Source: Collimonas humicola (GTDB lineage Bacteria > Pseudomonadota > Gammaproteobacteria > Burkholderiales > Burkholderiaceae_D). From it: a stretch of 64,000 nucleotides of DNA. Below, one piece after another: positions 1 through 64,000 of the stretch (position 1 is the stretch's first letter; each line of letters starts with the position of its first letter). Below the pieces are notes generated by a model. The model was given only the letters and a program-made list of their open reading frames with translations. It was not told the DNA's origin and made no database searches. Made by a program: the position numbers and the translations under genes. The stretch lies in assembly GCF_018304945.1 (NCBI RefSeq), contig NZ_JAGQEE010000001.1:1798001-1862000 (forward strand), in the 5' to 3' direction.

Positions 1-42
1 GCGCGGAATCTGGATGATGTCGGTGCCGATGCCGTAGATCAT
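1..42 (-). CDS. acpS: Holo-ACP synthase, N-terminal fragment (cut by window edge)
   Basis: Only the first 14 codons are inside the window; they read MIYGIGTDIIQIPR, the characteristic N-terminus of AcpS, which transfers 4'-phosphopantetheine from CoA to the serine of acyl carrier protein. The start is chosen for the AGGA about 9 bases upstream; an in-frame ATG nine codons earlier (base 69) is possible but would add residues not typical of the family. It lies downstream of pdxJ on the same strand, the usual pdxJ-acpS order. Identity rests on this short stretch plus context. Confidence 0.8.
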   Translation of the reverse strand, partial: MIYGIGTDIIQIPR

Positions 43-125
43 GCTGATTTTTTCCTGTTGAAATTTCATAAAACACGACAAAACTACAACCCGGTTTTTC
101 GTCGCGCTTAACAAATGTAGCTAAC

Positions 126-180
126 TGGGGTCAGAGTGAACTTTCTGCATGCCTTTTGCAGAAACTTCACTCTGACCCCA
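126..180. repeat. Palindromic repeat, TGGGGTCAGAGT family, copy 1
   Basis: Perfect 15-bp outer arms (126-140 and 166-180), starting TGGGGTCAGAGTGAA, enclose a second perfect 8-bp stem (142-149 with 157-164) after a single C/C mismatch, leaving a 7-base loop. The flank CGGGCTACGGAGTGCGTGC at 186-204 recurs inverted beside copy 3 near the other end of the window. The architecture, constant arms around a variable but still self-complementary core, resembles REP-type intergenic elements; that assignment is inference. Confidence 0.85.
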
Positions 181-258
181 CTTAGCGGGCTACGGAGTGC
201 GTGCCGTGTCGCGTAAAAAACCCGCACATCGCACTCTATTTTCTCCGAATCCGTCATG

Positions 259-313
259 TGGGGTCAGAGTCGAGTTTCGCGAAAAAGCACCGCGAAAGTC
301 GACTCTGACCCCA
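259..313. repeat. Palindromic repeat, TGGGGTCAGAGT family, copy 2
   Basis: Perfect 15-bp outer arms at 259-273 and 299-313 begin TGGGGTCAGAGTCGA; inside them TTTCGCG (275-281) pairs with CGCGAAA (291-297). The outer arms match copy 1 through TGGGGTCAGAGT, but the interior is unrelated in sequence while remaining palindromic. It ends about 28 bases before the pdxJ stop codon. Confidence 0.85.
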
Positions 314-340
314 GATGACTCTGTCAGCTTAGCACCATGT

Positions 341-1114
341 TCAATTCGGTTTTGCCGGATGCGCCAAACGCGCCTTCACCATCAACGCCTTCATTTCGCT
401 GACCGCAGCCTGCCAGCCGACGAACACTGCATGCGCCACGATGGCATGGCCGATGTTCAGTTCGGCGATATCTGCAATCGCCGCGATGGCCTGCACATTG
501 GTGTAATGCAGGCCGTGGCCGGCATTCACCTTGAGGCCGCGCCGCACGCCCTCTTGCACCGCGCGCTGCACCCGCTCCAGTTCGGCGCGCTGTTCCGCGT
601 CATCATGCGCTTCGGCATAGCGGCCGGTGTGCAGTTCGATCACCGGCGCGCCGGCTTCGGCGGCGGCCTGGATCTGGTCGGCTTCGGGATCGATGAACAG
701 GCTGACGCGTATGCCCTCGCCTTGCAGCTGGCGCACCGCAGCCTGCACCTGGGTGAAATATTTCACCACGTCGAGGCCGCCTTCGGTAGTCAGCTCATGA
801 CGGCGTTCCGGCACCAGGCAGGAATCCTGCGGCTTGATCTTGCAAGAGAAATCGATCATTTCCTGTGTCACCGCGGCTTCCAGGTTCATGCGCGTGCGCA
901 GTTGCGGACGAATCGCTTCAACGTCGGCGTCGCGGATATGGCGGCGGTCTTCACGCAGATGCAGGGTGATGGCGTCGGCGCCGGCCTCTTCCGCCAGCAG
1001 CGCCGCCCGCAAAGGATCTGGATAAGTAGTGCCGCGCGCATTGCGCAGCGTCGCCACGTGATCGATATTGATGCCAAGGTCGATGATCGACGATGTTGGA
1101 TTGAGATAGCTCAT
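341..1114 (-). CDS. pdxJ: Pyridoxine 5'-phosphate synthase
   Basis: PdxJ condenses 1-deoxyxylulose 5-phosphate with 3-amino-2-oxopropyl phosphate to make pyridoxine 5'-phosphate, the last ring-forming step of DXP-dependent vitamin B6 synthesis in the cytosol. The 257-residue protein starts MSYLNPTSS and carries [17 protein letters not shown] near residues 13-29, then [17 protein letters not shown] and NAGHGLHY, all typical of the TIM-barrel family. The frame is open for 32 more codons upstream, but these overlap the transporter stop region and look unlike the family, so base 1114 is preferred. It is the penultimate gene of a minus-strand run ending in acpS. Confidence 0.93.
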
Positions 1115-1160
1115 CGGTTGCTCAGTGTATGGATGGAGTTTATCGAGTATCAAGACTGCA

Positions 1161-2363
1161 TTAATTCTGGCGCGCTGGCAATGCCGGCGTCTCTGGCGAG
1201 GCCATTGCATGCCGCTTCCAGTTCAACACAAAGAATGCCACGGCGCCGGCCACCAGTCCCCAGAATGCGGCGCCGACGCCAAACAGGGTAACACCCGAGG
1301 CGGTAACCAGAAAGGTGATCAGCGCCGCTTCGCGCTGGGCGTCGTTAGCCATCGCCATGGTCAGGCTGTTGGCAATGGTGCCGAACAGCGCTAGGCCGGC
1401 GATCGCCAGCACCAGTTCCTGCGGGAAAGCGGCGAACAAGGCGCCAACGGTGGCGCCGAACACGCCCACCAGCAAATAGAAGCCGCCGGCCGCCACTGCC
1501 GCCCAGTAGCGCTTGGCCGGATCTTCATGGGCTTCCTTGCCCATGCAGATAGCGGCGGTGATGGCGGCCAGGTTGAGCGAGAAGCAGCCGAACGGCGCCA
1601 GCACCAGCGTGGTCAGCCCGGTCCAGGTCATCAGCGGGGAAATCGGCGTGCGGTAGCCGGAAGCGCGGATCACGGCGACGCCGGGCGCATTTTGCGACGC
1701 CATGGTGACCACGAACAAGGGAATGCCGACGCCGATGATGGTCGACCAGGAAAAGCTCGGCATGGTGAATGCCGGCGCCGCCCAGGCGAAATGGAAATGT
1801 TCGAAATGCAGCAGGCCGCGGCCGGCCGCCAGGGCGACGCCGATCAGCAGCACGACGATGATGGCGTAGCGCGGCAGCCAGCGCTTGCACAGCAGGTAGG
1901 CCATGAACATGGCGAACACCATGATGAATTGCGGCTTCATGGCGACGAATACGTTCATGCCGAAATGGGCCAGGATGCCCGCCAGCATGGCGGCCGCGAT
2001 CGACAGCGGGATCTTGCCCATGGCGCGCTCGAACCAGCCGGTGACGCCGCACAAACTGACCAGGGCGGCGGCGAACATGAAGGCGCCGATCGCTTCCGCC
2101 ATCGGAATCCCGGACAGGCTGGTGACCAGCAAGGCAGCGCCTGGCGTCGACCATGCGGTCACTACCGGGGCCTTGTAGCGCAGCGACAAGCCGATGCAGG
2201 TCAACCCCATGCCGAGGCCCAGCGCCAGCATCCATGAACTGATCTGCTGTGGCGTGGCGCCGGCGGCGGCTGCGGCCTGCAAGACGATGACTGCGGAACT
2301 CGTGAAACCTACCAGCACCGTAACAAAACCGGCTGCGACGCTAGACCAGGGGAAATTTTTCAT
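1161..2363 (-). CDS. benE: BenE-family benzoate/proton symporter-like transporter
   Basis: A 400-residue hydrophobic protein with about 11-12 predicted membrane segments. It resembles the BenE family (benzoate:H+ symporters): [15 protein letters not shown] near residues 65-79 and the later [17 protein letters not shown] are family-like segments in half-helix regions expected to line the substrate path. No aromatic degradation genes are nearby, so benzoate is only the default guess for the substrate. It sits between recO and pdxJ, 46 bp before pdxJ, interrupting the more usual recO-pdxJ adjacency. No clear Shine-Dalgarno precedes the start. Confidence 0.82.
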
Positions 2364-2433
2364 CGGCTATCAACTATATATCGGCTACTTGTTATCCACT
2401 CAATGGCGCGCCCAGCAGCGCTGAGCGGTTGCC

Positions 2434-3282
2434 CTACAACTGCATCAGGTCTATCAGGATCTGGCGCGTGTTCAATGGCGCCCCTCCCAGATGATGCGCC
2501 AGCAGGAAACGCATCAGCACCTTGCTTTGCGCCTGGGTGGCGGGATCGCTGTAGTCTTCGCGCTCCATGTCGAGCAGGGTCTTGCCGCTGACCCGCGGCC
2601 AGGCATCGGCCGCGCGCGCCAGCCTCGGCCCGCGCTCGGGATCGACCACGTAGCTTTCAGCCGGATCGACCGGCTGGCGGCTGCTGGTGCAGCGGGTGAA
2701 ATCGCCGGCCACGCCGGTCTGCTTGAGCAGCGCTCTTTCAAACTGCCGCAGGACGATGGGCGCCGGTTCCAGGTGGGCCAGCTGATTGAGGGTGGTGACG
2801 TAATGATTGAACAAGGCGGCATGCGGATCGTCGCGCGCGACCAGCTTGACCAGCAATTCATTCAGGTAGAAGCCGCACAGCAGCGCCGATTTTTCCAGCG
2901 GCAGCAGGCCGCCTACCCATTCGGCGGCGATCAAGGTGCGGATTTCGGATTTTCCGCTCCAGCTCAGCGACAGCGGCTGGAAGGTTTGCAAGACGCCGCG
3001 CAATTTGGACAAAGGCCGCTTGGCGCCTTTGGCGACCAGGGCGATGCGGCCGTAGTCGCGGGTGAAGACATCGATGATCAGGCTGGTTTCCCGATGCGGA
3101 TAGCTGTGCAGGACAAAGCCTGGCTGACCGGTGACACGGGTATCTCGTTCTGGAGCCCGGGCGCGCCGCTTGGGGGCGGCAGCGGCTGCCGTGGCGGCCG
3201 GACCGGGGGCGATGCTGATCAACACGGCGGCATCTTCCGGCAGCGCCTGCTCGGCATCGGCGTCAGCGATGATCGCGTTCAT
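2434..3282 (-). CDS. recO: DNA repair protein RecO
   Basis: RecO acts with RecF/RecR to displace SSB and load RecA on gapped DNA. The OB-fold region begins near residue 53 ([29 protein letters not shown]), followed by [19 protein letters not shown] and the helical C-terminal domain. The 282-residue protein is longer than the usual ~240 because of an alanine-rich, probably disordered N-terminal extension of about 50 residues. A later start would remove it, but no better in-frame start with a ribosome site was obvious. It follows era by 33 bp in the conserved rnc-era-recO order. Confidence 0.92.
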
Positions 3283-3315
3283 GTCTGGCGGTTAGGCGTG
3301 TGGTGGGCGGGTGGC

Positions 3316-4242
3316 TTATTCGTAGCCGTAGGCGCGCAATCCGGCTTCGTTGTCGGCCCAGCCGGATTTCACCTTGACCCAGATTTCCAGGTAGACCGGA
3401 CCGCCGAACAGGCGCTCCATGTCGAGCCGCGCCTGGGTGGAGATATCCTTGAGGCGCGCGCCCTTCTGGCCGATCACCATCGATTTGTGGGTATCGCGCT
3501 CCACCAGGATCGCGGCAAACACGCGGCGCAGGTTGCCTTCCAGTTCGAATTTTTCGATCAGCACGGTGCTGGTGTACGGCAGCTCATCGCCGACGAAGCG
3601 GAACACTTTTTCACGGACGATTTCGGCGGCGAGGAATTTTTCGCTGCGGTCGGTAATGTCGTCCTCGCCGAACATTGGCGGATTGGCCGGCAGATGCTTG
3701 CGGATCTCGCCTTGCAGGTTGTCCAGCTGGAAGCGCAGCTTGGCCGATACCGGCACCACCGCGGCGAAGTCGCGCATGGCGGCGATCTTCTGTGCGAACG
3801 GCAGCAGCACGGCCTTATCCTTGACGCGGTCCGACTTGTTGATGACCAGGATGCAAGGCACGTTGGCCGGCAGCAGCGCCATCACCTGCTGGTCGGCCGG
3901 ACCGAAAGTGCCGGCTTCGATGATGTACAGGATGACGTCGGCCGCAGTCAGCGTGGTGGTCACGGTGCGGTTCAGCGTCTTGTTCAGCGCATTCGAGTGG
4001 CGGGTCTGGAAACCGGGCGTATCGACATAGACGAACTGGGTATCGGCGACGGTCTGGATGCCGGTAATCCGGTGCCGCGTGGTTTGCGCCTTGCGCGAGG
4101 TAATGCTGACCTTGGCCCCGATCAGTTCATTCATCAGGGTCGACTTGCCTACGTTGGGGCGACCGACAATCGCGATATAGCCGCAACGAAAATCAGCTGC
4201 CGGCGTTACTGTGGTCGGGGCCTTGGGTGTAGAGTCTGTCAT
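3316..4242 (-). CDS. era: GTPase Era
   Basis: Era is an essential GTPase that binds the 3' end of 16S rRNA and assists 30S assembly. The G1 motif GRPNVGKST lies at residues 27-35, with DTPGF (G3) and NKSD (G4) following, and a C-terminal KH RNA-binding domain including [12 protein letters not shown]. The 308-residue length is normal apart from a short Thr/Pro-rich start. Its ATG overlaps the rnc stop codon (ATGA), implying translational coupling with RNase III. Confidence 0.96.
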
Positions 4243-5288
4243 GCGGTTTTCGATTTACTCGTAGTATGGGGTGCTGCATTAGGGGTCGGTACGGTCGCGG
4301 CGGCAGGGTTGCCCGCTGCTGCTGCGACGGCTGTTTCAGTGATGGCATGGGCCGTCGTGCCTGCCTTGGCCGCGGCACTTGGCGCAACGTTTTCGACGCT
4401 GCCGTTGGCTGCCTTGACCGCCACCTTAGCCGGCATTTCGGCCACGGCTTTTTCCTTGGCCGCGGCGCCAGTCTTGGCGCCGGCAACTTCTGCCGGCGCT
4501 GTCGCCGCCGTTGCGGCAGGCGCATCCGGAGCGTCCGGCTGGATCGTGGCGATGCCGCTCAGTTTCAGCTGCGCGGTACGCGGCTTGGCTTTTTTTGCGG
4601 CCGAGGGGGCTTTGACAAAGGCTTTTTGCACCGCTTCCAGCGCCAGCTTGGCTGCCGCCTGCTCGCCGGCACGGCGGCTGCCGCCGCTGCCGAACACCTG
4701 GATATCCAGCTTGGGCACCAGGCATTCAATTTCAAATTCCTGATTGTGCGCGGCGCCATGCGTGGCGACCACATTATATTGCGGCAAAGCGATCTTTTTC
4801 CCTTGCAGGTATTCCTGCAGCAGGGTCTTGGCATCCTTGCCCAGGGTCTTGGGATCGACCGTATCCAGGATCGGGATATACAGGGCGCGGATCACATCCC
4901 GGGCGGCGTCGAAGCCGGCATCCAGGAAGATAGCGCCAAACAAGGCTTCCAGCGTATCGGCCAGGATCGAAGGACGGCGGAAGCCGCCCGATTTCAGCTC
5001 ACCTTCGCCCAGCCGCAGGAATTGCGACAATTCCAGCCTTTGCGCGATTTCGTAAAGCGACTGCTGCTTGACCAGGTTGGCCCGCACCCGCGACAGATCG
5101 CCTTCGTCTATCTTGGTGTAGCGGTCAAACAGCAGGGACGCGACCACGCAGTTAAGGATCGAATCGCCGAGGAACTCCAAGCGCTCGTTATGCAAGGTGC
5201 TATGGCTGCGATGCGTCAAGGCCTGCTGCAACAAAGTAGCATCCTTGAAAGTGTGGCCTAGCCGATTTTGCAATAACATGAGATCCAT
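4239..5288 (-). CDS. rnc: Ribonuclease III with long C-terminal tail
   Basis: RNase III cleaves double-stranded RNA in rRNA processing and mRNA turnover. The signature [10 protein letters not shown] is at residues 34-43 and contains metal-binding acidic residues; the double-stranded RNA-binding domain follows at roughly 155-225 ([18 protein letters not shown], then [19 protein letters not shown]). The protein is 349 residues against about 226 in E. coli: the last ~120 are an Ala/Val/Thr/Pro-rich low-complexity tail. The tail is read through to the ATGA overlap with era, so it is not an annotation artefact. Confidence 0.95.
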
Positions 5289-5351
5289 TTTTTCGTCGAC
5301 ACCGATGGTCGCCGTCTGCTGCTGTTGTTGTTTGATTATTTTACTGTTTTA

Positions 5352-5717
5352 CTACTTGGCAGTGCTGCCGGCATAATCGATCAGCAGGCTGACCGGTCCA
5401 ACCAGCGGAATTTTTTTCTGGTACGCAAAGCTGATCTGGATTTCGTCGCCGTTCTTGCTGATGTCCAGGTCTTTGCCTGAAATCGCATCGATATAACCCA
5501 CTTCAGCCTGCTTGTTAAATGCGTTCTGGATTTCCTGCACCGTAGTGCCGCCCGTCTTGGCGCTGACAATCGCCTTCTTGATAGAAAAATATTCAATCGT
5601 GGTCGGCGTCACCTTGGCCACCAGCACGCCGATGCAACCGAGTACCGCCAGAACAACGATCAAGCCAAACAACGTGATGCCTTGCTGCTTGCGTGGTGCT
5701 ACAGACATTCTTGTCAT
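5352..5717 (-). CDS. DUF4845 single-pass membrane protein
   Basis: A small protein (121 residues from this start) with an N-terminal type IV pilin-like segment: basic residues, then QQGITLFGLIVVLAVLGCIG, then a hydrophilic alpha/beta domain. It matches the DUF4845 proteins conserved between lepB and rnc in Burkholderiales; their function is unknown. GGAG six bases upstream favours the ATG at 5717 over one at 5735. The pilin-like GITL segment hints at membrane insertion, but no pilus genes are nearby and prepilin processing cannot be claimed. Confidence 0.82.
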   Translation of the reverse strand: MTRMSVAPRKQQGITLFGLIVVLAVLGCIGVLVAKVTPTTIEYFSIKKAIVSAKTGGTTVQEIQNAFNKQAEVGYIDAISGKDLDISKNGDEIQISFAYQKKIPLVGPVSLLIDYAGSTAK

Positions 5718-5744
5718 CCCTGACTCCGCTTTCAATTATTTGAT

Positions 5745-6662
5745 TTATTTAAAGAAAGTACCAATACGCTTGAAATTACCCAGGTTCATCCAGACCAGGA
5801 ATGCCTTTCCGACAATATTTTCATCCGGCACGAATCCCCAGTAACGACTGTCTTCGCTGTTATCCCGATTATCCCCCATCATGAAATAATTTCCAGCAGG
5901 AACCGTACAGGTGAAACCTTCCGGGTTATAGCTACAGGCATCCTTGTTAGGAAAATCCATCACGCCTTCCAGCGAGATCGGCATCCGGCTGCTGCGCACC
6001 GCAATCGTATGTTGTACGTTCGACAAATTCTCTGTGTACTGCTGGGAGTAATCCAGCGTATCTTCATTCAGGTAATCCGGCAACGGCGCATAAGAAAGAG
6101 CTTGACCATTAATTGTTAAGCGCTTGTTTTGGTAAGTTATTTTATCACCGGGCACCCCAACCACGCGTTTGATGTAGTCGAGCGACATATCCTTCGGATA
6201 TTTGAACACCATCACATCACCGCGCTGCGGATGATTCATCTCGATCACTTTTTTATTGATGATCGGCAGACGGATACCGTAAGTGAATTTGTTCACCAGG
6301 ATCAGGTCGCCCACCAGCAGGGTCGGCACCATCGAGCTCGATGGAATCTTGAACGGCTCATACAGGAACGAGCGCAGGAAAAACACCATGGCGATCACCG
6401 GGAAGAAGCTGCCCGAGTACTCGACCCAGGTCGGCTGCCGCAGCAGGTCTGCTTCCAGCGCGGCGCGGCCGCTGTTTTCCAGCTTGATGCCGTCGGCGCT
6501 CAGCTTGGCGTTGCGCGCATCGAATTCAGCCAGCGCAGCGTCAGCCTTGGCGCGGCGCTGCTTGCTCAAGGAGAAGCGATCGTAAAACCAGATGACGCCG
6601 GTGACAATGGTAAGGACAAACAGGATTAATGCGAAATTTCCTAAGATCGATTGCAATGTCAT
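5745..6662 (-). CDS. lepB: Signal peptidase I
   Basis: LepB removes signal peptides from exported proteins at the periplasmic face of the inner membrane. Two N-terminal transmembrane segments (about 7-27 and 85-100) bracket a cytoplasmic loop. The catalytic Ser110 lies in IPSSSMVPT and the general base Lys165 in [12 protein letters not shown], followed by the [15 protein letters not shown] box. The 305-residue length is normal. Its ATG overlaps the lepA stop (ATGA), the classic lepA-lepB coupling. Confidence 0.96.
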
Positions 6663-8452
6663 TTTTCATCCACTTGTAAGATTGCCAGGAATGCTTCTTG
6701 CGGGATCTCGACCGACCCCACCTGCTTCATGCGTTTTTTACCGGCCTTCTGCTTTTCCAGCAGTTTGCGCTTGCGGCTGATATCGCCGCCGTAGCATTTG
6801 GCCAGCACGTTCTTGCGCAGCGCCTTGACGTTTTCGCGCGAAATGATGTTGGCGCCGATGGCCGCCTGGATCGCCACGTCGAACATCTGGCGCGGAATCA
6901 GTTCGCGCATCTTGGCGGCGACGGCGCGGCCGCGGTACTGGCTGTTGGCGCGGTGGACGATGATCGCCAGCGCATCGACTTTTTCGCTGTTGATCAGCAT
7001 GTCGACCTTGACCACGTCGGCCGAGCGGTATTCCTTGAACTCGTAGTCCATCGAGGCATAGCCGCGCGAGGTCGATTTCAGGCGATCGAAGAAATCCAGC
7101 ACCACTTCGGCCATCGGGATTTCATAGGTCAGCTTGACCTGCTTGCCGTGATAGCTCATGTCGACCTGCTGGCCGCGCTTCTGCGTGCACAGCGTGATAA
7201 CCGAGCCCACATATTCTTGCGGCATGTACAGGTTGACCGTGACGATAGGCTCGCGCACTTCCTCGATATTCGACGGATCCGGCATCTTCGACGGATTGTC
7301 GACCAGCAGGATGGTGCCGTCGCGCTTGACTACTTCGTAGATGACGGTAGGCGCGGTGGTGATCAGGTCCATGTCGAACTCGCGCTCGAGACGTTCCTGG
7401 ACGATTTCCATGTGCAGCAAGCCGAGGAAGCCGCAACGGAAGCCGAAGCCCAGCGCCTGCGATACTTCCGGTTCGTATTGCAGGGCAGCGTCATTCAGCT
7501 TGAGCTTTTCCAGCGAGTCGCGCAGCGCATCGTACTGATTCGCTTCGACCGGGAACAGGCCGGCAAACACTTGCGGTTGCACTTCTTTAAAGCCAGGCAA
7601 CGCTTCGGCGGCGGGCTTGGATGCCAGCGTGACCGTGTCGCCCACCTTGGCTGCCTTCAATTCTTTGATGCCGGCGATGATGAAGCCCACCTGGCCGGCC
7701 GACAGCGATTCGCGCGACTGCGATTTAGGCGTGAACACACCGACGCTTTCGGTCAGATGCTGGGAGCCGGTAGCCATCAGCAGGATCTTGTCCTTCGGAC
7801 GCAAGGTGCCGTTCTTGATGCGCACCAGCATGACGACGCCGACGTAATTGTCGAACCAGGAATCGACGATCAGGGCCTGCAAAGGCGCATCCGGATCGCC
7901 TTTCGGCGGCGGCACCTTGAGGATCAGGGATTCCAGCACTTCGCGTACGCCGAGGCCTGTCTTGGCCGAGCAATGCACAGCATCGTGAGCATCAATCCCG
8001 ATCACGTCTTCGATTTCGGCAATCGCATTATCCGGATCAGCCGAAGGCAGGTCGATCTTGTTCAGCACCGGCACCACTTCCACGCCCAGGTCCAGCGCGG
8101 TATAGCAGTTGGCGACGGTCTGCGCTTCCACGCCCTGCGAGGCATCCACCACCAGCAGCGCGCCTTCGCAGGCCGACAGCGAACGGCTGACCTCATAGCT
8201 GAAGTCGACGTGGCCGGGGGTGTCGATCAGGTTCAGATTGTAGATCTGGCCATCCATCGCCTTGTACGTCAACGCCGCGGTCTGGGCCTTGATGGTGATG
8301 CCGCGCTCGCGCTCGATATCCATGGAGTCGAGTACCTGCGCCTCCATCTCGCGGTCGGACAAGCCGCCGCAAGACTGGATGATACGGTCCGCCAGGGTAG
8401 ATTTACCGTGGTCGATATGGGCGATGATGGAGAAATTACGGATGTTGTTCAT
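6659..8452 (-). CDS. lepA: Elongation factor 4 (LepA)
   Basis: LepA/EF4 is a ribosome-binding translational GTPase that influences elongation and initiation under stress. The P-loop AHIDHGKST is at residues 11-19, with DTPGHVDF (G3) and NKIDLP (G4), EF-G-like domains II, III and V, and the LepA-specific C-terminal domain ([20 protein letters not shown]). The length, 597 residues, is typical. A ~500-bp leader containing a terminator-like hairpin precedes it. Confidence 0.97.
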
Positions 8453-8950
8453 TGACAGGCGCGATTACAAAAAAAGCGCTCTGAGCCGGGCTCAGTCCAG
8501 TGTCTTGTGTTTGGCGGCACAAAGGAATTTTTGTCCCGGACGCGGCGCGCAGCAGAGCGATAGCGAACTATCGCGGGCATGCGCAACAACGTATGGGGCA
8601 AAAAGACGAGCTGTGCCGGCAAGTACGAAACACTGCACTTGTGTCCCAGGCGAGCGCCTTTTATGACAGGTTATTCAGTGCCGCCATTTTACCGGATTTC
8701 AGAGGGGAAAACCGACAAATCAATGGCCTGAGAGTATTGCCTTCCAGTATAACAAGGAAAGCGGATTATCGACATACTCCTACAAGTATCTTAAAAACAC
8801 CTTAAGAACAGCGTGGTCCCGCGCTATTTTTGAGCATCAGTGCCGGAGTATAGGTACATAAGTTGATTTAGTGCGAATTAAGCAAGCAATGCAAAGCAAT
8901 GTCTGTTTATTGCAAATAAATCATGAATTTTTGAGCCGCAGAGTCCCTGC
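8453..8950. other. Leader region upstream of lepA (no gene seen)
   Basis: This 498-bp gap separates the glutaredoxin-like gene from lepA. Read on the minus strand it contains an A/T-rich, promoter-like half (about 8690-8900), a UUCG-type hairpin with stem GCGATAG/CTATCGC (8557-8574), and immediately before lepA a 6-bp hairpin followed by seven T residues (8469-8495). No frame above about 45 codons with family resemblance was found. It is probably the lepA promoter and 5' untranslated region. Confidence 0.5.
8469..8495 (-). terminator. Weak terminator-like hairpin just upstream of lepA
   Basis: On the minus strand CTGAGC pairs with GCTCAG across a 3-base loop (8481-8495), followed after AGCGC by seven T residues (8475-8469), 17 bases from the lepA start. 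The 5-base spacer before the T tract makes it a poor intrinsic terminator, so it may be an attenuator-like or chance hairpin. Confidence 0.35.
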
Positions 8951-9223
8951 TTATTCGCTCAAAAATTGCTTTACCGACTCCGCATCGAGGAAATAGTGGC
9001 AGAGCTGGATCGCTGCCCCACCGTTATAGCCGCCCGTCAGAACCGGCACCAGCTCATCGTATTTCGCCACCAGTGCGGGATCCGCGTCGACATCAACCAC
9101 GTCGACGGTGAACCAGCCCGCATCATTCCCATCCGCGGGCCGCAAGGCCAGCAGAGCCTGCAACATGTCTTCGCAAAGATGGCAGTATGAGCGGCTATAC
9201 AAGATGAAATGTTTTTTTGGCAT
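8951..9223 (-). CDS. Glutaredoxin-like (DUF836/thioredoxin-fold) protein
   Basis: A 90-residue thioredoxin-fold protein with the redox motif CHLC at residues 14-17 directly after the first beta strand (HFILYSRSYCHLCEDML), and a short Pro-containing strand (ELVPVLTGG) that fits the cis-Pro loop. It resembles glutaredoxin-like DUF836 proteins often found between degP/mucD and lepA in betaproteobacteria. The substrate is unknown; a general thiol-disulfide role is inferred from the motif. It is separated from the protease gene by a strong terminator. Confidence 0.78.
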   Translation of the reverse strand: MPKKHFILYSRSYCHLCEDMLQALLALRPADGNDAGWFTVDVVDVDADPALVAKYDELVPVLTGGYNGGAAIQLCHYFLDAESVKQFLSE

Positions 9224-9259
9224 GCATTCACGCTTTTGGAAAAACCAGGCCGGAAAACA

Positions 9260-9289
9260 AAAAGCTGCAGATCATACAGATCTGCAGCC
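9260..9289 (-). terminator. Rho-independent terminator after the degP-type gene
   Basis: On the minus strand a perfect 10-bp stem, GCTGCAGATC pairing with GATCTGCAGC around a 5-base loop, is followed directly by TTTTTGTTTT. It lies 24 bp after the protease stop codon and should end the rpoE-rseA-rseB-degP transcript. Confidence 0.9.
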
Positions 9290-9312
9290 CCAGACAAGAA
9301 TTACCGGTTAAA

Positions 9313-10806
9313 TCAATTGCTTGGACGCAAAGGCACGAATTGCGATGACTCGCCGCGTCGCACCAGCAGCACCGCCATTTTCTTCGGCTCCAGCTTGGCC
9401 ACCAGCGCGTTGAACTGCTTGGCGTCCTTGATATCGGTATTATTCAGGCGCTGCACCACGTCGCCGGCACGCAATCCGACCTTGGCCGCACTGCCTTCAG
9501 CCGATTCGACCTGCACGCCGCCGTCGATGCCCAGTTCTTTCTTCTTGGCGTCGCTCAAATCACTGACGATCAGGCCGAGCGCATTGGCGACCTGCTGCTC
9601 CTTCTTGGGCTTGGCATCATCGTCGCTGGCGACTTTGTCGGCGGCCAGTTCAGTGATGACGATTGGGAAATCGCGGCTGCTGCCCTTGCGCCAGACGCTG
9701 ATGGTGCCGCGCGCGCCGGGCTTGGCATTACCAACCAGGCGTGGCAGATCATTAGCCTTTTCGATAGCCGTGCCGTTGAATTTCAAGATAATGTCGCCCG
9801 CTTGCAAGCCGGCCTTGGCCGCCGGACCATCCGCCTCGACCCGCGCCACCAGGGCGCCTTCAGCCTTCGGCAGGCCCAGCGATTCCGCCACGTCCTTGGT
9901 GACTTCGCCGATCTGCACCCCGATGCGGCCGCGCGTCACTTTGCCCGAGGCTTTCAGCTGATCCGAGACGCGCATCGCTTCATCGATAGGCACGGCAAAC
10001 GAAATTCCCATGAAGCCGCCGGAGCGGCTGTAGATCTGCGAATTGATGCCAACCACTTCGCCACGCATATTGATCAGCGGGCCGCCGGAATTGCCGGGGT
10101 TGACGGCAACATCAGTCTGGATCAGCGGCAGGTAGTCGCCTGTATCGCGCGCCTTGGCTGAAATGATGCCCGCGGTCACGGTGTTTTCCAGGCCGAACGG
10201 CGAGCCGATCGCCAGCACCCATTCGCCGGCCTTGATCTTGTCGGAATCGCCCATGGTCAGGCGCGGCAGGTTGGCGCCGTCGATTTTCAGCAAGGCGACG
10301 TCGCTGCGGGTATCCGCGCCTATCACCTTGGCTTTGAATTCACGTTTGTCGGTCAGCGTGACATAGACCTCGCTGGCGCCGTCGATTACGTGGGCATTCG
10401 TCATCACATAGCCGTCGGCGGAGATCACGAAACCGGAACCGACGCCGCGCGGCACTTCTTCCTGCGCCTTCGGATCAGCCTTGCGGCCACGCTGGCCAGG
10501 AACTTGCGGACGCGGCATGTTAGGGATTGGAACGCCAAAAAAACGACGGAAGAATTCCTGCATCTCGTCGTCGCTCGGGTCGCCTGAATCGCCCTGGCCG
10601 GACCTGATCTTTTCGGTGGTGCGGATATTGACTACTGCCGGCCCGGTCTTCTCAACGATATCGGTAAAGTCCGGCAGGCCGGATACCGGTGCGGCAATTG
10701 CCTGGGGGCCTGCGCCGACCATGGCTGGAACAAAAAAAGCGGCAGTCGCACTGACTGCCATTGCAGATAAAACACCACGAATCGGCCCAAGCATTTTCAT
10801 AGTCAT
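9313..10806 (-). CDS. degP: Periplasmic DegP/MucD-type serine protease
   Basis: An HtrA-family protease/chaperone that degrades misfolded envelope proteins. A signal peptide occupies about residues 1-38 (cleavage near AIA/APV). The catalytic triad is visible as His139 (TNAHVI), Asp169 (RSDVALLKI) and Ser240 (GNSGGPL), followed by two PDZ domains (about 280-370 and 400-490). The 497-residue length fits MucD. It starts 6 bp after rseB, the rpoE-rseA-rseB-mucD arrangement, so sigma-E control is likely. Three closely spaced Met codons make the exact start uncertain. Confidence 0.94.
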   Translation of the reverse strand: MTMKMLGPIRGVLSAMAVSATAAFFVPAMVGAGPQAIAAPVSGLPDFTDIVEKTGPAVVNIRTTEKIRSGQGDSGDPSDDEMQEFFRRFFGVPIPNMPRPQVPGQRGRKADPKAQEEVPRGVGSGFVISADGYVMTNAHVIDGASEVYVTLTDKREFKAKVIGADTRSDVALLKIDGANLPRLTMGDSDKIKAGEWVLAIGSPFGLENTVTAGIISAKARDTGDYLPLIQTDVAVNPGNSGGPLINMRGEVVGINSQIYSRSGGFMGISFAVPIDEAMRVSDQLKASGKVTRGRIGVQIGEVTKDVAESLGLPKAEGALVARVEADGPAAKAGLQAGDIILKFNGTAIEKANDLPRLVGNAKPGARGTISVWRKGSSRDFPIVITELAADKVASDDDAKPKKEQQVANALGLIVSDLSDAKKKELGIDGGVQVESAEGSAAKVGLRAGDVVQRLNNTDIKDAKQFNALVAKLEPKKMAVLLVRRGESSQFVPLRPSN

Positions 10807-10812
10807 AAAGTT

Positions 10813-11847
10813 TTATTTGTTTTTGAGTTCAATAGAATTCGCCACCTGCCTCATCGCTGCTGGCGGCACGTCACCAACAATCGTCAACCAATAATCCCCC
10901 TGCCGTTTGCCGACAATATTCAAAGCGCCCTGCTGCAGGGAGCCTTCGGTACGGCTTTGACTGCCCGGCTCGATGAATATGGAAATCGCCACCAGCCCAT
11001 CCGAAAAAATCAATTGCGATACTTCACGGCGCGCCGCCGTCGCAGGCGCGCTGGCGCTGCTCTTGGCCGGCGGGCCATCGGTCACCAGGCGCTTGAGCTC
11101 GCGCACCTTCTTGAAACCGGCAGGCATGCCGGTGACGCTCCATTCGTTCAGGTTGGCCGGATTAATGACATTGCTTTCCGTATGCCAGCTGCTGGTGTTG
11201 CCGAAACTCGGCTTCAGGCTGCGGTGGTCGACATTGCCTATGCCAATCTGGGTAAATGAAATCTGCTCGATGATTTCATTCTTGCCGTTCAGAGTTTGCG
11301 CCCGCAACAGCAGGCCGGAATTCTTTTCCGCCCACAGCTTGTAACCATAGCGCATATTGTCCCTCGGCTCCAGCAGCACAGCCTGGCAGTCGAAACCGGC
11401 AACCCGACCGGTCTCGCCCAGTTTTATATTGTAGTAATCGCTCAAGTCGGACGGCAGCGCGGCCAGGATCGCAGGAAAACCATCCTGGGTGACGCGCTTT
11501 TCGACGATCTTGGTTTTCGTCTCCGGCATGTAGCCGGTGACGTCTTCATTGCGCCGGATATACTCGCGCGGCTGACCGTCGAGGATTTCCAGTTTTTCTA
11601 TCTCATTCCGGCCTTCGAGCACATGCGTAATACGTGAAGTACGTATCTGGTTGGCCTGCTGGTAGATGAAGGTGCCGGAATAGTTCAGCTTTTGCGCCGC
11701 CGCCTGGATTTTTTTCAGCAAGGCTTGCGCATCCTGCCTGTCGGCAGCATTTCCGGCATCCGTACTTTCCGCCTGGGCGGAAAGCACTATCATCATCGAC
11801 AGCAATACTCCCAGCAATACTCCCGGCAAAACTCGCGCCTGCCGCAT
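10813..11847 (-). CDS. rseB: Sigma-E regulatory protein RseB/MucB
   Basis: RseB binds the periplasmic part of the anti-sigma factor RseA and shields it from proteolysis until envelope stress or lipid signals release it. The 344-residue product starting MRQARVLPG has a clear signal peptide ending near LSAQA, then a LolA-like domain (SGTFIYQQANQIRTSRITH) and a C-terminal domain. The frame is open a further 44 codons upstream, but those overlap rseA; the ATG at 11847 is one base after the rseA stop and gives the best signal peptide. Confidence 0.92.
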   Translation of the reverse strand: MRQARVLPGVLLGVLLSMMIVLSAQAESTDAGNAADRQDAQALLKKIQAAAQKLNYSGTFIYQQANQIRTSRITHVLEGRNEIEKLEILDGQPREYIRRNEDVTGYMPETKTKIVEKRVTQDGFPAILAALPSDLSDYYNIKLGETGRVAGFDCQAVLLEPRDNMRYGYKLWAEKNSGLLLRAQTLNGKNEIIEQISFTQIGIGNVDHRSLKPSFGNTSSWHTESNVINPANLNEWSVTGMPAGFKKVRELKRLVTDGPPAKSSASAPATAARREVSQLIFSDGLVAISIFIEPGSQSRTEGSLQQGALNIVGKRQGDYWLTIVGDVPPAAMRQVANSIELKNK

Positions 11848-11848
11848 A

Positions 11849-12478
11849 TTAGTTATCAGCATCAGGTGCAAATTTGGCCGGCCGTGCATACTGCGCAGCA
11901 CTGTAAAGGGAAGGAGAGAAACGTTGATGCGCCGACAGATATTCATCCATCCGGGAATCACGCAATACTTCTCCGGCATGCGTCATCACGCGAACATCTC
12001 CGGCATTGGACGCCAGGGCCAGTTGCGGCGCTGCCACCGCAGCAGGAGCAGGCGCCGGAGCGCTGACGATCGCCAGCTGAGGCGAAATGATGAATGCCGC
12101 CGCTGCTACCGCCGCCGCTGCCATGCCTGGCAGGGCAAAGCGCTTGATGCTGCGTCTGCCGCCTGCGACAGCGATATGCACAGGCTGGCCGCCACCGACA
12201 GCGATCTGTTCAGATGGCTGCGCGGTGACGGCCAACGGCGCTGCAATGATCGTTGGCTCGGCATCGAGCCGCGCCGCCATGCGCGCGGAAAAATCCGAAC
12301 TCATGGTCAGCGCCATATCGTCGGAACGCAGGATATCGCCTATCTGGTGATAGACATCCCACGCATCGCGGCCGTCGGCCTGGCGCAAGGCCGCTAGCGC
12401 CATGTCAATATAGGCGCTGGATAACTCCCCATCAGCCAAGGCAGAAATCTGCTCTTGGGTCATATCTTTGGTATTCAT
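11849..12478 (-). CDS. rseA: Anti-sigma-E factor RseA/MucA
   Basis: RseA is a single-pass inner-membrane protein whose cytoplasmic N-terminus holds sigma-E inactive. The N-terminal anti-sigma domain (QEQISALADGELSSAYIDMA, then DAWDVYHQIGDILRSDD) is recognisable at residues 8-60; one membrane segment lies near 114-133 (FALPGMAAAAVAAAAFIISP), and the C-terminal ~75 residues are periplasmic. An AAGGTGA Shine-Dalgarno precedes the ATG. It follows rpoE by 54 bp. Confidence 0.92.
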   Translation of the reverse strand: MNTKDMTQEQISALADGELSSAYIDMALAALRQADGRDAWDVYHQIGDILRSDDMALTMSSDFSARMAARLDAEPTIIAAPLAVTAQPSEQIAVGGGQPVHIAVAGGRRSIKRFALPGMAAAAVAAAAFIISPQLAIVSAPAPAPAAVAAPQLALASNAGDVRVMTHAGEVLRDSRMDEYLSAHQRFSPSLYSAAQYARPAKFAPDADN

Positions 12479-12532
12479 AAGTCACCTTAAAACCTGGCCA
12501 ACCCCTTCGTTCCCGAAAAACCACTATCTTTT

Positions 12533-13135
12533 TTACCAACGTTTGTCGATGGCCGTACCCAGCAATGGCCTCAACTTATCTGCGATAGCTTCCCGTGCCC
12601 TAAATATCCGACTGCGTACCGTACCTATGGGACACCCCATTGCGTCAGCAATTTCGTCATAACTCAAACCCTCGATCTCGCGCAAGGTGATGGCCGTACG
12701 CAGCTCTGCCGGCAAAGCCTCCATTGCAGTATTCACGGTTTGCGCTATCTGCTTGGTGGCCAGCAAAGATTCAGGAGTGTTTATATCCCTTAGTTGCTCG
12801 CCGTCGTCAAAAGTTTCTGCTTCTTCTGAATTTGCCTCGGTTGAGGTCGGCGCCCTGCGCCCCTGGGTCACCAAATAATTTTTGGCAGTATTAATGCCAA
12901 TGCGATACAGCCAGGTATAAAAGGCCGAGTCGCCCCGGAACTGAGGCAGCGCCCGGTAAGCCTTGATAAAGGCTTCCTGCACAACATCCTCGGCTTCTGC
13001 CTGATCGCGCACCAGGCGCGAAACAAGACGCATTAGCTTTCGCTGGTATTTGAGAACCAGCAGCTCGAACGCCTTCTTATCGCCGCGCTGCACGCGCTCG
13101 ACAAGCAGTTGATCAATTTCGCGTTCTGTCGTCAA
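12533..13135 (-). CDS. rpoE: RNA polymerase sigma-E factor
   Basis: An ECF sigma factor directing envelope-stress transcription. Region 2 (QRGDKKAFELLVLKYQRKL, VVQEAFIKAYRALPQFRG) and region 4 (LREIEGLSYDEIADAMGCPI) are well preserved; 200 residues is the family norm. The start codon is TTG (reading MTTERE), with AAGGG about 9 bases upstream; an ATG 7 bases upstream is in a different frame and stops after nine codons. The gene heads the rpoE-rseA-rseB-degP module. Confidence 0.95.
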   Translation of the reverse strand: MTTEREIDQLLVERVQRGDKKAFELLVLKYQRKLMRLVSRLVRDQAEAEDVVQEAFIKAYRALPQFRGDSAFYTWLYRIGINTAKNYLVTQGRRAPTSTEANSEEAETFDDGEQLRDINTPESLLATKQIAQTVNTAMEALPAELRTAITLREIEGLSYDEIADAMGCPIGTVRSRIFRAREAIADKLRPLLGTAIDKRW

Positions 13136-13216
13136 ACCCCATTCCCTTGTTTTGTTGCGACTTGCATACGGGACCGGACATAGATAGTAAGCAATAACAT
13201 AAGTTCAATGAAAAGC

Positions 13217-13720
13217 TCATTCATTAGCCAAGCCAGCGCCCCCGGTTTTGTGCGTGCCGCCGCGGTGTGCGGCAATCCAGCGGCAAGCCACGGACAAAAC
13301 TCTAAAAGTATCGTTAGAAACACAATCAGGCAGTATAGCGATTGTTCGGACCGAGCCGCTAGCCAATCGGAGGCGCAGCAACAGTAAATGTGACCAGATG
13401 ATAGTGCTTTCAAGCAGCTGCACCGGCGCCGGATTTGAGATCCGATTGATATTGCTGGCAGCAATTTCAGCCATTCTGATCTGGCCGTTTGCGGCGATAT
13501 CGAGCTGAATCGCACAGCGCCCTCGATAGTAGCGCAGCATGCCGTACGCAGCTGCCGACACGCATAGTGTGGCCAGAGCGGCACGTACCGGCAATAGCAA
13601 ATTACCAATAACTCCGCTGGCAATAAGAACACCAACCAGCCCGGCCAGCGCGCATTCCGTCGCCACCAAGGCCAGCAGCAACCTGGACGGTTTGATAACG
13701 GTACTAAGGGCGATTGACAT
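13217..13720 (-). CDS. YgfX-like small membrane protein
   Basis: A 167-residue protein with two N-terminal hydrophobic segments (about 12-34 and 41-60), then a soluble part ending with LPDCVSNDTFRVLSVACRW, similar to the LPDS...FR.LR..LRW ending of YgfX/CptA-type proteins. In Burkholderiales a gene of this kind commonly lies between fabF and rpoE. Resemblance to the E. coli toxin CptA is structural only; no antitoxin partner (CptB/SdhE) is adjacent, so no toxin role is claimed. Confidence 0.6.
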   Translation of the reverse strand: MSIALSTVIKPSRLLLALVATECALAGLVGVLIASGVIGNLLLPVRAALATLCVSAAAYGMLRYYRGRCAIQLDIAANGQIRMAEIAASNINRISNPAPVQLLESTIIWSHLLLLRLRLASGSVRTIAILPDCVSNDTFRVLSVACRWIAAHRGGTHKTGGAGLANE

Positions 13721-13741
13721 GATGCCTAGCCTGAAGCGAAT

Positions 13742-13773
13742 TTTGAACCGGTCGCCAGGGAAACCGGTTCAAA
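13742..13773 (-). terminator. Strong hairpin between fabF and the YgfX-like gene
   Basis: TTTGAACCGGT (13742-13752) pairs perfectly with ACCGGTTCAAA (13763-13773) around a 10-base loop, 17 bases after the fabF stop. There is no long T tract, so termination would be partial or Rho-assisted; it probably separates the fab operon from the stress-response genes. Confidence 0.5.
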
Positions 13774-13789
13774 GCCGTTTTGCAAAAGC

Positions 13790-15031
13790 TTAGATTTTGC
13801 CAAAAACCAAGGTGCCATTCGTACCGCCAAAGCCGAATGAGTTTTTGACAGCGATGTCGATCTTCATGTCCCGCGCGGTATTGGCGCAGTAATCAAGATC
13901 GCACTCAGGATCCTGATTGAAGATATTGGTGGTCGGCGGCGAAATCTGGTTATGCAGAGCCAGCACAGTGAATACCGACTCCAGGCCACCGGCGCCGCCC
14001 AGCAAATGCCCGGTCATCGACTTGGTGGAGTTCACTACCAGCTTGTAGGCGTGATCGCCAAAAGCCGCCTTGATGGCATCGGTTTCATTCTTGTCGCCCA
14101 GCGGCGTCGATGTTCCGTGCGCATTCAGGTACTGCACCTGATCGGCATTGACGCCGGCATCGCGCAAGGCATTCCCGACGCAGCGACGCGGGCCATCCAG
14201 GCTTGGCGCCGTCATGTGATAAGCGTCGCCGCTCATGCCGAAGCCGAGCAGTTCCGCATAGATCTTGGCGCCGCGCGCCTTGGCGTGTTCGTATTCTTCG
14301 AGCACCAGTACGCCGGCGCCCTCGCCCAATACAAAACCGTCGCGGTCCTTGTCCCAGGGACGCGAAGCGGTGGCAGGATCGTCATTGCGCGCCGACAAGG
14401 CGCGTGCCGAGGCAAAGCCGCCGACACCCAGCGGCGATACGCTGGATTCTGCGCCACCGGCAATCATCACGTCGGCGTCGCCGTACTGAATCATGCGGCC
14501 GGCTGCACCGATACAATGCAAGCCCGTGGTACAGGCAGTCACAATCGCCAGATTCGGTCCTTTCAGACCGTATTTGATCGACAGATTGCCGGAAATCATA
14601 TTGATGATCGATGCCGGGATGAAGAACGGACTGATGCGGCGCGGACCGCGATTAGTCAGTTCGGCGTGCGTTTCTTCGATCAAAGGCAAGCCACCAATGC
14701 CGGAGCCGATAATGACGCCTATCCGCTCAGCATTAGCGTCAGTTACTTCCAGGCCACTGTCTTGCATCGCCTGCATTCCCGCCGCCATGCCATAGTGGAT
14801 AAAAGTATCCATATGCCGTGCTTCTTTGGCCGGAATGTAATCTTCGATATTGAAGCCTTTGACTTCTCCCGCAAAACGCGTGGAAAAGGCAGTGGCGTCA
14901 AACTTGGTGATGGTTGCGATACCCGATTTGCCTGAAATAATCGCACTCCACGCATCGGCAATAGTATTGCCGACCGGTGAAATGCAACCCAGGCCGGTTA
15001 TCACAACGCGGCGTTCACGTGTGCGGCTCAA
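13790..15031 (-). CDS. fabF: 3-oxoacyl-ACP synthase II
   Basis: FabF elongates acyl-ACP by decarboxylative condensation with malonyl-ACP. The Cys-His-His triad is visible: Cys167 (VTACTTGLH), His305 ([11 protein letters not shown]) and His342 (GHLLGGAGG). The 413-residue length is typical. The start is a TTG codon (reading MSRTRE) supported by GGAG six bases upstream. It follows acpP by 30 bp, the conserved acpP-fabF pair. Confidence 0.96.
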
Positions 15032-15061
15032 GCGGTTCTCCTGGATACATGCAAAGCGTGC

Positions 15062-15304
15062 TTAGGCGGCCTTGACGTGCGCCGTAGCGTAATCGATAGC
15101 CTGTTGCACTGTAGTGATCTTTTCAGCTTGCTCGTCAGGGATTTCCATTTCGAACTCATCTTCCAGCGCCATCACCAGTTCAACGGTGTCGAGCGAATCA
15201 GCACCCAGATCGTTGACAAACGACGATTCGTTCTTGATGTCAGCTTCTGCGACGCCCAGTTGCTCAGCGACGATTTTTTTAACGCGTTGTTCGATATCGG
15301 ACAT
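15062..15304 (-). CDS. acpP: Acyl carrier protein
   Basis: The 80-residue acidic carrier of growing acyl chains in fatty acid synthesis. Ser37 in GADSLDTVE is the phosphopantetheine attachment site, modified by AcpS, whose gene begins at the left edge of this window. GGAGG lies seven bases before the ATG, a near-consensus Shine-Dalgarno fitting a highly expressed gene. A 190-bp gap with its own promoter-like sequence separates it from fabG. Confidence 0.98.
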
Positions 15305-15335
15305 GTGATGCCTCCATTAGGTTACAGAAAGTGCG

Positions 15336-15347
15336 CGCATTTTAGCA
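15336..15347 (-). promoter_or_regulatory. Candidate extended -10 promoter for acpP
   Basis: On the minus strand TGCTAAAAT forms an extended -10 element (TAAAAT at 15344-15339) about 35 bases before the acpP start; no good -35 sits at 17 bp. A TTGACA further upstream in the same gap could belong to a second promoter. The expected start site leaves a ~30-base leader with the strong Shine-Dalgarno. Sequence-only inference. Confidence 0.4.
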
Positions 15348-15494
15348 GGTTTGCGCATTGAAAATTTACTTTCGACATTAGTCTTTAATATTTAGCAAAA
15401 CCATGTCAAAAGCTTCTAAATAGGTACTACTTACTTCTAACCCCGGACCAGGCCTTACTTCGGCCCGACCAAGGATACTAGGCAAAAGCCCGAT

Positions 15495-16265
15495 TTAGCC
15501 CATATACATGCCGCCATTCACATGCAAGGTAGTGCCTGTGATGTAGCCGGCTTGCGACGATGCCAGGAAAGCCACAGCCGCAGCGATGTCCTCTGCGGCG
15601 CCCAAGCGTCCCAGCGGAATCTGCTGCAGCAAGGCGGCGGTTTGCTGCTCGCCCAGCTCCTTGGTCATGTCGGTATCGATAAAGCCCGGAGCGACGCAAT
15701 TGACCGTGATATTGCGGCTGCCGATCTCGCGCGCCAGCGCGCGGCTCATGCCGGCGACGCCAGCCTTGGCTGCAGCATAGTTCATCTGGCCCGGGTTGCC
15801 GGCCGAACCGACCACCGAAGTGATATTGATGATGCGGCCATGCTTGGCCTTTATCATGCCACGCAAGACGGCGCGCGACAAACGCCCGACCGCGGTCAGG
15901 TTGGTAGCGATCACGGCATCCCATTCCTCGTCCTTCATGCGCATCGCCAGTTGATCCTGGGTAATACCTGCATTATTGACAAGAATCGACAAGCCGCCGA
16001 ATTCTTTTTGCGTCAGCTCTACCGCGGCAGCACAGCCCGCGACATCGTTGACGTTGAGCATGATGCCGCGACCGTTGCCGGCATGCGCAGCCTGCATGTA
16101 TTCGGTGATGGCGGCAGCGCCGGCCTCCGAAGTCGCGGTACCGATCACCTTGGCGCCGCGCTTGAGCAGTTCCAGCGCGATGGCGCGGCCGATGCCGCGC
16201 GAAGCGCCGGTCACCAGGGCGACCTGGCCCACCAGGTTCTGTACGTCTGTATTTTGTAAAGTCAC
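15495..16265 (-). CDS. fabG: 3-oxoacyl-ACP reductase
   Basis: FabG is the NADPH-dependent short-chain dehydrogenase reducing beta-ketoacyl-ACP. The cofactor motif TGASRGIG is at residues 19-26, NNAG at 96-99, and the catalytic Ser149, Tyr162 and Lys166 (NYAAAKAG) are in register. Of 256 residues, the first ~12 are an extra N-terminal stretch. The start is GTG and overlaps the fabD stop as GTGA, indicating coupled translation. Confidence 0.95.
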   Translation of the reverse strand: MTLQNTDVQNLVGQVALVTGASRGIGRAIALELLKRGAKVIGTATSEAGAAAITEYMQAAHAGNGRGIMLNVNDVAGCAAAVELTQKEFGGLSILVNNAGITQDQLAMRMKDEEWDAVIATNLTAVGRLSRAVLRGMIKAKHGRIINITSVVGSAGNPGQMNYAAAKAGVAGMSRALAREIGSRNITVNCVAPGFIDTDMTKELGEQQTAALLQQIPLGRLGAAEDIAAAVAFLASSQAGYITGTTLHVNGGMYMG

Positions 16266-17194
16266 TTGAATGTCTCCAACATTTTATCCAGCGACGCCTG
16301 GTCGACGATGACATCGCCGATCAAGCCGTCGTCAATGCGCTTGGTCAAACCAGCAAGAACCTTGCCCGGACCGCATTCAACCACATGTGTGACGCCTTCG
16401 GCAGCAATCTTCTGCACCGTTTCCACCCAGCGCACCGGGCTCGCCGCCTGGCGCACCAGCGCATCCTTGATGGCTTGCGGATCGCTGACGATGGCGACAT
16501 CGACATTGTTGATCAAGGCGATCTGCGGGGCAGAGAAAACCAGATCCTGCATGTATTCACGCAAACGATCCGAGGCCGGCTTCAACAGCGAGGAATGAAA
16601 TGGGGCCGAAACCGGCAATGGCAAGGCGCGTTTTGCACCTTTTTCTTTCGCAATCACACAAGCGCGCTCGATTGCCCCCTTATGGCCGGCAATCACCACC
16701 TGCGCCGGCGCATTGAAATTGACTGCCTCGACCACCTCGCCCTGCGCCGCCGCCGCACAGACCGCGTGCACGTCCTCGTCTGCCAGGCCCAGAATAACGG
16801 CCATGCCGCCCTGCCCGACCGGCACCGCCTGCTGCATGGCTTGCGCGCGGAAACGCACCAGCGGCACAGCATCCTTGAACGCAATCACGCCAGCAGCCAC
16901 CAGCGCCGAATACTCGCCCAGGCTATGCCCAGCCACCAGCGACGGCGCTTTGCCGCCAGCCGCCAGCCAGGCCCGGTAGCAAGCCACCGCCGCCGTCAGC
17001 ATGACCGGCTGGGTGTTGCTGGTCAAGTCCAGTTCTTCCTTCGGTCCTGCAGCGATCAGCTTGCCGAGGTCAAATTGCAGCGCTTCGGAAGCTTCCGCCA
17101 CCGTGTCCTTCACTACCGGGTTATCGGCAAAACCGTTCAACATGCCAACGGCCTGCGAACCCTGGCCCGGGAAAACAAATGCGAATTTATTCAT
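16262..17194 (-). CDS. fabD: Malonyl-CoA:ACP transacylase
   Basis: FabD loads malonyl groups from CoA onto ACP. The N-terminal FPGQGSQAVGM box, the nucleophile Ser91 in GHSLGEYSA and the catalytic His in the APFHSSLL segment are all present; 310 residues is normal. It lies between fabH and fabG in the fab operon and overlaps fabG by four bases. Confidence 0.96.
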   Translation of the reverse strand: MNKFAFVFPGQGSQAVGMLNGFADNPVVKDTVAEASEALQFDLGKLIAAGPKEELDLTSNTQPVMLTAAVACYRAWLAAGGKAPSLVAGHSLGEYSALVAAGVIAFKDAVPLVRFRAQAMQQAVPVGQGGMAVILGLADEDVHAVCAAAAQGEVVEAVNFNAPAQVVIAGHKGAIERACVIAKEKGAKRALPLPVSAPFHSSLLKPASDRLREYMQDLVFSAPQIALINNVDVAIVSDPQAIKDALVRQAASPVRWVETVQKIAAEGVTHVVECGPGKVLAGLTKRIDDGLIGDVIVDQASLDKMLETFK

Positions 17195-17297
17195 GCCTTA
17201 CCTGTGGATATCAAATTTATCAAACACGCGCCGGCGTAGCACAGCGCGCTGGCAGCAATCTGCTGCCAGATTGCGCCCTGAAGCGCTCAATGCGTCT

Positions 17298-18284
17298 TTA
17301 CATGCGCGCCAATATTGCGCCCCAGGTAAAACCGCCGCCGACCCCTTCCATCATGACGTTCTGTCCAGGCTTGACGCGGCCGTCGCGCACTGCCTTGTCC
17401 AGCGCCAGCGGAATCGAAGCGGCCGAGGTATTGCCATGCTGGTCTACCGTCACCACCATACGCTCGTTGTCCAGACCCAGCTTGCGGGCAGTGCTTTGCA
17501 TGATGCGGATATTGGCCTGGTGCGGGATCAGCCAGTCGATTTCGGACGCTTCCATGCCAGCCATCAGCAAAGCTTCGTTGGCGACCTTTTCCAGCACCGA
17601 GACTGCCAGCTTGAATACCGCCTGGCCATCCATGTACAGGAAAGCGCTGCCTTCGACCACGCCGGAACTGACCTTGCCGGGTACGCACAGGATGTCTTTA
17701 TAGCGGCCGTCGGCATGCAGCTTGGTGGCCAGGATGCCTGGCTCGGCGGAACCGGTCATGACCACGGCGCCGGCGCCGTCGCCGAACAGCACGCAAGTAG
17801 TGCGATCATCGAAATTCAGGATGCGCGAAAAAACTTCAGTGCCGATCACCAACACATTCTTATGTGCGCCGGACTTGATGAAGGCGTCTGCAATCGACAC
17901 TGCATAGACGAAGCCACTGCATACTGCCTGCACGTCAAACGCTGCTCCGCCATTGGCGATGCCGAGCTTTTGCTGGACCACGCAGGCAGTGCTGGGAAAG
18001 CCGCCGAAATAATCCGGGGTCGAAGTGGCGACGATGATCAGGTCGATGTCCTCGGCCTGCATGTGCGCCATCTCCAGCGCCTGTTTGGCGGCCGCTACCG
18101 CCAGGTCGCTCGATTGCACATCGGCTTCGGCATAGTGGCGCGCGGCGATGCCGCTGCGCGAAAAAATCCATTCGTGGGACGTTTCAATCCCCTTCTCGGC
18201 GAGCTGCGCCGTGAGCTCCTGATTGCTTACCCGCTTCGGTGGCAAATAGCTGCCGGTACCGACAATTTTGCTATATGTAGTCAT
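17298..18284 (-). CDS. fabH: 3-oxoacyl-ACP synthase III
   Basis: FabH starts fatty acid synthesis by condensing acetyl-CoA with malonyl-ACP. The catalytic Cys122 is in VCSGFVYA, the His in PHQANIRI, and the family ending GGGFTWGAI is present; 328 residues is usual. The ATG overlaps the plsX stop as ATGA. A 103-bp gap precedes fabD. Confidence 0.96.
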
Positions 18285-19396
18285 GCTGTCTTTTGTTGGG
18301 TTGATTCAGTATTGACGATTTCACCGGAGACCTCACCCGTGCCGGCATCGGCAACCTTGGGTGCAGCATCGGCTTGCGGCATCAGCTCCGCAATCGTGGT
18401 GGCAATACGAGACAATACATCATATTTGGCTGCGTCGAATGCGCGCTGTATGGCCCACTCGTAGCCATAGGCGTCGGCGCCGCCGTGACTCTTGAAAACC
18501 AGCCCCCGCAGGCCGAGCAGGCTGGCGCCGTTGTAACGCGAAGGATTGAGGCGGCGCGAGATGGCCTTGATGGCGCCGCGGGCGATCACCGCGCCCAGCA
18601 TGTTGAGCGCGCCGCTCTTGAATTCAGTGGTGAGCACGGTCTTGACGAAACGTCCCAAGCCTTCCGAGGCCTTGAGCGTGACGTTGCCGACGAAACCGTC
18701 GCAGACGACGATGTCGGTCGTGCCTTCGAAAATATCGTTGCCCTCGACATTGCCGTAGAAATTCAGGATGCCTTTTTCATGATCCGCGCGCAGCAGTTCG
18801 GCGGTCTGCTTGACCACTTCATTGCCCTTGATATCTTCCTCGCCGACATTCAGCAAACCGACAGTCGGCCGCGGCTTGCCTTCCATGGCTGAGACCAGGG
18901 CCGATCCCATCAGCGCAAACTGATGCAGATGCTGCGGTTCGCAGTCGACGTTCGCGCCCAGGTCGAGCATATAGGTCGGACCGTCTTTCTGATTAGGGAG
19001 CAACGTGCAGATTGCCGGACGGTCGACGCCGTGCAAGGTCTTGAGAAGATAGCGGGAAACCGCCATCAGGGCGCCGGTGTTGCCGGCCGAGACACAAGCC
19101 TGCACCTGCTGATCCTTGACCAGTTGCAAGGCGACCCGCATCGAGGAGTCTTTTTTACGGCGCAATGCGGTTTCGATCGAGTCATCCATCGTCACCACTT
19201 CGGATGCATGCAATACCGACAAGCGCGGGTGCGCGCTGGCCTTGTGCTTCTTCAGCTGGACGCGAATTTCCTCTTCGAGCCCAACCAGCACCAATTCAGC
19301 TTCAGGCTGGCGATTGGCGAACGACACTGCAGCAGGTACGGTAACCGACGGGCCGTGATCGCCACCCATGCAGTCAATAGAAATTTTAATTGTCAT
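18281..19396 (-). CDS. plsX: Phosphate acyltransferase PlsX
   Basis: PlsX makes acyl-phosphate from acyl-ACP, feeding PlsY in phospholipid synthesis. DCMGGDHGP near residues 8-16 and the later [12 protein letters not shown] and [12 protein letters not shown] segments are family hallmarks. At 371 residues it is slightly long owing to a variable tail after residue 345. It sits between rpmF and fabH, the widely conserved order, and is translationally coupled to fabH. Confidence 0.95.
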
Positions 19397-19494
19397 TGTT
19401 TTGATTCAGTGCCTACTCTAACCCCATCATTATGAGGCAGATTGAGCGCGATTCAAAATGACGCAAGGACTTATTACGCATAGCTTACGCATAC

Positions 19495-19528
19495 AAAAAC
19501 GGCGCTGCTGAGAAAACTCATCGCGCCG
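19495..19528 (-). terminator. Terminator-like hairpin between rpmF and plsX
   Basis: On the minus strand CGGCGC pairs with GCGCCG, with an inner TGAG/CTCA stem, followed directly by TTTTTG (19499-19495). It lies about 30 bp after the rpmF stop. Since plsX and the fab genes follow, it may act as a partial terminator that sets ribosomal-protein output above fab expression. Confidence 0.65.
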
Positions 19529-19556
19529 CCTTCAACCTGCATCACAAGAACAGAGA

Positions 19557-19739
19557 TTACTCGTCGTTCTTGGTCTTCAACACTTTACGGCCACGGTAAA
19601 AGCCGTTCGGGCTGATGTGGTGGCGCAGATGTGTTTCACCAGTCGTTGGCTCGATAGCCAGCGGAGGCGCAACCAGAAAATCGTGGGCACGGTGCATGCC
19701 GCGCTTGGATGGGGTCTTCTTATTTTGTTGAACTGCCAT
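19557..19739 (-). CDS. rpmF: 50S ribosomal protein L32
   Basis: The 60-residue L32 begins [20 protein letters not shown], the diagnostic start, and has [17 protein letters not shown] near the end. The zinc-binding cysteines found in some L32 proteins are absent, as is usual for betaproteobacterial forms. It follows yceD and precedes plsX. Confidence 0.97.
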
Positions 19740-19927
19740 GATAACTCCTGCTTTCTTAAGATCTAAAGTTTAACATATCCAACCCTCAGAACAGGGAAAG
19801 GCTGGATACTCCTGCCGCGTATGGAATGCGCGGATTTTACTACCTATTGCCACACCTTAGTCACACATCATCAAAATCACACTCTACGACTGTGAAAATC
19901 AGCGCGACAAATTTACCGCAATTCGTT

Positions 19928-20425
19928 TTAATTCTTCAAACTTTTAAGCATCGCAAACGGGGATTCTTTTTTGCTGGCTTTGAGCCCTTCAAGCGCAGAC
20001 TGATCCGGACAGACCGCATGCTTGGGTGATAGCGGCAAGGCCAGCAAGGCCTCGTCTTCAATCAATTCAATAATATTCAGTGATTTGGTGCCGACGATGA
20101 CGTCAATTTCGTCATTATCAAGAAGCGCATCGATTTCATCGGCGCTTTCTTCATCCTTTGCCAACACCAGTACGGATTCCGCATCGATATCGAAGGCAAA
20201 CGGCGTCAAACAGCGTTGACACATGATCTTGATCGCGCCGGTGACCGACATCGTCAGTTGCGGATGCCCCAAGGAGTCGACGCCGCCAACCAGGATCCAG
20301 TGCAGCGCGCCGGAGCGGTCTGCCGACTCATCTGCCAGGCGACCGAGGTCAGCCACAGCGATGTCGCCTTCACGGCGCTCTTTATGGCGCGAATACTCAA
20401 AGGCGTCGATTACAAAAGCACTCAT
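19928..20425 (-). CDS. yceD: YceD/DUF177 family protein
   Basis: A 165-residue acidic protein of the DUF177 family, whose genes usually sit beside rpmF and which has been linked to 23S rRNA accumulation. The core includes CQRCLTPFAFDI (a CxxC element), and a second conserved region reads IELIEDEALLALPLSPKH followed by C. The frame extends upstream for 38 codons, but the family-like N-terminus starts at MSAFVIDAFEY (20425). It is divergent from maf. Confidence 0.86.
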   Translation of the reverse strand: MSAFVIDAFEYSRHKERREGDIAVADLGRLADESADRSGALHWILVGGVDSLGHPQLTMSVTGAIKIMCQRCLTPFAFDIDAESVLVLAKDEESADEIDALLDNDEIDVIVGTKSLNIIELIEDEALLALPLSPKHAVCPDQSALEGLKASKKESPFAMLKSLKN

Positions 20426-20539
20426 ATAATATAGCCGAACTCTGCCGAACCCGGAAAACCTGCGATAATAACAGCCTTTTCCTTTATTCGTCAAAGTGTT
20501 AGCGCATTTTTCGCCTTTTATCGCCAGGCGTGCGCTCAA

Positions 20540-21220
20540 ATGACGGAAATCATGGCCTCTTTACAACACGGACGCATTGCAACCGATATGTTACCACCCC
20601 TGCCGCGCCTGATCCTTGGCTCCAGCTCCAAATACCGCAAAGAATTGCTTTCCCGGCTACAAATCCCCTTCGATGTCATGGTGCCGGCCATCGATGAAAC
20701 CGCCCTTCCCGGCGAAACCCCGCAAGCCACGGCCCTACGCCTGGCGCTCGAAAAAGCCCGTGCCGTCGCACTTCTGGCACCCGGCGCATTAGTGATCGGC
20801 TCGGATCAGGTCGCCACCTTGGATGGCGAGCAGATCGGCAAGCCGGGCGATCATGTCAATGCGCTGAAACAGCTGCAGAAGATGCGCGGCCGCCGCGTCA
20901 TCTTCCATACCGCGCTGTGCCTGTGGGATGGCCGCGCAGCGCAGCCGGAAAAAGCGGCGCAGATCGAAAACATCCAGACCTTCGTCACCTTCCGCGACCT
21001 GCCCGACGCCGAGCTGGACGCCTACTTGCGCATCGAGCAACCCTACGATTGCGCAGGCAGCGCAAAAAATGAAGGCCTGGGCATCGCCATCCTGGAAAAA
21101 ATCGAGAGCACCGATCCGACCGCCCTGACCGGATTGCCATTGATCGCCCTGACCAGTATGCTACGCCGCGCCGCCCTTCCGTTTTTCACAAAGAAAATAA
21201 TTGCGGGACAGAGTTTGTGA
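20540..21220 (+). CDS. maf: Maf-family nucleotide pyrophosphatase
   Basis: Maf proteins hydrolyse non-canonical or modified nucleoside triphosphates (housecleaning). The start of the fold reads LPRLILGSSSKYRKELL, followed by DETALPGETP, GSDQVATLDG and a helical end. The true start is unsure: ATG at 20540 (AGG 10 bases upstream), 20552 or 20588; the conserved domain begins only after 20588. It is divergent from yceD and precedes the RsmI-like gene by 50 bp. Confidence 0.88.
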   Translation: MTEIMASLQHGRIATDMLPPLPRLILGSSSKYRKELLSRLQIPFDVMVPAIDETALPGETPQATALRLALEKARAVALLAPGALVIGSDQVATLDGEQIGKPGDHVNALKQLQKMRGRRVIFHTALCLWDGRAAQPEKAAQIENIQTFVTFRDLPDAELDAYLRIEQPYDCAGSAKNEGLGIAILEKIESTDPTALTGLPLIALTSMLRRAALPFFTKKIIAGQSL

Positions 21221-21270
21221 GCCGCCGCAGCGTGGCGAATTACTCTGGCCCCGACTAACTAGAACCCAAC

Positions 21271-22023
21271 ATGCCAGGCATTCTGTATTTAATTCCAAAC
21301 ACCCTCGGTCAAAGCGATGCCGGTCCGGCACAACAGCTGGCCGCCGTCATTCCGACCGAAGTCCAGGCGCTGACCGCCGGGCTCGATTATTTCATCGCTG
21401 AAAACGCAAAGACCACGCGCGCGTTCCTGAAGCTGGTCAATGGCGTTCAACCGTTGATCAAGCCGCTGCAGGAAATCCAGATTGCCGAACTCAACGTGAA
21501 TACCGCCAGCGCCGCCTTGCCGGCCTTGCTGGCGCCCATCCTGGCGGGCCAGGACGCCGGCCTGATCTCGGAAGCGGGCGTGCCGGCGGTAGCGGATCCC
21601 GGCGCCAACCTGGTGCGTCTGGCGCATGCGCACAACATCCTGGTGCGGCCGTTGGTGGGCCCCTCGTCCTTGCTGCTGGCGATCATGGGCAGCGGCCTCA
21701 ACGGCCAGAGCTTTGCCTTCAACGGCTACCTGCCTACCGATGCCGAGCAGCGCGGCAAGCGCATCAAGGCACTGGAGCTGCGTTCGCGCCAGGAGCAGCA
21801 GACCCAGTTGTTCATTGAAACCCCCTATCGCAACGGCGCCTTCCTGGAAGCGCTGGCCAACAGTTGCCAGGCCGGCACGCTGATCTGCGTCGCCACCGAC
21901 CTGACCCTGCCCACTGAAACCATCAAGACGCAGACAGCAGCCAAATGGAAGAGCGCGCTGGCCGCAGGCAAGCACCCGGACTTCCACAAAAAGCCGACTG
22001 TGTTTTTATTTCTGGCGCAGTAA
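21271..22023 (+). CDS. RsmI-like SAM-dependent methyltransferase
   Basis: A 250-residue protein of the tetrapyrrole methylase/RsmI superfamily. The segment GLISEAGVPAVADPGANLV near residues 98-116 corresponds to the SAM-binding loop of RsmI, and VGPSSLLLAIMGSGL follows. It is shorter than canonical RsmI (~285 residues) and diverges in the first 60 residues. Similar proteins next to maf in Burkholderiales are annotated only as SAM-dependent methyltransferases. It may be an RsmI paralogue; its target is unknown. Confidence 0.8.
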   Translation: MPGILYLIPNTLGQSDAGPAQQLAAVIPTEVQALTAGLDYFIAENAKTTRAFLKLVNGVQPLIKPLQEIQIAELNVNTASAALPALLAPILAGQDAGLISEAGVPAVADPGANLVRLAHAHNILVRPLVGPSSLLLAIMGSGLNGQSFAFNGYLPTDAEQRGKRIKALELRSRQEQQTQLFIETPYRNGAFLEALANSCQAGTLICVATDLTLPTETIKTQTAAKWKSALAAGKHPDFHKKPTVFLFLAQ

Positions 22024-22122
22024 TGTTTATTTGAAAAAGCAGCCGGGAAAATTTGCCCGCGCTTTTCGTGCAGCTTTTCAGGCAATGTTTTTTTTCAGCG
22101 GCAAACACTGCGCACCAAATGC

Positions 22123-22156
22123 AAAACGGCAACGGTATTGCGCCGTCGCCGTTTTT
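22123..22156 (+). terminator. Terminator of the maf/RsmI-like transcript
   Basis: AAAACGGC (22123-22130) pairs with GCCGTTTT (22148-22155), and after one A/C mismatch ACGG pairs with CCGT, closing a 7-base loop; the T-rich arm runs on as TTTTTGC. It lies about 100 bp after the methylase stop. Confidence 0.75.
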
Positions 22157-22160
22157 GCTA

Positions 22161-22219
22161 GTCTCGAAAGACAGGGGTTGAGAAGTCGAAAACTTCTCGG
22201 TGCCGCATCAATGATGCGG
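22161..22219. other. Three consecutive hairpins, possible structured RNA
   Basis: Three perfect stems follow one another: GTCT/AGAC (22161-22172, loop CGAA), GAGAAGT/ACTTCTC (22180-22198, loop CGAAA) and CCGCATC/GATGCGG (22203-22219, loop AAT). On the minus strand the first loop becomes UUCG. The block matches no riboswitch or small RNA I recognise, and transcription is not shown. Confidence 0.35.
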
Positions 22220-22409
22220 TGGTTTGTCCGGTAGTCAACAACGATTCCAAAGCAAGGGGTTGTATTGCCGCTGGAACGATTCTTTGCTACCGAAGCAATT
22301 GCAACTGGGTGGCCAACGAGTTTGCTATTTCTATAATCGCCTCCTCCGTTCGCTATTCCTTTGGTCCCTTCAATATACGCCAGGATCGCTAAGATACAAG
22401 GCGAATTAC

Positions 22410-22426
22410 GGTAATACGGTATTACC
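22410..22426. promoter_or_regulatory. Perfect palindrome GGTAATAC-G-GTATTACC
   Basis: An 8-bp inverted repeat with a single central base, set in A/T-rich DNA about 120 bp past the end of the SppA-type gene. The form fits a binding site for a dimeric regulator, but no promoter for a neighbouring gene is apparent here, since both flanking genes point into this gap. Confidence 0.3.
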
Positions 22427-22456
22427 TTATAACGCTTTCAACATTCCTTGTTTTAC

Positions 22457-22490
22457 AAAAAACCCGCCAGCGATTTCTCGCAAGCGGGTT
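22457..22490 (-). terminator. Terminator of the SppA-type gene
   Basis: On the minus strand AACCCGC pairs with GCGGGTT, with further pairing TGCGA/TCGCT inside, followed by six T residues (22462-22457). It lies about 55 bp beyond the peptidase stop codon. Confidence 0.85.
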
Positions 22491-22544
22491 CGTTAAATAA
22501 AATCCAACGCAAAAATTCAATGCGAAAAAATCAATGCAGAAAGC

Positions 22545-23528
22545 TCAACGCAGGCTAGGCCGTACCTGGTTCGCCAGCGACTGCACCACACCTGCGCCCA
22601 TCGCCACGCCGAATTTTTTCAGCACGCGCTCAGGCAAGCCTTCGCTCTTGGTGTAATCGACAATATCTTCCTGCTTCAAGACATCGCGCGCCACGCTGTC
22701 GACCGTGCCGTAACCGTCTGCCAGGCCCATGTCGATTGCCTTGGAACCGCTCCAGAACAGGCCGGAAAAGGTTTCCGGCGTCTCCTTCAAGCGTGCGCCG
22801 CGGCCCTTGCGGACAACATCGATGAACTGCTGATGAATCTCCGCCAGCATGGTTTGCGCATAACCTTTTTGCGTCGTGCTCATCGGGCTGAACGGATCAA
22901 GGAAACCCTTGTTCTCGCCCGCAGTCAGCAGGCGCCGCTCGACGCCGACCTTGTCCATCAAGCCGGTGAAGCCGAAGCCATCCATCAGCACGCCGATCGA
23001 GCCGACGATGCTGGCCTTGTTGACATAGATCTTGTCGGCTGCGGCGGCGATGTAGTAACCGCCGGAAGCGCACATCTCATCGACCACCACATACAAAGGC
23101 TTGTTCGGATATTCCTTGCGCAAGCGGGTGATTTCATCATTGATGATGCCGGCCTGCACCGGACTGCCGCCAGGGCTGTTGATGCGCAAGATCACGCCGA
23201 CCGAATCATCGGCGGCGAAAGCATTGTCGAGCGCAGGCACCACCACGCCGGCGGAGCCGTTGCCTTCCGATTCGATGGCGCCGTTGATCTTCACCAGCGC
23301 GGTATGGGCGCCGACGGTTTGCGTATCTGAGCCTTCGTAATTCATGCCCAGCCAAAAGGCAAAGCCGATCACGCCGAGGACCGCCAGCTTGAAGAAGATG
23401 CCCCAGCGGCGGCGGGCGCGCTGCTCGCGCAGCGAAGCAAACGCCAGCTTTTCCAGCAGTTCGCGTTCCCAGCCTTCTTTTTTTGCCGGCAGCGCGGAAC
23501 CAACATTATCAAATTCGTTATTGCTCAT
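22545..23528 (-). CDS. sppA: S49-family signal peptide peptidase (SppA-type)
   Basis: A membrane-bound serine protease that cleaves remnant signal peptides. The 327-residue protein (start ATG at 23528; a GTG nine bases upstream is less likely) has one transmembrane segment near residues 46-61 and a single peptidase domain. The predicted Ser-Lys dyad is Ser155 (MCASGGYY) and Lys207 (GENKGFLDPF), 52 residues apart as in Bacillus SppA. INSPGGSP precedes the active site. The single-domain length differs from the double-domain E. coli SppA. Confidence 0.9.
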   Translation of the reverse strand: MSNNEFDNVGSALPAKKEGWERELLEKLAFASLREQRARRRWGIFFKLAVLGVIGFAFWLGMNYEGSDTQTVGAHTALVKINGAIESEGNGSAGVVVPALDNAFAADDSVGVILRINSPGGSPVQAGIINDEITRLRKEYPNKPLYVVVDEMCASGGYYIAAAADKIYVNKASIVGSIGVLMDGFGFTGLMDKVGVERRLLTAGENKGFLDPFSPMSTTQKGYAQTMLAEIHQQFIDVVRKGRGARLKETPETFSGLFWSGSKAIDMGLADGYGTVDSVARDVLKQEDIVDYTKSEGLPERVLKKFGVAMGAGVVQSLANQVRPSLR

Positions 23529-23590
23529 GGTGCTCACTCACGTCGATTATCAGGGATCGTTCAATAGGCACAACAGGTCGCCAGGCCAGA

Positions 23591-23977
23591 TCAGGCCAGC
23601 GCCGGCCGCACATATTCATCAGGGATCCAGAACACCTGATCATTGCTTTCTTCAACTAAAATCTTGTGCAGGCGTCCGCCGCGGCAGGGACCGCCGGCAC
23701 AGCGCCCGGTTTCCGGCTCATACACCGCGCCGTGGGTGGCGCACATCAAGTACAGGCCGCTGGATTCGAAGAAGTCGCCCTCGTTCCAGTCCAGCTCCAT
23801 CGCCACGTGAGCGCAACGATTCAGGTAGGCATGCACGACATTGTCATAGCGGATGGCAAACGCCACCGCATCGTCGCCCCATGCCGTCACCGGAAAACGC
23901 ACGCCCTTGCCGCGCTCCGCCAGGGCGGCGGAAGCGCAGATGGGAATGCGCAGACTATTTACGGCTTGTTCAGACAT
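23591..23977 (-). CDS. Rieske [2Fe-2S] ferredoxin-like protein
   Basis: A 128-residue stand-alone Rieske protein. The cluster ligands are visible as Cys55-x-His57 (RCAHVAM) and Cys79-xx-His82 (MCATHGA), with the later GRCAGGPCRGG loop. There is no signal peptide or membrane anchor, so it is probably a soluble electron carrier or oxygenase-type ferredoxin. It lies between the phosphatase and peptidase genes; no oxygenase is nearby and the partner is unknown. Confidence 0.85.
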   Translation of the reverse strand: MSEQAVNSLRIPICASAALAERGKGVRFPVTAWGDDAVAFAIRYDNVVHAYLNRCAHVAMELDWNEGDFFESSGLYLMCATHGAVYEPETGRCAGGPCRGGRLHKILVEESNDQVFWIPDEYVRPALA

Positions 23978-24017
23978 CGCGTGACACTCTCGTTGGCAAC
24001 CTGCATCAGTTTTAAAT

Positions 24018-24689
24018 TCAGGCGTTATTGATCAGCCAGTCATGCAGCTGCGGCGTCGACGTCGCGCTGAACAGCGGCTTCAGCGCATTCAGTTCGTGCG
24101 CAGGATGAGCGCCATACTGCACCGCGATGCCGGCGGCGCCGGCATTGATCGCCATCTGCAGATCATGCGTCGTGTCGCCGATCATCACTGTCCGCTTCAG
24201 ATCCTGGCCCAGTTCGCGCGTCAGTTCCTGCAGCATGGCGGGATGCGGCTTGGAGAAGGTTTCGTCGGCGCAGCGCGTGGCATCGAATACCGACAGCAGC
24301 TTGGTTTCATGCAAGGCGCGGTTCAGCCCGACCCGGCTCTTGCCGGTGGCGATCGCCAGGAAATAACCTTGCTGCGACAGATCGGCCAGCATTTCGCGGA
24401 CGCCGTCGAACAGGGTCAGGTCCTGGTCCTGCGCCAGATAATGATAACGATAGCGCTCCACCACACGCGGATACTGGTTGGCGTCCAGACCCGGCATCGC
24501 GACCTGCATTGCTTCGCCCAGGCCGAGTCCTATCACATGCGAAGCCGCCTTGTTGTCCGGAATCGGCAAGCCCAGGTCCCTGGCCGCAGCCTGGATACAT
24601 TTCACGATGATGGCGGTACTGTCCATCAAGGTGCCATCCCAATCAAATACGATTAAGTCAAAATTCTTTCTTGCCATATTGCCCGGCAA
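24018..24689 (-). CDS. HAD-family phosphatase, Gph-like
   Basis: A HAD superfamily hydrolase with the nucleophile motif DWDGTLMDS near residues 16-24, the motif II segment LAIATGKSRVGL and the motif III/IV region KPHPAMLQ..IGDTTHDLQMA. It resembles phosphoglycolate phosphatase (Gph), but the family's substrate range is broad. Length is 223 residues from 24689; an in-frame ATG at 24677 would also fit. It follows rluC in the same direction, a common betaproteobacterial order. Confidence 0.85.
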   Translation of the reverse strand: MPGNMARKNFDLIVFDWDGTLMDSTAIIVKCIQAAARDLGLPIPDNKAASHVIGLGLGEAMQVAMPGLDANQYPRVVERYRYHYLAQDQDLTLFDGVREMLADLSQQGYFLAIATGKSRVGLNRALHETKLLSVFDATRCADETFSKPHPAMLQELTRELGQDLKRTVMIGDTTHDLQMAINAGAAGIAVQYGAHPAHELNALKPLFSATSTPQLHDWLINNA

Positions 24690-24786
24690 TCGCTTGCCAG
24701 CTCCTGTTCATGGGTTTTGCCTGCCGGCCGACAATGCGCAATCGGCGATCGGCAAACCAATAGATAGATAAATACTAACTGATATT

Positions 24787-25893
24787 CTAATCGCCCGTGA
24801 TACGTGATGGTGCAGGAGCAACATCCGATTTGTTTTCCTGAGGCAAACTTTTCAGGAATTTCTCGCATTCCGGCGGCAGTGGCGCCTTCAAGGTCACCGG
24901 CTTGCCGGTCTCGGGATGGGCAAAGGTAATCTGATAGGCATGCAAAAACATCCGCTTCAGGGCAATACGCTGGCCGTCCGCCTTCTGCAAGGCGCGATTC
25001 AGCGCAAAGTCGCCATACTTGTCGTCGCCGGCAATGGCAAAGCCGCTCGAGGACAGATGGACCCGGATCTGATGCGTGCGTCCGGTCTTCAATTCCGCTT
25101 CCAGCAAGGCATAGTCGCCGTAGCGGCGAATCAGGTTGAAGATGGTGTGCGATGCCTGGCCGTCGGCCTGCACTCGCACCCGGCGTTCGCCATCGGCCGC
25201 CGTATACTTATGCAAGGGCAATTTAATATGCTGGCGCTCGTTCTGCCAATCGCCGTGCACCAATACCAGGTATCGCTTGTCGGTATCGCCGTCGCGCATC
25301 TGTTCGTGCAGATTGGTCAGCGCCGAACGTTTCTTTGCCAACAACAAAATCCCGGAGGTATCGCGATCCAGTCGGTGCACCAGTTCTAGGAATTTAGCTT
25401 GCGGACGTGCTGCCCGCAGTTGCTCGATGACGCCGTAGCTGACGCCGGATCCGCCATGCACCGCAACTCCGGCCGGCTTGTCTATCACCAGCATATGATT
25501 ATCTTCAAGCAATATCTTGAATTCGGCGCCCGGCACCACTTGTTCTTGTTTTTCAGCAATGCGGATCGGCGGCACCCGGATCACATCGCCTTCCAGCAAC
25601 CGGTAGGTCTGGTCGATACGGCCTTTGTTGACCCTGACCTCGCCCGAACGCAGTACACGATAAATATGGCTTTTGGGTACACCTTTACAAATGCGCAACA
25701 AAAAATTGTCGATCCGTTGACCGGCATCCTCTTCGCCTATGGTCAGCAGTTGAACTTGCAGCGGCGCCGGAGGCGGCTTCACCTCTTGCTCCACAGCTAC
25801 TTTGGGCTCAGCCTTGTACTTGGCCGCGGCTTGTGTCCGCGGCTCCGGGCGAGACTTGACTCGCCCTCCAGAAAATCTCGCTAAGTCCTTCAT
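24787..25893 (-). CDS. rluC: 23S rRNA pseudouridine synthase RluC
   Basis: RluC converts several uridines of 23S rRNA (955, 2504, 2580 in E. coli) to pseudouridine. An S4 RNA-binding domain (RIDNFLLRICKGVPKSHIYR, about 60-120) precedes the RluA-type catalytic domain with Asp176 in HRLDRDTSG. The 368-residue protein carries a basic N-terminal extension of ~45 residues. It is divergent from rne, the usual rluC/rne arrangement. Confidence 0.93.
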   Translation of the reverse strand: MKDLARFSGGRVKSRPEPRTQAAAKYKAEPKVAVEQEVKPPPAPLQVQLLTIGEEDAGQRIDNFLLRICKGVPKSHIYRVLRSGEVRVNKGRIDQTYRLLEGDVIRVPPIRIAEKQEQVVPGAEFKILLEDNHMLVIDKPAGVAVHGGSGVSYGVIEQLRAARPQAKFLELVHRLDRDTSGILLLAKKRSALTNLHEQMRDGDTDKRYLVLVHGDWQNERQHIKLPLHKYTAADGERRVRVQADGQASHTIFNLIRRYGDYALLEAELKTGRTHQIRVHLSSSGFAIAGDDKYGDFALNRALQKADGQRIALKRMFLHAYQITFAHPETGKPVTLKAPLPPECEKFLKSLPQENKSDVAPAPSRITGD

Positions 25894-26494
25894 TTTGAAT
25901 ATATAATTGTTGCGCGACTGTTCGGAAACAGTTGCTGGTGTAAGAATAAAAAGACCATTCTACACAGGGGCGTCCCCATCAGCCTCGCCAATTTGCAAAT
26001 TTGATGGGAAATGTGTACGCATCACCCCTGCGCGAGTCAAGGTCGCACCGTTGTTGTCATCGGATAGCGCGCACGGATGCTGAACAAGAATGTCTGGATG
26101 ATTAGGATAAAGTCCGGCGAGCCCGATGCGATTCAGTCGCGACGAGCTCGCCGGTTGATGTAGTGCTTATAAACAAGTCGATTAACTTTACTGAAACCAA
26201 TGCTTCATTTGGCTCTATCAAGCTGCTCACCGCCCGGCGTCATGCTCGCGATCCGCGAACTGCAAGACGCTGTGCCGGCGCACGCTGGTAGTCTTCTGTA
26301 ATACGACAGCACTGTATCCGCGCCTGTGCATTGCGCCCTACGAATGTAGATCAGGCGCTGCACGCCAAGGCAATTCTCTCCCCCCAGACACTCCGTTCTC
26401 GCGTACATCCCTGTACTTTTTGGCGCTGACAGAATGCTGAAGAACAGCATCATTAAGCGCCATTGAATTGACCCAAGGGTCACGGAGCGAAAAA
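25894..26494. other. Long rluC-rne intergenic region, probable rne 5' leader
   Basis: This 601-bp divergent intergenic region includes a strong stem-loop at 26114-26154 and a smaller one (ATGCTG/CAGCAT around 26434) about 55 bases before the rne start. Long structured leaders are known to mediate RNase E autoregulation in enterobacteria; by analogy this may be a cis-acting target for RNase E. No supported gene was seen on either strand. Confidence 0.5.
26114..26154 (+). other. Stem-loop in the rne leader
   Basis: CCGGCGAGC (26114-26122) pairs perfectly with GCTCGCCGG (26146-26154); inside it GCGA/TCGC forms a second short stem. No T tract follows, so it is not an intrinsic terminator. It lies about 340 bases upstream of the rne start codon. 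Confidence 0.6.
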
Positions 26495-29400
26495 ATGAAA
26501 CGCATGTTGTTTAATGCTACGCAGCAGGAAGAACTGCGCGTGGCTATTGTTGACGGGCAAAAGCTCATCGACATCGATATCGAAACCACCGGACGCGAGC
26601 AACGCAAGTCCAATATCTACAAAGGTGTGATTACCCGTATCGAGCCGTCGCTGGAAGCCTGCTTCGTCAACTACGGTGAAGAGCGTCACGGCTTCTTGCC
26701 GTTCAAGGAAGTCGCCCGCACCTATTTCAAGGAAGGCGTCGACGTCCGTACCGCATCGATCAAGGATGCCCTGCGCGAAGGCCAGGAAATCATGGTCCAG
26801 GTCGAAAAGGAAGAGCGCGGCAACAAAGGCGCAGCCCTGACCTCCTTTGTCTCGCTGGCAGGCCGTTACCTGGTCCTGATGCCGAACAACCCGCGCGGCG
26901 GCGGCGTATCGCGCCGGGTCGAAGGCGAAGATCGCCAGGAACTGCGCGAAACCATGGATCAGCTGGACCTGCCTAGCGGCATGTCGGTGATCGCCCGCAC
27001 TGCCGGCATCGGCCGTAACGTTGACGAATTGCAATGGGATTTGAACTACCTGATGCAACTCTGGCGCGCCATCGAAGGCGCCGGCACCCAAGGCAAGGGC
27101 GCCTTCCTGATTTACCAGGAATCGTCGCTGGTGATCCGCGCGATCCGCGATTATTTCCAGCCGGATATCGGCGAAATCCTGATCGACACCGACGAAATCC
27201 ACGACCAGGCCCAGCAGTTCATGGCCCACGTCATGCCTGACATGGTGCACCGCGTGAAGCGCTACCGCGACGACGTGCCGCTGTTCTCCCGCTTCCAGAT
27301 CGAACATCAGATCGAAACCGCGTATTCCCGCACCGTGCCCCTGCCATCCGGCGGCGCCATCGTGATCGACCATACCGAAGCCCTGGTTTCGGTGGACGTC
27401 AACTCGGCGCGCGCGACCCGCGGCGGCGATATCGAGACCACCGCCTTCAACACCAATTGCGAAGCAGCGGAAGAAGTTGCGCGCCAATTGCGTTTGCGCG
27501 ACCTCGGCGGCCTGATCGTGATCGACTTCATCGACATGGAGAACTCGAAGAACCAGCGCGAAGTCGAAACCCGCCTGAAAGATGCACTGCGCTATGACCG
27601 CGCCCGCGTCCAGATGGGCAAGATTTCACGCTTCGGCCTGATGGAACTGTCGCGCCAGCGCCTGCGTCCGTCGCTGTCGGAAGGCAGCCACGTGACCTGC
27701 CCGCGCTGCAACGGCACCGGCCACATCCGCGATACCGAATCGTCCGCTTTGCAAGTCCTGCGCATCATCCAGGAAGAAGCGATGAAAGAAAACTCGGCGG
27801 CGATCCACGTCCAGGCGCCGGTCGACGTCGCCGCCTTCCTGCTGAACGAGAAGCGCGGCGAGATCCTGAAGATCGAGACGCGTCACCGCGTCGGCATCAT
27901 CCTGATCCCGAACAAGCATCTGGAAACCCCGCATTACAAGCTGGAACGCCTGAAGCATGACGATCCGCGCCTGGAAGAAACCCAGGCCAGCTATGCGATG
28001 GCAGAGCAAGCCGATACCGACATCGGCTACAGCAAGACCCAGAAAGAAGAAGGCAAGCCGCGCCAGGAAGCCGTGGTCAAGGGCATCACGCCAGACCAGC
28101 CGGCCCCTATCGTCGAGCGCAAACCGGTGGAAGCACAACCAGTCGCAGCCGCGGCTCCGGCAGAAACCGGCTTCCTCGGCAAGATCTTCGGCTTTTTCTT
28201 CAGCAAGCCGGCAGCGCCGGTTGCTGCGCCTGCCGCAACGACAGAAACCAAGAGCTCGCAACAGCGCGACCGTAACGATCGCGGCGACCGCAACAACCGT
28301 GGCCAGCGCGGCCGCAACCGTGGCGGCCGCAACCGCGACGGCAGCGAAGCGCGCGACGACAGCGCCAAGAAGCCGGTAGTGACCGAGACTGCTGAAGCCA
28401 AGACCCAGCAAGCCCGTCCGCCACGTCCGCCGCGGGAGCCAAGGGAACAGCGCGAAGCCAACGACAGCAAAGCCGATACCCGCAGCGCCGAAGGCCGCGA
28501 GGGTAAGCGCGAGCGCAGCGAACGCCCACCGCGTCCGCCACGCGAAGAGCGCAAGGAAAACCTGAGCGAAGTCAAAGTCGATGAAACCTTGCTCAAGGGC
28601 GGCGTGGTTGCTGCCGCCGGCGCCGGCTTGGCCGTGGCCGCCGTTGCAGAAACCAGCGAAGCAGTCCAGGCCGATAGCGGCCGGGTCGAAACCAAGGCCG
28701 AAGGTGACGAAGAACCACGTCGCCGTCGCCGTCGCGGTGGCCGTAACCGCAATCGTCGCGACCGTGATGCCGCCGATGCGACTGAAGGCAGCAGCGAAGG
28801 TAGCGATGAGATGGAAGCCGGCGAAAACGCTGCGGCCGAAGTCGTCGCAGCGCCAGCCGATGCAAGTCCAGCCGCCGCTCCTGCTGTCGTCCACGAAGCC
28901 GAGCAGCCAGTCGCTGCTCCAGCGCATGCAGCGCCAGTCAGCCAGGTCAGCAACGAAGTGCCGATGATGGCTTCCTCCGTGCCTGTCACGCAAGAAGTTG
29001 CCGCTCCGGCCCAGCCGGAGACGTTTGCACCGACAGCACTGTCGAATGCGATCGCCGCACCGCTGGTGCCGCAGGAAGTTGCCTCGGTGGCGGAAGCCGC
29101 CCCGGCAGCAGCAATCGAAGAAGCACCGGCGTCCGCGCCAGTGTGGATTCCAGTTGCACCAGCGCCAACGGTCACAGAGCCTGAAGCAGTCGTGGCAGCG
29201 CCGGTAGCAGCAGATCCGGTGGTCGAACCACTGGTGACGACAGTTGTAGCGCCAGCCGCAGTTGAGCACGTCGCAGCGCCGGTAGAAGCAACGACCCCGA
29301 TCGTCGTTGAACCGGCCCCAGTGGTGCTTGCACCAGCGCCGGCAGCAGTTGCGCCAGCGCCGGTAGAAGCGGCACCGGCTGCAGTCAAGGTCGCGGTATC

Positions 29401-29611
29401 GAGCTCCTCGCCTAAGGTAGAAGACCTGCAAACCGTCCTGGCGGCAGCAGGCCTGACACTGGCGGCAACCGATCCGAGCAAGCTGCGTGCAGCCCAGGAA
29501 GCCAACGCCAGCATCGTCGCCGCGCCACGCGTACCGCGTGAACGCAAGCCGGCGCCGGTCCAGGTCAGCGAACCGCTGGTGCAGATCGAAACCCAGCGCT
29601 CGCAGTCATAA
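26495..29611 (+). CDS. rne: Ribonuclease E
   Basis: RNase E is the endonuclease that initiates mRNA decay and matures rRNA and tRNA. The start MKRMLFNATQ has GGAG seven bases upstream. The S1 domain is at about 36-118; the catalytic aspartates are Asp301 (VSVDVNS) and Asp344 (IVIDFIDM), and the Zn-link is CPRC at 402-405, nearly the E. coli positions. The non-catalytic half has GFLGKIFGFFFSKP near 558, a probable amphipathic membrane-targeting helix, Arg-rich stretches near 590-615 and 735-755, then a long Ala/Pro/Val-rich tail. Total length is 1038 residues. Confidence 0.97.
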   Translation: MKRMLFNATQQEELRVAIVDGQKLIDIDIETTGREQRKSNIYKGVITRIEPSLEACFVNYGEERHGFLPFKEVARTYFKEGVDVRTASIKDALREGQEIMVQVEKEERGNKGAALTSFVSLAGRYLVLMPNNPRGGGVSRRVEGEDRQELRETMDQLDLPSGMSVIARTAGIGRNVDELQWDLNYLMQLWRAIEGAGTQGKGAFLIYQESSLVIRAIRDYFQPDIGEILIDTDEIHDQAQQFMAHVMPDMVHRVKRYRDDVPLFSRFQIEHQIETAYSRTVPLPSGGAIVIDHTEALVSVDVNSARATRGGDIETTAFNTNCEAAEEVARQLRLRDLGGLIVIDFIDMENSKNQREVETRLKDALRYDRARVQMGKISRFGLMELSRQRLRPSLSEGSHVTCPRCNGTGHIRDTESSALQVLRIIQEEAMKENSAAIHVQAPVDVAAFLLNEKRGEILKIETRHRVGIILIPNKHLETPHYKLERLKHDDPRLEETQASYAMAEQADTDIGYSKTQKEEGKPRQEAVVKGITPDQPAPIVERKPVEAQPVAAAAPAETGFLGKIFGFFFSKPAAPVAAPAATTETKSSQQRDRNDRGDRNNRGQRGRNRGGRNRDGSEARDDSAKKPVVTETAEAKTQQARPPRPPREPREQREANDSKADTRSAEGREGKRERSERPPRPPREERKENLSEVKVDETLLKGGVVAAAGAGLAVAAVAETSEAVQADSGRVETKAEGDEEPRRRRRRGGRNRNRRDRDAADATEGSSEGSDEMEAGENAAAEVVAAPADASPAAAPAVVHEAEQPVAAPAHAAPVSQVSNEVPMMASSVPVTQEVAAPAQPETFAPTALSNAIAAPLVPQEVASVAEAAPAAAIEEAPASAPVWIPVAPAPTVTEPEAVVAAPVAADPVVEPLVTTVVAPAAVEHVAAPVEATTPIVVEPAPVVLAPAPAAVAPAPVEAAPAAVKVAVSSSSPKVEDLQTVLAAAGLTLAATDPSKLRAAQEANASIVAAPRVPRERKPAPVQVSEPLVQIETQRSQS

Positions 29612-29620
29612 GCGTCAATC

Positions 29621-29687
29621 CATGCCGCCGCCAGCCGGCGGCATGCTGAAATAGCAATAAACAAAGGGAGTCCAAGACTCCCTTTGT
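29621..29687 (+). terminator. Double hairpin terminator region after rne
   Basis: Two perfect stems follow the rne stop: CATGCCGCCG/CGGCGGCATG (29621-29645, 5-base loop) and ACAAAGGGAGT/ACTCCCTTTGT (29661-29687, 5-base loop). The second carries A-rich and T-rich edges but only a short T run, so termination is likely but not textbook. It separates rne from moaA. Confidence 0.65.
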
Positions 29688-29820
29688 CACGTCTGGCGTC
29701 GGCGCCATACACGGTATCTGTCGCCACCTGAAGCCAAAAACCGATGACCATGGTATCTTGTAGAAGTTACCACCTAGTATAAGAAGCAGCAGATTTTGCA
29801 TATCTTCCAAGAAACACATC

Positions 29821-30942
29821 ATGACTAAGAAAGTCATCCCGCTGATCGACAGCCGCCGCAGTTCCCTGCCGCCTCCCCTGCCCTTGCCCTCCATACTTGA
29901 AACGCCCGACGGCCTGATAGCGGATGAGCTGGGGCGGCCGCTGCACGATCTGCGCATCTCGGTGACAGACCGCTGCAACTTCCGTTGCGTGTATTGCATG
30001 CCGCGCGCGGTGTTCGACAAGGACTATGCGTTCCTGCCGCATACCGCCCTGCTGTCGTTCGAAGAAATTACGCGCCTGGCCAGCCTGTTTGTCGCCCACG
30101 GCGTACACAAGATCCGCCTGACCGGCGGCGAGCCGCTGCTGCGCAAGCACATCGAAAAGCTGATCGCCATGTTGAGCGTGCTGAAGACGCCGGACGGCAA
30201 GGAGCTCGACCTGACCCTGACCACCAACGGATCGTTGCTGGCCAAGAAGGCGCAGGCACTGAAAGACGCCGGCCTCAAGCGCGTCACGGTATCGCTGGAT
30301 GCCTTGGATGAAGAGATTTTCAAACGCATGAACGACGCCGACTTCCCGGTGGCCGAGGTACTGCACGGACTGGACGTGGCGCATCAGGTCGGGCTCGGCC
30401 CGATCAAGGTCAACATGGTGGTCAAGCGCGGCGTCAACGAGCAGGAAATCCTGCCGATGGCGCGCCATTTCAAGAACACGCCTTACATCCTGCGCTTCAT
30501 CGAATACATGGATGTAGGCGCATCCAACGGCTGGAAAATGGATGAAGTCGTCTCCTCTGCCGAAGTGGCGCAGCTGATCCAGAGCGAACTGCCGATGCAG
30601 CCGCTCGCCGCCAACTACCTCGGCGAAACGGCGCAGCGCTGGCGCTATGCCGACGGCAGCGGCGAAATCGGCTTGATTTCCAGCGTCACCCAGGCTTTTT
30701 GCCATGACTGCTCGCGGGCGCGCCTGTCGACCGAGGGCAAGCTATACACTTGCCTGTTCGCCAGTGCCGGTCACGACCTGCGCGCCCTGCTGCGCAGCGA
30801 ATGCAGCGACCGCGAAATCTCCAGTGTGATCGGCCAGCTATGGCGCGCGCGCGACGACCGCTATTCCGAGCAGCGCACGCAGAATACCGAAGGGCTGGCG
30901 CCGGTCCGCAAGAAAGTGGAAATGTCGTATATCGGCGGCTGA
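29821..30942 (+). CDS. moaA: GTP 3',8-cyclase MoaA
   Basis: MoaA is the radical-SAM enzyme that, with MoaC, converts GTP towards cyclic pyranopterin in molybdenum cofactor synthesis. The N-terminal 4Fe-4S ligands are Cys52, Cys56 and Cys59 ([12 protein letters not shown]); the C-terminal cluster ligands are Cys294, Cys297 and Cys311 ([19 protein letters not shown]). Length is 373 residues. It starts the moaA-mobA-moeA cluster; moaC, moaD and moaE are not in the window. Confidence 0.96.
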
Positions 30943-30956
30943 GCGGAGCCTGCGCC

Positions 30957-31583
30957 GTGCAAATCCATGCCCACCCCGACTTTCGCAGCCTGACCACCGG
31001 CCTGATACTGGCCGGCGGCCGCGGCACGCGCATGGGCGGCGTCGACAAAGGCTTGGCTCTGTTGGACGGCCAAGCCATGGTGGCGCAGGTGATTGCACGG
31101 CTGGCGCCGCAAGTCGGCAGCCTTATCATCAACGCCAACCGCAGCCAGGAGCGCTACGCCGCCTTCGGCTATCCGGTCTGGCCGGATGAACAGGCCGGTT
31201 TCGCCGGACCGCTGGCCGGCTTGCAGGCCGGCCTGCGCCACTGTCCTACCCCCTATCTGCTGACCGCACCCTGCGACTCGCCCTATCTGCCATCTGACCT
31301 GCTGCAAAACCTGGCAAAAGCTCTGCAAGACGCCGACGCTGACGTGGCGGTAGCCGTTACTATCGACGCAAACACGCAAACACAGCAGCCGCAACCGGTA
31401 TTCATGCTGCTGAAAAACAGTTTATTGACCGATCTCAATGACTACCTGCAAGGCGGAGGACGTAAGATAGAGACATGGTACCGCCGCCTCAACTACAGCG
31501 AAGCGCTGTTCAGCGACGACCACGCCTTCCGCAATATCAATACCGAAGAACAATTGCAGCAGTCACCAAGAAAAACAAAATGA
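30957..31583 (+). CDS. mobA: Molybdenum cofactor guanylyltransferase
   Basis: MobA adds GMP to molybdopterin, giving the MGD form used by DMSO-reductase-family enzymes. The nucleotidyltransferase motif LILAGGRGTRMGGVDKGL is near the N-terminus, with TAPCDSPYLP as the metal-binding segment. The 208-residue protein begins at GTG 30957 (GGAG eight bases upstream); an upstream extension of the frame overlaps moaA and is ignored. Its stop overlaps the moeA start as ATGA. Confidence 0.93.
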   Translation: MQIHAHPDFRSLTTGLILAGGRGTRMGGVDKGLALLDGQAMVAQVIARLAPQVGSLIINANRSQERYAAFGYPVWPDEQAGFAGPLAGLQAGLRHCPTPYLLTAPCDSPYLPSDLLQNLAKALQDADADVAVAVTIDANTQTQQPQPVFMLLKNSLLTDLNDYLQGGGRKIETWYRRLNYSEALFSDDHAFRNINTEEQLQQSPRKTK

Positions 31584-32890
31584 AACCCTCGAGCCGCCCA
31601 CACCAGCCATCGCTGTCCTCACTCACCAGCTGCCTGTCGGACTACGATCCGCAGGCCATGCCAGTGGCGCAGGCGCAGGCCATCATCCACGCCTTCATCA
31701 CGCCGGTCGGCGCGATTGAAAAAGTGGCGCTGCGCAGCGCGCTGGATCGGGTGCTTGCGAGCGACATCATCTCGCCCATCGACGTGCCGGCGCACGACAA
31801 CTCGGCGATGGATGGCTACGCCTTCAACTCGGCCGACCTGCGCCAGGATAGCGATACCATCCTGAACGTGGCCGGCACCTCCCACGCCGGCCGCGCCCAT
31901 GAAGGCACTGCGTCCCGCGGCGAAGCGATCCGCATCATGACCGGCGCCTTGATGCCGGCCGGCCTGGATACCGTGATTCCACAGGAATTTGTACAGATTC
32001 CAGCCGGCAGCCCGGCCGGCTCGATCATCATCCCGGCAGGGGCAGTCAAAGCGGGCGCCAACCGCCGCCTGGCCGGCGAAGACCTGAAAGCCGGCACGCC
32101 GGCAATCGGCAAAGGCCGCATCCTGCGTCCTGCCGACCTCGGCCTGCTGGCCTCGCTCGGCATCGCTGAAATCTCGGTGCGGCGGCGTCTGCGCGTAGCC
32201 TTCTTTTCCACCGGCGATGAATTGCGCTCAGTCGGCGAAATACTCGAACCGGGCTGCGTCTACGATTCCAACCGCTACACCCTGTACGGCATGCTGCAAC
32301 GCCTCGGCTGCGACATCATCGACATGGGCGTGGTCGGCGACGATCCGCAGGCGCTGGAAGCCGCCTTCCGCAGCGCCTGCGAAAACGCCGACGCCATCAT
32401 CACCTCCGGCGGCGTCTCGGTCGGCGATGCCGACCATACCAAGCAGATGATGGCGCAGCTGGGCGACGTCGCTTTCTGGAAGATCGGCATGCGTCCGGGC
32501 CGGCCGCTGGCCTTCGGCCGCATCGCCTCCGGCGGCAAGCAGGCCTTGTTCTTCGGCCTGCCGGGCAATCCGGTGGCGGTGATGGTGTCGTTCTACTTTT
32601 TTGCGCGCACAGCGCTGCTGCAAATGATGGGCGCACAAGCCTCGGCGTTGCCGCTGATGCGCGCCACCGCCGCAGTCGCCATCCGCAAGCGTCCTGGGCG
32701 CACGGAATACCAGCGCGGCATCCTCAGCACGAGCGACGGCCAATGGTCGGTGCGGCCTACCGCTGCGCAAGGCTCAGGCATCCTGCGTTCCATGGCGGAG
32801 GCCAATTGCATGATCGTGCTGGCGCACGACCAGACCGACGTCGCCAGCGGCGACCAGGTCGAAGTGATCCTGTTTGACGGTTTGATCTGA
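31580..32890 (+). CDS. moeA: Molybdopterin molybdenumtransferase MoeA
   Basis: MoeA inserts molybdate into adenylylated molybdopterin. The segments PAHDNSAMDGYAF, MTGALMPAGLDTVI, FFSTGDEL, ITSGGVSVGDADH and GLPGNPVAVMVSF are all family hallmarks in order. Length is 436 residues from the ATG overlapping mobA's stop; a longer upstream frame lies inside mobA. With moaA and mobA it forms a compact cofactor operon. Confidence 0.96.
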   Translation: MKPSSRPHQPSLSSLTSCLSDYDPQAMPVAQAQAIIHAFITPVGAIEKVALRSALDRVLASDIISPIDVPAHDNSAMDGYAFNSADLRQDSDTILNVAGTSHAGRAHEGTASRGEAIRIMTGALMPAGLDTVIPQEFVQIPAGSPAGSIIIPAGAVKAGANRRLAGEDLKAGTPAIGKGRILRPADLGLLASLGIAEISVRRRLRVAFFSTGDELRSVGEILEPGCVYDSNRYTLYGMLQRLGCDIIDMGVVGDDPQALEAAFRSACENADAIITSGGVSVGDADHTKQMMAQLGDVAFWKIGMRPGRPLAFGRIASGGKQALFFGLPGNPVAVMVSFYFFARTALLQMMGAQASALPLMRATAAVAIRKRPGRTEYQRGILSTSDGQWSVRPTAAQGSGILRSMAEANCMIVLAHDQTDVASGDQVEVILFDGLI

Positions 32891-32919
32891 TCCCCACCGT
32901 CGGCCAGGAACACTAAAAC

Positions 32920-34221
32920 ATGCTCAGACAATACAGGCAGGACCTGCGGCAGCTGGGCCGCCCTTTCATGCTGGTGCTGGTCAGCGAGATGGCGACGCTG
33001 AGTGCGCTCCTGCTCGGCAACATCACCATCGCCTGGTGGATCGCTCAGCACGGCGGCGCCCGCGACCTCGCCACCTTTGGCGTCACCGTCGCAGCTGCCA
33101 GCCTGCTGGCCATTCCCCTGCTCTCGCCTCTGGGCGACCGTTATCCCAAGAAACGCCTGATGGCGTTCGGCTTCGTCGCCATCGCTATCGAAAGCGTGAT
33201 GCTTGCGCTGCTGGCGCAAGCGGGTTTCTATCATCTGTACCTCATCATCGCCTGCGAAATGATCGGCGTCTGCGCCATGGCGATCATCATGCCCTGCGTC
33301 CAGACCATCGCCTCGGAACTGGTGCCGGCGGAAAAACTGTCGCTGGCCATGAGCATGCAAAAAGTCAGCGGTTCACTCGGCGGCATCATGGGGCCGGCGC
33401 TAGGCGGCAGCGTGATTGCCGCCAGCGGCGTCGCCAGCGCGCTGTGGGTGCATGTGGCCTTGCTGCTGATCGCAGCGCTTGCCGCCACCCGCCTGCCCAA
33501 GGCGCTGACGACCGGCAAACCCGCGGCGCTCGGAGCAGCGCAATGGCTGCATGAGCTGAAGGCAGGCCTGCGCATGAAATGGCATATTCCACTGGAACGC
33601 CATTGGACCTTGACTAACCTTGTCATCGGCGTGTTTTACGCTCCGACCATCGGCATGATGGCAGCCCTGAGAGTGACCAGCATGAGCCTGTCAGCGTTCT
33701 GGCTGGGCGCGACCAACATGGGCATCATGGCCGGCATGCTCCTGGGCTTCCTTGGCTGCGCCTCTTTCTTCTCCAAGACGCTGGGACGCTTCCGCGCCCT
33801 GATGGGCGCAGCCCAGCTGCGCGCCATCGCACTCCTGGTGGTCGGTCTGACGACTTCGCCGCTGATGCTGGCGATGGCATTTTTCCTGCTCGGCATCTCG
33901 CAATCGACCACCCAGTTTGTCGGCGTCACGCATCGCCTGCTGGCGATGCCGGCGGCATACCGCGCGCGCAATGCATCGGTCAACATCATGGTATGGCAGC
34001 TCGCCTCGACGCTAGGCCCGGCGGTTGCCGGCATGGCCTTGCTGCATGCATCGGTGGCGCAATGCTATGTGCTGTTCGGTATCCTGATCGCCCTGTGCAG
34101 CATCGGCTTGGCGGTGATTCCGAAGATGCGCGAATTCCTGGGCGCCGATCACGATACCGCTAATGGCTGGTATCAGAGAGAATATCCTGCCGCGTTCACG
34201 CTCTCTGACAAAACTACATAA
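32920..34221 (+). CDS. MFS transporter, probable exporter
   Basis: A 433-residue major facilitator protein with about 12 predicted membrane segments; GDRYPKKRLMAFGF fits the loop 2-3 motif A. The overall pattern resembles the MFS_3/EntS-like exporter group. It starts 29 bp after moeA and may be co-transcribed, but no functional link to the molybdenum cofactor is apparent. The substrate cannot be told from sequence. Confidence 0.8.
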   Translation: MLRQYRQDLRQLGRPFMLVLVSEMATLSALLLGNITIAWWIAQHGGARDLATFGVTVAAASLLAIPLLSPLGDRYPKKRLMAFGFVAIAIESVMLALLAQAGFYHLYLIIACEMIGVCAMAIIMPCVQTIASELVPAEKLSLAMSMQKVSGSLGGIMGPALGGSVIAASGVASALWVHVALLLIAALAATRLPKALTTGKPAALGAAQWLHELKAGLRMKWHIPLERHWTLTNLVIGVFYAPTIGMMAALRVTSMSLSAFWLGATNMGIMAGMLLGFLGCASFFSKTLGRFRALMGAAQLRAIALLVVGLTTSPLMLAMAFFLLGISQSTTQFVGVTHRLLAMPAAYRARNASVNIMVWQLASTLGPAVAGMALLHASVAQCYVLFGILIALCSIGLAVIPKMREFLGADHDTANGWYQREYPAAFTLSDKTT

Positions 34222-34223
34222 TC

Positions 34224-34706
34224 ATGAACGACGCGAAAACCTTGGCAACAGTTGCATATGAATTCCGCCCCGCTCACGCCAGCGACGCAGTCGCCATCAG
34301 CACACTGATCCAGCAATTCACGCGCGAATTCACGATCAGCGCTGACGGCAGCGGCGCCGAGCAATTCCTGGCATCGGTCTCCGTCGCAGCGGAAGCCGGC
34401 TATATCGCCGATCCGCGCTATCACTACATCACCGCTTGCGTCGGCGGCGTGCTGGCTGGCTTCATCGCCATGCGCGACCGCAGCCATGTGTTCCACCTGT
34501 TCATCGCACCCGAGTTCCAACGGCAAGGCCTGGCCGCGCGCTTGTGGCAGGCGGCCCTGGCATCGTCTCCCGACGCTGCAACTTTTACGGTCAATTCCTC
34601 GCCATCCGCATTGCCTGTATACCAGCGCTTCGGTTTTGCACCCACTGGTGCACAGGTAGAAATGCATGGCATACGCTTCGTGCCCATGCGCAGGCTGCCC
34701 GGCTGA
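34224..34706 (+). CDS. GNAT-family N-acetyltransferase
   Basis: A 160-residue GNAT protein. The acetyl-CoA loop appears as EFQRQGLAARLWQAAL after the beta strand HVFHLFIAPE, and VNSSPSALPVYQRFGFAPT is the usual C-terminal half. It begins two bases after the MFS stop and is probably co-transcribed with it. The acetylated substrate is unknown. Confidence 0.86.
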   Translation: MNDAKTLATVAYEFRPAHASDAVAISTLIQQFTREFTISADGSGAEQFLASVSVAAEAGYIADPRYHYITACVGGVLAGFIAMRDRSHVFHLFIAPEFQRQGLAARLWQAALASSPDAATFTVNSSPSALPVYQRFGFAPTGAQVEMHGIRFVPMRRLPG

Positions 34707-34737
34707 GCTTTACCCAGGCCTGCAACAAGCTGAACGG

Positions 34738-35157
34738 TCACAGCTTGTCCAGCGTGGCCGCATCCTGCACTCCGCCAAAATATTTTTGCAGGCAATCGCT
34801 GAACACCTGCTGCTGTGGAGCGGCCCTGGCAAACAAAGTCATGCATGACTGGAATTTCATGTAGTCCGGATAGCCGAAAATATCTTCTGCCGAGCGGTCG
34901 TCGACGGCCGCCGCCAGCCGGCTGCATTCCAGCAGCCGGGGTCCCAGCAGCGGGTGCGCAAGATAGGCGCGGGCTTCGGCCAGCGAAGAAATGGCGAATT
35001 TGTGCGCCATGGAACTATGGCCCAGTCCTTCGACCTGCGGGAAAATGAACCACATCCAGTGACTGCGCTTGCTGCCTTTGCGCAGTTCTTCGCATGCAAT
35101 GTCGAAGAGCGGCTGCTGGGCAGCCACGAAGCGTTGCAGATCATATTGATCGTCCAT
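34738..35157 (-). CDS. DUF1810 family protein
   Basis: A 139-residue protein with the DUF1810 pattern: YDLQRFVAAQ at the start, then RSHWMWFIFPQVEGLGHSSMA, LAEARAYLAHPLLGPRL and DIFGYPDYMKFQSCMTLF. The start at 35157 has GGAGG six bases upstream; the open frame runs far further upstream, but that part is antisense to the VOC gene. The function of DUF1810 proteins is unsettled. It is divergent from the VOC gene. Confidence 0.85.
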   Translation of the reverse strand: MDDQYDLQRFVAAQQPLFDIACEELRKGSKRSHWMWFIFPQVEGLGHSSMAHKFAISSLAEARAYLAHPLLGPRLLECSRLAAAVDDRSAEDIFGYPDYMKFQSCMTLFARAAPQQQVFSDCLQKYFGGVQDAATLDKL

Positions 35158-35244
35158 GGCTTTCCTCCGCAAAAACAACCTGTCCTGATACTCTGTCAGA
35201 ATTGGAAAAATACCCGCGGCATAAATTACCGAAAGGAAAAGCAC

Positions 35245-35649
35245 GTGATCTCTCACGTATTTGTCGGCGTCACAGATTTTCAGAGAGCGTTCCGCTTTTA
35301 TTCCGCGCTCATGAAAGAACTGGATCTGCAGCTGAAATTCTGCGATGCCAGGCCTTGGGCAGCCTGGATGGCGGCCGGCCATGCCCGTCCTCTCTTCATT
35401 ATCGGCGCACCATACAACGGTGCAAGCGCAGCTGCCGGCAATGGCCAGATGATCGCCCTGCTGGCGCCGACCCGCGCCGCCGTCGACGCCGCCTATGGCT
35501 TGGCCCTGCAACATGGCGGCAGCTGCGAAGGGCCGCCAGGCCTGCGCCTGGAATACCATCCGCACTACTACGGCGCGTATTTCCGCGATGCCGACGGCAA
35601 CAAGATCTGCGTATGCTGCCATGAGCCCCCGTCCATCCAGACGGCTTAA
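35245..35649 (+). CDS. VOC/glyoxalase-fold protein
   Basis: A 134-residue single-module VOC protein starting at GTG 35245 with AAGGAAA nine bases upstream. ISHVFVGVTDFQRAFRFYSALM and the ending YGAYFRDADGNKICVCCH are typical of glyoxalase/bleomycin-resistance-like metalloproteins. Metal-ligand positions cannot be assigned with certainty. It may be an isomerase or a binding protein; no substrate is suggested by the context. Confidence 0.82.
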   Translation: MISHVFVGVTDFQRAFRFYSALMKELDLQLKFCDARPWAAWMAAGHARPLFIIGAPYNGASAAAGNGQMIALLAPTRAAVDAAYGLALQHGGSCEGPPGLRLEYHPHYYGAYFRDADGNKICVCCHEPPSIQTA

Positions 35650-35743
35650 AGAAAATCCTGAGCGCCATGGCAAAGCCGGACATCGATGTCTTGATGTCCG
35701 GCCGGCGAACTACAGAACGCTACGCTATGAATGCATGCTGGCG

Positions 35744-36007
35744 TCAGAAGGTATTACATTGGAACAGGCCAGGATGGCCGAAGCAGGTGGTCGTGGTCGG
35801 GAAGCGTTCGACATTGTTCTTGGTGTCCAGCCGCAGCACGCAATTGCGCCATTCGTTGGAGTCGGCTTTATATCCCAGCCGCTGGCACGCCGGACCGTAG
35901 ATTTGCATCATCTGGTCGACGTCTTTCTGCGCCTGCAGCGAACGTTCGGCATCCGTGGCGCAGCCTGCCAGCAGGACGGCCACGGCCAGAAAAATGAATT
36001 TGCGCAT
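35744..36007 (-). CDS. Small lipoprotein of unknown function
   Basis: An 87-residue product with a short lipoprotein signal: MRKFIFLAVAVLLAGCATD, lipobox LLAGC with Cys at residue 16. The mature part has two further Cys pairs of unclear role (ACQRLGYKADSNEWRNC, TTCFGHPGLFQC). AAGGAG lies six bases before the ATG. It stands alone between the VOC gene and the heme operon; no function is assigned. Confidence 0.72.
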   Translation of the reverse strand: MRKFIFLAVAVLLAGCATDAERSLQAQKDVDQMMQIYGPACQRLGYKADSNEWRNCVLRLDTKNNVERFPTTTTCFGHPGLFQCNTF

Positions 36008-36376
36008 AATAAACTCCTTGCAAGCAGCCCTGGCGGCAGGCTGCGATAAATGCCGGCGGCGAACGAATGCGCAGGAAATGCAGCATCCGCACGAGCCATG
36101 CCGTGATCATAGTATAGGTCAGGGCACAGGGGGTCTCTGTTTCAGGGAATGCATTGTTGCTACCAGATGTAACCGCCGCCAAATGAGATTCCATCCCAAA
36201 AATCCATGCTGATATTTTGTCAAACGAAAAGATACAAATAATAATCATTCTCATTTATAATTAAACTGTGCACCAGGCTTTCCGCCACCCTGCTCACTTC
36301 ACCTCTATTTTCAGCCAGCCGCACTTCCAGCGATGCCAGCCACTAAACATGCTGCATCGTTCTGGAGTACGACGTT
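36008..36376. other. Divergent regulatory region upstream of the heme operon
   Basis: This 369-bp region separates the lipoprotein gene from the receptor gene. Its right part is strikingly A/T-rich (about 36205-36265) and contains the Fur-box-like promoter listed separately. The remainder, 36260-36376, would be the receptor mRNA leader of roughly 110-125 bases, ending in a GGAG Shine-Dalgarno. No additional gene was seen. Confidence 0.6.
36217..36261 (+). promoter_or_regulatory. Fur-box promoter of the heme uptake operon
   Basis: A 19-base match to the Fur consensus at 36234-36252 (14 of 19 positions, with an intact AATCATTCTC half) overlaps a promoter TTGTCA (36217-36222), 17-bp spacer, AATAAT (36240-36245). 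A perfect TATAAT at 36256-36261 is an alternative -10 but lacks a good -35. In either case Fur-iron would block polymerase, so iron-repressed expression of the downstream heme genes is expected. Confidence 0.8.
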
Positions 36377-38638
36377 TTGCCCAATACATATTCAAACCGC
36401 CTTGCGGCGCCGAGGCTGCGCAGGCTGCCTGCGGCCGTTCACTTTGCCATCCTTGCCATGTGCGCGGCGTCCGCGCCGGCATTTGCGGAGCAGCCGCCAC
36501 TATTGGCCGGTAACTATGCTGCCGCTCACCGGCTCGATGAGATATCGGTGACGGCGACCCGCAGCGAAACCGCGGTCTCGCAGACGCCCAGCAGCATCTC
36601 GGTGATCAGCGCCGACACCATAGAGGAACAGCAGCCCAGGGATGTCAAGGACCTGCTGCGCTACGAACCGGGCGTGACCGTCCGCCACGGCCCCTATCGT
36701 CCGACCTCCGCTGCCACTGCAGGCGGCCGCGGCGGCAACGAGGGCATCAATATCCGTGGCCTGGAAGGCAACCGCATCCTGCTGATGGAAGACGGCATCC
36801 GCCTGCCCAGTTCATTTTCATTCGGGCCGCTGGAAGCCGGCCGCGGCGACTATGTCGAGATGGACATGTACAAGCGGGTGGAAATCCTGCGCGGTCCGGC
36901 CTCGGCCATGTACGGCAGCGACGGCCTGACCGGCGCGGTCAATTTCATCACCAAGGATCCCGCCGATTTCCTGAAAATCTTCAACAAGCCGACTTACTTC
37001 TCGATCAAGCCGACCTACGATTCCACCGATGGCAGCACCTCGACCACCGCGGTGGCAGCTTTCGGCGGCGAACGTTTTGAAGGCTTGCTGATCGCCAACA
37101 AGCGCGACGGCCACGAGGTCGACACCAAAGGCACGCGCAATATCAACGGCCCGAACCGCGATACCGCCAATCCTCAGAATATCCATGGCGATGCCCTGCT
37201 CGGCAAGCTGGTGTTCAAGGCCAGCGCGCAAGACACTTTCAGCGCGGCGATCAGCCACCAGGAGCAGAAGACCGATTCCGACGTGCTGTCCGCCGTCACC
37301 AAAAGCACTTTGGCGCTGCGCGCCAACGACAAGCTGGAGCGCAACCGCTACAGCCTGGCTTACGATTTCAAGGACAGCGCCAACCGCTATTTCCAGAACG
37401 CCCACGCCCAGCTTTACTTCCAGGAAGCCAAGACCAATCAGTTCTCCTATGAACAGCGATTCCCGATGGTCGACCGCACGCGCGCCAACACCTACCAGGA
37501 ACGCACTGTCGGCGGCTCGGCCCAGGCCGAAAGCAGCTTTGCCACCGGCAGCCTGCAACACAAACTGGTATACGGCTTCGATCTCAGTACGGCGCACATC
37601 GAAGGCCTGCGCGACGGCACCGTTCCCGGCGTCGGCGAATCGCCCTTCCCCAGCAAGGCTTTCCCCACCACCGACTACACCCTGTTCGGCGCGTTTTTAC
37701 AGGATGAATTCCGCCTGTCGCGGAATAGTCCGCTCACCATCACGCCGGGTCTGCGCTTCGACGGCTACCGCCTGACTCCGCAGAAGAACGATCCGGCGTA
37801 CACCGGCAAGCCGACCGATTCCAGCGGTAACGCAGTATCGCCGCGGCTGGCGCTGATGTACGAGATCAGTCCTGCCCTGCTGCCCTATATCCAATATGCG
37901 CGCGGCTTCCGCACGCCGACGCCGGACCAGGTCAACAACAGTTTCGGCAATCCGATCTATGGCTACGCCACCATCGGCAATCCGGACTTGAAGCCGGAAA
38001 CCAGCAACACCTTTGAACTTGGCCTGCGCGGCAAGCTGAGCGGCGGCGATAACGTCCTGCGCTACAGCATGGCGGCATTCACCGGCCGCTACAGCAACTT
38101 CATCTCGCAGGAAGTAGTCAGCGGCAGCGGCCGGCCCTTCGTCGATCCCTTGATCTATCAGTACGTGAACCGGGCCAAGGCCCGCATCAGCGGCGCCGAA
38201 GCGCGTATCGACTGGCAGCTCGCCAACGGCATCGGCGTCAAGGCCGGCATGGCGTACACCAAGGGCCATACCGAAGGCGCCGACGGCAGCAGCACGCCGC
38301 TCGACACCGTCAACCCATTCATGGCGGTGCTCGGCCTGCGCTACGAGCCGAGCGAAGTCTGGTACGGCCAGGCCGATGTCATCTACCAAAGCGCCAAGCG
38401 CCGCAGCGACATGAGCAAACAGACTGATTTCGCACCGCCGGCGGCGTTCGTGATGGACCTGCGCGGCGGCCACAACATCAGCAAGAACGTGGCGCTGTAC
38501 GCCGGCATCCACAACCTGTTCAACCGCCGGTACTGGAACTGGCCGGACGTGCGCGGGCTGGCTGACAGCTCCACCGTCAAGGATGCCTACACGGCCCCCG
38601 GCCGCAGTTTCAACGTCGGCTTGAAATTCCAGTACTAA
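36377..38638 (+). CDS. hmuR: TonB-dependent heme/hemoglobin receptor
   Basis: An outer-membrane receptor bringing heme into the periplasm with TonB energy. The signal peptide ends near residue 37 (PAFA/EQ). The TonB box region is ISVTATRSE, the plug domain includes RGLEGNRILLMEDGIRLP and GPASAMYGSDGLTGAVNF, and the barrel has the heme-receptor pair FRTP (for FRAP) and NPDLKPE (for NPNL). Length is 753 residues, ending in FQY as outer-membrane proteins do. The start is TTG, with GGAG nine bases upstream and no usable ATG before the signal peptide. Confidence 0.93.
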   Translation: MPNTYSNRLAAPRLRRLPAAVHFAILAMCAASAPAFAEQPPLLAGNYAAAHRLDEISVTATRSETAVSQTPSSISVISADTIEEQQPRDVKDLLRYEPGVTVRHGPYRPTSAATAGGRGGNEGINIRGLEGNRILLMEDGIRLPSSFSFGPLEAGRGDYVEMDMYKRVEILRGPASAMYGSDGLTGAVNFITKDPADFLKIFNKPTYFSIKPTYDSTDGSTSTTAVAAFGGERFEGLLIANKRDGHEVDTKGTRNINGPNRDTANPQNIHGDALLGKLVFKASAQDTFSAAISHQEQKTDSDVLSAVTKSTLALRANDKLERNRYSLAYDFKDSANRYFQNAHAQLYFQEAKTNQFSYEQRFPMVDRTRANTYQERTVGGSAQAESSFATGSLQHKLVYGFDLSTAHIEGLRDGTVPGVGESPFPSKAFPTTDYTLFGAFLQDEFRLSRNSPLTITPGLRFDGYRLTPQKNDPAYTGKPTDSSGNAVSPRLALMYEISPALLPYIQYARGFRTPTPDQVNNSFGNPIYGYATIGNPDLKPETSNTFELGLRGKLSGGDNVLRYSMAAFTGRYSNFISQEVVSGSGRPFVDPLIYQYVNRAKARISGAEARIDWQLANGIGVKAGMAYTKGHTEGADGSSTPLDTVNPFMAVLGLRYEPSEVWYGQADVIYQSAKRRSDMSKQTDFAPPAAFVMDLRGGHNISKNVALYAGIHNLFNRRYWNWPDVRGLADSSTVKDAYTAPGRSFNVGLKFQY

Positions 38639-38665
38639 CCATTCAACTTCCCGGAGGAGAACCTC

Positions 38666-39760
38666 ATGCTTACCACCACTCGCAATCCGCAGTCCGATGC
38701 ACAGCAGCTGCGCGCGCAATTCCTTGCCGCCAAGCGCGACCGGACGCTGCGCAACCGCGACGCCGCGGCCGCCATCGGCGTTTCCGAAGGCGAAGCGCTG
38801 GCCGCCTGCGTTGGCGCAGAAGCAATCCGGCTGCTGCCGGATTTCATCGATATTTTTGAAGAAATGCCGCGGCTGGGCGCGGTCATGGCGCTTACCCGCA
38901 ACGACAACGTAGTGCATGAAAAGGATGGCCTGTACGAAAAGATGAGCCACAACGGCCAGGTCGGCCTGGCGCTGGGCGAAGCCATCGATCTGCGGATTTT
39001 CTACAAGCAGTGGCATTTCGGCTGCGCCGTCATCGAAGAAATCACCCGCGGGACCGAAACCAGCTTGCAGAAAAGCTTGCAGTTCTATGACCTGCACGGC
39101 GAAGCGGTGCATAAGGTGTTTCTGCGCGAGCACAGCAACCACGCAGCTTTCGATGAGCTGGTGGCGCGTTGGCGCGATCCGCAGCAGCTGCCCGGCATCG
39201 CGGTTGAACCGGCGCCGCCGGCCGTCATCGACAAGAATGATGCCGACATCGACGGCGACGGCTTCCGCTCCGCCTGGCGCAACATGACCGACACCCACCA
39301 GTTCTTCGGCCTGCTGCGCGATTTCGGCGTCAGCCGCATCCAGGCGCTGCGCCTGGCGCCGCCGCAATTCGTTCGCCGGGTAGACAACGGCGCCGTCCGC
39401 CTGATCCTCGACCAGGCCGCCGCCAGCGGCTTGCCGATCATGGTATTTGTCGGCAACCGCGGCATGATCCAGATCCATTCCGGCCCCGTCTCCAACATCA
39501 AGCCGATGGGGCCGTGGCTGAACGTGCTGGATCCTGGCTTCAACCTGCATCTGCGCGAAGACAAGATCGCTTCCAGCTGGGTCGTCAGCAAACCCACCAG
39601 CGACGGCGAAGTCACCTCGCTGGAACTGTTCGACGCCGACGGCGGCACCATCGCCATGTTGTTCGGCGTACGCAAGCCGGGCCAGCCGGAACTGCCCGCC
39701 TGGCGCGCGGCGGTAATGAGCCTGCCGCCGCAGCAAACCGAAGCCGAGGCACAAGCGTGA
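38666..39760 (+). CDS. hemS: Heme-degrading/heme-transfer protein HemS
   Basis: A cytoplasmic HemS/HmuS-type protein that receives heme from the ABC importer and stores, transfers or degrades it. The 364 residues form two similar halves (about 1-180 and 190-350); characteristic parts are NDNVVHEKDGLYEKMSHNG, IFYKQWHFGCAV, GMIQIHSGPVSNIKPMGPW and LNVLDPGFNLHL. It follows the receptor by 27 bp after a GGAGGAG ribosome site and overlaps hmuT by four bases (GTGA). Confidence 0.93.
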   Translation: MLTTTRNPQSDAQQLRAQFLAAKRDRTLRNRDAAAAIGVSEGEALAACVGAEAIRLLPDFIDIFEEMPRLGAVMALTRNDNVVHEKDGLYEKMSHNGQVGLALGEAIDLRIFYKQWHFGCAVIEEITRGTETSLQKSLQFYDLHGEAVHKVFLREHSNHAAFDELVARWRDPQQLPGIAVEPAPPAVIDKNDADIDGDGFRSAWRNMTDTHQFFGLLRDFGVSRIQALRLAPPQFVRRVDNGAVRLILDQAAASGLPIMVFVGNRGMIQIHSGPVSNIKPMGPWLNVLDPGFNLHLREDKIASSWVVSKPTSDGEVTSLELFDADGGTIAMLFGVRKPGQPELPAWRAAVMSLPPQQTEAEAQA

Positions 39761-40653
39761 AACATCCTGTCGACAAGCAACGGCGCATGCTGCTGGGAAC
39801 GGCTGCGGCCGGCATGTTGCTGACCGTGCTGCCGGCCCGCGCCGCCGCCAAACCGTTGCGGGTAGCAGTGGCCGGCGGCGCCATCACGGAAGTGGTGTAT
39901 GCGCTGGAGGCCGGCGCCATGCTGATCGGCAGCGACACTACCAGCACCTATCCTGCCGCCGCACTGGCGCTGCCCAAGATGGGCTACCAGCGCGCGTTGT
40001 CGGCGGAAGGCGTACTGTCCTTGCGCCCCGACCTGCTGCTGGCGTCGGCCGAAGCCGGTCCGCCGACGGCATTGCAGCAGATCGCCGCTGCCGGTGTGCG
40101 TGTCGTCACCCTGGCGGAACAACACGATGTGCAATCGGTGCGCGACAAGATCAGCGGCAGCGCCAGGGCGCTGGATCTGGCATTGCGCGGCAACAGCCTG
40201 CTGAAGAGCTTCGACAGCGACTGGCAGGCGGCCATGGCAGACATTCAAAGCCAGCGCCGGCAACAGGTGGGAAAGCCGCCATTGCGGGTGCTGTTCATCC
40301 TCAGCAACAGCGGCACCCAAGCCATGGTCGCCGGTCGCGACACCGCCGCCGACGCCATGATCCGCTATGCCGGCGCCGTCAATGCGCTAGGCGGCAAGGA
40401 TGGCTTCAAAGGCTATAAGCCGCTGACGGCCGAAAGCGCCATCGCCGCCGCGCCCGATGTACTGATGACCACCAGCGAAGGCCTGGCCTCCATGGGAGGC
40501 GTCGAACAGTTGCTGAAGATGCCCGGCCTCGCCTTGACCCCGGCTGCCCGCAACAGGCGTGTGATCGCCGACATGGACGCCTTGCTGCTGCTCGGCTTCG
40601 GCCCGCGGCTACCGGCGGCCCTGCGCCGCCTTGCTGCTCAACTGACTGCCTGA
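39757..40653 (+). CDS. hmuT: Heme ABC transporter, periplasmic binding protein
   Basis: The periplasmic heme-binding component. The 298-residue protein starts at GTG overlapping the hemS stop and has a signal peptide (KHPVDKQRRMLLGTAAAGML, cleavage after PARAAA). The class III binding-protein fold shows in RVAVAGGAITEVVYALEAG, TYPAAALALPKMGYQRALS and DVLMTTSEGLASMGG. Partners HmuU and HmuV follow directly. Confidence 0.92.
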   Translation: MKHPVDKQRRMLLGTAAAGMLLTVLPARAAAKPLRVAVAGGAITEVVYALEAGAMLIGSDTTSTYPAAALALPKMGYQRALSAEGVLSLRPDLLLASAEAGPPTALQQIAAAGVRVVTLAEQHDVQSVRDKISGSARALDLALRGNSLLKSFDSDWQAAMADIQSQRRQQVGKPPLRVLFILSNSGTQAMVAGRDTAADAMIRYAGAVNALGGKDGFKGYKPLTAESAIAAAPDVLMTTSEGLASMGGVEQLLKMPGLALTPAARNRRVIADMDALLLLGFGPRLPAALRRLAAQLTA

Positions 40654-40659
40654 TTCGCT

Positions 40660-41763
40660 ATGTCGTCCTCTTACTCCGCCGTCGCACACACATTCACCGT
40701 TGCAATTTCGCCGCTGGCGCTCGCGCGCCAGTCGCGCCAGCGCATGGTCCTGGCTGTCCTGGCATTACTGCTGCTGGCGGTCATGGCGGTGTGCGCGGGA
40801 CTGGGCGCCTATCGCATCGAACCATGGCAGGTGCCGCGGCTGCTGTGGTCCGGCGCCGAACTTTCGGCAGCGCAAGCGCAGGCACGCGCAGTGCTGCTGG
40901 ATATCCGCCTGCCGCGGGTGCTGCTGGCGGTGCTGGTCGGCTGCGGCTTCGGCGCCGCCGGCAGCGCGCTGCAAGCCTTGTTCCGCAATCCGCTGGCCGA
41001 TCCGGGCCTGATCGGCGTCTCCAGCGGCGCAGCTCTGGGCGCCGCCACCATCATCGTGCTCGGCGGCGTGCTGTGGCCAAGCGCACTCAGCGTGGCCGGC
41101 ATCTATGCGCCGATGCTGGCGGCCTTTGCCGGCGCCCTGGCAGTGGCGTTGCTGGTCTACCGGATCGGCGCCGCCAAAGGTCGCCTGGCGCTGCCCATCC
41201 TGCTGCTGGCCGGGATCGCTTTCAACGCCATCTCGATGGCCGGCATCGGCGTGCTCAGCTTTATCGCCGGCGATGCCCAGCTGCGCACCCTGACCTTCTG
41301 GAATCTCGGCAGCCTGGCCAGCGCGCACTGGTCCTTGCTGGCGGTAGCTGCACCCGTGGTGCTGCTGTGCGTGGCGGCCATGGCGCGCCACTCGGCAGCC
41401 TTGAATGCCATGCTGCTGGGAGAAGCAGAAGCCCAGCACCTGGGCGTGCCGGTACAGCACGTCAAGCGCCAGGTGCTGATCGTCAGTTCGCTGTGCGTCG
41501 GCGGCCTGGTGGCCTGCACCGGCACCATCGGCTTCATCGGCCTGGTGGCGCCGCACTGCATCCGCCTCGCCTGCGGCCCCGACCAGCGCGTGGTGCTGCC
41601 GGGCGCCATGCTGTTCGGCGCGCTGCTGACCCTGCTGGCCGACCTGGCGGCGCGCACCATGGCGGCGCCGGCGGAACTGCCCTTGGGCATACTCACGGCG
41701 CTGCTTGGCGGCCCCTTCTTCATCGTGCTGCTGTGGCGCCGCCGCGCGCAACTTGGCTTGTAG
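40660..41763 (+). CDS. hmuU: Heme ABC transporter permease
   Basis: A FecCD/BtuC-family permease of 367 residues with about 9-10 membrane segments. Family-typical stretches are IRLPRVLLAVLVGCGFGAAG, NPLADPGLIGVSSGAALGA and IGFIGLVAPHCIRL (the L-loop contacting the ATPase). It starts six bases after hmuT and is followed by hmuV after 30 bp. Confidence 0.94.
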   Translation: MSSSYSAVAHTFTVAISPLALARQSRQRMVLAVLALLLLAVMAVCAGLGAYRIEPWQVPRLLWSGAELSAAQAQARAVLLDIRLPRVLLAVLVGCGFGAAGSALQALFRNPLADPGLIGVSSGAALGAATIIVLGGVLWPSALSVAGIYAPMLAAFAGALAVALLVYRIGAAKGRLALPILLLAGIAFNAISMAGIGVLSFIAGDAQLRTLTFWNLGSLASAHWSLLAVAAPVVLLCVAAMARHSAALNAMLLGEAEAQHLGVPVQHVKRQVLIVSSLCVGGLVACTGTIGFIGLVAPHCIRLACGPDQRVVLPGAMLFGALLTLLADLAARTMAAPAELPLGILTALLGGPFFIVLLWRRRAQLGL

Positions 41764-41793
41764 CGTCACCCTAAAATTTTCTGGAAAACCATC

Positions 41794-42603
41794 ATGCTAG
41801 CGGCAATCAATCTTTCTCTGCAGCGCGGCGACAAAACCATCCTGCGCAATCTGGACCTGCACATCCAGCCGGGTCAGATCGTAGCTTTGCTGGGCCGTAA
41901 CGGCGCCGGCAAAAGCAGCCTGCTGAAAGCCATGTCGGGAGAATTCCACGGCGGGCTGCAAAGCGGCAATGCCCGCTTGAGCGGGCATATATCGATCAAC
42001 CATATCGCCCTCGATCAAATGAACTCGCACCAGCTGGCACAGATCCGGGCGGTGCTGCCGCAAAGCGTGCAGTTTTCCTTCCCCTTCACAGCGATGGAAA
42101 TCGCCTTGCTGGGCCGCTATCCGCATGGCGGCGGTGCGAATGATCGCCTGATTGCGATGGAAGCCCTGGCGCTGGCCGGCGCCGCCGCCCTGGCGGACCG
42201 CGATGTCACCACTCTTTCCGGCGGCGAACTGGCGCGGGTACAGTTCGCTCGCGTGCTGGCGCAGCTGCGGCCGGCCGCTAGCGAACAGGAAACCCTGCCG
42301 GCGGCACGTTACCTGTTGCTGGATGAACCAACCGCCGCGCTGGATCTGGCGCACCAGCATCATCTGCTGCGCACCTTGCGGCAACTGGCCAAGGAATGGC
42401 ATATCGGCGTGCTGGCGATCATGCATGACCCCAACCTGGCGGCGCGCTATGCCGACCAGCTAGCCTGGCTGGCGGACGGCGCCTTGCTGGTGCAGGACAC
42501 CCCGGCGCTGAGCATGACGCCGGATATCGTCAGGACTTGTCTCGGGATTGAGGTGGAAGTGGTGCAGCAGGCCGGCAAGCCGCCGTTTGCGATGCCGGCC
42601 TGA
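41794..42603 (+). CDS. hmuV: Heme ABC transporter ATP-binding protein
   Basis: The ATPase driving heme import. Walker A is GRNGAGKSS (about residues 32-40), the signature is LSGGELARVQFARVL and Walker B with the catalytic Glu is YLLLDEPT; the H-loop is IMHD. Length is 269 residues. It is the last gene of the heme operon; its stop is 3 bp from the stop of the oppositely oriented unknown gene, leaving no room for an intrinsic terminator. Confidence 0.95.
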   Translation: MLAAINLSLQRGDKTILRNLDLHIQPGQIVALLGRNGAGKSSLLKAMSGEFHGGLQSGNARLSGHISINHIALDQMNSHQLAQIRAVLPQSVQFSFPFTAMEIALLGRYPHGGGANDRLIAMEALALAGAAALADRDVTTLSGGELARVQFARVLAQLRPAASEQETLPAARYLLLDEPTAALDLAHQHHLLRTLRQLAKEWHIGVLAIMHDPNLAARYADQLAWLADGALLVQDTPALSMTPDIVRTCLGIEVEVVQQAGKPPFAMPA

Positions 42604-42606
42604 ATC

Positions 42607-43695
42607 TCACTTCAAGTCAGCAGCCGGTTCAGCTTCCGCAAAGCCGGCTTTGAATTTCGGCCAAAACATCTCTCCCCATGCCTTGAGCTTATCGACATAG
42701 GCGACTTTTTCCGGATAGCGACCGATATTGTTCCCACGCCAATCCATGTCGGCATACGACATCACTGTATTGGAAGAAATGCCTTCGGCCTCAGGGCTAA
42801 ACAGATAGTGCACCTCCATGCCGCCCCATTTTGCAAACCGGATGAAATGAACGTCAACCAAGTCTTGCGGGTAAGTTACGCCTTTAGCGGTAAGGTCCCC
42901 CGCAGCAGCGCGGTCGATAACACTGATATTGATGGATCGATCTGCCCACTGCTGCCATGGCGGCGTAAAGTAACTATGAATGAGCCAGCAAGCTTCATTA
43001 TCAAATGGGATCACCTCTTCAATTGAGACGAAATTTCGAGTGGGGTCGGCTTTCGTGCACGACTTCGCTTCATTAAATCCTGCTCCAGGATTATCTTTGC
43101 TCTTCAACACATATCCGCTGAGAGCAGCGACTAGGCGCTTATTTTCTATTTTCCCAAAGAAAAATCCGTTTCCCGTTGCGGTAGGCACTTTTATGCCAAT
43201 AGCCGCAAGTCGAACCCAATTACCTGGGGGAAGCGGAAGCTTGAATCCATCAATCTGAATCGATCCGCTGTAGAGACGTCCCATGGTTGCATTGTTGATG
43301 CCGCTGCTGCCATCCGACTTGGCGTCGGTAGTCACCATCGACACACTTGCCGTCTTTGGCATCGCAGCGGCCGCGGCAACATCGACTGCCGGTTTGGAAT
43401 GTGCTGCCACTGCACTACCGGTTACTGGCGTGGCCGGACCTGCCTGATTTTTTGCGGCTACTACCGGTGTCTTAGGTAAAGGCAATACCGGCAACACCGT
43501 TTTCTGTGAAAGATAGTCAGCCGTATTTTTTACCGTATTAGCGGGCTTCTGCTTTCCATCCAGAGGTTGTGGCGGATAGAGCACAAACAGCATTGTCAGC
43601 AGCAGTGCTGACATGACGGCGAGCCGCCACAGCGGCGCCCTCAACCACAGCGTTCTGAACGTAGCCCACATGCCGGACGACGATGCGGCCTTCAT
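42607..43695 (-). CDS. Unknown single-pass membrane protein, third gene of AAA+ operon
   Basis: I do not recognise this 362-residue protein. A basic N-terminus precedes one transmembrane segment at about 21-40, predicting the rest in the periplasm. Residues 45-135 are a Pro/Ala/Val-rich linker; 140-355 form a compact domain starting GSIQIDGFKLPLPPGNWVRL, with two cysteines (213, 236) that could form a disulfide, and Trp-rich segments (CWLIHSYFTPPWQQW). Its ATG overlaps the AAA+ ATPase stop (ATGA). A by-eye count of one line (43081-43140) gives 50% G+C, below the heme genes. Confidence 0.75.
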   Translation of the reverse strand: MKAASSSGMWATFRTLWLRAPLWRLAVMSALLLTMLFVLYPPQPLDGKQKPANTVKNTADYLSQKTVLPVLPLPKTPVVAAKNQAGPATPVTGSAVAAHSKPAVDVAAAAAMPKTASVSMVTTDAKSDGSSGINNATMGRLYSGSIQIDGFKLPLPPGNWVRLAAIGIKVPTATGNGFFFGKIENKRLVAALSGYVLKSKDNPGAGFNEAKSCTKADPTRNFVSIEEVIPFDNEACWLIHSYFTPPWQQWADRSINISVIDRAAAGDLTAKGVTYPQDLVDVHFIRFAKWGGMEVHYLFSPEAEGISSNTVMSYADMDWRGNNIGRYPEKVAYVDKLKAWGEMFWPKFKAGFAEAEPAADLK

Positions 43696-44945
43696 TTTTC
43701 CGGCTTCGCGATCACGGTATCTCCATCGGTATAAAGCGATACCTTTGTGTAGCCCTTCTGTTTCGCATCGATCAGCGAATCTGAAATCGATTCTTCGATG
43801 GATCGCGCCAGATCGCGCGAAGAAGCGCCTTTCCCAAGTCTGTCGTGGCGACGCATCATATCTATCAGCACGTCGGGATCGATGCCGCCGGTGCTTACGT
43901 CCAGCTCATAATTCTTGATCATCGCTTCGATTTCCAGTGCTGTCACACGCGCGATGTCCAAACCTGAAAGCGCCTTGAAATTAAAGATGCGGTCAATCCG
44001 ATTCAGCACTTCCGTGGCAAATCCCGCTTCCTTCAGCACATTGGTCGAGCTTCGGCGCAGTTCATCCGGATTGTTTGCGTAGGTCACGCTTAGTGCTTGC
44101 ATGGCGTCAGTCGCCGCATTGGTTGTCATGATGAAAATGGCATTGGTCGTGGAAATCTGCTTGCCATCCGACGCCTCTGTCACGAAGCCGTCATTCCATG
44201 CGGTCAGAAAATTTTTGTGGATATCGGGATGGGCCTTTTCGATCTCGTCCAGCAATACGACTGCCTCTGGAGCATCGCGCAATCCCGCCGTCAGCTTGCC
44301 GTAGGTATCCGATCCGACATAGCCTTTGGACGACCCGAACAACTGGCTGGCACCGTGGCCGCCGCTGGAAAACTGCGTCATATCGAAATGCAGCAATTTG
44401 CGCTGCAATTGAACGCTGAGGCATTTAGCCAGATAAGTCTTGCCGGTTCCCGGCGGCCCCGCCAGCATGAAGACGCCAACCGGCTTGCCGCGCTGCTTGA
44501 GCGCAAGCCGGCGCCGGATCTGCGCTGCCATGTCGTCGCACACCGTATCTTGGCCGATCACTTTACTCTTGAGTTCTTGCGCCAGCTGTTCAGCATCAAT
44601 GAAGATCGCAGATGGTTCACTCGCCAATTTTTCTTCGAGAATACGACGATTACTCAAGCGGTCCAGTATGTCCATCATCCAGCCTCTTCCTTCAAGTTTG
44701 CCGCCACTCGAGCGTTCCCGCTCATAAAAATAACCTAAGAATGCAATCGCCCAGGCAAGTATCGCCAAACCGAGGGTAATCCATCCATACGCATGCAAAA
44801 AAACAGCCACGTTGTGGAAATAAGTGCCCATGTCGCTGCCATTTGGGCCGTGCTGCGACCAGAACTGGGCAATCGCAATCCCCGCCATCAGCAAAAAGGC
44901 AACGGGCATCCATTTGTTCGCGGTCGTCAATAGCCAGCGCATCAA
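43692..44945 (-). CDS. Membrane-anchored ClpA/ClpB-D2-type AAA+ ATPase
   Basis: A 417-residue single-ring AAA+ protein. Two N-terminal membrane segments (about 12-29 and 53-72) put the ATPase in the cytosol. Then come Walker A GPPGTGKT (163-170), a pore loop GYVG (208-211) with the threading tyrosine, Walker B VVLLDE (229-234) followed by IEKAHPD as in Clp D2 domains, sensor 1 Asn276 and a likely arginine finger Arg316 (LNRIDRI). The usual sensor-2 GAR is altered to GASSRD (373-378). Clp N-domain, D1 ring and ClpP-docking loop are not seen. Coupled by ATGA at both ends; the substrate is unknown. Confidence 0.85.
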   Translation of the reverse strand: MMRWLLTTANKWMPVAFLLMAGIAIAQFWSQHGPNGSDMGTYFHNVAVFLHAYGWITLGLAILAWAIAFLGYFYERERSSGGKLEGRGWMMDILDRLSNRRILEEKLASEPSAIFIDAEQLAQELKSKVIGQDTVCDDMAAQIRRRLALKQRGKPVGVFMLAGPPGTGKTYLAKCLSVQLQRKLLHFDMTQFSSGGHGASQLFGSSKGYVGSDTYGKLTAGLRDAPEAVVLLDEIEKAHPDIHKNFLTAWNDGFVTEASDGKQISTTNAIFIMTTNAATDAMQALSVTYANNPDELRRSSTNVLKEAGFATEVLNRIDRIFNFKALSGLDIARVTALEIEAMIKNYELDVSTGGIDPDVLIDMMRRHDRLGKGASSRDLARSIEESISDSLIDAKQKGYTKVSLYTDGDTVIAKPEK

Positions 44946-45667
44946 TCGACCTTCACTTTCAAGCCCAGGGTCTGGCCAACGCTCATGACTGGAAATACAG
45001 CCTGCGCAGCACCCGAGCCCAGGCCGACTGTAATGCCGCCGCCCTCTCCATCCAGCACACCGGTCACCTGGATCACGCCGTCGACCGGAACGGGCACCGC
45101 AAAGGTCTGCGGCTTGGTCGTCAATGTAACTGTGCGCGAGTAGCCGCGGCTATCGATGCGCACCACGTCGCCGTCCTCTACATCGGTGTCCCAAAGAGTG
45201 ATCCAGGCGAGTTGAACGGGTGCTGATTTAGTTGGTTTCAAGGCAGGCTGGACTGCAACAGCAGCGCTGTGCTGAGGCGCTTGCTGCGGAACAGGGGCAG
45301 CTGCCGGCTCCGTTTCAGGCGGCAGCAGATCCTTTGCCAGAGCTTCTTTGGCCGAGGGAGAAAGCTGCATGCCATCTAATGCGATCGCGCTATCGTGATC
45401 ACTTACCAACAACAGCCGCATAGACGACAGCGTGGCAAATGCCTGGCTGCGGGCCTGCCGGTCAGAATCGCTGAGATTGTCGGCTGAATGAATGTGTCGC
45501 CAAAAATCCGCGCCAGTCGTTAAAGCGGCAATCCCGGAGATGGCGGCAACGATCACGATAGTCGCGACCAAAGACTTCCCTATGACGGGCCTCAACGAGA
45601 ATCGCCTGTCCTTTTTAGGCGTCGGCGTCAGCGGTAATGGAAACACCCGCTTGTCAAGCTCATCCAT
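44942..45667 (-). CDS. Unknown single-pass membrane protein, first gene of AAA+ operon
   Basis: I do not recognise this 241-residue protein. A basic N-terminus (KKDRRF) precedes one membrane segment at about 28-50, so the C-terminal part should be periplasmic. It has a helical section (55-115), a Pro/Ala/Gln linker (118-150) and a beta-rich C-terminal domain (152-241; VQLAWITLWDTDVEDGDVVR, then Gly-rich repeats). Its stop overlaps the ATPase start (ATGA). The architecture mirrors the third gene: anchor, flexible linker, folded C-terminal domain. Confidence 0.75.
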   Translation of the reverse strand: MDELDKRVFPLPLTPTPKKDRRFSLRPVIGKSLVATIVIVAAISGIAALTTGADFWRHIHSADNLSDSDRQARSQAFATLSSMRLLLVSDHDSAIALDGMQLSPSAKEALAKDLLPPETEPAAAPVPQQAPQHSAAVAVQPALKPTKSAPVQLAWITLWDTDVEDGDVVRIDSRGYSRTVTLTTKPQTFAVPVPVDGVIQVTGVLDGEGGGITVGLGSGAAQAVFPVMSVGQTLGLKVKVD

Positions 45668-45698
45668 TCCACAACTCTCAATATATTTTTCCTCGGCA

Positions 45699-45750
45699 AT
45701 TATACCCGTGGCGATTAATTGAGAGACAAGCTTTACTAATGATTAATTGA
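45699..45750 (-). promoter_or_regulatory. Promoter of the AAA+ operon with direct repeats
   Basis: On the minus strand a perfect TATAAT (45704-45699), with TTGTCT 19 bp further upstream, lies about 30 bases before the first gene. The 10-mer GATTAATTGA occurs twice in direct orientation (45713-45722 and 45741-45750, read on the plus strand), 28 bp apart: one copy in the -10/-35 spacer, the other upstream of the -35. Such spacing suggests an operator pair, but no cognate regulator is identified. Confidence 0.5.
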
Positions 45751-45799
45751 AACAGCTTGTTACAAAGCCAGCCCGTCACGGCCAGCCCCGACACAGGCT

Positions 45800-47275
45800 T
45801 CAGCTTTCATCCTCGCCTAACAGATCCGGCTCTTTCCCCAGCAACCGCTGCGCCGCTTCGCTCGGCAAAGCCTCTACCGATTTCAGCTTGCGCGCCATCT
45901 GGCGGCTGCGCACTTCGGCCTGGTCGATGTTCTTGGCGGCGCGTTCCAGCGTCAGCTTGGTGGCGGCCAGCACATCGCCGAACTTGCCGAATTCTGTCTT
46001 GACTGCGCCCAGCACTTGCCACACTTCCGACGATCGCTTTTCCAGCGCCAGCGTGCGGAAGCCCATCTGCAGGCTGTTCAGCAGCGCCGACAAGGTAGAC
46101 GGTCCGGCGATGCTGATGCGGTGCAGGCGCTGCAACTCGTCGGCCAGGCCCGGGCGGCGCATGACCTCGGCATACAGGCCTTCGGTCGGCAGGAACAGGA
46201 TGGCGAAATCGGTGGTCAGCGGCGGCGACAGGTATTTCTCGGCGATGGTCTTGGCCTCAAGGCGCACTGCCCGCTCCAGTTCCCGCGAAGCCAGCGCAAC
46301 GCCTTCGGCATCGGCGCGGTCGGCGGCATCCGCCAGTCGTTCATACTGTTCCTTCGGGAATTTAGCGTCGATCGGCATCCATACCGGCGTGCCGCCGTCG
46401 TCATTGCCCGGCAGCTTGATGGCGAACTCGACCCGCTCGCCGCTGCCGGGAACTGTTTCCACGTTCTTGGCGTACTGCTCCGGCGTCAGCACCTGTTCCA
46501 GCAGCATTTCCAGCTGCACTTCGCCCCAGGTGCCGCGCGTCTTGACATTGGTCAGCACGCGCTTGAGATCGCCGACGCCGATCGCCAGCTGCTGCATTTC
46601 ACCCAGGCCCTGGTGCACTTTTTCCAGGCGGTCGGAGACGATCTTGAACGATTCGCCCAGGCGCTGTTCCAGCGTCGCATGCAATTTCTCATCGACGGTC
46701 TTGCGCATTTCTTCCAGCCGCAAGCCATTGTCGGTTTGCAGGTCCTTGATCCTGGCTTCCAGCGTGGTGCGCACTTCGGCCATGCGCTGCGCATTCGATT
46801 CGGTCAGCGCCGCCAGCGTCTGGTTGAGGGTGTCGCCGAAGCGCTTGAGCGACTGCGCCTGCTCTTCGCGGCTGGTCTGGGCCTGCTGGTTCATCGCCAG
46901 CCGCATGCCGTCGAGCTGCTGGGCGTTGGTCTCGGTGAGCTTGACCAGCTGCTGTGCGAAGGTGTCGATCTGGTTGTTCTGCAAAGTGGCGACGCTGGTC
47001 ATCTGCGCCGCCAGCGTTTGCTGCAGCTGGCCGAAGTTGTTGCCGATTTCCTGCCGCATGTTTTGCGCGCTGCCCTGCACTTCACCGCGCAGGTCGCGCT
47101 GCTGGCGTTCGCCGCGATCTTGCTGATCTTGCTGATGGCGTTGCAGATCGTTCTGCAGCTGCGCCAGCTGCTGCGCCGGATCGGCGCCGCGCGCGCTGCG
47201 CAGGATGGCGACGATCTGCAGCACGATGATGACGGCGGCAACCGCAAGTAGGACGAGTAATTCTGATGAGGGCAT
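45800..47275 (-). CDS. rmuC: DNA recombination protein RmuC
   Basis: RmuC is a putative nuclease-fold protein that limits DNA inversions at short inverted repeats in E. coli. The 491-residue protein has an N-terminal hydrophobic segment (about 5-25), a long Gln-rich coiled coil (about 35-175) and the RmuC domain (TRGTWGEVQLEMLLEQVL, WMPIDAKFPKEQYERL, FLPTEGLYAEVM). It lies 132 bp upstream of the AAA+ operon on the same strand and follows the truncated hemoglobin gene. Confidence 0.93.
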   Translation of the reverse strand: MPSSELLVLLAVAAVIIVLQIVAILRSARGADPAQQLAQLQNDLQRHQQDQQDRGERQQRDLRGEVQGSAQNMRQEIGNNFGQLQQTLAAQMTSVATLQNNQIDTFAQQLVKLTETNAQQLDGMRLAMNQQAQTSREEQAQSLKRFGDTLNQTLAALTESNAQRMAEVRTTLEARIKDLQTDNGLRLEEMRKTVDEKLHATLEQRLGESFKIVSDRLEKVHQGLGEMQQLAIGVGDLKRVLTNVKTRGTWGEVQLEMLLEQVLTPEQYAKNVETVPGSGERVEFAIKLPGNDDGGTPVWMPIDAKFPKEQYERLADAADRADAEGVALASRELERAVRLEAKTIAEKYLSPPLTTDFAILFLPTEGLYAEVMRRPGLADELQRLHRISIAGPSTLSALLNSLQMGFRTLALEKRSSEVWQVLGAVKTEFGKFGDVLAATKLTLERAAKNIDQAEVRSRQMARKLKSVEALPSEAAQRLLGKEPDLLGEDES

Positions 47276-47298
47276 GTAGGCTATTCGATAACGAGCAG

Positions 47299-47736
47299 TT
47301 ATTGGGGAGTATCTGGTTTATTGCGCATCCAGTCGGCGGTCTGGAAGAAGGATGTCAGCAGGCGTTCCTGCAGCCATTCATCCATGCCGACATCCTGCAT
47401 CGCCAGCGCCATGCAGCGCAGCCACTGGTCACGCTCGGGCGAGGCAATGGCGTAAGGCAGGTGGCGGGCGCGCAGGCGCGGATGGCCGAATTGTTCTATG
47501 TACAGATCGGGGCCGCCGCTCCAGCCGGACAGGAACCAGTAGAACTTGTCGCGCGAGCCGTCGAGGGTGGTCGGATGCAAGGCCCGGATCACGGCGAATT
47601 GCGGCTCCAGGTCCATCAGGTCGTAAAAGCGGTCGACCAGCTCGCGCAGCTTGCCGGCGCCGCCGATCAGGTCGTAGATGCTGGCCTGGGATTGCTCCTC
47701 AGGCGCTTGGGTGGTGGCAGTGGTGTCTGTAGTCAT
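47299..47736 (-). CDS. Group II truncated hemoglobin
   Basis: A 145-residue 2-on-2 globin. The proximal His92 is in RARHLPYAI, preceded by the FGHPRL motif; Tyr38 fits position B10 and the WxxxL-type ending DQWLRCMALAM is group II-like. Roles in oxygen or NO chemistry are typical of the family but not demonstrable here. It sits 23 bp upstream of rmuC. Confidence 0.9.
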   Translation of the reverse strand: MTTDTTATTQAPEEQSQASIYDLIGGAGKLRELVDRFYDLMDLEPQFAVIRALHPTTLDGSRDKFYWFLSGWSGGPDLYIEQFGHPRLRARHLPYAIASPERDQWLRCMALAMQDVGMDEWLQERLLTSFFQTADWMRNKPDTPQ

Positions 47737-47795
47737 GGCGGATAATGATAGCGTAAGCCGCCATTATCCTCGAAATAAGCAGATGCAGTGCCGCT

Positions 47796-50300
47796 TCAGG
47801 CCTCGCGCAGCGTCTGCAGCGGCGGCTGGCGCAGCACATGGCGCAAACCCACCCAGCCGCCGGCAAAGGTGCAGCCGGCGCCGATCGCCATCCCCGCCAG
47901 CCATACCAGCGGGCTGAAGGTCCAGGTGAAGCTGAACACATACTGCGCCAGCGCCCAGCCGATGGCGGCGGCGCCGCTGGCTGCCAGGAAGCCGGCCAGG
48001 CTGCCGATCAGGGCGAATTCTATCCATTGCGACTGTGACAACTGCTTACGGGTGGCGCCGAGCGCACGCAACAGGCCGGCTTCGCGGGTGCGCTCATCCT
48101 GCGAGCCGACCAGCGCCGCATACAGCACCAGCGCGCCGGACGCCAGCGTGAACAGGAACAGGAATTCGACCGCTGCCACCACCTGGTTGATCACGCCCTG
48201 GATCTGCCTGATGACGCTGCCGATATCGACCACCGTCAGGTTCGGGAAATCGCGCGTCAGCTGGTTGCCGAAGCCGGCATGCGCATCGGCCAGGTTGAAG
48301 GCGGTGATCCAGGTTTGCGGCATGTCATGCATCAGCCGGGGATTGAGGATGACGAAGAAATTGACCCGCATCGAACCCCATTCCAGCTTGCGGATGCTGG
48401 TCACCGGCGCGCTCACCAGCTGGCCGGCGATATCGAACTGCAGCCGGTCGCCCAGCTTCAGCTTGAGGGTCTTGGCCAACCCTTCCTCGACCGACGCGGC
48501 GGGCTGGCTGTCGTCGAACCATTGGCCGGCCGTGACCATGTTCTGCGGCGGCACTTGCTGCATGGTAGACAGGTTGAATTCGCGGTCGACCAGGCGCTTG
48601 GCTTTGTCGTCAGGATAGGTATCGGCGGTGATCGGCCTGCCGTTGACCTGGGTCAGGCGGCCGCGGATCATCGGAAACAGTTCCGGCCGCGCGATACCGA
48701 TTCCCTGCAGGCGCTGGCCGATCTCGGCGCGCTGGTCGTCCTGGATATTGATCACAAAGCGGTTAGGTGCATCGGCCGGCGTGGCCTGCTGCCAGGCGCC
48801 GATCAGGTCGCCGCGGATCACCGTCAGCAGCAGCAGCGCCATCAAACCCAGCGACAAGGCGACGATCTGCACCACGGTCGCCGCCGGCCGGCGCTGCAGC
48901 GCAGTCAGCGCGAAGCGCCAGCTGGGATGGCGCGACAGCCCGCGGACATGGCGCGAGCCCTTGAGCGCCAGCCAGCCGAGCAAGGCGAACAGGCCGAAGC
49001 CGCCGAGGAAGCCGAGCGCGGTCAGCAAGCCCAGCTTGAGATCGCCGGCCTGCCACAGCAGCAAGCCGATAAAGGTCAGCGTACCGAGGCCGTAGGTGGC
49101 CAGCACCAGCGCCTGCGGCGCGTCCTGCTCGCGCCGGATCACGCGGTTGTGCGGCACATTGCGCAGTTGCAGGATCGGCGGCAAGGCGAAGCCGATCAGC
49201 AGCAGCAGGCCGGTGACCAGGCCTTGCACTGCCGGGATCGCGCTGGCGTTCGGCAAGTCGCTGGAGATGAACTTGCCGAGCAGTTCGAGCAGCATGAAAT
49301 GGGCGCCGAAGCCCAGCAGCACGCCGATCACGCTGCCGGCCAGGCCGATTAGCAGGAATTCCAGCAGATACAATTGGGTCACCTGGTTCTGGGTCATGCC
49401 CAGACAGCGCAGCATGGCGCAGGCATCCAGATGGCGCAGCATGAAGCGGCGCGCCGCCATCGCCACCGCCACCGCTGCCAGCAGCGCCGACAGCAAGCCC
49501 ACCAGCGACAGGAACTGCTCGCCGCGGTCGAGCGTGGCGCGCATTTCCGGGCGGCCGTTTTCCAGGCCTTCGATGCGCACGCCCTTGATGTTCTCGCGGC
49601 TGATATCGCTTTCCACCCACTTCTGGAAATCCTGCACCTGCGGTCCGGTTCCAGCCAGCAGCAAACGATAGGTGACGCGCGAGCCGTCCTGAATCAGGTT
49701 GGTCGAGGCCAGGTCGGCCATGGACAGCATCACGCGCGGCGCAAAATTGATGAAGCCGCTGCCGCGGTCGGGTTCAACCACCAGCACCTTGCCGATGGTG
49801 AAGCTGCGGTCGCCCAGCTTGAGCGGATCGCCGACCTTCAGGTTTAAGGCCGTCAGCATGTTGGCGTCCAGCCAGACCGTGCCGGCGGCCGGCGTCAGGC
49901 GCGTGGCCTGACCGGCGGCGCCGGAAGCATCGGCCACCACCAAGCTACCGCGCAAAGGATATCCAGCGCTGACAGCCTTGAGCGAAGCGAGCTGCGAGCG
50001 TGCGCTGTCGCCCTCGCCGGCCAGCGCCATGCTAGGAAAAACCACGGTATCGGCCAGGGTCAGGTGACGGCGCTCGGCTTCGCTGCGCCAGGCGGGATTG
50101 ATGCGCTGGTCAGCGGAAATCAGCAGGTCCGCTCCCAGCAGCTGGTGCGCATCGCGGCTGAGGCCGGCACGCATGCGGTCGACAAAGAAGCCGACCGCGG
50201 ACAATGAGGCAACTGCAACAATCAGGGCTATCAACAAGAAGCGTAATTCGCCGGCGCGCCAGTCGCGCTGGGTCATGCGTAAGGACTGCAAAAAAATCAT
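47796..50300 (-). CDS. FtsX-like ABC transporter permease (YbbP type)
   Basis: An 834-residue permease of the MacB/FtsX superfamily in the large, duplicated YbbP form: about ten membrane segments, with a first periplasmic domain after helix 1 and a second (RFVINIQDDQRAEIGQRLQG) in the C-terminal half. The start at 50300 overlaps the DUF4126 stop as ATGA; a start 13 codons earlier is unlikely. E. coli YbbP works with the ATPase YbbA, but no ATP-binding gene adjoins it here. Lipid or lipoprotein handling is a guess from relatives. Confidence 0.87.
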   Translation of the reverse strand: MIFLQSLRMTQRDWRAGELRFLLIALIVAVASLSAVGFFVDRMRAGLSRDAHQLLGADLLISADQRINPAWRSEAERRHLTLADTVVFPSMALAGEGDSARSQLASLKAVSAGYPLRGSLVVADASGAAGQATRLTPAAGTVWLDANMLTALNLKVGDPLKLGDRSFTIGKVLVVEPDRGSGFINFAPRVMLSMADLASTNLIQDGSRVTYRLLLAGTGPQVQDFQKWVESDISRENIKGVRIEGLENGRPEMRATLDRGEQFLSLVGLLSALLAAVAVAMAARRFMLRHLDACAMLRCLGMTQNQVTQLYLLEFLLIGLAGSVIGVLLGFGAHFMLLELLGKFISSDLPNASAIPAVQGLVTGLLLLIGFALPPILQLRNVPHNRVIRREQDAPQALVLATYGLGTLTFIGLLLWQAGDLKLGLLTALGFLGGFGLFALLGWLALKGSRHVRGLSRHPSWRFALTALQRRPAATVVQIVALSLGLMALLLLTVIRGDLIGAWQQATPADAPNRFVINIQDDQRAEIGQRLQGIGIARPELFPMIRGRLTQVNGRPITADTYPDDKAKRLVDREFNLSTMQQVPPQNMVTAGQWFDDSQPAASVEEGLAKTLKLKLGDRLQFDIAGQLVSAPVTSIRKLEWGSMRVNFFVILNPRLMHDMPQTWITAFNLADAHAGFGNQLTRDFPNLTVVDIGSVIRQIQGVINQVVAAVEFLFLFTLASGALVLYAALVGSQDERTREAGLLRALGATRKQLSQSQWIEFALIGSLAGFLAASGAAAIGWALAQYVFSFTWTFSPLVWLAGMAIGAGCTFAGGWVGLRHVLRQPPLQTLREA

Positions 50301-50881
50301 GTGGCAAGCCTTTGGAAGACCCAGCGGATACCGCGCCACAGCTTAGGCACCAGCCAGATCGCAAACAGAAAAAACAGGAACAGGAAGGCAAACAGCAGCC
50401 AGGGATGGAAAAACGCCGCCCACAGGCCGCCCAGCACCGTCGCATCCTCGGAAAACGAGGCGGTCCAGTTGCTCAGCGGCTCCGGCGAGGTATTGATCAT
50501 GGCGCGACTGCCGGCCTTGGTGGCATGCGCGCCCAGGGCGAAAGTGCCGCCCACCAGCGCCGCCACCGTGGTCCAGGCCGGATCCATGTGGCCCATGGCC
50601 GCCACCGCCAGGATCGCGCCGGCCGGAATCCGGATGAAGGTATGGATGGCGTCCCAGACCGAATCCAGGCCGGGAATTTTGTCCACCAGAAACTCGATTG
50701 CGGTCAGCAGGCCGGTCACGCCGATCACCCAGGGCGATTCCAGCACCTGCAGCGCCTGCGGCAAATCGATCCAGCCGGCGCGGCCGAACCAGCCGGCGAT
50801 GAAGAGCGCCATGTAGAGGCGGATGCCGCTGGCCCAGGACAGGCCGCCAGCAAGGGCGGCACTGGAAAGTGTATCGATCAT
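50297..50881 (-). CDS. DUF4126 membrane protein
   Basis: A 194-residue membrane protein with about 4-5 hydrophobic segments, starting MIDTLSSAALAGGLSWASGIRL. GWIDLPQALQVLESPWVIGV and FLVDKIPGLDSVWDAIHTFI match the DUF4126 pattern. Function is unknown. It is translationally coupled (ATGA) to the FtsX-like permease, suggesting the two act together. Confidence 0.8.
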   Translation of the reverse strand: MIDTLSSAALAGGLSWASGIRLYMALFIAGWFGRAGWIDLPQALQVLESPWVIGVTGLLTAIEFLVDKIPGLDSVWDAIHTFIRIPAGAILAVAAMGHMDPAWTTVAALVGGTFALGAHATKAGSRAMINTSPEPLSNWTASFSEDATVLGGLWAAFFHPWLLFAFLFLFFLFAIWLVPKLWRGIRWVFQRLAT

Positions 50882-51048
50882 GATGTCCCCTTCTCTCTCC
50901 GGATGGGTCGGTTTCAGGCATGCCTGGCATGCATCTTCATTTTATACGAAGCACAATTTAAACAAGCGTAACGTAAACCTACGCCAGCTGCCGAAGATTA
51001 GCCAGCGGGATTGCAAAATCGATGACGGGCTGATGCCCGGACGCCACT

Positions 51049-51081
51049 GGCGCCTGCGGCAAACGGCGCACCGCAGGCGCC
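51049..51081. repeat. Inverted repeat between DUF4126 and aroC
   Basis: GGCGCCTGCGG (51049-51059) pairs perfectly with CCGCAGGCGCC (51071-51081) around an 11-base loop. There is no T tract on either side, so it is not a clear terminator; it may be a second, Rho-assisted stop signal downstream of the aroC terminator. The rest of the 280-bp gap shows nothing else. Confidence 0.6.
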
Positions 51082-51113
51082 GGCGGGCGATTATCAACAG
51101 CGGAAGCGAAAGG

Positions 51114-51139
51114 AAAAACGCCACCGGATCACGGTGGCG
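51114..51139 (-). terminator. Terminator of aroC
   Basis: On the minus strand CGCCACCG pairs with CGGTGGCG around a 5-base loop and is followed at once by TTTTTCC. It lies about 20 bp after the aroC stop codon. Confidence 0.88.
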
Positions 51140-51161
51140 CGGGAAGCAATTACTGAAGAAA

Positions 51162-52253
51162 TTACTGCGGATCGACCAGCCGCTCGACCTGTACATCGCC
51201 GCACTGGGCGCGATGGCGCAAGGCGTGGTCCATCAAGACCAGCGCCAGCATGGCTTCGGCAATCGGCGTGGCGCGGATGCCGACGCAAGGATCGTGGCGG
51301 CCGAAAGTCTCGACCGTGGCCGGATTGCCCTGCTTGTCAATCGATTGCTTGGGCGTGCGGATGCTGGAAGTCGGCTTGATGGCGATCGACACGGTGATGT
51401 CCTGGCCGCTGGAAATGCCGCCCAGGATGCCGCCGGCGTTGTTGGTGAGGAAGCCGTGGCGGGTGATTTCATCGCCGTGCTGCGAACCCTTTTGCGCCAC
51501 GCAGGCAAAGCCGGCGCCGATTTCCACTCCTTTGACGGCGTTGATGCCCATCATGGCATAGCCGATTTCGGCGTCCAGCTTGTCGTACAGCGGCTCGCCC
51601 AGGCCGACCGGCACATTGGACGCCACTACATCGATGCGGGCGCCGCAGGAATCGCCGTCTTTACGCAAGGCATCCATATATGCTTCCAGCTGCGCGATCT
51701 GGCTGGCATTGGCGGCAAAAAACGGATTGTCTGGCACATGCTCCCAGGATTCGAAAGCGATCGGCAGCTCGCCCAGCTGGCTCATGCAACCCTTGAAAGT
51801 GGTGCCGTACTGCTGCTTCAGCCACTTCTTGGCGATCGCCGCCGCCGCCACCGCCGGCGCCGTCAGGCGCGCCGAAGAGCGGCCACCGCCGCGCGGATCG
51901 CGGATGCCGTATTTCTGCCAGTAGGTAAAGTCGGCATGGCCGGGACGGAAGGTATCGATGATATTGCCGTAATCCTTGCTGCGCTGGTCCTGGTTGCGGA
52001 TCAGCAGCATGATCGGGGTGCCGGTGGTCTTGCCTTCGTAGACGCCGGACAGGATCTCGACGGTGTCCGGCTCCTGGCGCTGGGTAACGTGGCGCGAGGT
52101 GCCTGGCTTGCGGCGGTCCAGATCGGGCTGGATATCGGCTTCCGACAATTCCATGCCCGGCGGGCAGCCATCGACCACGCAGCCGATGGCCGGGCCGTGG
52201 GATTCGCCGAAGTTGGTGACGCTAAACAGACTGCCGAAGGTATTGCCGGGCAT
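51162..52253 (-). CDS. aroC: Chorismate synthase
   Basis: AroC converts EPSP to chorismate, the branch point of aromatic synthesis, using reduced FMN. Signatures [29 protein letters not shown] and [12 protein letters not shown] are present in order; 363 residues is normal. It starts about 120 bp after the nucleoside hydrolase stop. Confidence 0.97.
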
Positions 52254-52283
52254 GATAATCCAGAGAAAAAGGGGCTGAAAAGC

Positions 52284-52333
52284 ATGATTTTACCAGCGCC
52301 ACCCCTCAGGGGCTACCCGGCCGGCAAAATCAT
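52284..52333. terminator. Nested hairpin between nucleoside hydrolase and aroC
   Basis: ATGATTTT (52284-52291) pairs with AAAATCAT (52326-52333) and encloses CCCC-TCA-GGGG (52302-52312). Read on the minus strand the outer 3' arm is T-poor, so it is at best a weak terminator; a processing or attenuation structure ahead of aroC is equally possible. Confidence 0.4.
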
Positions 52334-52376
52334 TATCTTTTCAACACCTTGATCGCGGGAGGACACCGCTGCCCAT

Positions 52377-53483
52377 CTACGGCAATTTTGCCAGCTGCGC
52401 AGTCAGCAGGTCGAAAAATCCCTGGGTATCGCCTTCGGTGATCCAGCGCGCATTCTCCGGCTTCTTGGTCGCGCGGTAGTAATCGACCACGGTGGCGCCG
52501 AAGGTCGGCCCTTCGCGGGTATCGACTTCAACATTGACCATGCGGCCCTTGAACATGTCCGGCTTGAGCAGGTAGCCGATGGTGGTGGCGTCATGCACCG
52601 GCCCGCCCGGCAAGCCGTATTGCTTGATGTCATATTCGACATAGGCGTCGAGGATGTCGGCGGCGATCTTGCCGGCGTTGTTGCCGATCTTGCGCAGCCG
52701 GTCTATGCGTTCCGGACTGGTCAGCATCTTGTGCGTAACGTCGAGCGGAATGACAGTAAGCGGCAGGCCGCTCTTGAACACCACGTCGGCTGCATGCGGA
52801 TCGGCGAACACGTTGAATTCCGCCGCCGGCGTGATATTGCCGCCGTTGAAATGGGCGCCGCCCATCATGATGATTTCCTTGATGCCCTGGCGGATCTCGG
52901 GATGTTCGATCAGCGCCATGGCCAGGTTGGTTTGCGGGCCCAGGGTCACGATCGTCAGGCTCGCCGGCGCCGCCGCCAGCAGCGTCTCGACCAGGTATTG
53001 CACCGCCGAGCCTTTGGCCAGCGGCTGCTTCGGTTCAAAGATCTTGACGCCAGTGACGCCTTCGGCGCCATGCACCTCGGCGGCATAGATCGGCGCGCGC
53101 AGCATCGGCCGCGAGCAGCCGGCATACACCGGCACGTCCGGGCGGTTGGCCCATTCGCGCACCATGCGCGCATTGCGCGCGGTGTAGCGCAGCTGGACAT
53201 TGCCGGCCACCGTGGTGAGCGCCTTGACATCCAGGCGATCGCGCGCGGACAAGGCCAGCAGTATGGCGATCACATCGTCGGCGCCGGGATCGGTGTCGAT
53301 GATCAGGGGAACCGGGCCGGCTGCAGGGTTAGCTACAGTAGCGGCGGCTAGCGTGGTTTGCATAGGCAGGGTACTCAGTAAAAGGCTTCCGGCCAGCAGC
53401 TTGCCGCCGCCGGTCAGGAAGCGACGGCGTGCGGCATGCACCGCTACGGCCTCATCCAACAGGAGATTGTTCAGTTTCGCCAT
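52377..53483 (-). CDS. Exported nucleoside hydrolase (Tat signal)
   Basis: An inosine-uridine-preferring nucleoside hydrolase-like protein splitting nucleosides into base and ribose. The calcium-binding motif DTDPGADD is at residues 63-70, with TLGPQTNLA and the late HDATTIGYLL (catalytic His region). Residues 17-50 form a twin-arginine-type signal (ARRRFLTGGG, then a hydrophobic stretch), so the enzyme is predicted to be periplasmic, unlike most characterised members. Length is 368 residues. It is 28 bp downstream of the MFS-PlsC gene. Confidence 0.88.
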   Translation of the reverse strand: MAKLNNLLLDEAVAVHAARRRFLTGGGKLLAGSLLLSTLPMQTTLAAATVANPAAGPVPLIIDTDPGADDVIAILLALSARDRLDVKALTTVAGNVQLRYTARNARMVREWANRPDVPVYAGCSRPMLRAPIYAAEVHGAEGVTGVKIFEPKQPLAKGSAVQYLVETLLAAAPASLTIVTLGPQTNLAMALIEHPEIRQGIKEIIMMGGAHFNGGNITPAAEFNVFADPHAADVVFKSGLPLTVIPLDVTHKMLTSPERIDRLRKIGNNAGKIAADILDAYVEYDIKQYGLPGGPVHDATTIGYLLKPDMFKGRMVNVEVDTREGPTFGATVVDYYRATKKPENARWITEGDTQGFFDLLTAQLAKLP

Positions 53484-53511
53484 TACTCTAATTCCTTTTC
53501 TGTCTGCGTGG

Positions 53512-55398
53512 TCATTTCCATTCGCCGCGTAAAGCCTGCACCTGCTGCTGCAGGTATTCCGGCGTTGCCTGGGCAGCCGCCACCGCCTCGCCCACCGCCA
53601 GCTGCAGCGCCGACAGCGGGCCGCGCTTGAAGGAACGCTGGAACGGATTGCCGCCGCTGCGGGTCCACATGCTGCCCCACAGGCCGCGCAGCGCCATCGG
53701 GATCACCGGCACCGGGCTGCGGTCGACGATTTTCTTGATGCCGCCGCGGAATTCGTTCATTTCACCGGTACTGGTCAGTTTGCCTTCCGGGAAAATGCAG
53801 ACCAGGTCGCCGTCCGCCAGCGCCGCCGCGATCTGGTCGAAAGCGCGTTCCATCAATTCAGGATTCTCCTTGGCCGGCGCAATCGGGATCGCCTTGGCGG
53901 TCTTGAACAGCCAGGCCAGCACCGGCACCTTGAAGATGCGGTGGTCCATGACAAAGCGGATCGGCCGCGGGCTGGCCGCCATGATCACGATCGCATCGAC
54001 ATAGCTGACGTGGTTGCACACCAGCACCGCCGCCCCCTCGTCCGGAATGCGGTCGCGGTTGAAGGTTGTGACGCGGTGGATGGTGTGGATCAGGATCCAG
54101 GCGACGAAACGCACCAGGTATTCCGGCACCACGGTGAAAATATAGATTGCCACCAGCGCATTGAGGATCGCCGTCACCAGGAAAATCTGCGGAATGGTGA
54201 AGCCCATGCTCAGCAAGGTCAGCGCCACCAGCGCCGCCACGACCATGAACAAGGCGTTCATGATGTTCATGCCGGCGATCGTGCGCGACAGGTGCTGGCG
54301 GTCGCAGCGGGTCTGGATCACGGCGAACAGCGGCACGATGTACAAGCCGCCGAACAGGCCGATCATCACGCAGTCGAACAAGATGCGCCAGCTGCCGTGC
54401 TGCTGCACGAAGCTGCCCATGTCCACCGCGGCGGCGTTGGTATAGCTCAGGCTGGCCAGGAACAGGTCGAGGCCGAACACCGACAGGCCGATCGCGCCGA
54501 ACGGCACCAGGCCGATTTCCACCTTGTGGCCGGACAGGCGTTCGCACAGCAGGGAGCCGGCGCCGACGCCAAGCGAGAATACCGTCAGCAGAAGCACAAA
54601 GACGCTATGGTCGCCATGCAGGTAGTTTTTCGCATACAGCGGAAATTGCGCCAGGATGATGGCGCCGTAGAACCAGAACCACGAGTTGGCCAGCATGGCC
54701 AGGAACACCGGACGGTTCTTGCGCGAGAAGCTCAGGTTGCGCATGGTTTCGGTGACCGGGTTCCAGTTGATCTTCAGCCCCGGCTCGGCGGCCGGGGTCA
54801 ACGGAATGCGGCGGCTGAACAGCCAGCCGAGGATTGCGATGGCGACCGTGCCGCCGGCCACCAGCTCGATGCCCCAAGGCTTGCGGACCACCAGCACCGC
54901 GCCCAGCACTTCGCCCAGCAGGATGCCGACGAAAGTGCCCATTTCGATGATGCCGTTGCCGCCCACCAGCTCGTTGGGGCGCAGCTGCTGCGGCAGGTAG
55001 GCGTATTTGACCGGCCCGAAAATGGTGGAATGCACGCCCATGCCGACCACTGCCAGGATCAGCAGCCACAGGGTATGCGTCATCCAGCCGAGCGCGGCGA
55101 CCGCCATGATGACAATTTCCAGCACCTTGACGTAGCGCGCCAGGCCGGATTTTTCGAACTTGTCCGCCAGTTGGCCGGCCGTCGCTGAAAACACTACGAA
55201 GGGCAGGATGAACAGACCCGGAATCAGGTTGTTCAGCACATTAACGTCCATGCTGGTCCAGCTGATCGCCTCGTAGGTCAGGATCGTCAGCAAGGCGGTC
55301 TTGAAGACGTTATCGTTGAAAGCGCCGAAGAACTGGGTCCAGAAGAACGGCGCGAACCGGCGCTGGCGCAACAAGGAAAATTGACTGGATTTGGACAT
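53512..55398 (-). CDS. MFS-acyltransferase fusion (LplT-PlsC type)
   Basis: A 628-residue two-domain protein. Residues ~1-410 form an LplT-like MFS transporter (FFWTQFFGAFNDNVFKTALL; PGLFILPFVVFSATAGQLAD). Residues ~440-620 are a PlsC-type acyltransferase with HX4D (NHVSYVD, His463/Asp468) and FPEG near 537. In E. coli LplT flips lysophospholipids and the separate Aas re-acylates them using a fused acyl-ACP synthetase domain, which is absent here. Uptake and re-acylation of lysophospholipid by one protein is a reasonable inference. Confidence 0.88.
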   Translation of the reverse strand: MSKSSQFSLLRQRRFAPFFWTQFFGAFNDNVFKTALLTILTYEAISWTSMDVNVLNNLIPGLFILPFVVFSATAGQLADKFEKSGLARYVKVLEIVIMAVAALGWMTHTLWLLILAVVGMGVHSTIFGPVKYAYLPQQLRPNELVGGNGIIEMGTFVGILLGEVLGAVLVVRKPWGIELVAGGTVAIAILGWLFSRRIPLTPAAEPGLKINWNPVTETMRNLSFSRKNRPVFLAMLANSWFWFYGAIILAQFPLYAKNYLHGDHSVFVLLLTVFSLGVGAGSLLCERLSGHKVEIGLVPFGAIGLSVFGLDLFLASLSYTNAAAVDMGSFVQQHGSWRILFDCVMIGLFGGLYIVPLFAVIQTRCDRQHLSRTIAGMNIMNALFMVVAALVALTLLSMGFTIPQIFLVTAILNALVAIYIFTVVPEYLVRFVAWILIHTIHRVTTFNRDRIPDEGAAVLVCNHVSYVDAIVIMAASPRPIRFVMDHRIFKVPVLAWLFKTAKAIPIAPAKENPELMERAFDQIAAALADGDLVCIFPEGKLTSTGEMNEFRGGIKKIVDRSPVPVIPMALRGLWGSMWTRSGGNPFQRSFKRGPLSALQLAVGEAVAAAQATPEYLQQQVQALRGEWK

Positions 55399-55542
55399 AG
55401 GTAGGCTAGGGAGAAAGCTGCGCAGTATGGCAGTGGTGAATAATTGATTGTTTTACAGGACTGAAAGCCGCGGCCGCGGCAGCTTGCGGCATCAGCCCTG
55501 ACGCCCTCGCGTCAATCCCTTGGTAACGATTCAAGCGCGATG

Positions 55543-55962
55543 CTACCCGCGCTGCGCATTCTTCATCGATATCTGCTCGTTCAACGTCCAGAAATCGTAC
55601 AGCACCCCCAGCAGGAACAGGCCGCCGGTAAACAAATAGAGGATGCCGGTGAGCCACTTGCCCTGGTACATGCGATGCACGCCGAAAAAACCGAGGAAGG
55701 TCAGCAGCAGCCAGGCCACGCTGTAATCAGTGGCGCCGGCGGTAAAGCGCAGGTCGGCCTGGCGATTCATGCCCGGGATCAGGAAAACGTCGATCAGCCA
55801 GCCGATACCCAGCAGGCCCAGCGTAAAGAACCAGATGGTGCCGGTGACCGGCTTGCCGTAATAAAAACGGTGGGCGCCGGTAAAGCCGAAAATCCACAGC
55901 AGATAGCCCAGCACTTTGCTATGGGTATCGATCACGGAACCGTCCGGACGGATATTATTCAT
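55543..55962 (-). CDS. TM2-domain membrane protein
   Basis: A 139-residue protein with two TM2-like units: KVLGYLLWIFGFTGAHRFYYGK...GTIWFFTLGLLGIGWLIDVF and then WLLLTFLGFFGVHRMYQGKW..LYLFTGGLFLLGVLYDFW. Four membrane segments are expected. The TM2 family has no settled bacterial function. It sits alone between the CBS and MFS-PlsC genes. Confidence 0.85.
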   Translation of the reverse strand: MNNIRPDGSVIDTHSKVLGYLLWIFGFTGAHRFYYGKPVTGTIWFFTLGLLGIGWLIDVFLIPGMNRQADLRFTAGATDYSVAWLLLTFLGFFGVHRMYQGKWLTGILYLFTGGLFLLGVLYDFWTLNEQISMKNAQRG

Positions 55963-56029
55963 GAATAAACTCTTTCAAATCGATAAAAATGCATTGCTTT
56001 GACCGGCTGCTGCCGCGGTCTCGGCTTGG

Positions 56030-56060
56030 CCGCCAATCCGCCAATCCGCCAATCCGCCAT
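56030..56060. repeat. 8-bp tandem repeat (CCGCCAAT x 3.9)
   Basis: Nearly four exact copies of CCGCCAAT lie in the gap between the CBS and TM2 genes, just past the CBS terminator. Being intergenic and octameric, the copy number could vary by slippage without affecting a reading frame; a promoter-spacing effect on the TM2 gene (start 55962) is conceivable. Confidence 0.85.
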
Positions 56061-56078
56061 TTTGCACCAGGAACCAAC

Positions 56079-56116
56079 AAAAAAAACCGTTTGCGGCATC
56101 TTGCTGCCGCAAACGG
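56079..56116 (-). terminator. Strong terminator of the CBS-domain gene
   Basis: On the minus strand a perfect 12-bp stem (CCGTTTGCGGCA against TGCCGCAAACGG, 6-base loop) is followed by eight T residues (56086-56079), about 20 bp after the CBS stop codon. This is the clearest intrinsic terminator in the window. Confidence 0.95.
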
Positions 56117-56138
56117 CTCTTCATTGACCGGATCAATC

Positions 56139-56585
56139 CTACTCTTCGCTAGCCGCCGGCCAGTCGCGGATATAGGCTTTCAGCATCTTGTTTTCAAAAC
56201 CCTGTGCGTCCAGCACGGCTTTCGCCACGTCATAGAACGACATCACGCCCAGCAAGGTGCGGGCATCCATGATCGGCACATAGCGGGCATGGCGCTCCAG
56301 CATGATGCGGCGCACTTCGTTGACTTCGGTATCCGGCGTCACGGTGATCGGACTGTCGTCCATGTGCTTGCGCACCGTGTTGCTGCCTACCGCGCCGCCG
56401 TTCTGGTGGATCGCATTGAGCACCTCGCGGAAAGTCAGCATGCCGATCAGCGTACCGAACTCCATCACCACCAGCGAACCGATATCCTTTTCCGCCATCG
56501 TGTTGACTGCCTCGATCAGCGGCGTTTCCGGCGTCACGGTGTAAAGGATATTGCCTTTGACTTTGAGAATCTCAGATACTTTCAT
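56139..56585 (-). CDS. CBS-domain protein
   Basis: A 148-residue protein made of two CBS domains (about 8-65 and 75-135): LIEAVNTMAEKDIGSLVVME and ITVTPDTEVNEVRRIMLERHARYVPIMD. Paired CBS domains usually bind adenine nucleotides and sense energy state. No catalytic domain is attached and the partner is unknown. It is divergent from the O-acetylhomoserine sulfhydrylase-like gene, with a 264-bp gap in which I see no clear riboswitch. Confidence 0.88.
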   Translation of the reverse strand: MKVSEILKVKGNILYTVTPETPLIEAVNTMAEKDIGSLVVMEFGTLIGMLTFREVLNAIHQNGGAVGSNTVRKHMDDSPITVTPDTEVNEVRRIMLERHARYVPIMDARTLLGVMSFYDVAKAVLDAQGFENKMLKAYIRDWPAASEE

Positions 56586-56849
56586 GGTGCCATCCAGTCT
56601 TTACTTTGGTTATGGGCAGCTCTTAAAACCGCGGCCTCGGCTGCGCTGACATGATGCAAGGTCTGGTCGAGAAGCGGAGCCGTACTTTAGTACAGTGAGC
56701 ATCGCAGGCCAGAGATTGCGCCGCGCAGTAGGTTTTTAGAGTTACCCTTATGCTTGTATGCAGAATGTAGCGTAAGCCAGAGCAAAAATCTACCGCGCAG
56801 CGCAGCATCCGCCCCTATATATCGAAAATAGAAGGAGACCTCCCACATC

Positions 56850-58172
56850 ATGAGCAGCCCCCGTTATCCCGGCTTCGACACCATGTCGCTGCATGCCGGC
56901 AGCGTGCCCGACCCTGCCACCGGCGCGCGCGCCACGCCGATCTACCTGACTTCGGCCTTTGTTTTCAAGGATTCCGACCACGCCGCCTCGCTGTTCAACA
57001 TGGAACGCGCCGGCCACGTCTATTCACGCATTTCCAATCCCACCAACGCCGTGCTGGAAGAGCGCATCGCGGCGCTGGAAGGCGGCGTCGCCGGGATTGC
57101 CGTGGCCAGCGGCCAGGCCGCCATGCACCTGGGCCTGGCCACCATCGCCGGCGCCGGTTCGCATGTGGTGGCGTCGCGCGCGCTGTATGGAGGTTCGCAC
57201 AACCTGCTGTCCTACACCATGAAGCGCTTCGGCATCGAAACCACTTTTGTCGACCCCAGCGATATCGATGCCTGGCGCGCGGCGATCCGGCCCAGCACCA
57301 AGGTGCTGTTCGGCGAAACCCTGGGCAATCCGGGGCTGGACGTGCTGGACATCCCGCGCATCGCCGCGCTGGCGCATGAGCATTACCTGCCGCTGATGGT
57401 GGATGCGACCTTTACCACCCCTTACCTGCTGCGGCCGTTCGACCATGGCGCCGACCTGGTGTTCCACTCGGCCACCAAGTTCCTGTGCGGCCACGGCACC
57501 GCGGTCGGCGGCCTGCTGGTGGACGGCGGCACTTTCGACTGGCAGCAAGCCTATGAAAAAACCGGCCGTTTCAGCGAACTGTGCGAACCGTACGAAGGAT
57601 TCCACGGCATGGTGTTTTCGGAAGAGTCGACGGTGGCGCCGTTTTCGCTGCGCGCGCGGCGCGAGGGCCTGCGCGACTTCGGCGCCGTGATGAGTCCGCA
57701 CAATGCCTTCGCCATCCTGCAAGGCATAGAAACGCTGGGACTGCGCATGGAAAAGCACGTCGCCAATACACGCAAGGTGGTGGAATTCCTGGCCGCGCAT
57801 GCGGCGGTGGAATCGGTCGCTTATCCCGAATTGCCTTCGCATCCCGGCCACGAACTGAGCAAGACGCTGCTGCCCAAGGGCTGCGGCGCGGTGTTCTCGT
57901 TCAACCTCAAGGGCGACCGCGCGGCCGGCCGCCGCATGGTGGAATCGCTCAAGATCTTTTCGCACCTGGCCAATGTCGGCGACGCCAAATCGCTGGTGAT
58001 CCATCCGGCTTCGACCACCCATTTCCGGGTGCCGAGCGAGCAGCTGGCCGCTGCCGGCATCAGCGAAGGCACCTTGCGCCTGTCGATCGGACTGGAAAAT
58101 GCCGAGGACCTGATCGAAGACCTGGCCTTCGGCCTGAAGATGTCGCAACGCACTGAACGGAAGGATAAATGA
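56850..58172 (+). CDS. metY: O-acetylhomoserine/O-succinylhomoserine sulfhydrylase-like PLP enzyme
   Basis: A Cys/Met-metabolism PLP enzyme of 440 residues. The PLP lysine is Lys210 in HSATKFLCGHG, with the typical start DTMSLHAGSVPDPATGARATPIY and SRISNPTNAVLE. Length and N-terminus favour O-acetylhomoserine sulfhydrylase (MetY); a MetZ-type role is possible. It makes homocysteine directly from sulfide. AAGGAG precedes the ATG. One base separates its stop from the hydrolase gene. Confidence 0.88.
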   Translation: MSSPRYPGFDTMSLHAGSVPDPATGARATPIYLTSAFVFKDSDHAASLFNMERAGHVYSRISNPTNAVLEERIAALEGGVAGIAVASGQAAMHLGLATIAGAGSHVVASRALYGGSHNLLSYTMKRFGIETTFVDPSDIDAWRAAIRPSTKVLFGETLGNPGLDVLDIPRIAALAHEHYLPLMVDATFTTPYLLRPFDHGADLVFHSATKFLCGHGTAVGGLLVDGGTFDWQQAYEKTGRFSELCEPYEGFHGMVFSEESTVAPFSLRARREGLRDFGAVMSPHNAFAILQGIETLGLRMEKHVANTRKVVEFLAAHAAVESVAYPELPSHPGHELSKTLLPKGCGAVFSFNLKGDRAAGRRMVESLKIFSHLANVGDAKSLVIHPASTTHFRVPSEQLAAAGISEGTLRLSIGLENAEDLIEDLAFGLKMSQRTERKDK

Positions 58173-58173
58173 G

Positions 58174-59034
58174 ATGTTACTGAAAACACATTTCCGCGGC
58201 GCCGAACACGAAACCTATTGCTATACCGGCGGCAAAGCCTTCGACCCGGCGCTGCCGACCGCGGTCTTTATCCACGGCGGCCAGAACGACCATTCCGTCT
58301 GGATCCTGCAGACCCGCTATTTCGCCCATCACGGTTTCGGCGTGCTGGCGGTGGATTTGCCGGGACACGGCCGCAGCCAGGGACCGGCGCTGGCCACCAT
58401 CGAAGAATTATCCGACTGGCTGTCCTGCCTGCTGGATGCCGCCGGCGTCGGCAAGGCGGTCCTGATCGGCCACAGCATGGGCTCGCTGATTGCGCTGGAA
58501 AGCGCCGGCCGCGCCGAGAAATCCAGCCGCATCGCCGGTATTGCGCTGGTCGGCACCGCTTATCCGATGAAAGTCGCGGACGCCTTGCTGGACGCCGCCA
58601 ACAATGCGCAGCAAAGCGCGATCGACATGGTGAACATCTGGTCGCACTCCACCATGTCGCCCAAGCCATCGGCGCCAGGACCGGGTTTTTACGTGCAGGG
58701 CGCCAGCCAGCGCCTGATGCAGCGCATCGCCGGCCAGTCGGCCGCCAAACCGACCGTGTTCTACACCGACTTTGCCGCCTGCAATGCCTACGCCAACGGC
58801 GAACAGGCGGCACGGGCAGTCTCCTGCCCCACACTGTTCCTGCTGGGCCAGCGCGACGTCATGACGCCGGCCAAGGCAGCCGCCGGCCTGATCGGCGCCA
58901 TCAAGCAGGCCAAGGTGGTGCAGGTGGAAGCTTGCGGCCATGCCCTGATGGCGGAGCAGCCGGATGCCGTGCTGGATCACCTGTTCAAATTCGCCAGCGC
59001 GGCGACGGTTGCAGCGGCCGCCATGGAAGACTAA
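58174..59034 (+). CDS. Alpha/beta hydrolase
   Basis: A 286-residue alpha/beta hydrolase with the nucleophile elbow GHSMGS (Ser101), oxyanion-region HGGQNDHSVW, probable acid Asp in LGQRDVMTPAK and His in CGHALMAEQP. It is co-transcribed with the sulfhydrylase-like gene, one base downstream. The substrate is unknown; MetX-like acyltransferase activity is not supported, as the protein is too short and lacks the lid insert. Confidence 0.86.
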   Translation: MLLKTHFRGAEHETYCYTGGKAFDPALPTAVFIHGGQNDHSVWILQTRYFAHHGFGVLAVDLPGHGRSQGPALATIEELSDWLSCLLDAAGVGKAVLIGHSMGSLIALESAGRAEKSSRIAGIALVGTAYPMKVADALLDAANNAQQSAIDMVNIWSHSTMSPKPSAPGPGFYVQGASQRLMQRIAGQSAAKPTVFYTDFAACNAYANGEQAARAVSCPTLFLLGQRDVMTPAKAAAGLIGAIKQAKVVQVEACGHALMAEQPDAVLDHLFKFASAATVAAAAMED

Positions 59035-59098
59035 GCTTAAGGAACAGCAAGGATAAAGACGACCAAGTAGCAGGATCCAGCCACCGCCAGGAGACAGC

Positions 59099-59419
59099 AT
59101 GCCTACCGTGCTTGAAAAAAAGTATGAGACTTTCGCCGAGTTCTATCCCAGCTACCTGAGCCAGCATAGCAACCGCACCTGCCGCCAGCTGCATTTCGCC
59201 GGCTCCACGCTGGCGCTGGCGTCGGTGGTCATGCTGGTATTTACCGGCAATTTTTACTGGCTGCTGGCGGCGCTGCTGTGCGGCTACGGTTTTGCCTGGG
59301 TCGGTCATTTCGCGTTTGAAAAGAACCGCCCTGCAACCTTCAGGCAGCCCTTGTATTCATTCCTCGGCGACTGGGTAATGTACTGGCAGATGCTCAGCGG
59401 CCGGGTATCTTTTTACTGA
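59099..59419 (+). CDS. DUF962/Mpo1-like membrane protein
   Basis: A 106-residue protein with two central hydrophobic segments and the DUF962 pattern: FYPSYLSQHSNRTCRQLHFAG, then AWVGHFAFEKNRPATFRQPLYS and a GDW ending. The yeast relative Mpo1 is an iron-dependent dioxygenase of 2-hydroxy fatty acids; the histidines in QLHF and GHF fit that fold. The bacterial function is unproven. GGAG lies shortly before the start. Confidence 0.85.
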   Translation: MPTVLEKKYETFAEFYPSYLSQHSNRTCRQLHFAGSTLALASVVMLVFTGNFYWLLAALLCGYGFAWVGHFAFEKNRPATFRQPLYSFLGDWVMYWQMLSGRVSFY

Positions 59420-59548
59420 ATGCATTTTTATTAACTATGTAAAATCTTCTTCACAGCAATGTGAACCGTTTATCCCGTAAAATTCGTATCTTTGTTTTCC
59501 GGCATCGCCATCCATGCCATGGCGCGCTGCATAGCGACAGGAGTTTTA

Positions 59549-59764
59549 ATGGGAACACCAGCTAGCGATCCATTGCCGGCGCTGCTCAAGAAGCCAGACC
59601 CGGCTGACGCCGCACCGGCCTCGGCCGCCGTGGCGCCGCGCCGGCCGATGACCTCGTTCTTGATGAACTACACCCAGCCGATGTATCCCGGCAGGGTAAA
59701 GATCAGCTATTTCTGGATTTCAAGACTGCCGCAGGGCGGCACGATCAAGGTTCGGGTTGGCTAG
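59549..59764 (+). CDS. Possible small protein of 71 residues
   Basis: An open frame starting at ATG 59549 with a good AGGAG six bases upstream. It encodes a Pro/Ala-rich start (residues 3-33) and a short conserved-looking end containing TSFLMNYTQPMYPG and KISYFWISRLPQGG. The last 45 bases overlap the 3' end of yihY on the other strand. I do not recognise a family. The strong ribosome site is the main argument; it may be a genuine small protein or a chance frame. Confidence 0.4.
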   Translation: MGTPASDPLPALLKKPDPADAAPASAAVAPRRPMTSFLMNYTQPMYPGRVKISYFWISRLPQGGTIKVRVG

Positions 59765-61030
59765 GACCTGCGCGAAATGCGCCGCCAGCGTCTGCTCCAG
59801 GCCGTGTTCGATGGCGCTTTCCACGCACCGGTCGAGGCCGCTGTCGATGGCTCTGCCGGCGGCAGGATTCCATACGAACATGCGGTAGATATCGGCCAGT
59901 TTCAGCACTTCCGTATTGGCCAGCAGGATCCAGCCGTCGACATTGATGCGCACCTTGCGCCCCCACTGGCTGCGCGCCAGCATCTCGGTCTGCACAGTGC
60001 CGACCCAGCCGGCTTCCCGCATCTGCTGCAGCAGGCTTTCGGACTCATCGAAGCCTAGCCGCGTAGCGCGCCGGATCTGTCCCGCATCGACCGCCGCCGA
60101 ACTGCCGCGCATGCGTGCCTGGTGCAGCACCTGCAGCACCGCCATGGCATCGACGAAAGCGCTGCCTGGCGACGGCACATGCCACCAGCGTTCGTACTTC
60201 ACCACCGGCAGCGCCGCTGCCAACAGCGCTCCCACCAGCGTGATCATCCACAGCATGTAGATCCACAAAAGGAATATCGGCAAGGCCGCCAGCGTGCCGT
60301 AGACCATCGTATAGGTCGGGAACTTGATGATGTAGGCGGCAAACACGCGCTTGGCGATTTCGAAGGCGATGCCGGCCAGCAAACCGCCCCAGATCGCATC
60401 GCGCCAATCGACCCGCTGGTTCGGCACCGCCACGTACAGCAGGGTAAAGGCGCCGGTGGTCAGCGCCACCGACAGCAGCGTATAGAACCAGCGCCCGATC
60501 CAGCTCACCACCAGGCCGTTGGCCGCTGCCGACAAATACGAGGTGACGGTGATCGAGATGCCGATCAGCAAGGGGCCGAGCGTGATGATGGCCCAGTACA
60601 CCAGCACACGGTGGATCCAAGGCCGCTGTGTCTTGACCCGCCAGATGCGGTTGAATACATGGTCGACGGTCGACATGGTCAGCACCGAGGTCACGATCAG
60701 GGCGACCCCGCCGACCGCGGACAGGCGCGCCGATTTGGTGGCGAACTGGTTCAGGTAATCGAGAATCGTGTTGGCGACGCCCCGCGGCATCAGGTTATGC
60801 ACGAAATACTGTTCCAGCGAGGCGCGGAAGGTGCTGAACAGCGGGAACACGGTAAAGATCGCCAGCGCGATGGTCAGCATCGGCACCAGCGCCAGGATGG
60901 TGGTGAAGGTCAGGCTGCCGGCCACTTGCGGCAAGCGTTCCTCGTCCAGGCGGCGCGCCGCGAAGCGGAACAGATCGCGCAATTCCACCCAGGACAGGCC
61001 GCGCAGTCTGGAAAATTTTATCGACGTCAT
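59720..61030 (-). CDS. yihY: YihY-family inner-membrane protein
   Basis: A 436-residue protein of the YihY/virulence factor BrkB family (formerly called RNase BN). The first ~290 residues have six hydrophobic segments with SLTFTTILALVPMLTIALAI and LFLLWIYMLWMITLVGALL-type stretches; the C-terminal ~140 residues form a soluble winged-helix-like region (GQIRRATRLGFDESESLLQQ). Function is unsettled. It is divergent from wrbA. Confidence 0.9.
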   Translation of the reverse strand: MTSIKFSRLRGLSWVELRDLFRFAARRLDEERLPQVAGSLTFTTILALVPMLTIALAIFTVFPLFSTFRASLEQYFVHNLMPRGVANTILDYLNQFATKSARLSAVGGVALIVTSVLTMSTVDHVFNRIWRVKTQRPWIHRVLVYWAIITLGPLLIGISITVTSYLSAAANGLVVSWIGRWFYTLLSVALTTGAFTLLYVAVPNQRVDWRDAIWGGLLAGIAFEIAKRVFAAYIIKFPTYTMVYGTLAALPIFLLWIYMLWMITLVGALLAAALPVVKYERWWHVPSPGSAFVDAMAVLQVLHQARMRGSSAAVDAGQIRRATRLGFDESESLLQQMREAGWVGTVQTEMLARSQWGRKVRINVDGWILLANTEVLKLADIYRMFVWNPAAGRAIDSGLDRCVESAIEHGLEQTLAAHFAQVLANPNLDRAALRQS

Positions 61031-61097
61031 GCGTTACCTCATTTTGCCCGCCGCGGCACATCAGGAAACCGGGCGCGGCATGCGTTTTGCACCATGA

Positions 61098-62194
<1,097 letters not shown>

Positions 62195-62229
62195 AGCAGC
62201 GATGCTGTCTGAAACAAAGAGGCTGTGGG

Positions 62230-62309
62230 TTTTGACGTTGGGGTTGCTTTTGACGTTGGGGTTGCTTTTGACGTTGGGGTTGCTTTTGACGTTGCCGTTG
62301 CTTTTGACG
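62230..62309. repeat. 18-bp tandem repeat (about 4.4 copies)
   Basis: The unit TTTTGACGTTGGGGTTGC occurs at 62230, 62248 and 62266 exactly, at 62284 with GG changed to CC (TTGCCGTTGC), and partially at 62302. It starts 35 bp after the DUF2069 stop. The copies are nearly identical, implying recent expansion or homogenisation. Confidence 0.95.
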
Positions 62310-62329
62310 TGCCCCGCATGGAGACATTG

Positions 62330-62424
62330 CCAAATCCGGCGCGTGTCAGCCGGGAATTGTGAGGGGCATGTTTGAGCCGAAGGCGAGTTTTGCCCCTCAC
62401 CCGGCTGGCGCGCGCCGGATTTGG
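62330..62424. repeat. Large inverted repeat (95 nt)
   Basis: Arms 62330-62354 and 62400-62424 are complementary over 25 bp with two mismatches (G-T wobbles as RNA), both beginning CCAAATCCGGCGCG on their own strands. Inside them GTGAGGGGCA (62359-62368) pairs perfectly with TGCCCCTCAC (62391-62400; the last base is shared with the outer arm). As RNA it would be a very stable hairpin. Confidence 0.92.
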
Positions 62425-62471
62425 GGACCCGACCGGAGGGAGGGCAATGGCTTTGCGGTCGCCTTTTCTTT

Positions 62472-62507
62472 GCTTACTTTCTTTTGGCGAAGCAAAAGAA
62501 AGTGAGC
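62472..62507. repeat. AAAGAAAGT palindrome
   Basis: GCTTACTTTCTTTTG (62472-62486) pairs with CAAAAGAAAGTGAGC (62493-62507) with one mismatch around a 6-base loop, followed by a GC hairpin (GCCGGG/CCCGGC, from 62512). I recognise this sequence type as a common intergenic palindrome in proteobacterial genomes; that statement is from memory, not a search. Confidence 0.85.
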
Positions 62508-62606
62508 GGCTGCCGGGCCGCCCCCGGCAAGCATCCACGGAGTACAAAACGTTTTAGCAACCCTCAGACCGTTCTTAGCACGCCACCGCACGCACTCCGT
62601 AGCCCG

Positions 62607-62670
62607 TTAAATGGGGTCAGAGTAATTTACGACGATAAGGCCGTCGTAAAAAAACTCTGACCCCATTTAA
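62607..62670. repeat. Palindromic repeat, TGGGGTCAGAGT family, copy 3
   Basis: Outer arms 62607-62623 and 62654-62670 are perfectly complementary over 17 bp; inside, TTTACGACG (62626-62634) pairs with CGTCGTAAA (62642-62650). The left flank GCACGCACTCCGTAGCCCG (62588-62606) is the inverted copy of 186-204 next to copy 1. Confidence 0.9.
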
Positions 62671-62717
62671 CTGCGGCGTGGGCTGCGCATTTGACTGCTT
62701 TTTCGAAATTTTACGAT

Positions 62718-64000
62718 ATGAATAATGACGCTTTTCTTGCTGCCTGCCGCGATGCCATTGGCGATTCGCATATGCTCACCAGCGACGCCGACAAGGCCGG
62801 CTACCTGACCGACCAGCGCCAGCGCTATACCGGCCAGGCGCTAGCAGTCGCCAAACCAGCCAACACCGCCGAAGTCGCCAGACTGGTCCAGCTCTGCAAC
62901 CAGTTCCGCATCCCCATCGTCCCCCAAGGCGGCAACACCGGCCTGGTGCTGGGCAGCGTCCCCGACCAAAGCGGCCACGCAATCGTACTGTCGCTAAAAC
63001 GCCTGAACCGGATCCGCGCCATAGATCCGACAAACCACACCATCACCGCAGAAGCCGGCTGCATCCTGCAACAGGTGCAAGAAGCCGCCGCGACAGCAAA
63101 CCGCCTGCTCCCCCTCTCGCTGGCCGCCGAAGGCAGCTGCACCATAGGCGGCAACCTCTCCACCAACGCCGGCGGCACCGCCGTCCTGCGCTACGGCAAC
63201 AGCAGAGAACTCTGCCTGGGACTGGAAGTCGTCACCGCCCAAGGCGACATCATGCACGGCCTGCGCGGCCTGAGAAAAGACAACACCGGCTACGACCTGC
63301 GCGACCTCTACATCGGCGCCGAAGGCACCTTAGGCATCATCACCGCCGCCGTCCTGAAACTCTTCCCCCAACCCAAAGTCCAGCTGACCGCCGTGGCCGC
63401 GCTGCAAAGCCCGACCGCCGCGCTGCGCCTGCTGACGCTGGCGCAAGAACGCTGCGGCGCCACCCTGACCGGCTTTGAACTGATGTCCGACCTGTGCCTG
63501 CAGCTGGTGGCCAAGCACTTCCCGCAATTGCAATTCCCCTTCGGCCAGCATCATCCCTACTACGTCCTGCTGGAACTGTCCGACAGCGAACCCGCCCCCC
63601 ATGCCAGCATGCTGCTGGAAGCACTGATGAGCGAAGCGCTGGAACAGGATATCTGCCAGGACGCCGTGCTGGCCAGCTCCGGCGCCCAGTCGCGGGCGCT
63701 ATGGCAGCTGCGCGAAAGCATCTCCTCAGCCCAGGCCAAAGAGGGCAAGAACATCAAGCACGACATCTCGCTGCCGATCTCCCGCATCGCCGAATTCATC
63801 GCCGACACCGACGCCCTGCTGCAGCAGCGCTTCCCGGGCTGCCGCAATGTCACCTTCGGCCACCTGGGCGACGGCAACCTGCACTACAACGTTTCGCCGC
63901 CCGCAGGCGTCGAAGCCGACCGCTTCATCGAACAGCAGGCCGCCATCAACCTGCTCGTGCACGACAGCGTCAACCGCATGGACGGTTCGATTTCAGCCGA
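62718..64000 (+). CDS. GlcD-type FAD-linked oxidase (cut by window edge)
   Basis: The first 427 codons of an FAD-binding oxidoreductase of the GlcD/D-lactate dehydrogenase/D-2-hydroxyglutarate dehydrogenase group, open to the window end. FAD-binding segments PQGGNTGLVLGS and EGSCTIGGNLSTNAGGT are followed by GAEGTLGIITAAVLKLFPQP and the active-site FGHLGDGNLHYN. The motif HLGDGNLH marks the metal-binding branch acting on D-2-hydroxy acids. The exact substrate cannot be told. It starts 48 bp after repeat copy 3. Confidence 0.9.
   Translation, partial: MNNDAFLAACRDAIGDSHMLTSDADKAGYLTDQRQRYTGQALAVAKPANTAEVARLVQLCNQFRIPIVPQGGNTGLVLGSVPDQSGHAIVLSLKRLNRIRAIDPTNHTITAEAGCILQQVQEAAATANRLLPLSLAAEGSCTIGGNLSTNAGGTAVLRYGNSRELCLGLEVVTAQGDIMHGLRGLRKDNTGYDLRDLYIGAEGTLGIITAAVLKLFPQPKVQLTAVAALQSPTAALRLLTLAQERCGATLTGFELMSDLCLQLVAKHFPQLQFPFGQHHPYYVLLELSDSEPAPHASMLLEALMSEALEQDICQDAVLASSGAQSRALWQLRESISSAQAKEGKNIKHDISLPISRIAEFIADTDALLQQRFPGCRNVTFGHLGDGNLHYNVSPPAGVEADRFIEQQAAINLLVHDSVNRMDGSISA

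Follow-up and report, generated by a model that had tools for sequence, protein, structure and literature searches.

In the torsins, which act with LAP1/LULL1, a Clp-like single ring is combined with single-pass membrane partners; the torsin ring is lumenal and relies on the arginine fingers of its partner. ExeA belongs to a different ATPase class and contains a peptidoglycan-binding part, and Msp1, with its one transmembrane (TM) helix, belongs to the classic AAA proteins. Msp1 is described as a membrane-anchored AAA+ extractase (PMC12793716), and ExeA-ExeB and GspA-GspB as pairs of an inner-membrane ATPase and a partner with a periplasmic domain (PMC4098917, PMC9239104). In the open PMC literature, no description of a system such as the one reported here was found at the level of listings and abstracts, where absence is not proof.

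In this study, we analysed a 64,000-nucleotide stretch of the Collimonas humicola genome (the window), in which an operon encodes an AAA+ ATPase and two partners, P1 and P3. The ATPase shares AAA_2, Walker A/B, the pore GY, sensor 1, the arginine finger and sensor 2 with the D2 ring of the HSP100 proteins ClpA, ClpB and ClpE, but differs from them in its N-terminal TM helices and in lacking a match to the N-domain or D1 and the ClpP loop. It resembles Msp1/ATAD1, as outlined in the source cited above, in being a membrane-anchored, single-ring AAA+ protein without a protease, whereas its Clp-D2 type, its two TM segments and its operon partners set it apart. Unlike the torsins, it is predicted to be cytosolic and has its own arginine finger, R315; the Torsin Pfam profile reached 25.7 bits, under its cut-off of 27. 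With ExeA-ExeB, it shares the plan of an inner-membrane ATPase and a partner with a periplasmic domain, as far as that plan is set out in the two reports. AAA_22, the ExeA/GspA type, scored 25.3 bits, also under a cut-off of 27, and none of the 25 Pfam matches listed, out of 34, was to a peptidoglycan-binding family. Most economically, the operon can be read as an unfoldase or extractase of the membrane that works with no protease, and in which the periplasmic domain of a docked partner would set the target. To the whole proposal, a horizontally transferred inner-membrane AAA+ module that may act in this way with P3 docked to it, we assign a probability of roughly 0.45.

Layout and insertion of the operon

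ORF calling recovered all three genes on the minus strand of the window, exactly where a sequence-only reading, made earlier by a model, had placed them (Table 1). The ATGA coupling that it had proposed on both sides of the ATPase gene was found at the ATPase/P3 junction, a 4-base ATGA overlap, but not at the P1/ATPase junction, which is a 1-base overlap (TGATG) with an ATG start. A TTG codon lies one codon upstream of this ATG, at 44945. Scans for promoters and terminators gave no excess over shuffles.

Table 1. Coordinates of the operon and its features in the window.
Feature	Position	Strand	Description or basis
Inserted segment	42604..45799	.	Between stops of ABC-ATPase gene and rmuC-like gene; missing in congeners with readable junction
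P1	44942..45667	-	ORF, 241 aa; single-pass, predicted N-in
P1 TM helix, residues 28-51, N-side positive	45515..45586	-	Hydropathy, charge, model helix
P1 small helical module after TM, residues 67-114	45326..45469	-	pLDDT mostly 80-97; conserved alignment positions
P1 C-terminal beta-sandwich, residues 153-240	44948..45211	-	Invariant WD....DGD and further Asp/Gly positions
ATPase	43692..44942	-	ORF, 416 aa counted from ATG; predicted membrane-anchored, single-ring AAA+, Clp D2 type
ATPase TM1, about residues 11-29	44856..44912	-	From homologues; window copy under cut-off
ATPase TM2, residues 54-72	44727..44783	-	Hydropathy
Juxtamembrane motif MDILDRLxN, residues 90-98	44649..44675	-	D91, L93, R95 invariant 24/24
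Walker A GPPGTGKT, residues 162-169	44436..44459	-	Alignment
Pore loop KGYVGS, residues 206-211	44310..44327	-	GY kept 24/24
Walker B VVLLDE, residues 228-233	44244..44261	-	Alignment
Arginine finger R315	43998..44000	-	Invariant 24/24
P3	42607..43695	-	ORF, 362 aa; single-pass, predicted N-in
P3 tag LWLRAPLWR, residues 16-24, predicted cytosolic	43624..43650	-	Motif scan, invariant columns
P3 TM helix, residues 22-40	43576..43632	-	Hydropathy; model helix 21-39
P3 disordered Pro/Ala-rich linker, residues 47-127	43315..43557	-	pLDDT <50 nearly throughout; variable among homologues
P3 exodomain, residues 135-354	42634..43293	-	Conserved Cys213/Cys236

The operon is flanked by an rmuC-like gene (45800-47275; Pfam RmuC, 1.6e-75) and an ABC-ATPase gene (41794-42603), which by eye is hmuV-like and part of a haemin-transport cluster. 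Fifteen Collimonas genomes were searched with RmuC; one was the own genome and one had no match, and 13 congener loci were compared. In nine of them, the ABC-ATPase gene lies about 20-200 bp from rmuC and the operon is absent between the two, at one locus about 0.9 kb of other sequence stands there, which by eye looks like a small toxin-antitoxin pair, and in three the ABC-ATPase gene was not matched within the compared flank. Since the readable congener junctions lack the operon, it represents an insertion of 3.1 kb, spanning about 42604-45799. The G+C content is 54.4% in the operon and 60.1% in the window, and was equally low in one of 122 overlapping 3-kb windows. Together with the congener junctions, this bears out the accessory origin that had been suspected from the low G+C: the operon is a horizontally acquired three-gene cassette that was inserted in this genome.

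Ring type and membrane part of the ATPase

The best Pfam match of the ATPase was AAA_2 (2.3e-33, 116 bits), and the protein also exceeded the cut-offs of PF00004 (44.1 vs 21.2 bits), AAA_5 and Sigma54_activat; as regards an Msp1/FtsH class, PF00004 passes its cut-off but AAA_2 scores far higher. With NCBIfam TIGR02639, only the D2 part of ClpA (positions 449-718) was aligned, and the best PDB profile matches were the D2 regions of ClpE and ClpB. Neither Pfam nor NCBIfam gave a match to a Clp N-domain or D1 in the 416 aa, which have hydrophobic segments instead. The earlier assignment to a Clp-D2 type without these domains therefore stands.

In an alignment of 24 ATPases, from the window, 22 loci of an 84,980-species collection and a Microvirga plasmid, Walker A, the pore GY, Walker B, sensor 1, the arginine finger R315 and the sensor 2 R376 were kept in every member, which, sensor 2 apart, extends to all of them what had been read from the single protein. 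Judged by this alignment, the motor has every residue of a working Clp-D2 ring. The ClpP-docking loop (IGF/IGL), whose absence had also been stated, was found at its place between sensor 1 and the arginine finger in 0/24, while IGF was present in the ClpA-like controls L029 and L030 and absent in the ClpB-like L032 and L033. ClpB-like proteins are expected to be without this loop. Two VGF matches among the 24 ATPases adjoin the arginine finger and are ascribed to chance. In a quick, midpoint-rooted tree with 56 tips, the 24 ATPases formed one group with a node value of only 0.55, separate from seven Clp proteins (own genome and a second one, G049) and 24 viral relatives; the ATPase of a Methylorubrum plasmid was its neighbour.

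TM segments were called by a crude hydropathy cut-off, above which two N-terminal segments were found in 17/24 ATPases and one in 7/24. The window copy is among the seven, with TM1 below the cut-off, and the two membrane anchors that had been described for it thus pass in most of its relatives, but only TM2 does in its own sequence. The stretch before TM1 was net positive in 24/24, and that after TM2 was net positive in 19/24, neutral in four and negative in one, which fits N-in/C-in. The ATPase is predicted to sit in the inner membrane with its AAA part in the cytosol, and the motif MDILDRLxN behind TM2 is a candidate partner-docking helix.

P1, P3 and the tag behind the ATPase

Both partners stayed under all of the curated cut-offs of Pfam and NCBIfam and had no PADLOC match at E 0.1, and the best hits of sequence searches against the PDB stood at E 0.6 (P1) and E 1 (P3). 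GPHR_N (E 0.019) and XpsH (E 0.053) were considered for P1 and rejected, both being below cut-offs with matches centred on the TM helix. P1 and P3 therefore match no family, in agreement with the sequence-only reading, which had not recognised them.

Homologues of P1 were found in 17 other system loci and 18 of P3, and the AlphaFold2 models had a mean pLDDT of 82 and 77, respectively. By the hydropathy cut-off, P1 had one TM segment in 18/18, and P3 had an N-terminal one in 16/19, while L017 and L026 had none and L023 had one at another place only. The side N-terminal to the helix was the more positive one in 17/18 P1 proteins, with one tie, and in 11/16 P3 proteins, with one tie and four against. 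The positive-inside rule, from which single-pass partners with periplasmic C-termini had been predicted, thus gives a clear answer for P1 and a less clear one for P3; the topology that we favour would follow from the charge rule and the Cys pair of P3. In P1, a variable Pro/Ala linker follows the helical module. The P3 exodomain was compared with the PknH extracellular domain and the PsbP and Mog1 folds, from which it differs at 3-13% identity and an rmsd of 3.6-4.6 A, with no significance in Foldseek. For the P1 domain, the fold comparison covered CBM60/C2-type domains and gave no clear assignment.

The window and 133 loci (134 sequences in all, 1.33 Mb, some duplicates) were scanned in six frames with [LI]W.{1,2}[AS].{1,2}WR. 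In 23/24 loci, the tag LWxx(A/S)xxWR, itself followed by a hydrophobic stretch, stands immediately behind the ATPase. The 24th locus, L018, has the variant LRHRAPLWR at this place by eye, and the five remaining matches of the pattern were short or had no hydrophobic stretch behind them. What follows the tag is far less constant. At E 1e-3, the tagged partners of L020, L022 and L025 showed no similarity to P3 beyond the tag; L020 has two such partners and L022 has three. The Microvirga ORF stops shortly past the TM helix, and an extra stretch stands before the common domain in Methylomonas and a Rhodocyclales MAG and after it in a Ralstonia MAG. The constant part is the ATPase with the short P3 tag, and the P3 exodomain is exchangeable. 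Because the tag is constant after the ATPase and five of the nine invariant P3 columns lie within the first 24 residues (hypergeometric 9e-5), we infer that LWxx(A/S)xxWR is a docking tag.

A different meaning of the same conservation would be that P1 and P3 are dedicated substrates, which an Msp1-like or protease-free-FtsH-like ATPase extracts from the membrane, the exodomains being on display until they are removed on demand. A tail of about 15-35 residues is short for engagement by a pore. The P3 tail, tag included, has about this length and in the window copy is partly a predicted helix beside the membrane, although a short conserved tail next to a TM helix could also be a recognition signal. 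The pore loop is kept, and Msp1, in the report cited for it, is a precedent for a membrane-anchored AAA+ extractase (PMC12793716); on the other hand, a partner that is kept in 24/24 loci fits a subunit equally well. We regard the substrate role as unlikely.

For the preferred unfoldase or extractase with a docked P3, we infer a hexamer, docking, threading, a substrate and a trigger along the following lines. Two TM helices would hold the ATPase, with its Clp-D2 ring in the cytosol, and the predicted hexamer would thread a polypeptide by its pore loop (GY), with no protease involved; the motor could thereby unfold, extract or remodel membrane or envelope-bound proteins. P3 would dock via its tag and TM helix, probably on the TM/juxtamembrane MDILDRLTN segment of the ATPase, and its periplasmic domain, past the flexible linker, would bind or sense something. 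Exchange and duplication of the P3 exodomain would retarget the machine, and P1, where present, would contribute a second periplasmic module. The sensor or adaptor roles and the trans-envelope function that had been suggested earlier may fit such an arrangement.

Recurrence and genomic surroundings

Six ATPase peptides served to pick the 22 relatives from the 84,980-species collection, and the counts are valid for that sample only. Their carriers include Dyella, Burkholderia, Paraburkholderia, Trinickia, Pseudomonas, Methylomonas, Acetobacter and Lichenicoccus, as well as MAGs of Ralstonia, Rhodocyclales, Xanthobacteraceae, Gammaproteobacteria and Acidobacteriaceae. The recurrence of the gene order, which the sequence-only reading had left to be checked, was recognisable as P1-ATPase-P3 in 18/24 loci, counting the window. 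By eye, a divergent protein takes the place of P1 in L018 and L021, and no P1 was seen in four of the 24 (L020, L022, L025 and L004). In this sample, the ATPase is therefore mostly found with its partners, the tagged one in 24/24 and P1 or a protein in the P1 position upstream in 20/24; the case that the sequence-only reading had named as refuting it, an ATPase that mostly lacks partners or partners that belong to known families, did not arise. Pairwise inter-locus distances of the three proteins correlated with r 0.93-0.95 across 18 loci and 0.82-0.84 across 14 close ones, values that were reached by 0/2000 permutations, and P1, the ATPase and P3 thus co-diverge. Of the dedicated three-part system that had been proposed, the recurring unit was found; it is not a fixed machine, because P1 is missing in 4/24 and the P3 exodomain is exchangeable.

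In whole-genome samples the unit is rare, since the ATPase (E 1e-55, 399 Burkholderiales genomes) and P3 (245 genomes of the family) were matched in the own genome only, with 0/398 and 0/244 others. Among 369 genomes of the class, the P1 profile found, apart from the own genome, a single P1-like protein, that of G049. The ATPase search of G049 gave Clp-like matches only, and the protein offers no functional clue.

At E 1e-10, every Pfam family was matched by three or fewer of the 115 flanking ORFs scanned, out of 119 listed, and no functional clue emerged. The absence of a protease partner, as claimed from the window, holds here, with no recurrent protease gene alongside (S9 in three and S46 in one of the 115). 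The neighbourhood bears on an ExeA-ExeB-like assembly device, in which the motor and its proteins with Pro-rich linkers would open or scaffold the envelope for an outer-membrane or secretion structure. The plan of ATPase and periplasmic partner is similar to that reported for ExeA-ExeB (PMC4098917, PMC9239104). Downstream of L025, csgF and csgG follow a curlin-like ORF (by eye) that begins at a distance of 0.9 kb; L010 comes 109 bp after a peptidase-ABC/HlyD pair, and HlyD families occur in 3/115 flanking ORFs. However, the ATPase is of the Clp D2 type with a predicted cytosolic AAA part, and none of the other compared loci yielded a relative of CsgG or CsgF from L025. On looking over the surroundings, no T2SS genes were noticed. 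This device is quite improbable; a curli link was rejected, being confined to L025.

A conflict or immunity system, in which exchangeable periplasmic domains would bind incoming toxins or phage parts and the motor would clear them, is very improbable. Of Dodola, in which DolB has a DolA partner, the DolB profile gave the ATPase 78 bits across its AAA region, nothing in PADLOC was matched by P1 or P3, and the DolB and immunity matches are at the AAA or fold level only. A defence island was likewise rejected, as the PADLOC matches of the 115 flanking ORFs were few and generic (among 25 of 38 families listed, mad3 in three, WYL and mad2 in two each, the rest in one).

A tentative, wider possibility is that these loci represent an undescribed class, in which a constant Clp-D2 motor, free of a protease, plugs into tagged single-pass proteins, gains new periplasmic targets by partner swap or duplication and spreads horizontally. 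If true, a Clp-type unfoldase would act from the inner membrane, aimed by interchangeable periplasmic modules via one tag, which would widen the uses of HSP100 motors beyond ClpP delivery, disaggregation and T6SS recycling. It would also provide a simple genetic system for cytosolic ATP hydrolysis acting on the envelope, with a tag that is directly testable as a docking signal.

An origin from phages or plasmids was considered and rejected. Of the phage records, 0/147 covered 80% of the query, and among the 80 IMG/VR matches kept of at least 473, the best segments had 30-41% identity and started at residue 90 at least, thus without the membrane part. Among 2226 plasmids, one passed the coverage threshold (Microvirga), and a lower-ranked match led to the distant Methylorubrum plasmid pB146-2. 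The ATPase of pB146-2 has 32% identity, one apparent TM helix, no pore-loop GY and an altered Walker A, and a scan of 10.8 kb revealed no tagged partner or P3. The wider group thus has members in which threading is unlikely and P3 dispensable. This ATPase is overlapped by a homologue of P1 (51% across the C-terminal domain), and the locus lies near MobQ and coupling-protein genes on a plasmid that PLSDB types as non-mobilizable.

A variable insertion slot

In a congener (L121), a different insert of ~0.9 kb, by eye a small toxin-antitoxin pair, was found between the ABC-ATPase and rmuC-like genes, the same slot that holds the operon in the window, and the slot is therefore variable.

Partners and neighbours of related ATPases

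On a Methylorubrum plasmid, overlapping genes encode a P1 homologue and a degenerate ATPase relative that has lost the pore GY, with MobQ and a coupling-protein gene close by; a tagged partner was not found in the 10.8-kb stretch scanned. In Pseudomonas sp. TH31, two reading frames share the P3 coding sequence, and this split is a frameshift or a sequencing error. The ATPase of L022, which is preceded by pheT, HU/IHF-type and MerR-type genes, is followed by three tagged proteins in tandem, whose exodomains are of a second type. In a Xanthobacteraceae MAG, ~0.9 kb separates the ATPase/partner pair from the start of a downstream gene for a repeat protein that looks curlin-like by eye; csgF and csgG come next, an arrangement that was not seen at the other compared loci.

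P1-type proteins outside the operon

In Rhodovulum, the P1-type beta domain forms the C-terminal end of a 397-aa protein with an apparent signal peptide; two more proteins, likewise uncharacterised, and the genes of an RND efflux pair lie beside it. The P1-like protein of G049 stands alone, with no close match to the ATPase in that genome; judged by eye, its neighbours are an MscS-like gene on one side and TIR/FGE-like genes on the other.

Coordinates of features at the compared loci
Feature	Source	Position
P1 homologue and degenerate ATPase relative	Methylorubrum plasmid	L036:4396-5978 (NZ_CP088249.1 7215-8797)
P3	Pseudomonas sp. TH31	L009:9248-10236
Curlin-like repeat protein, csgF, csgG	Xanthobacteraceae MAG	L025:10678-12568
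Three tagged proteins in tandem		L022:3735-5571
Protein with P1-type beta domain	Rhodovulum pRGUI01	L135:4080-5273
Lone P1-like protein	G049	L002/L005 (G049:C1:956568-957206)
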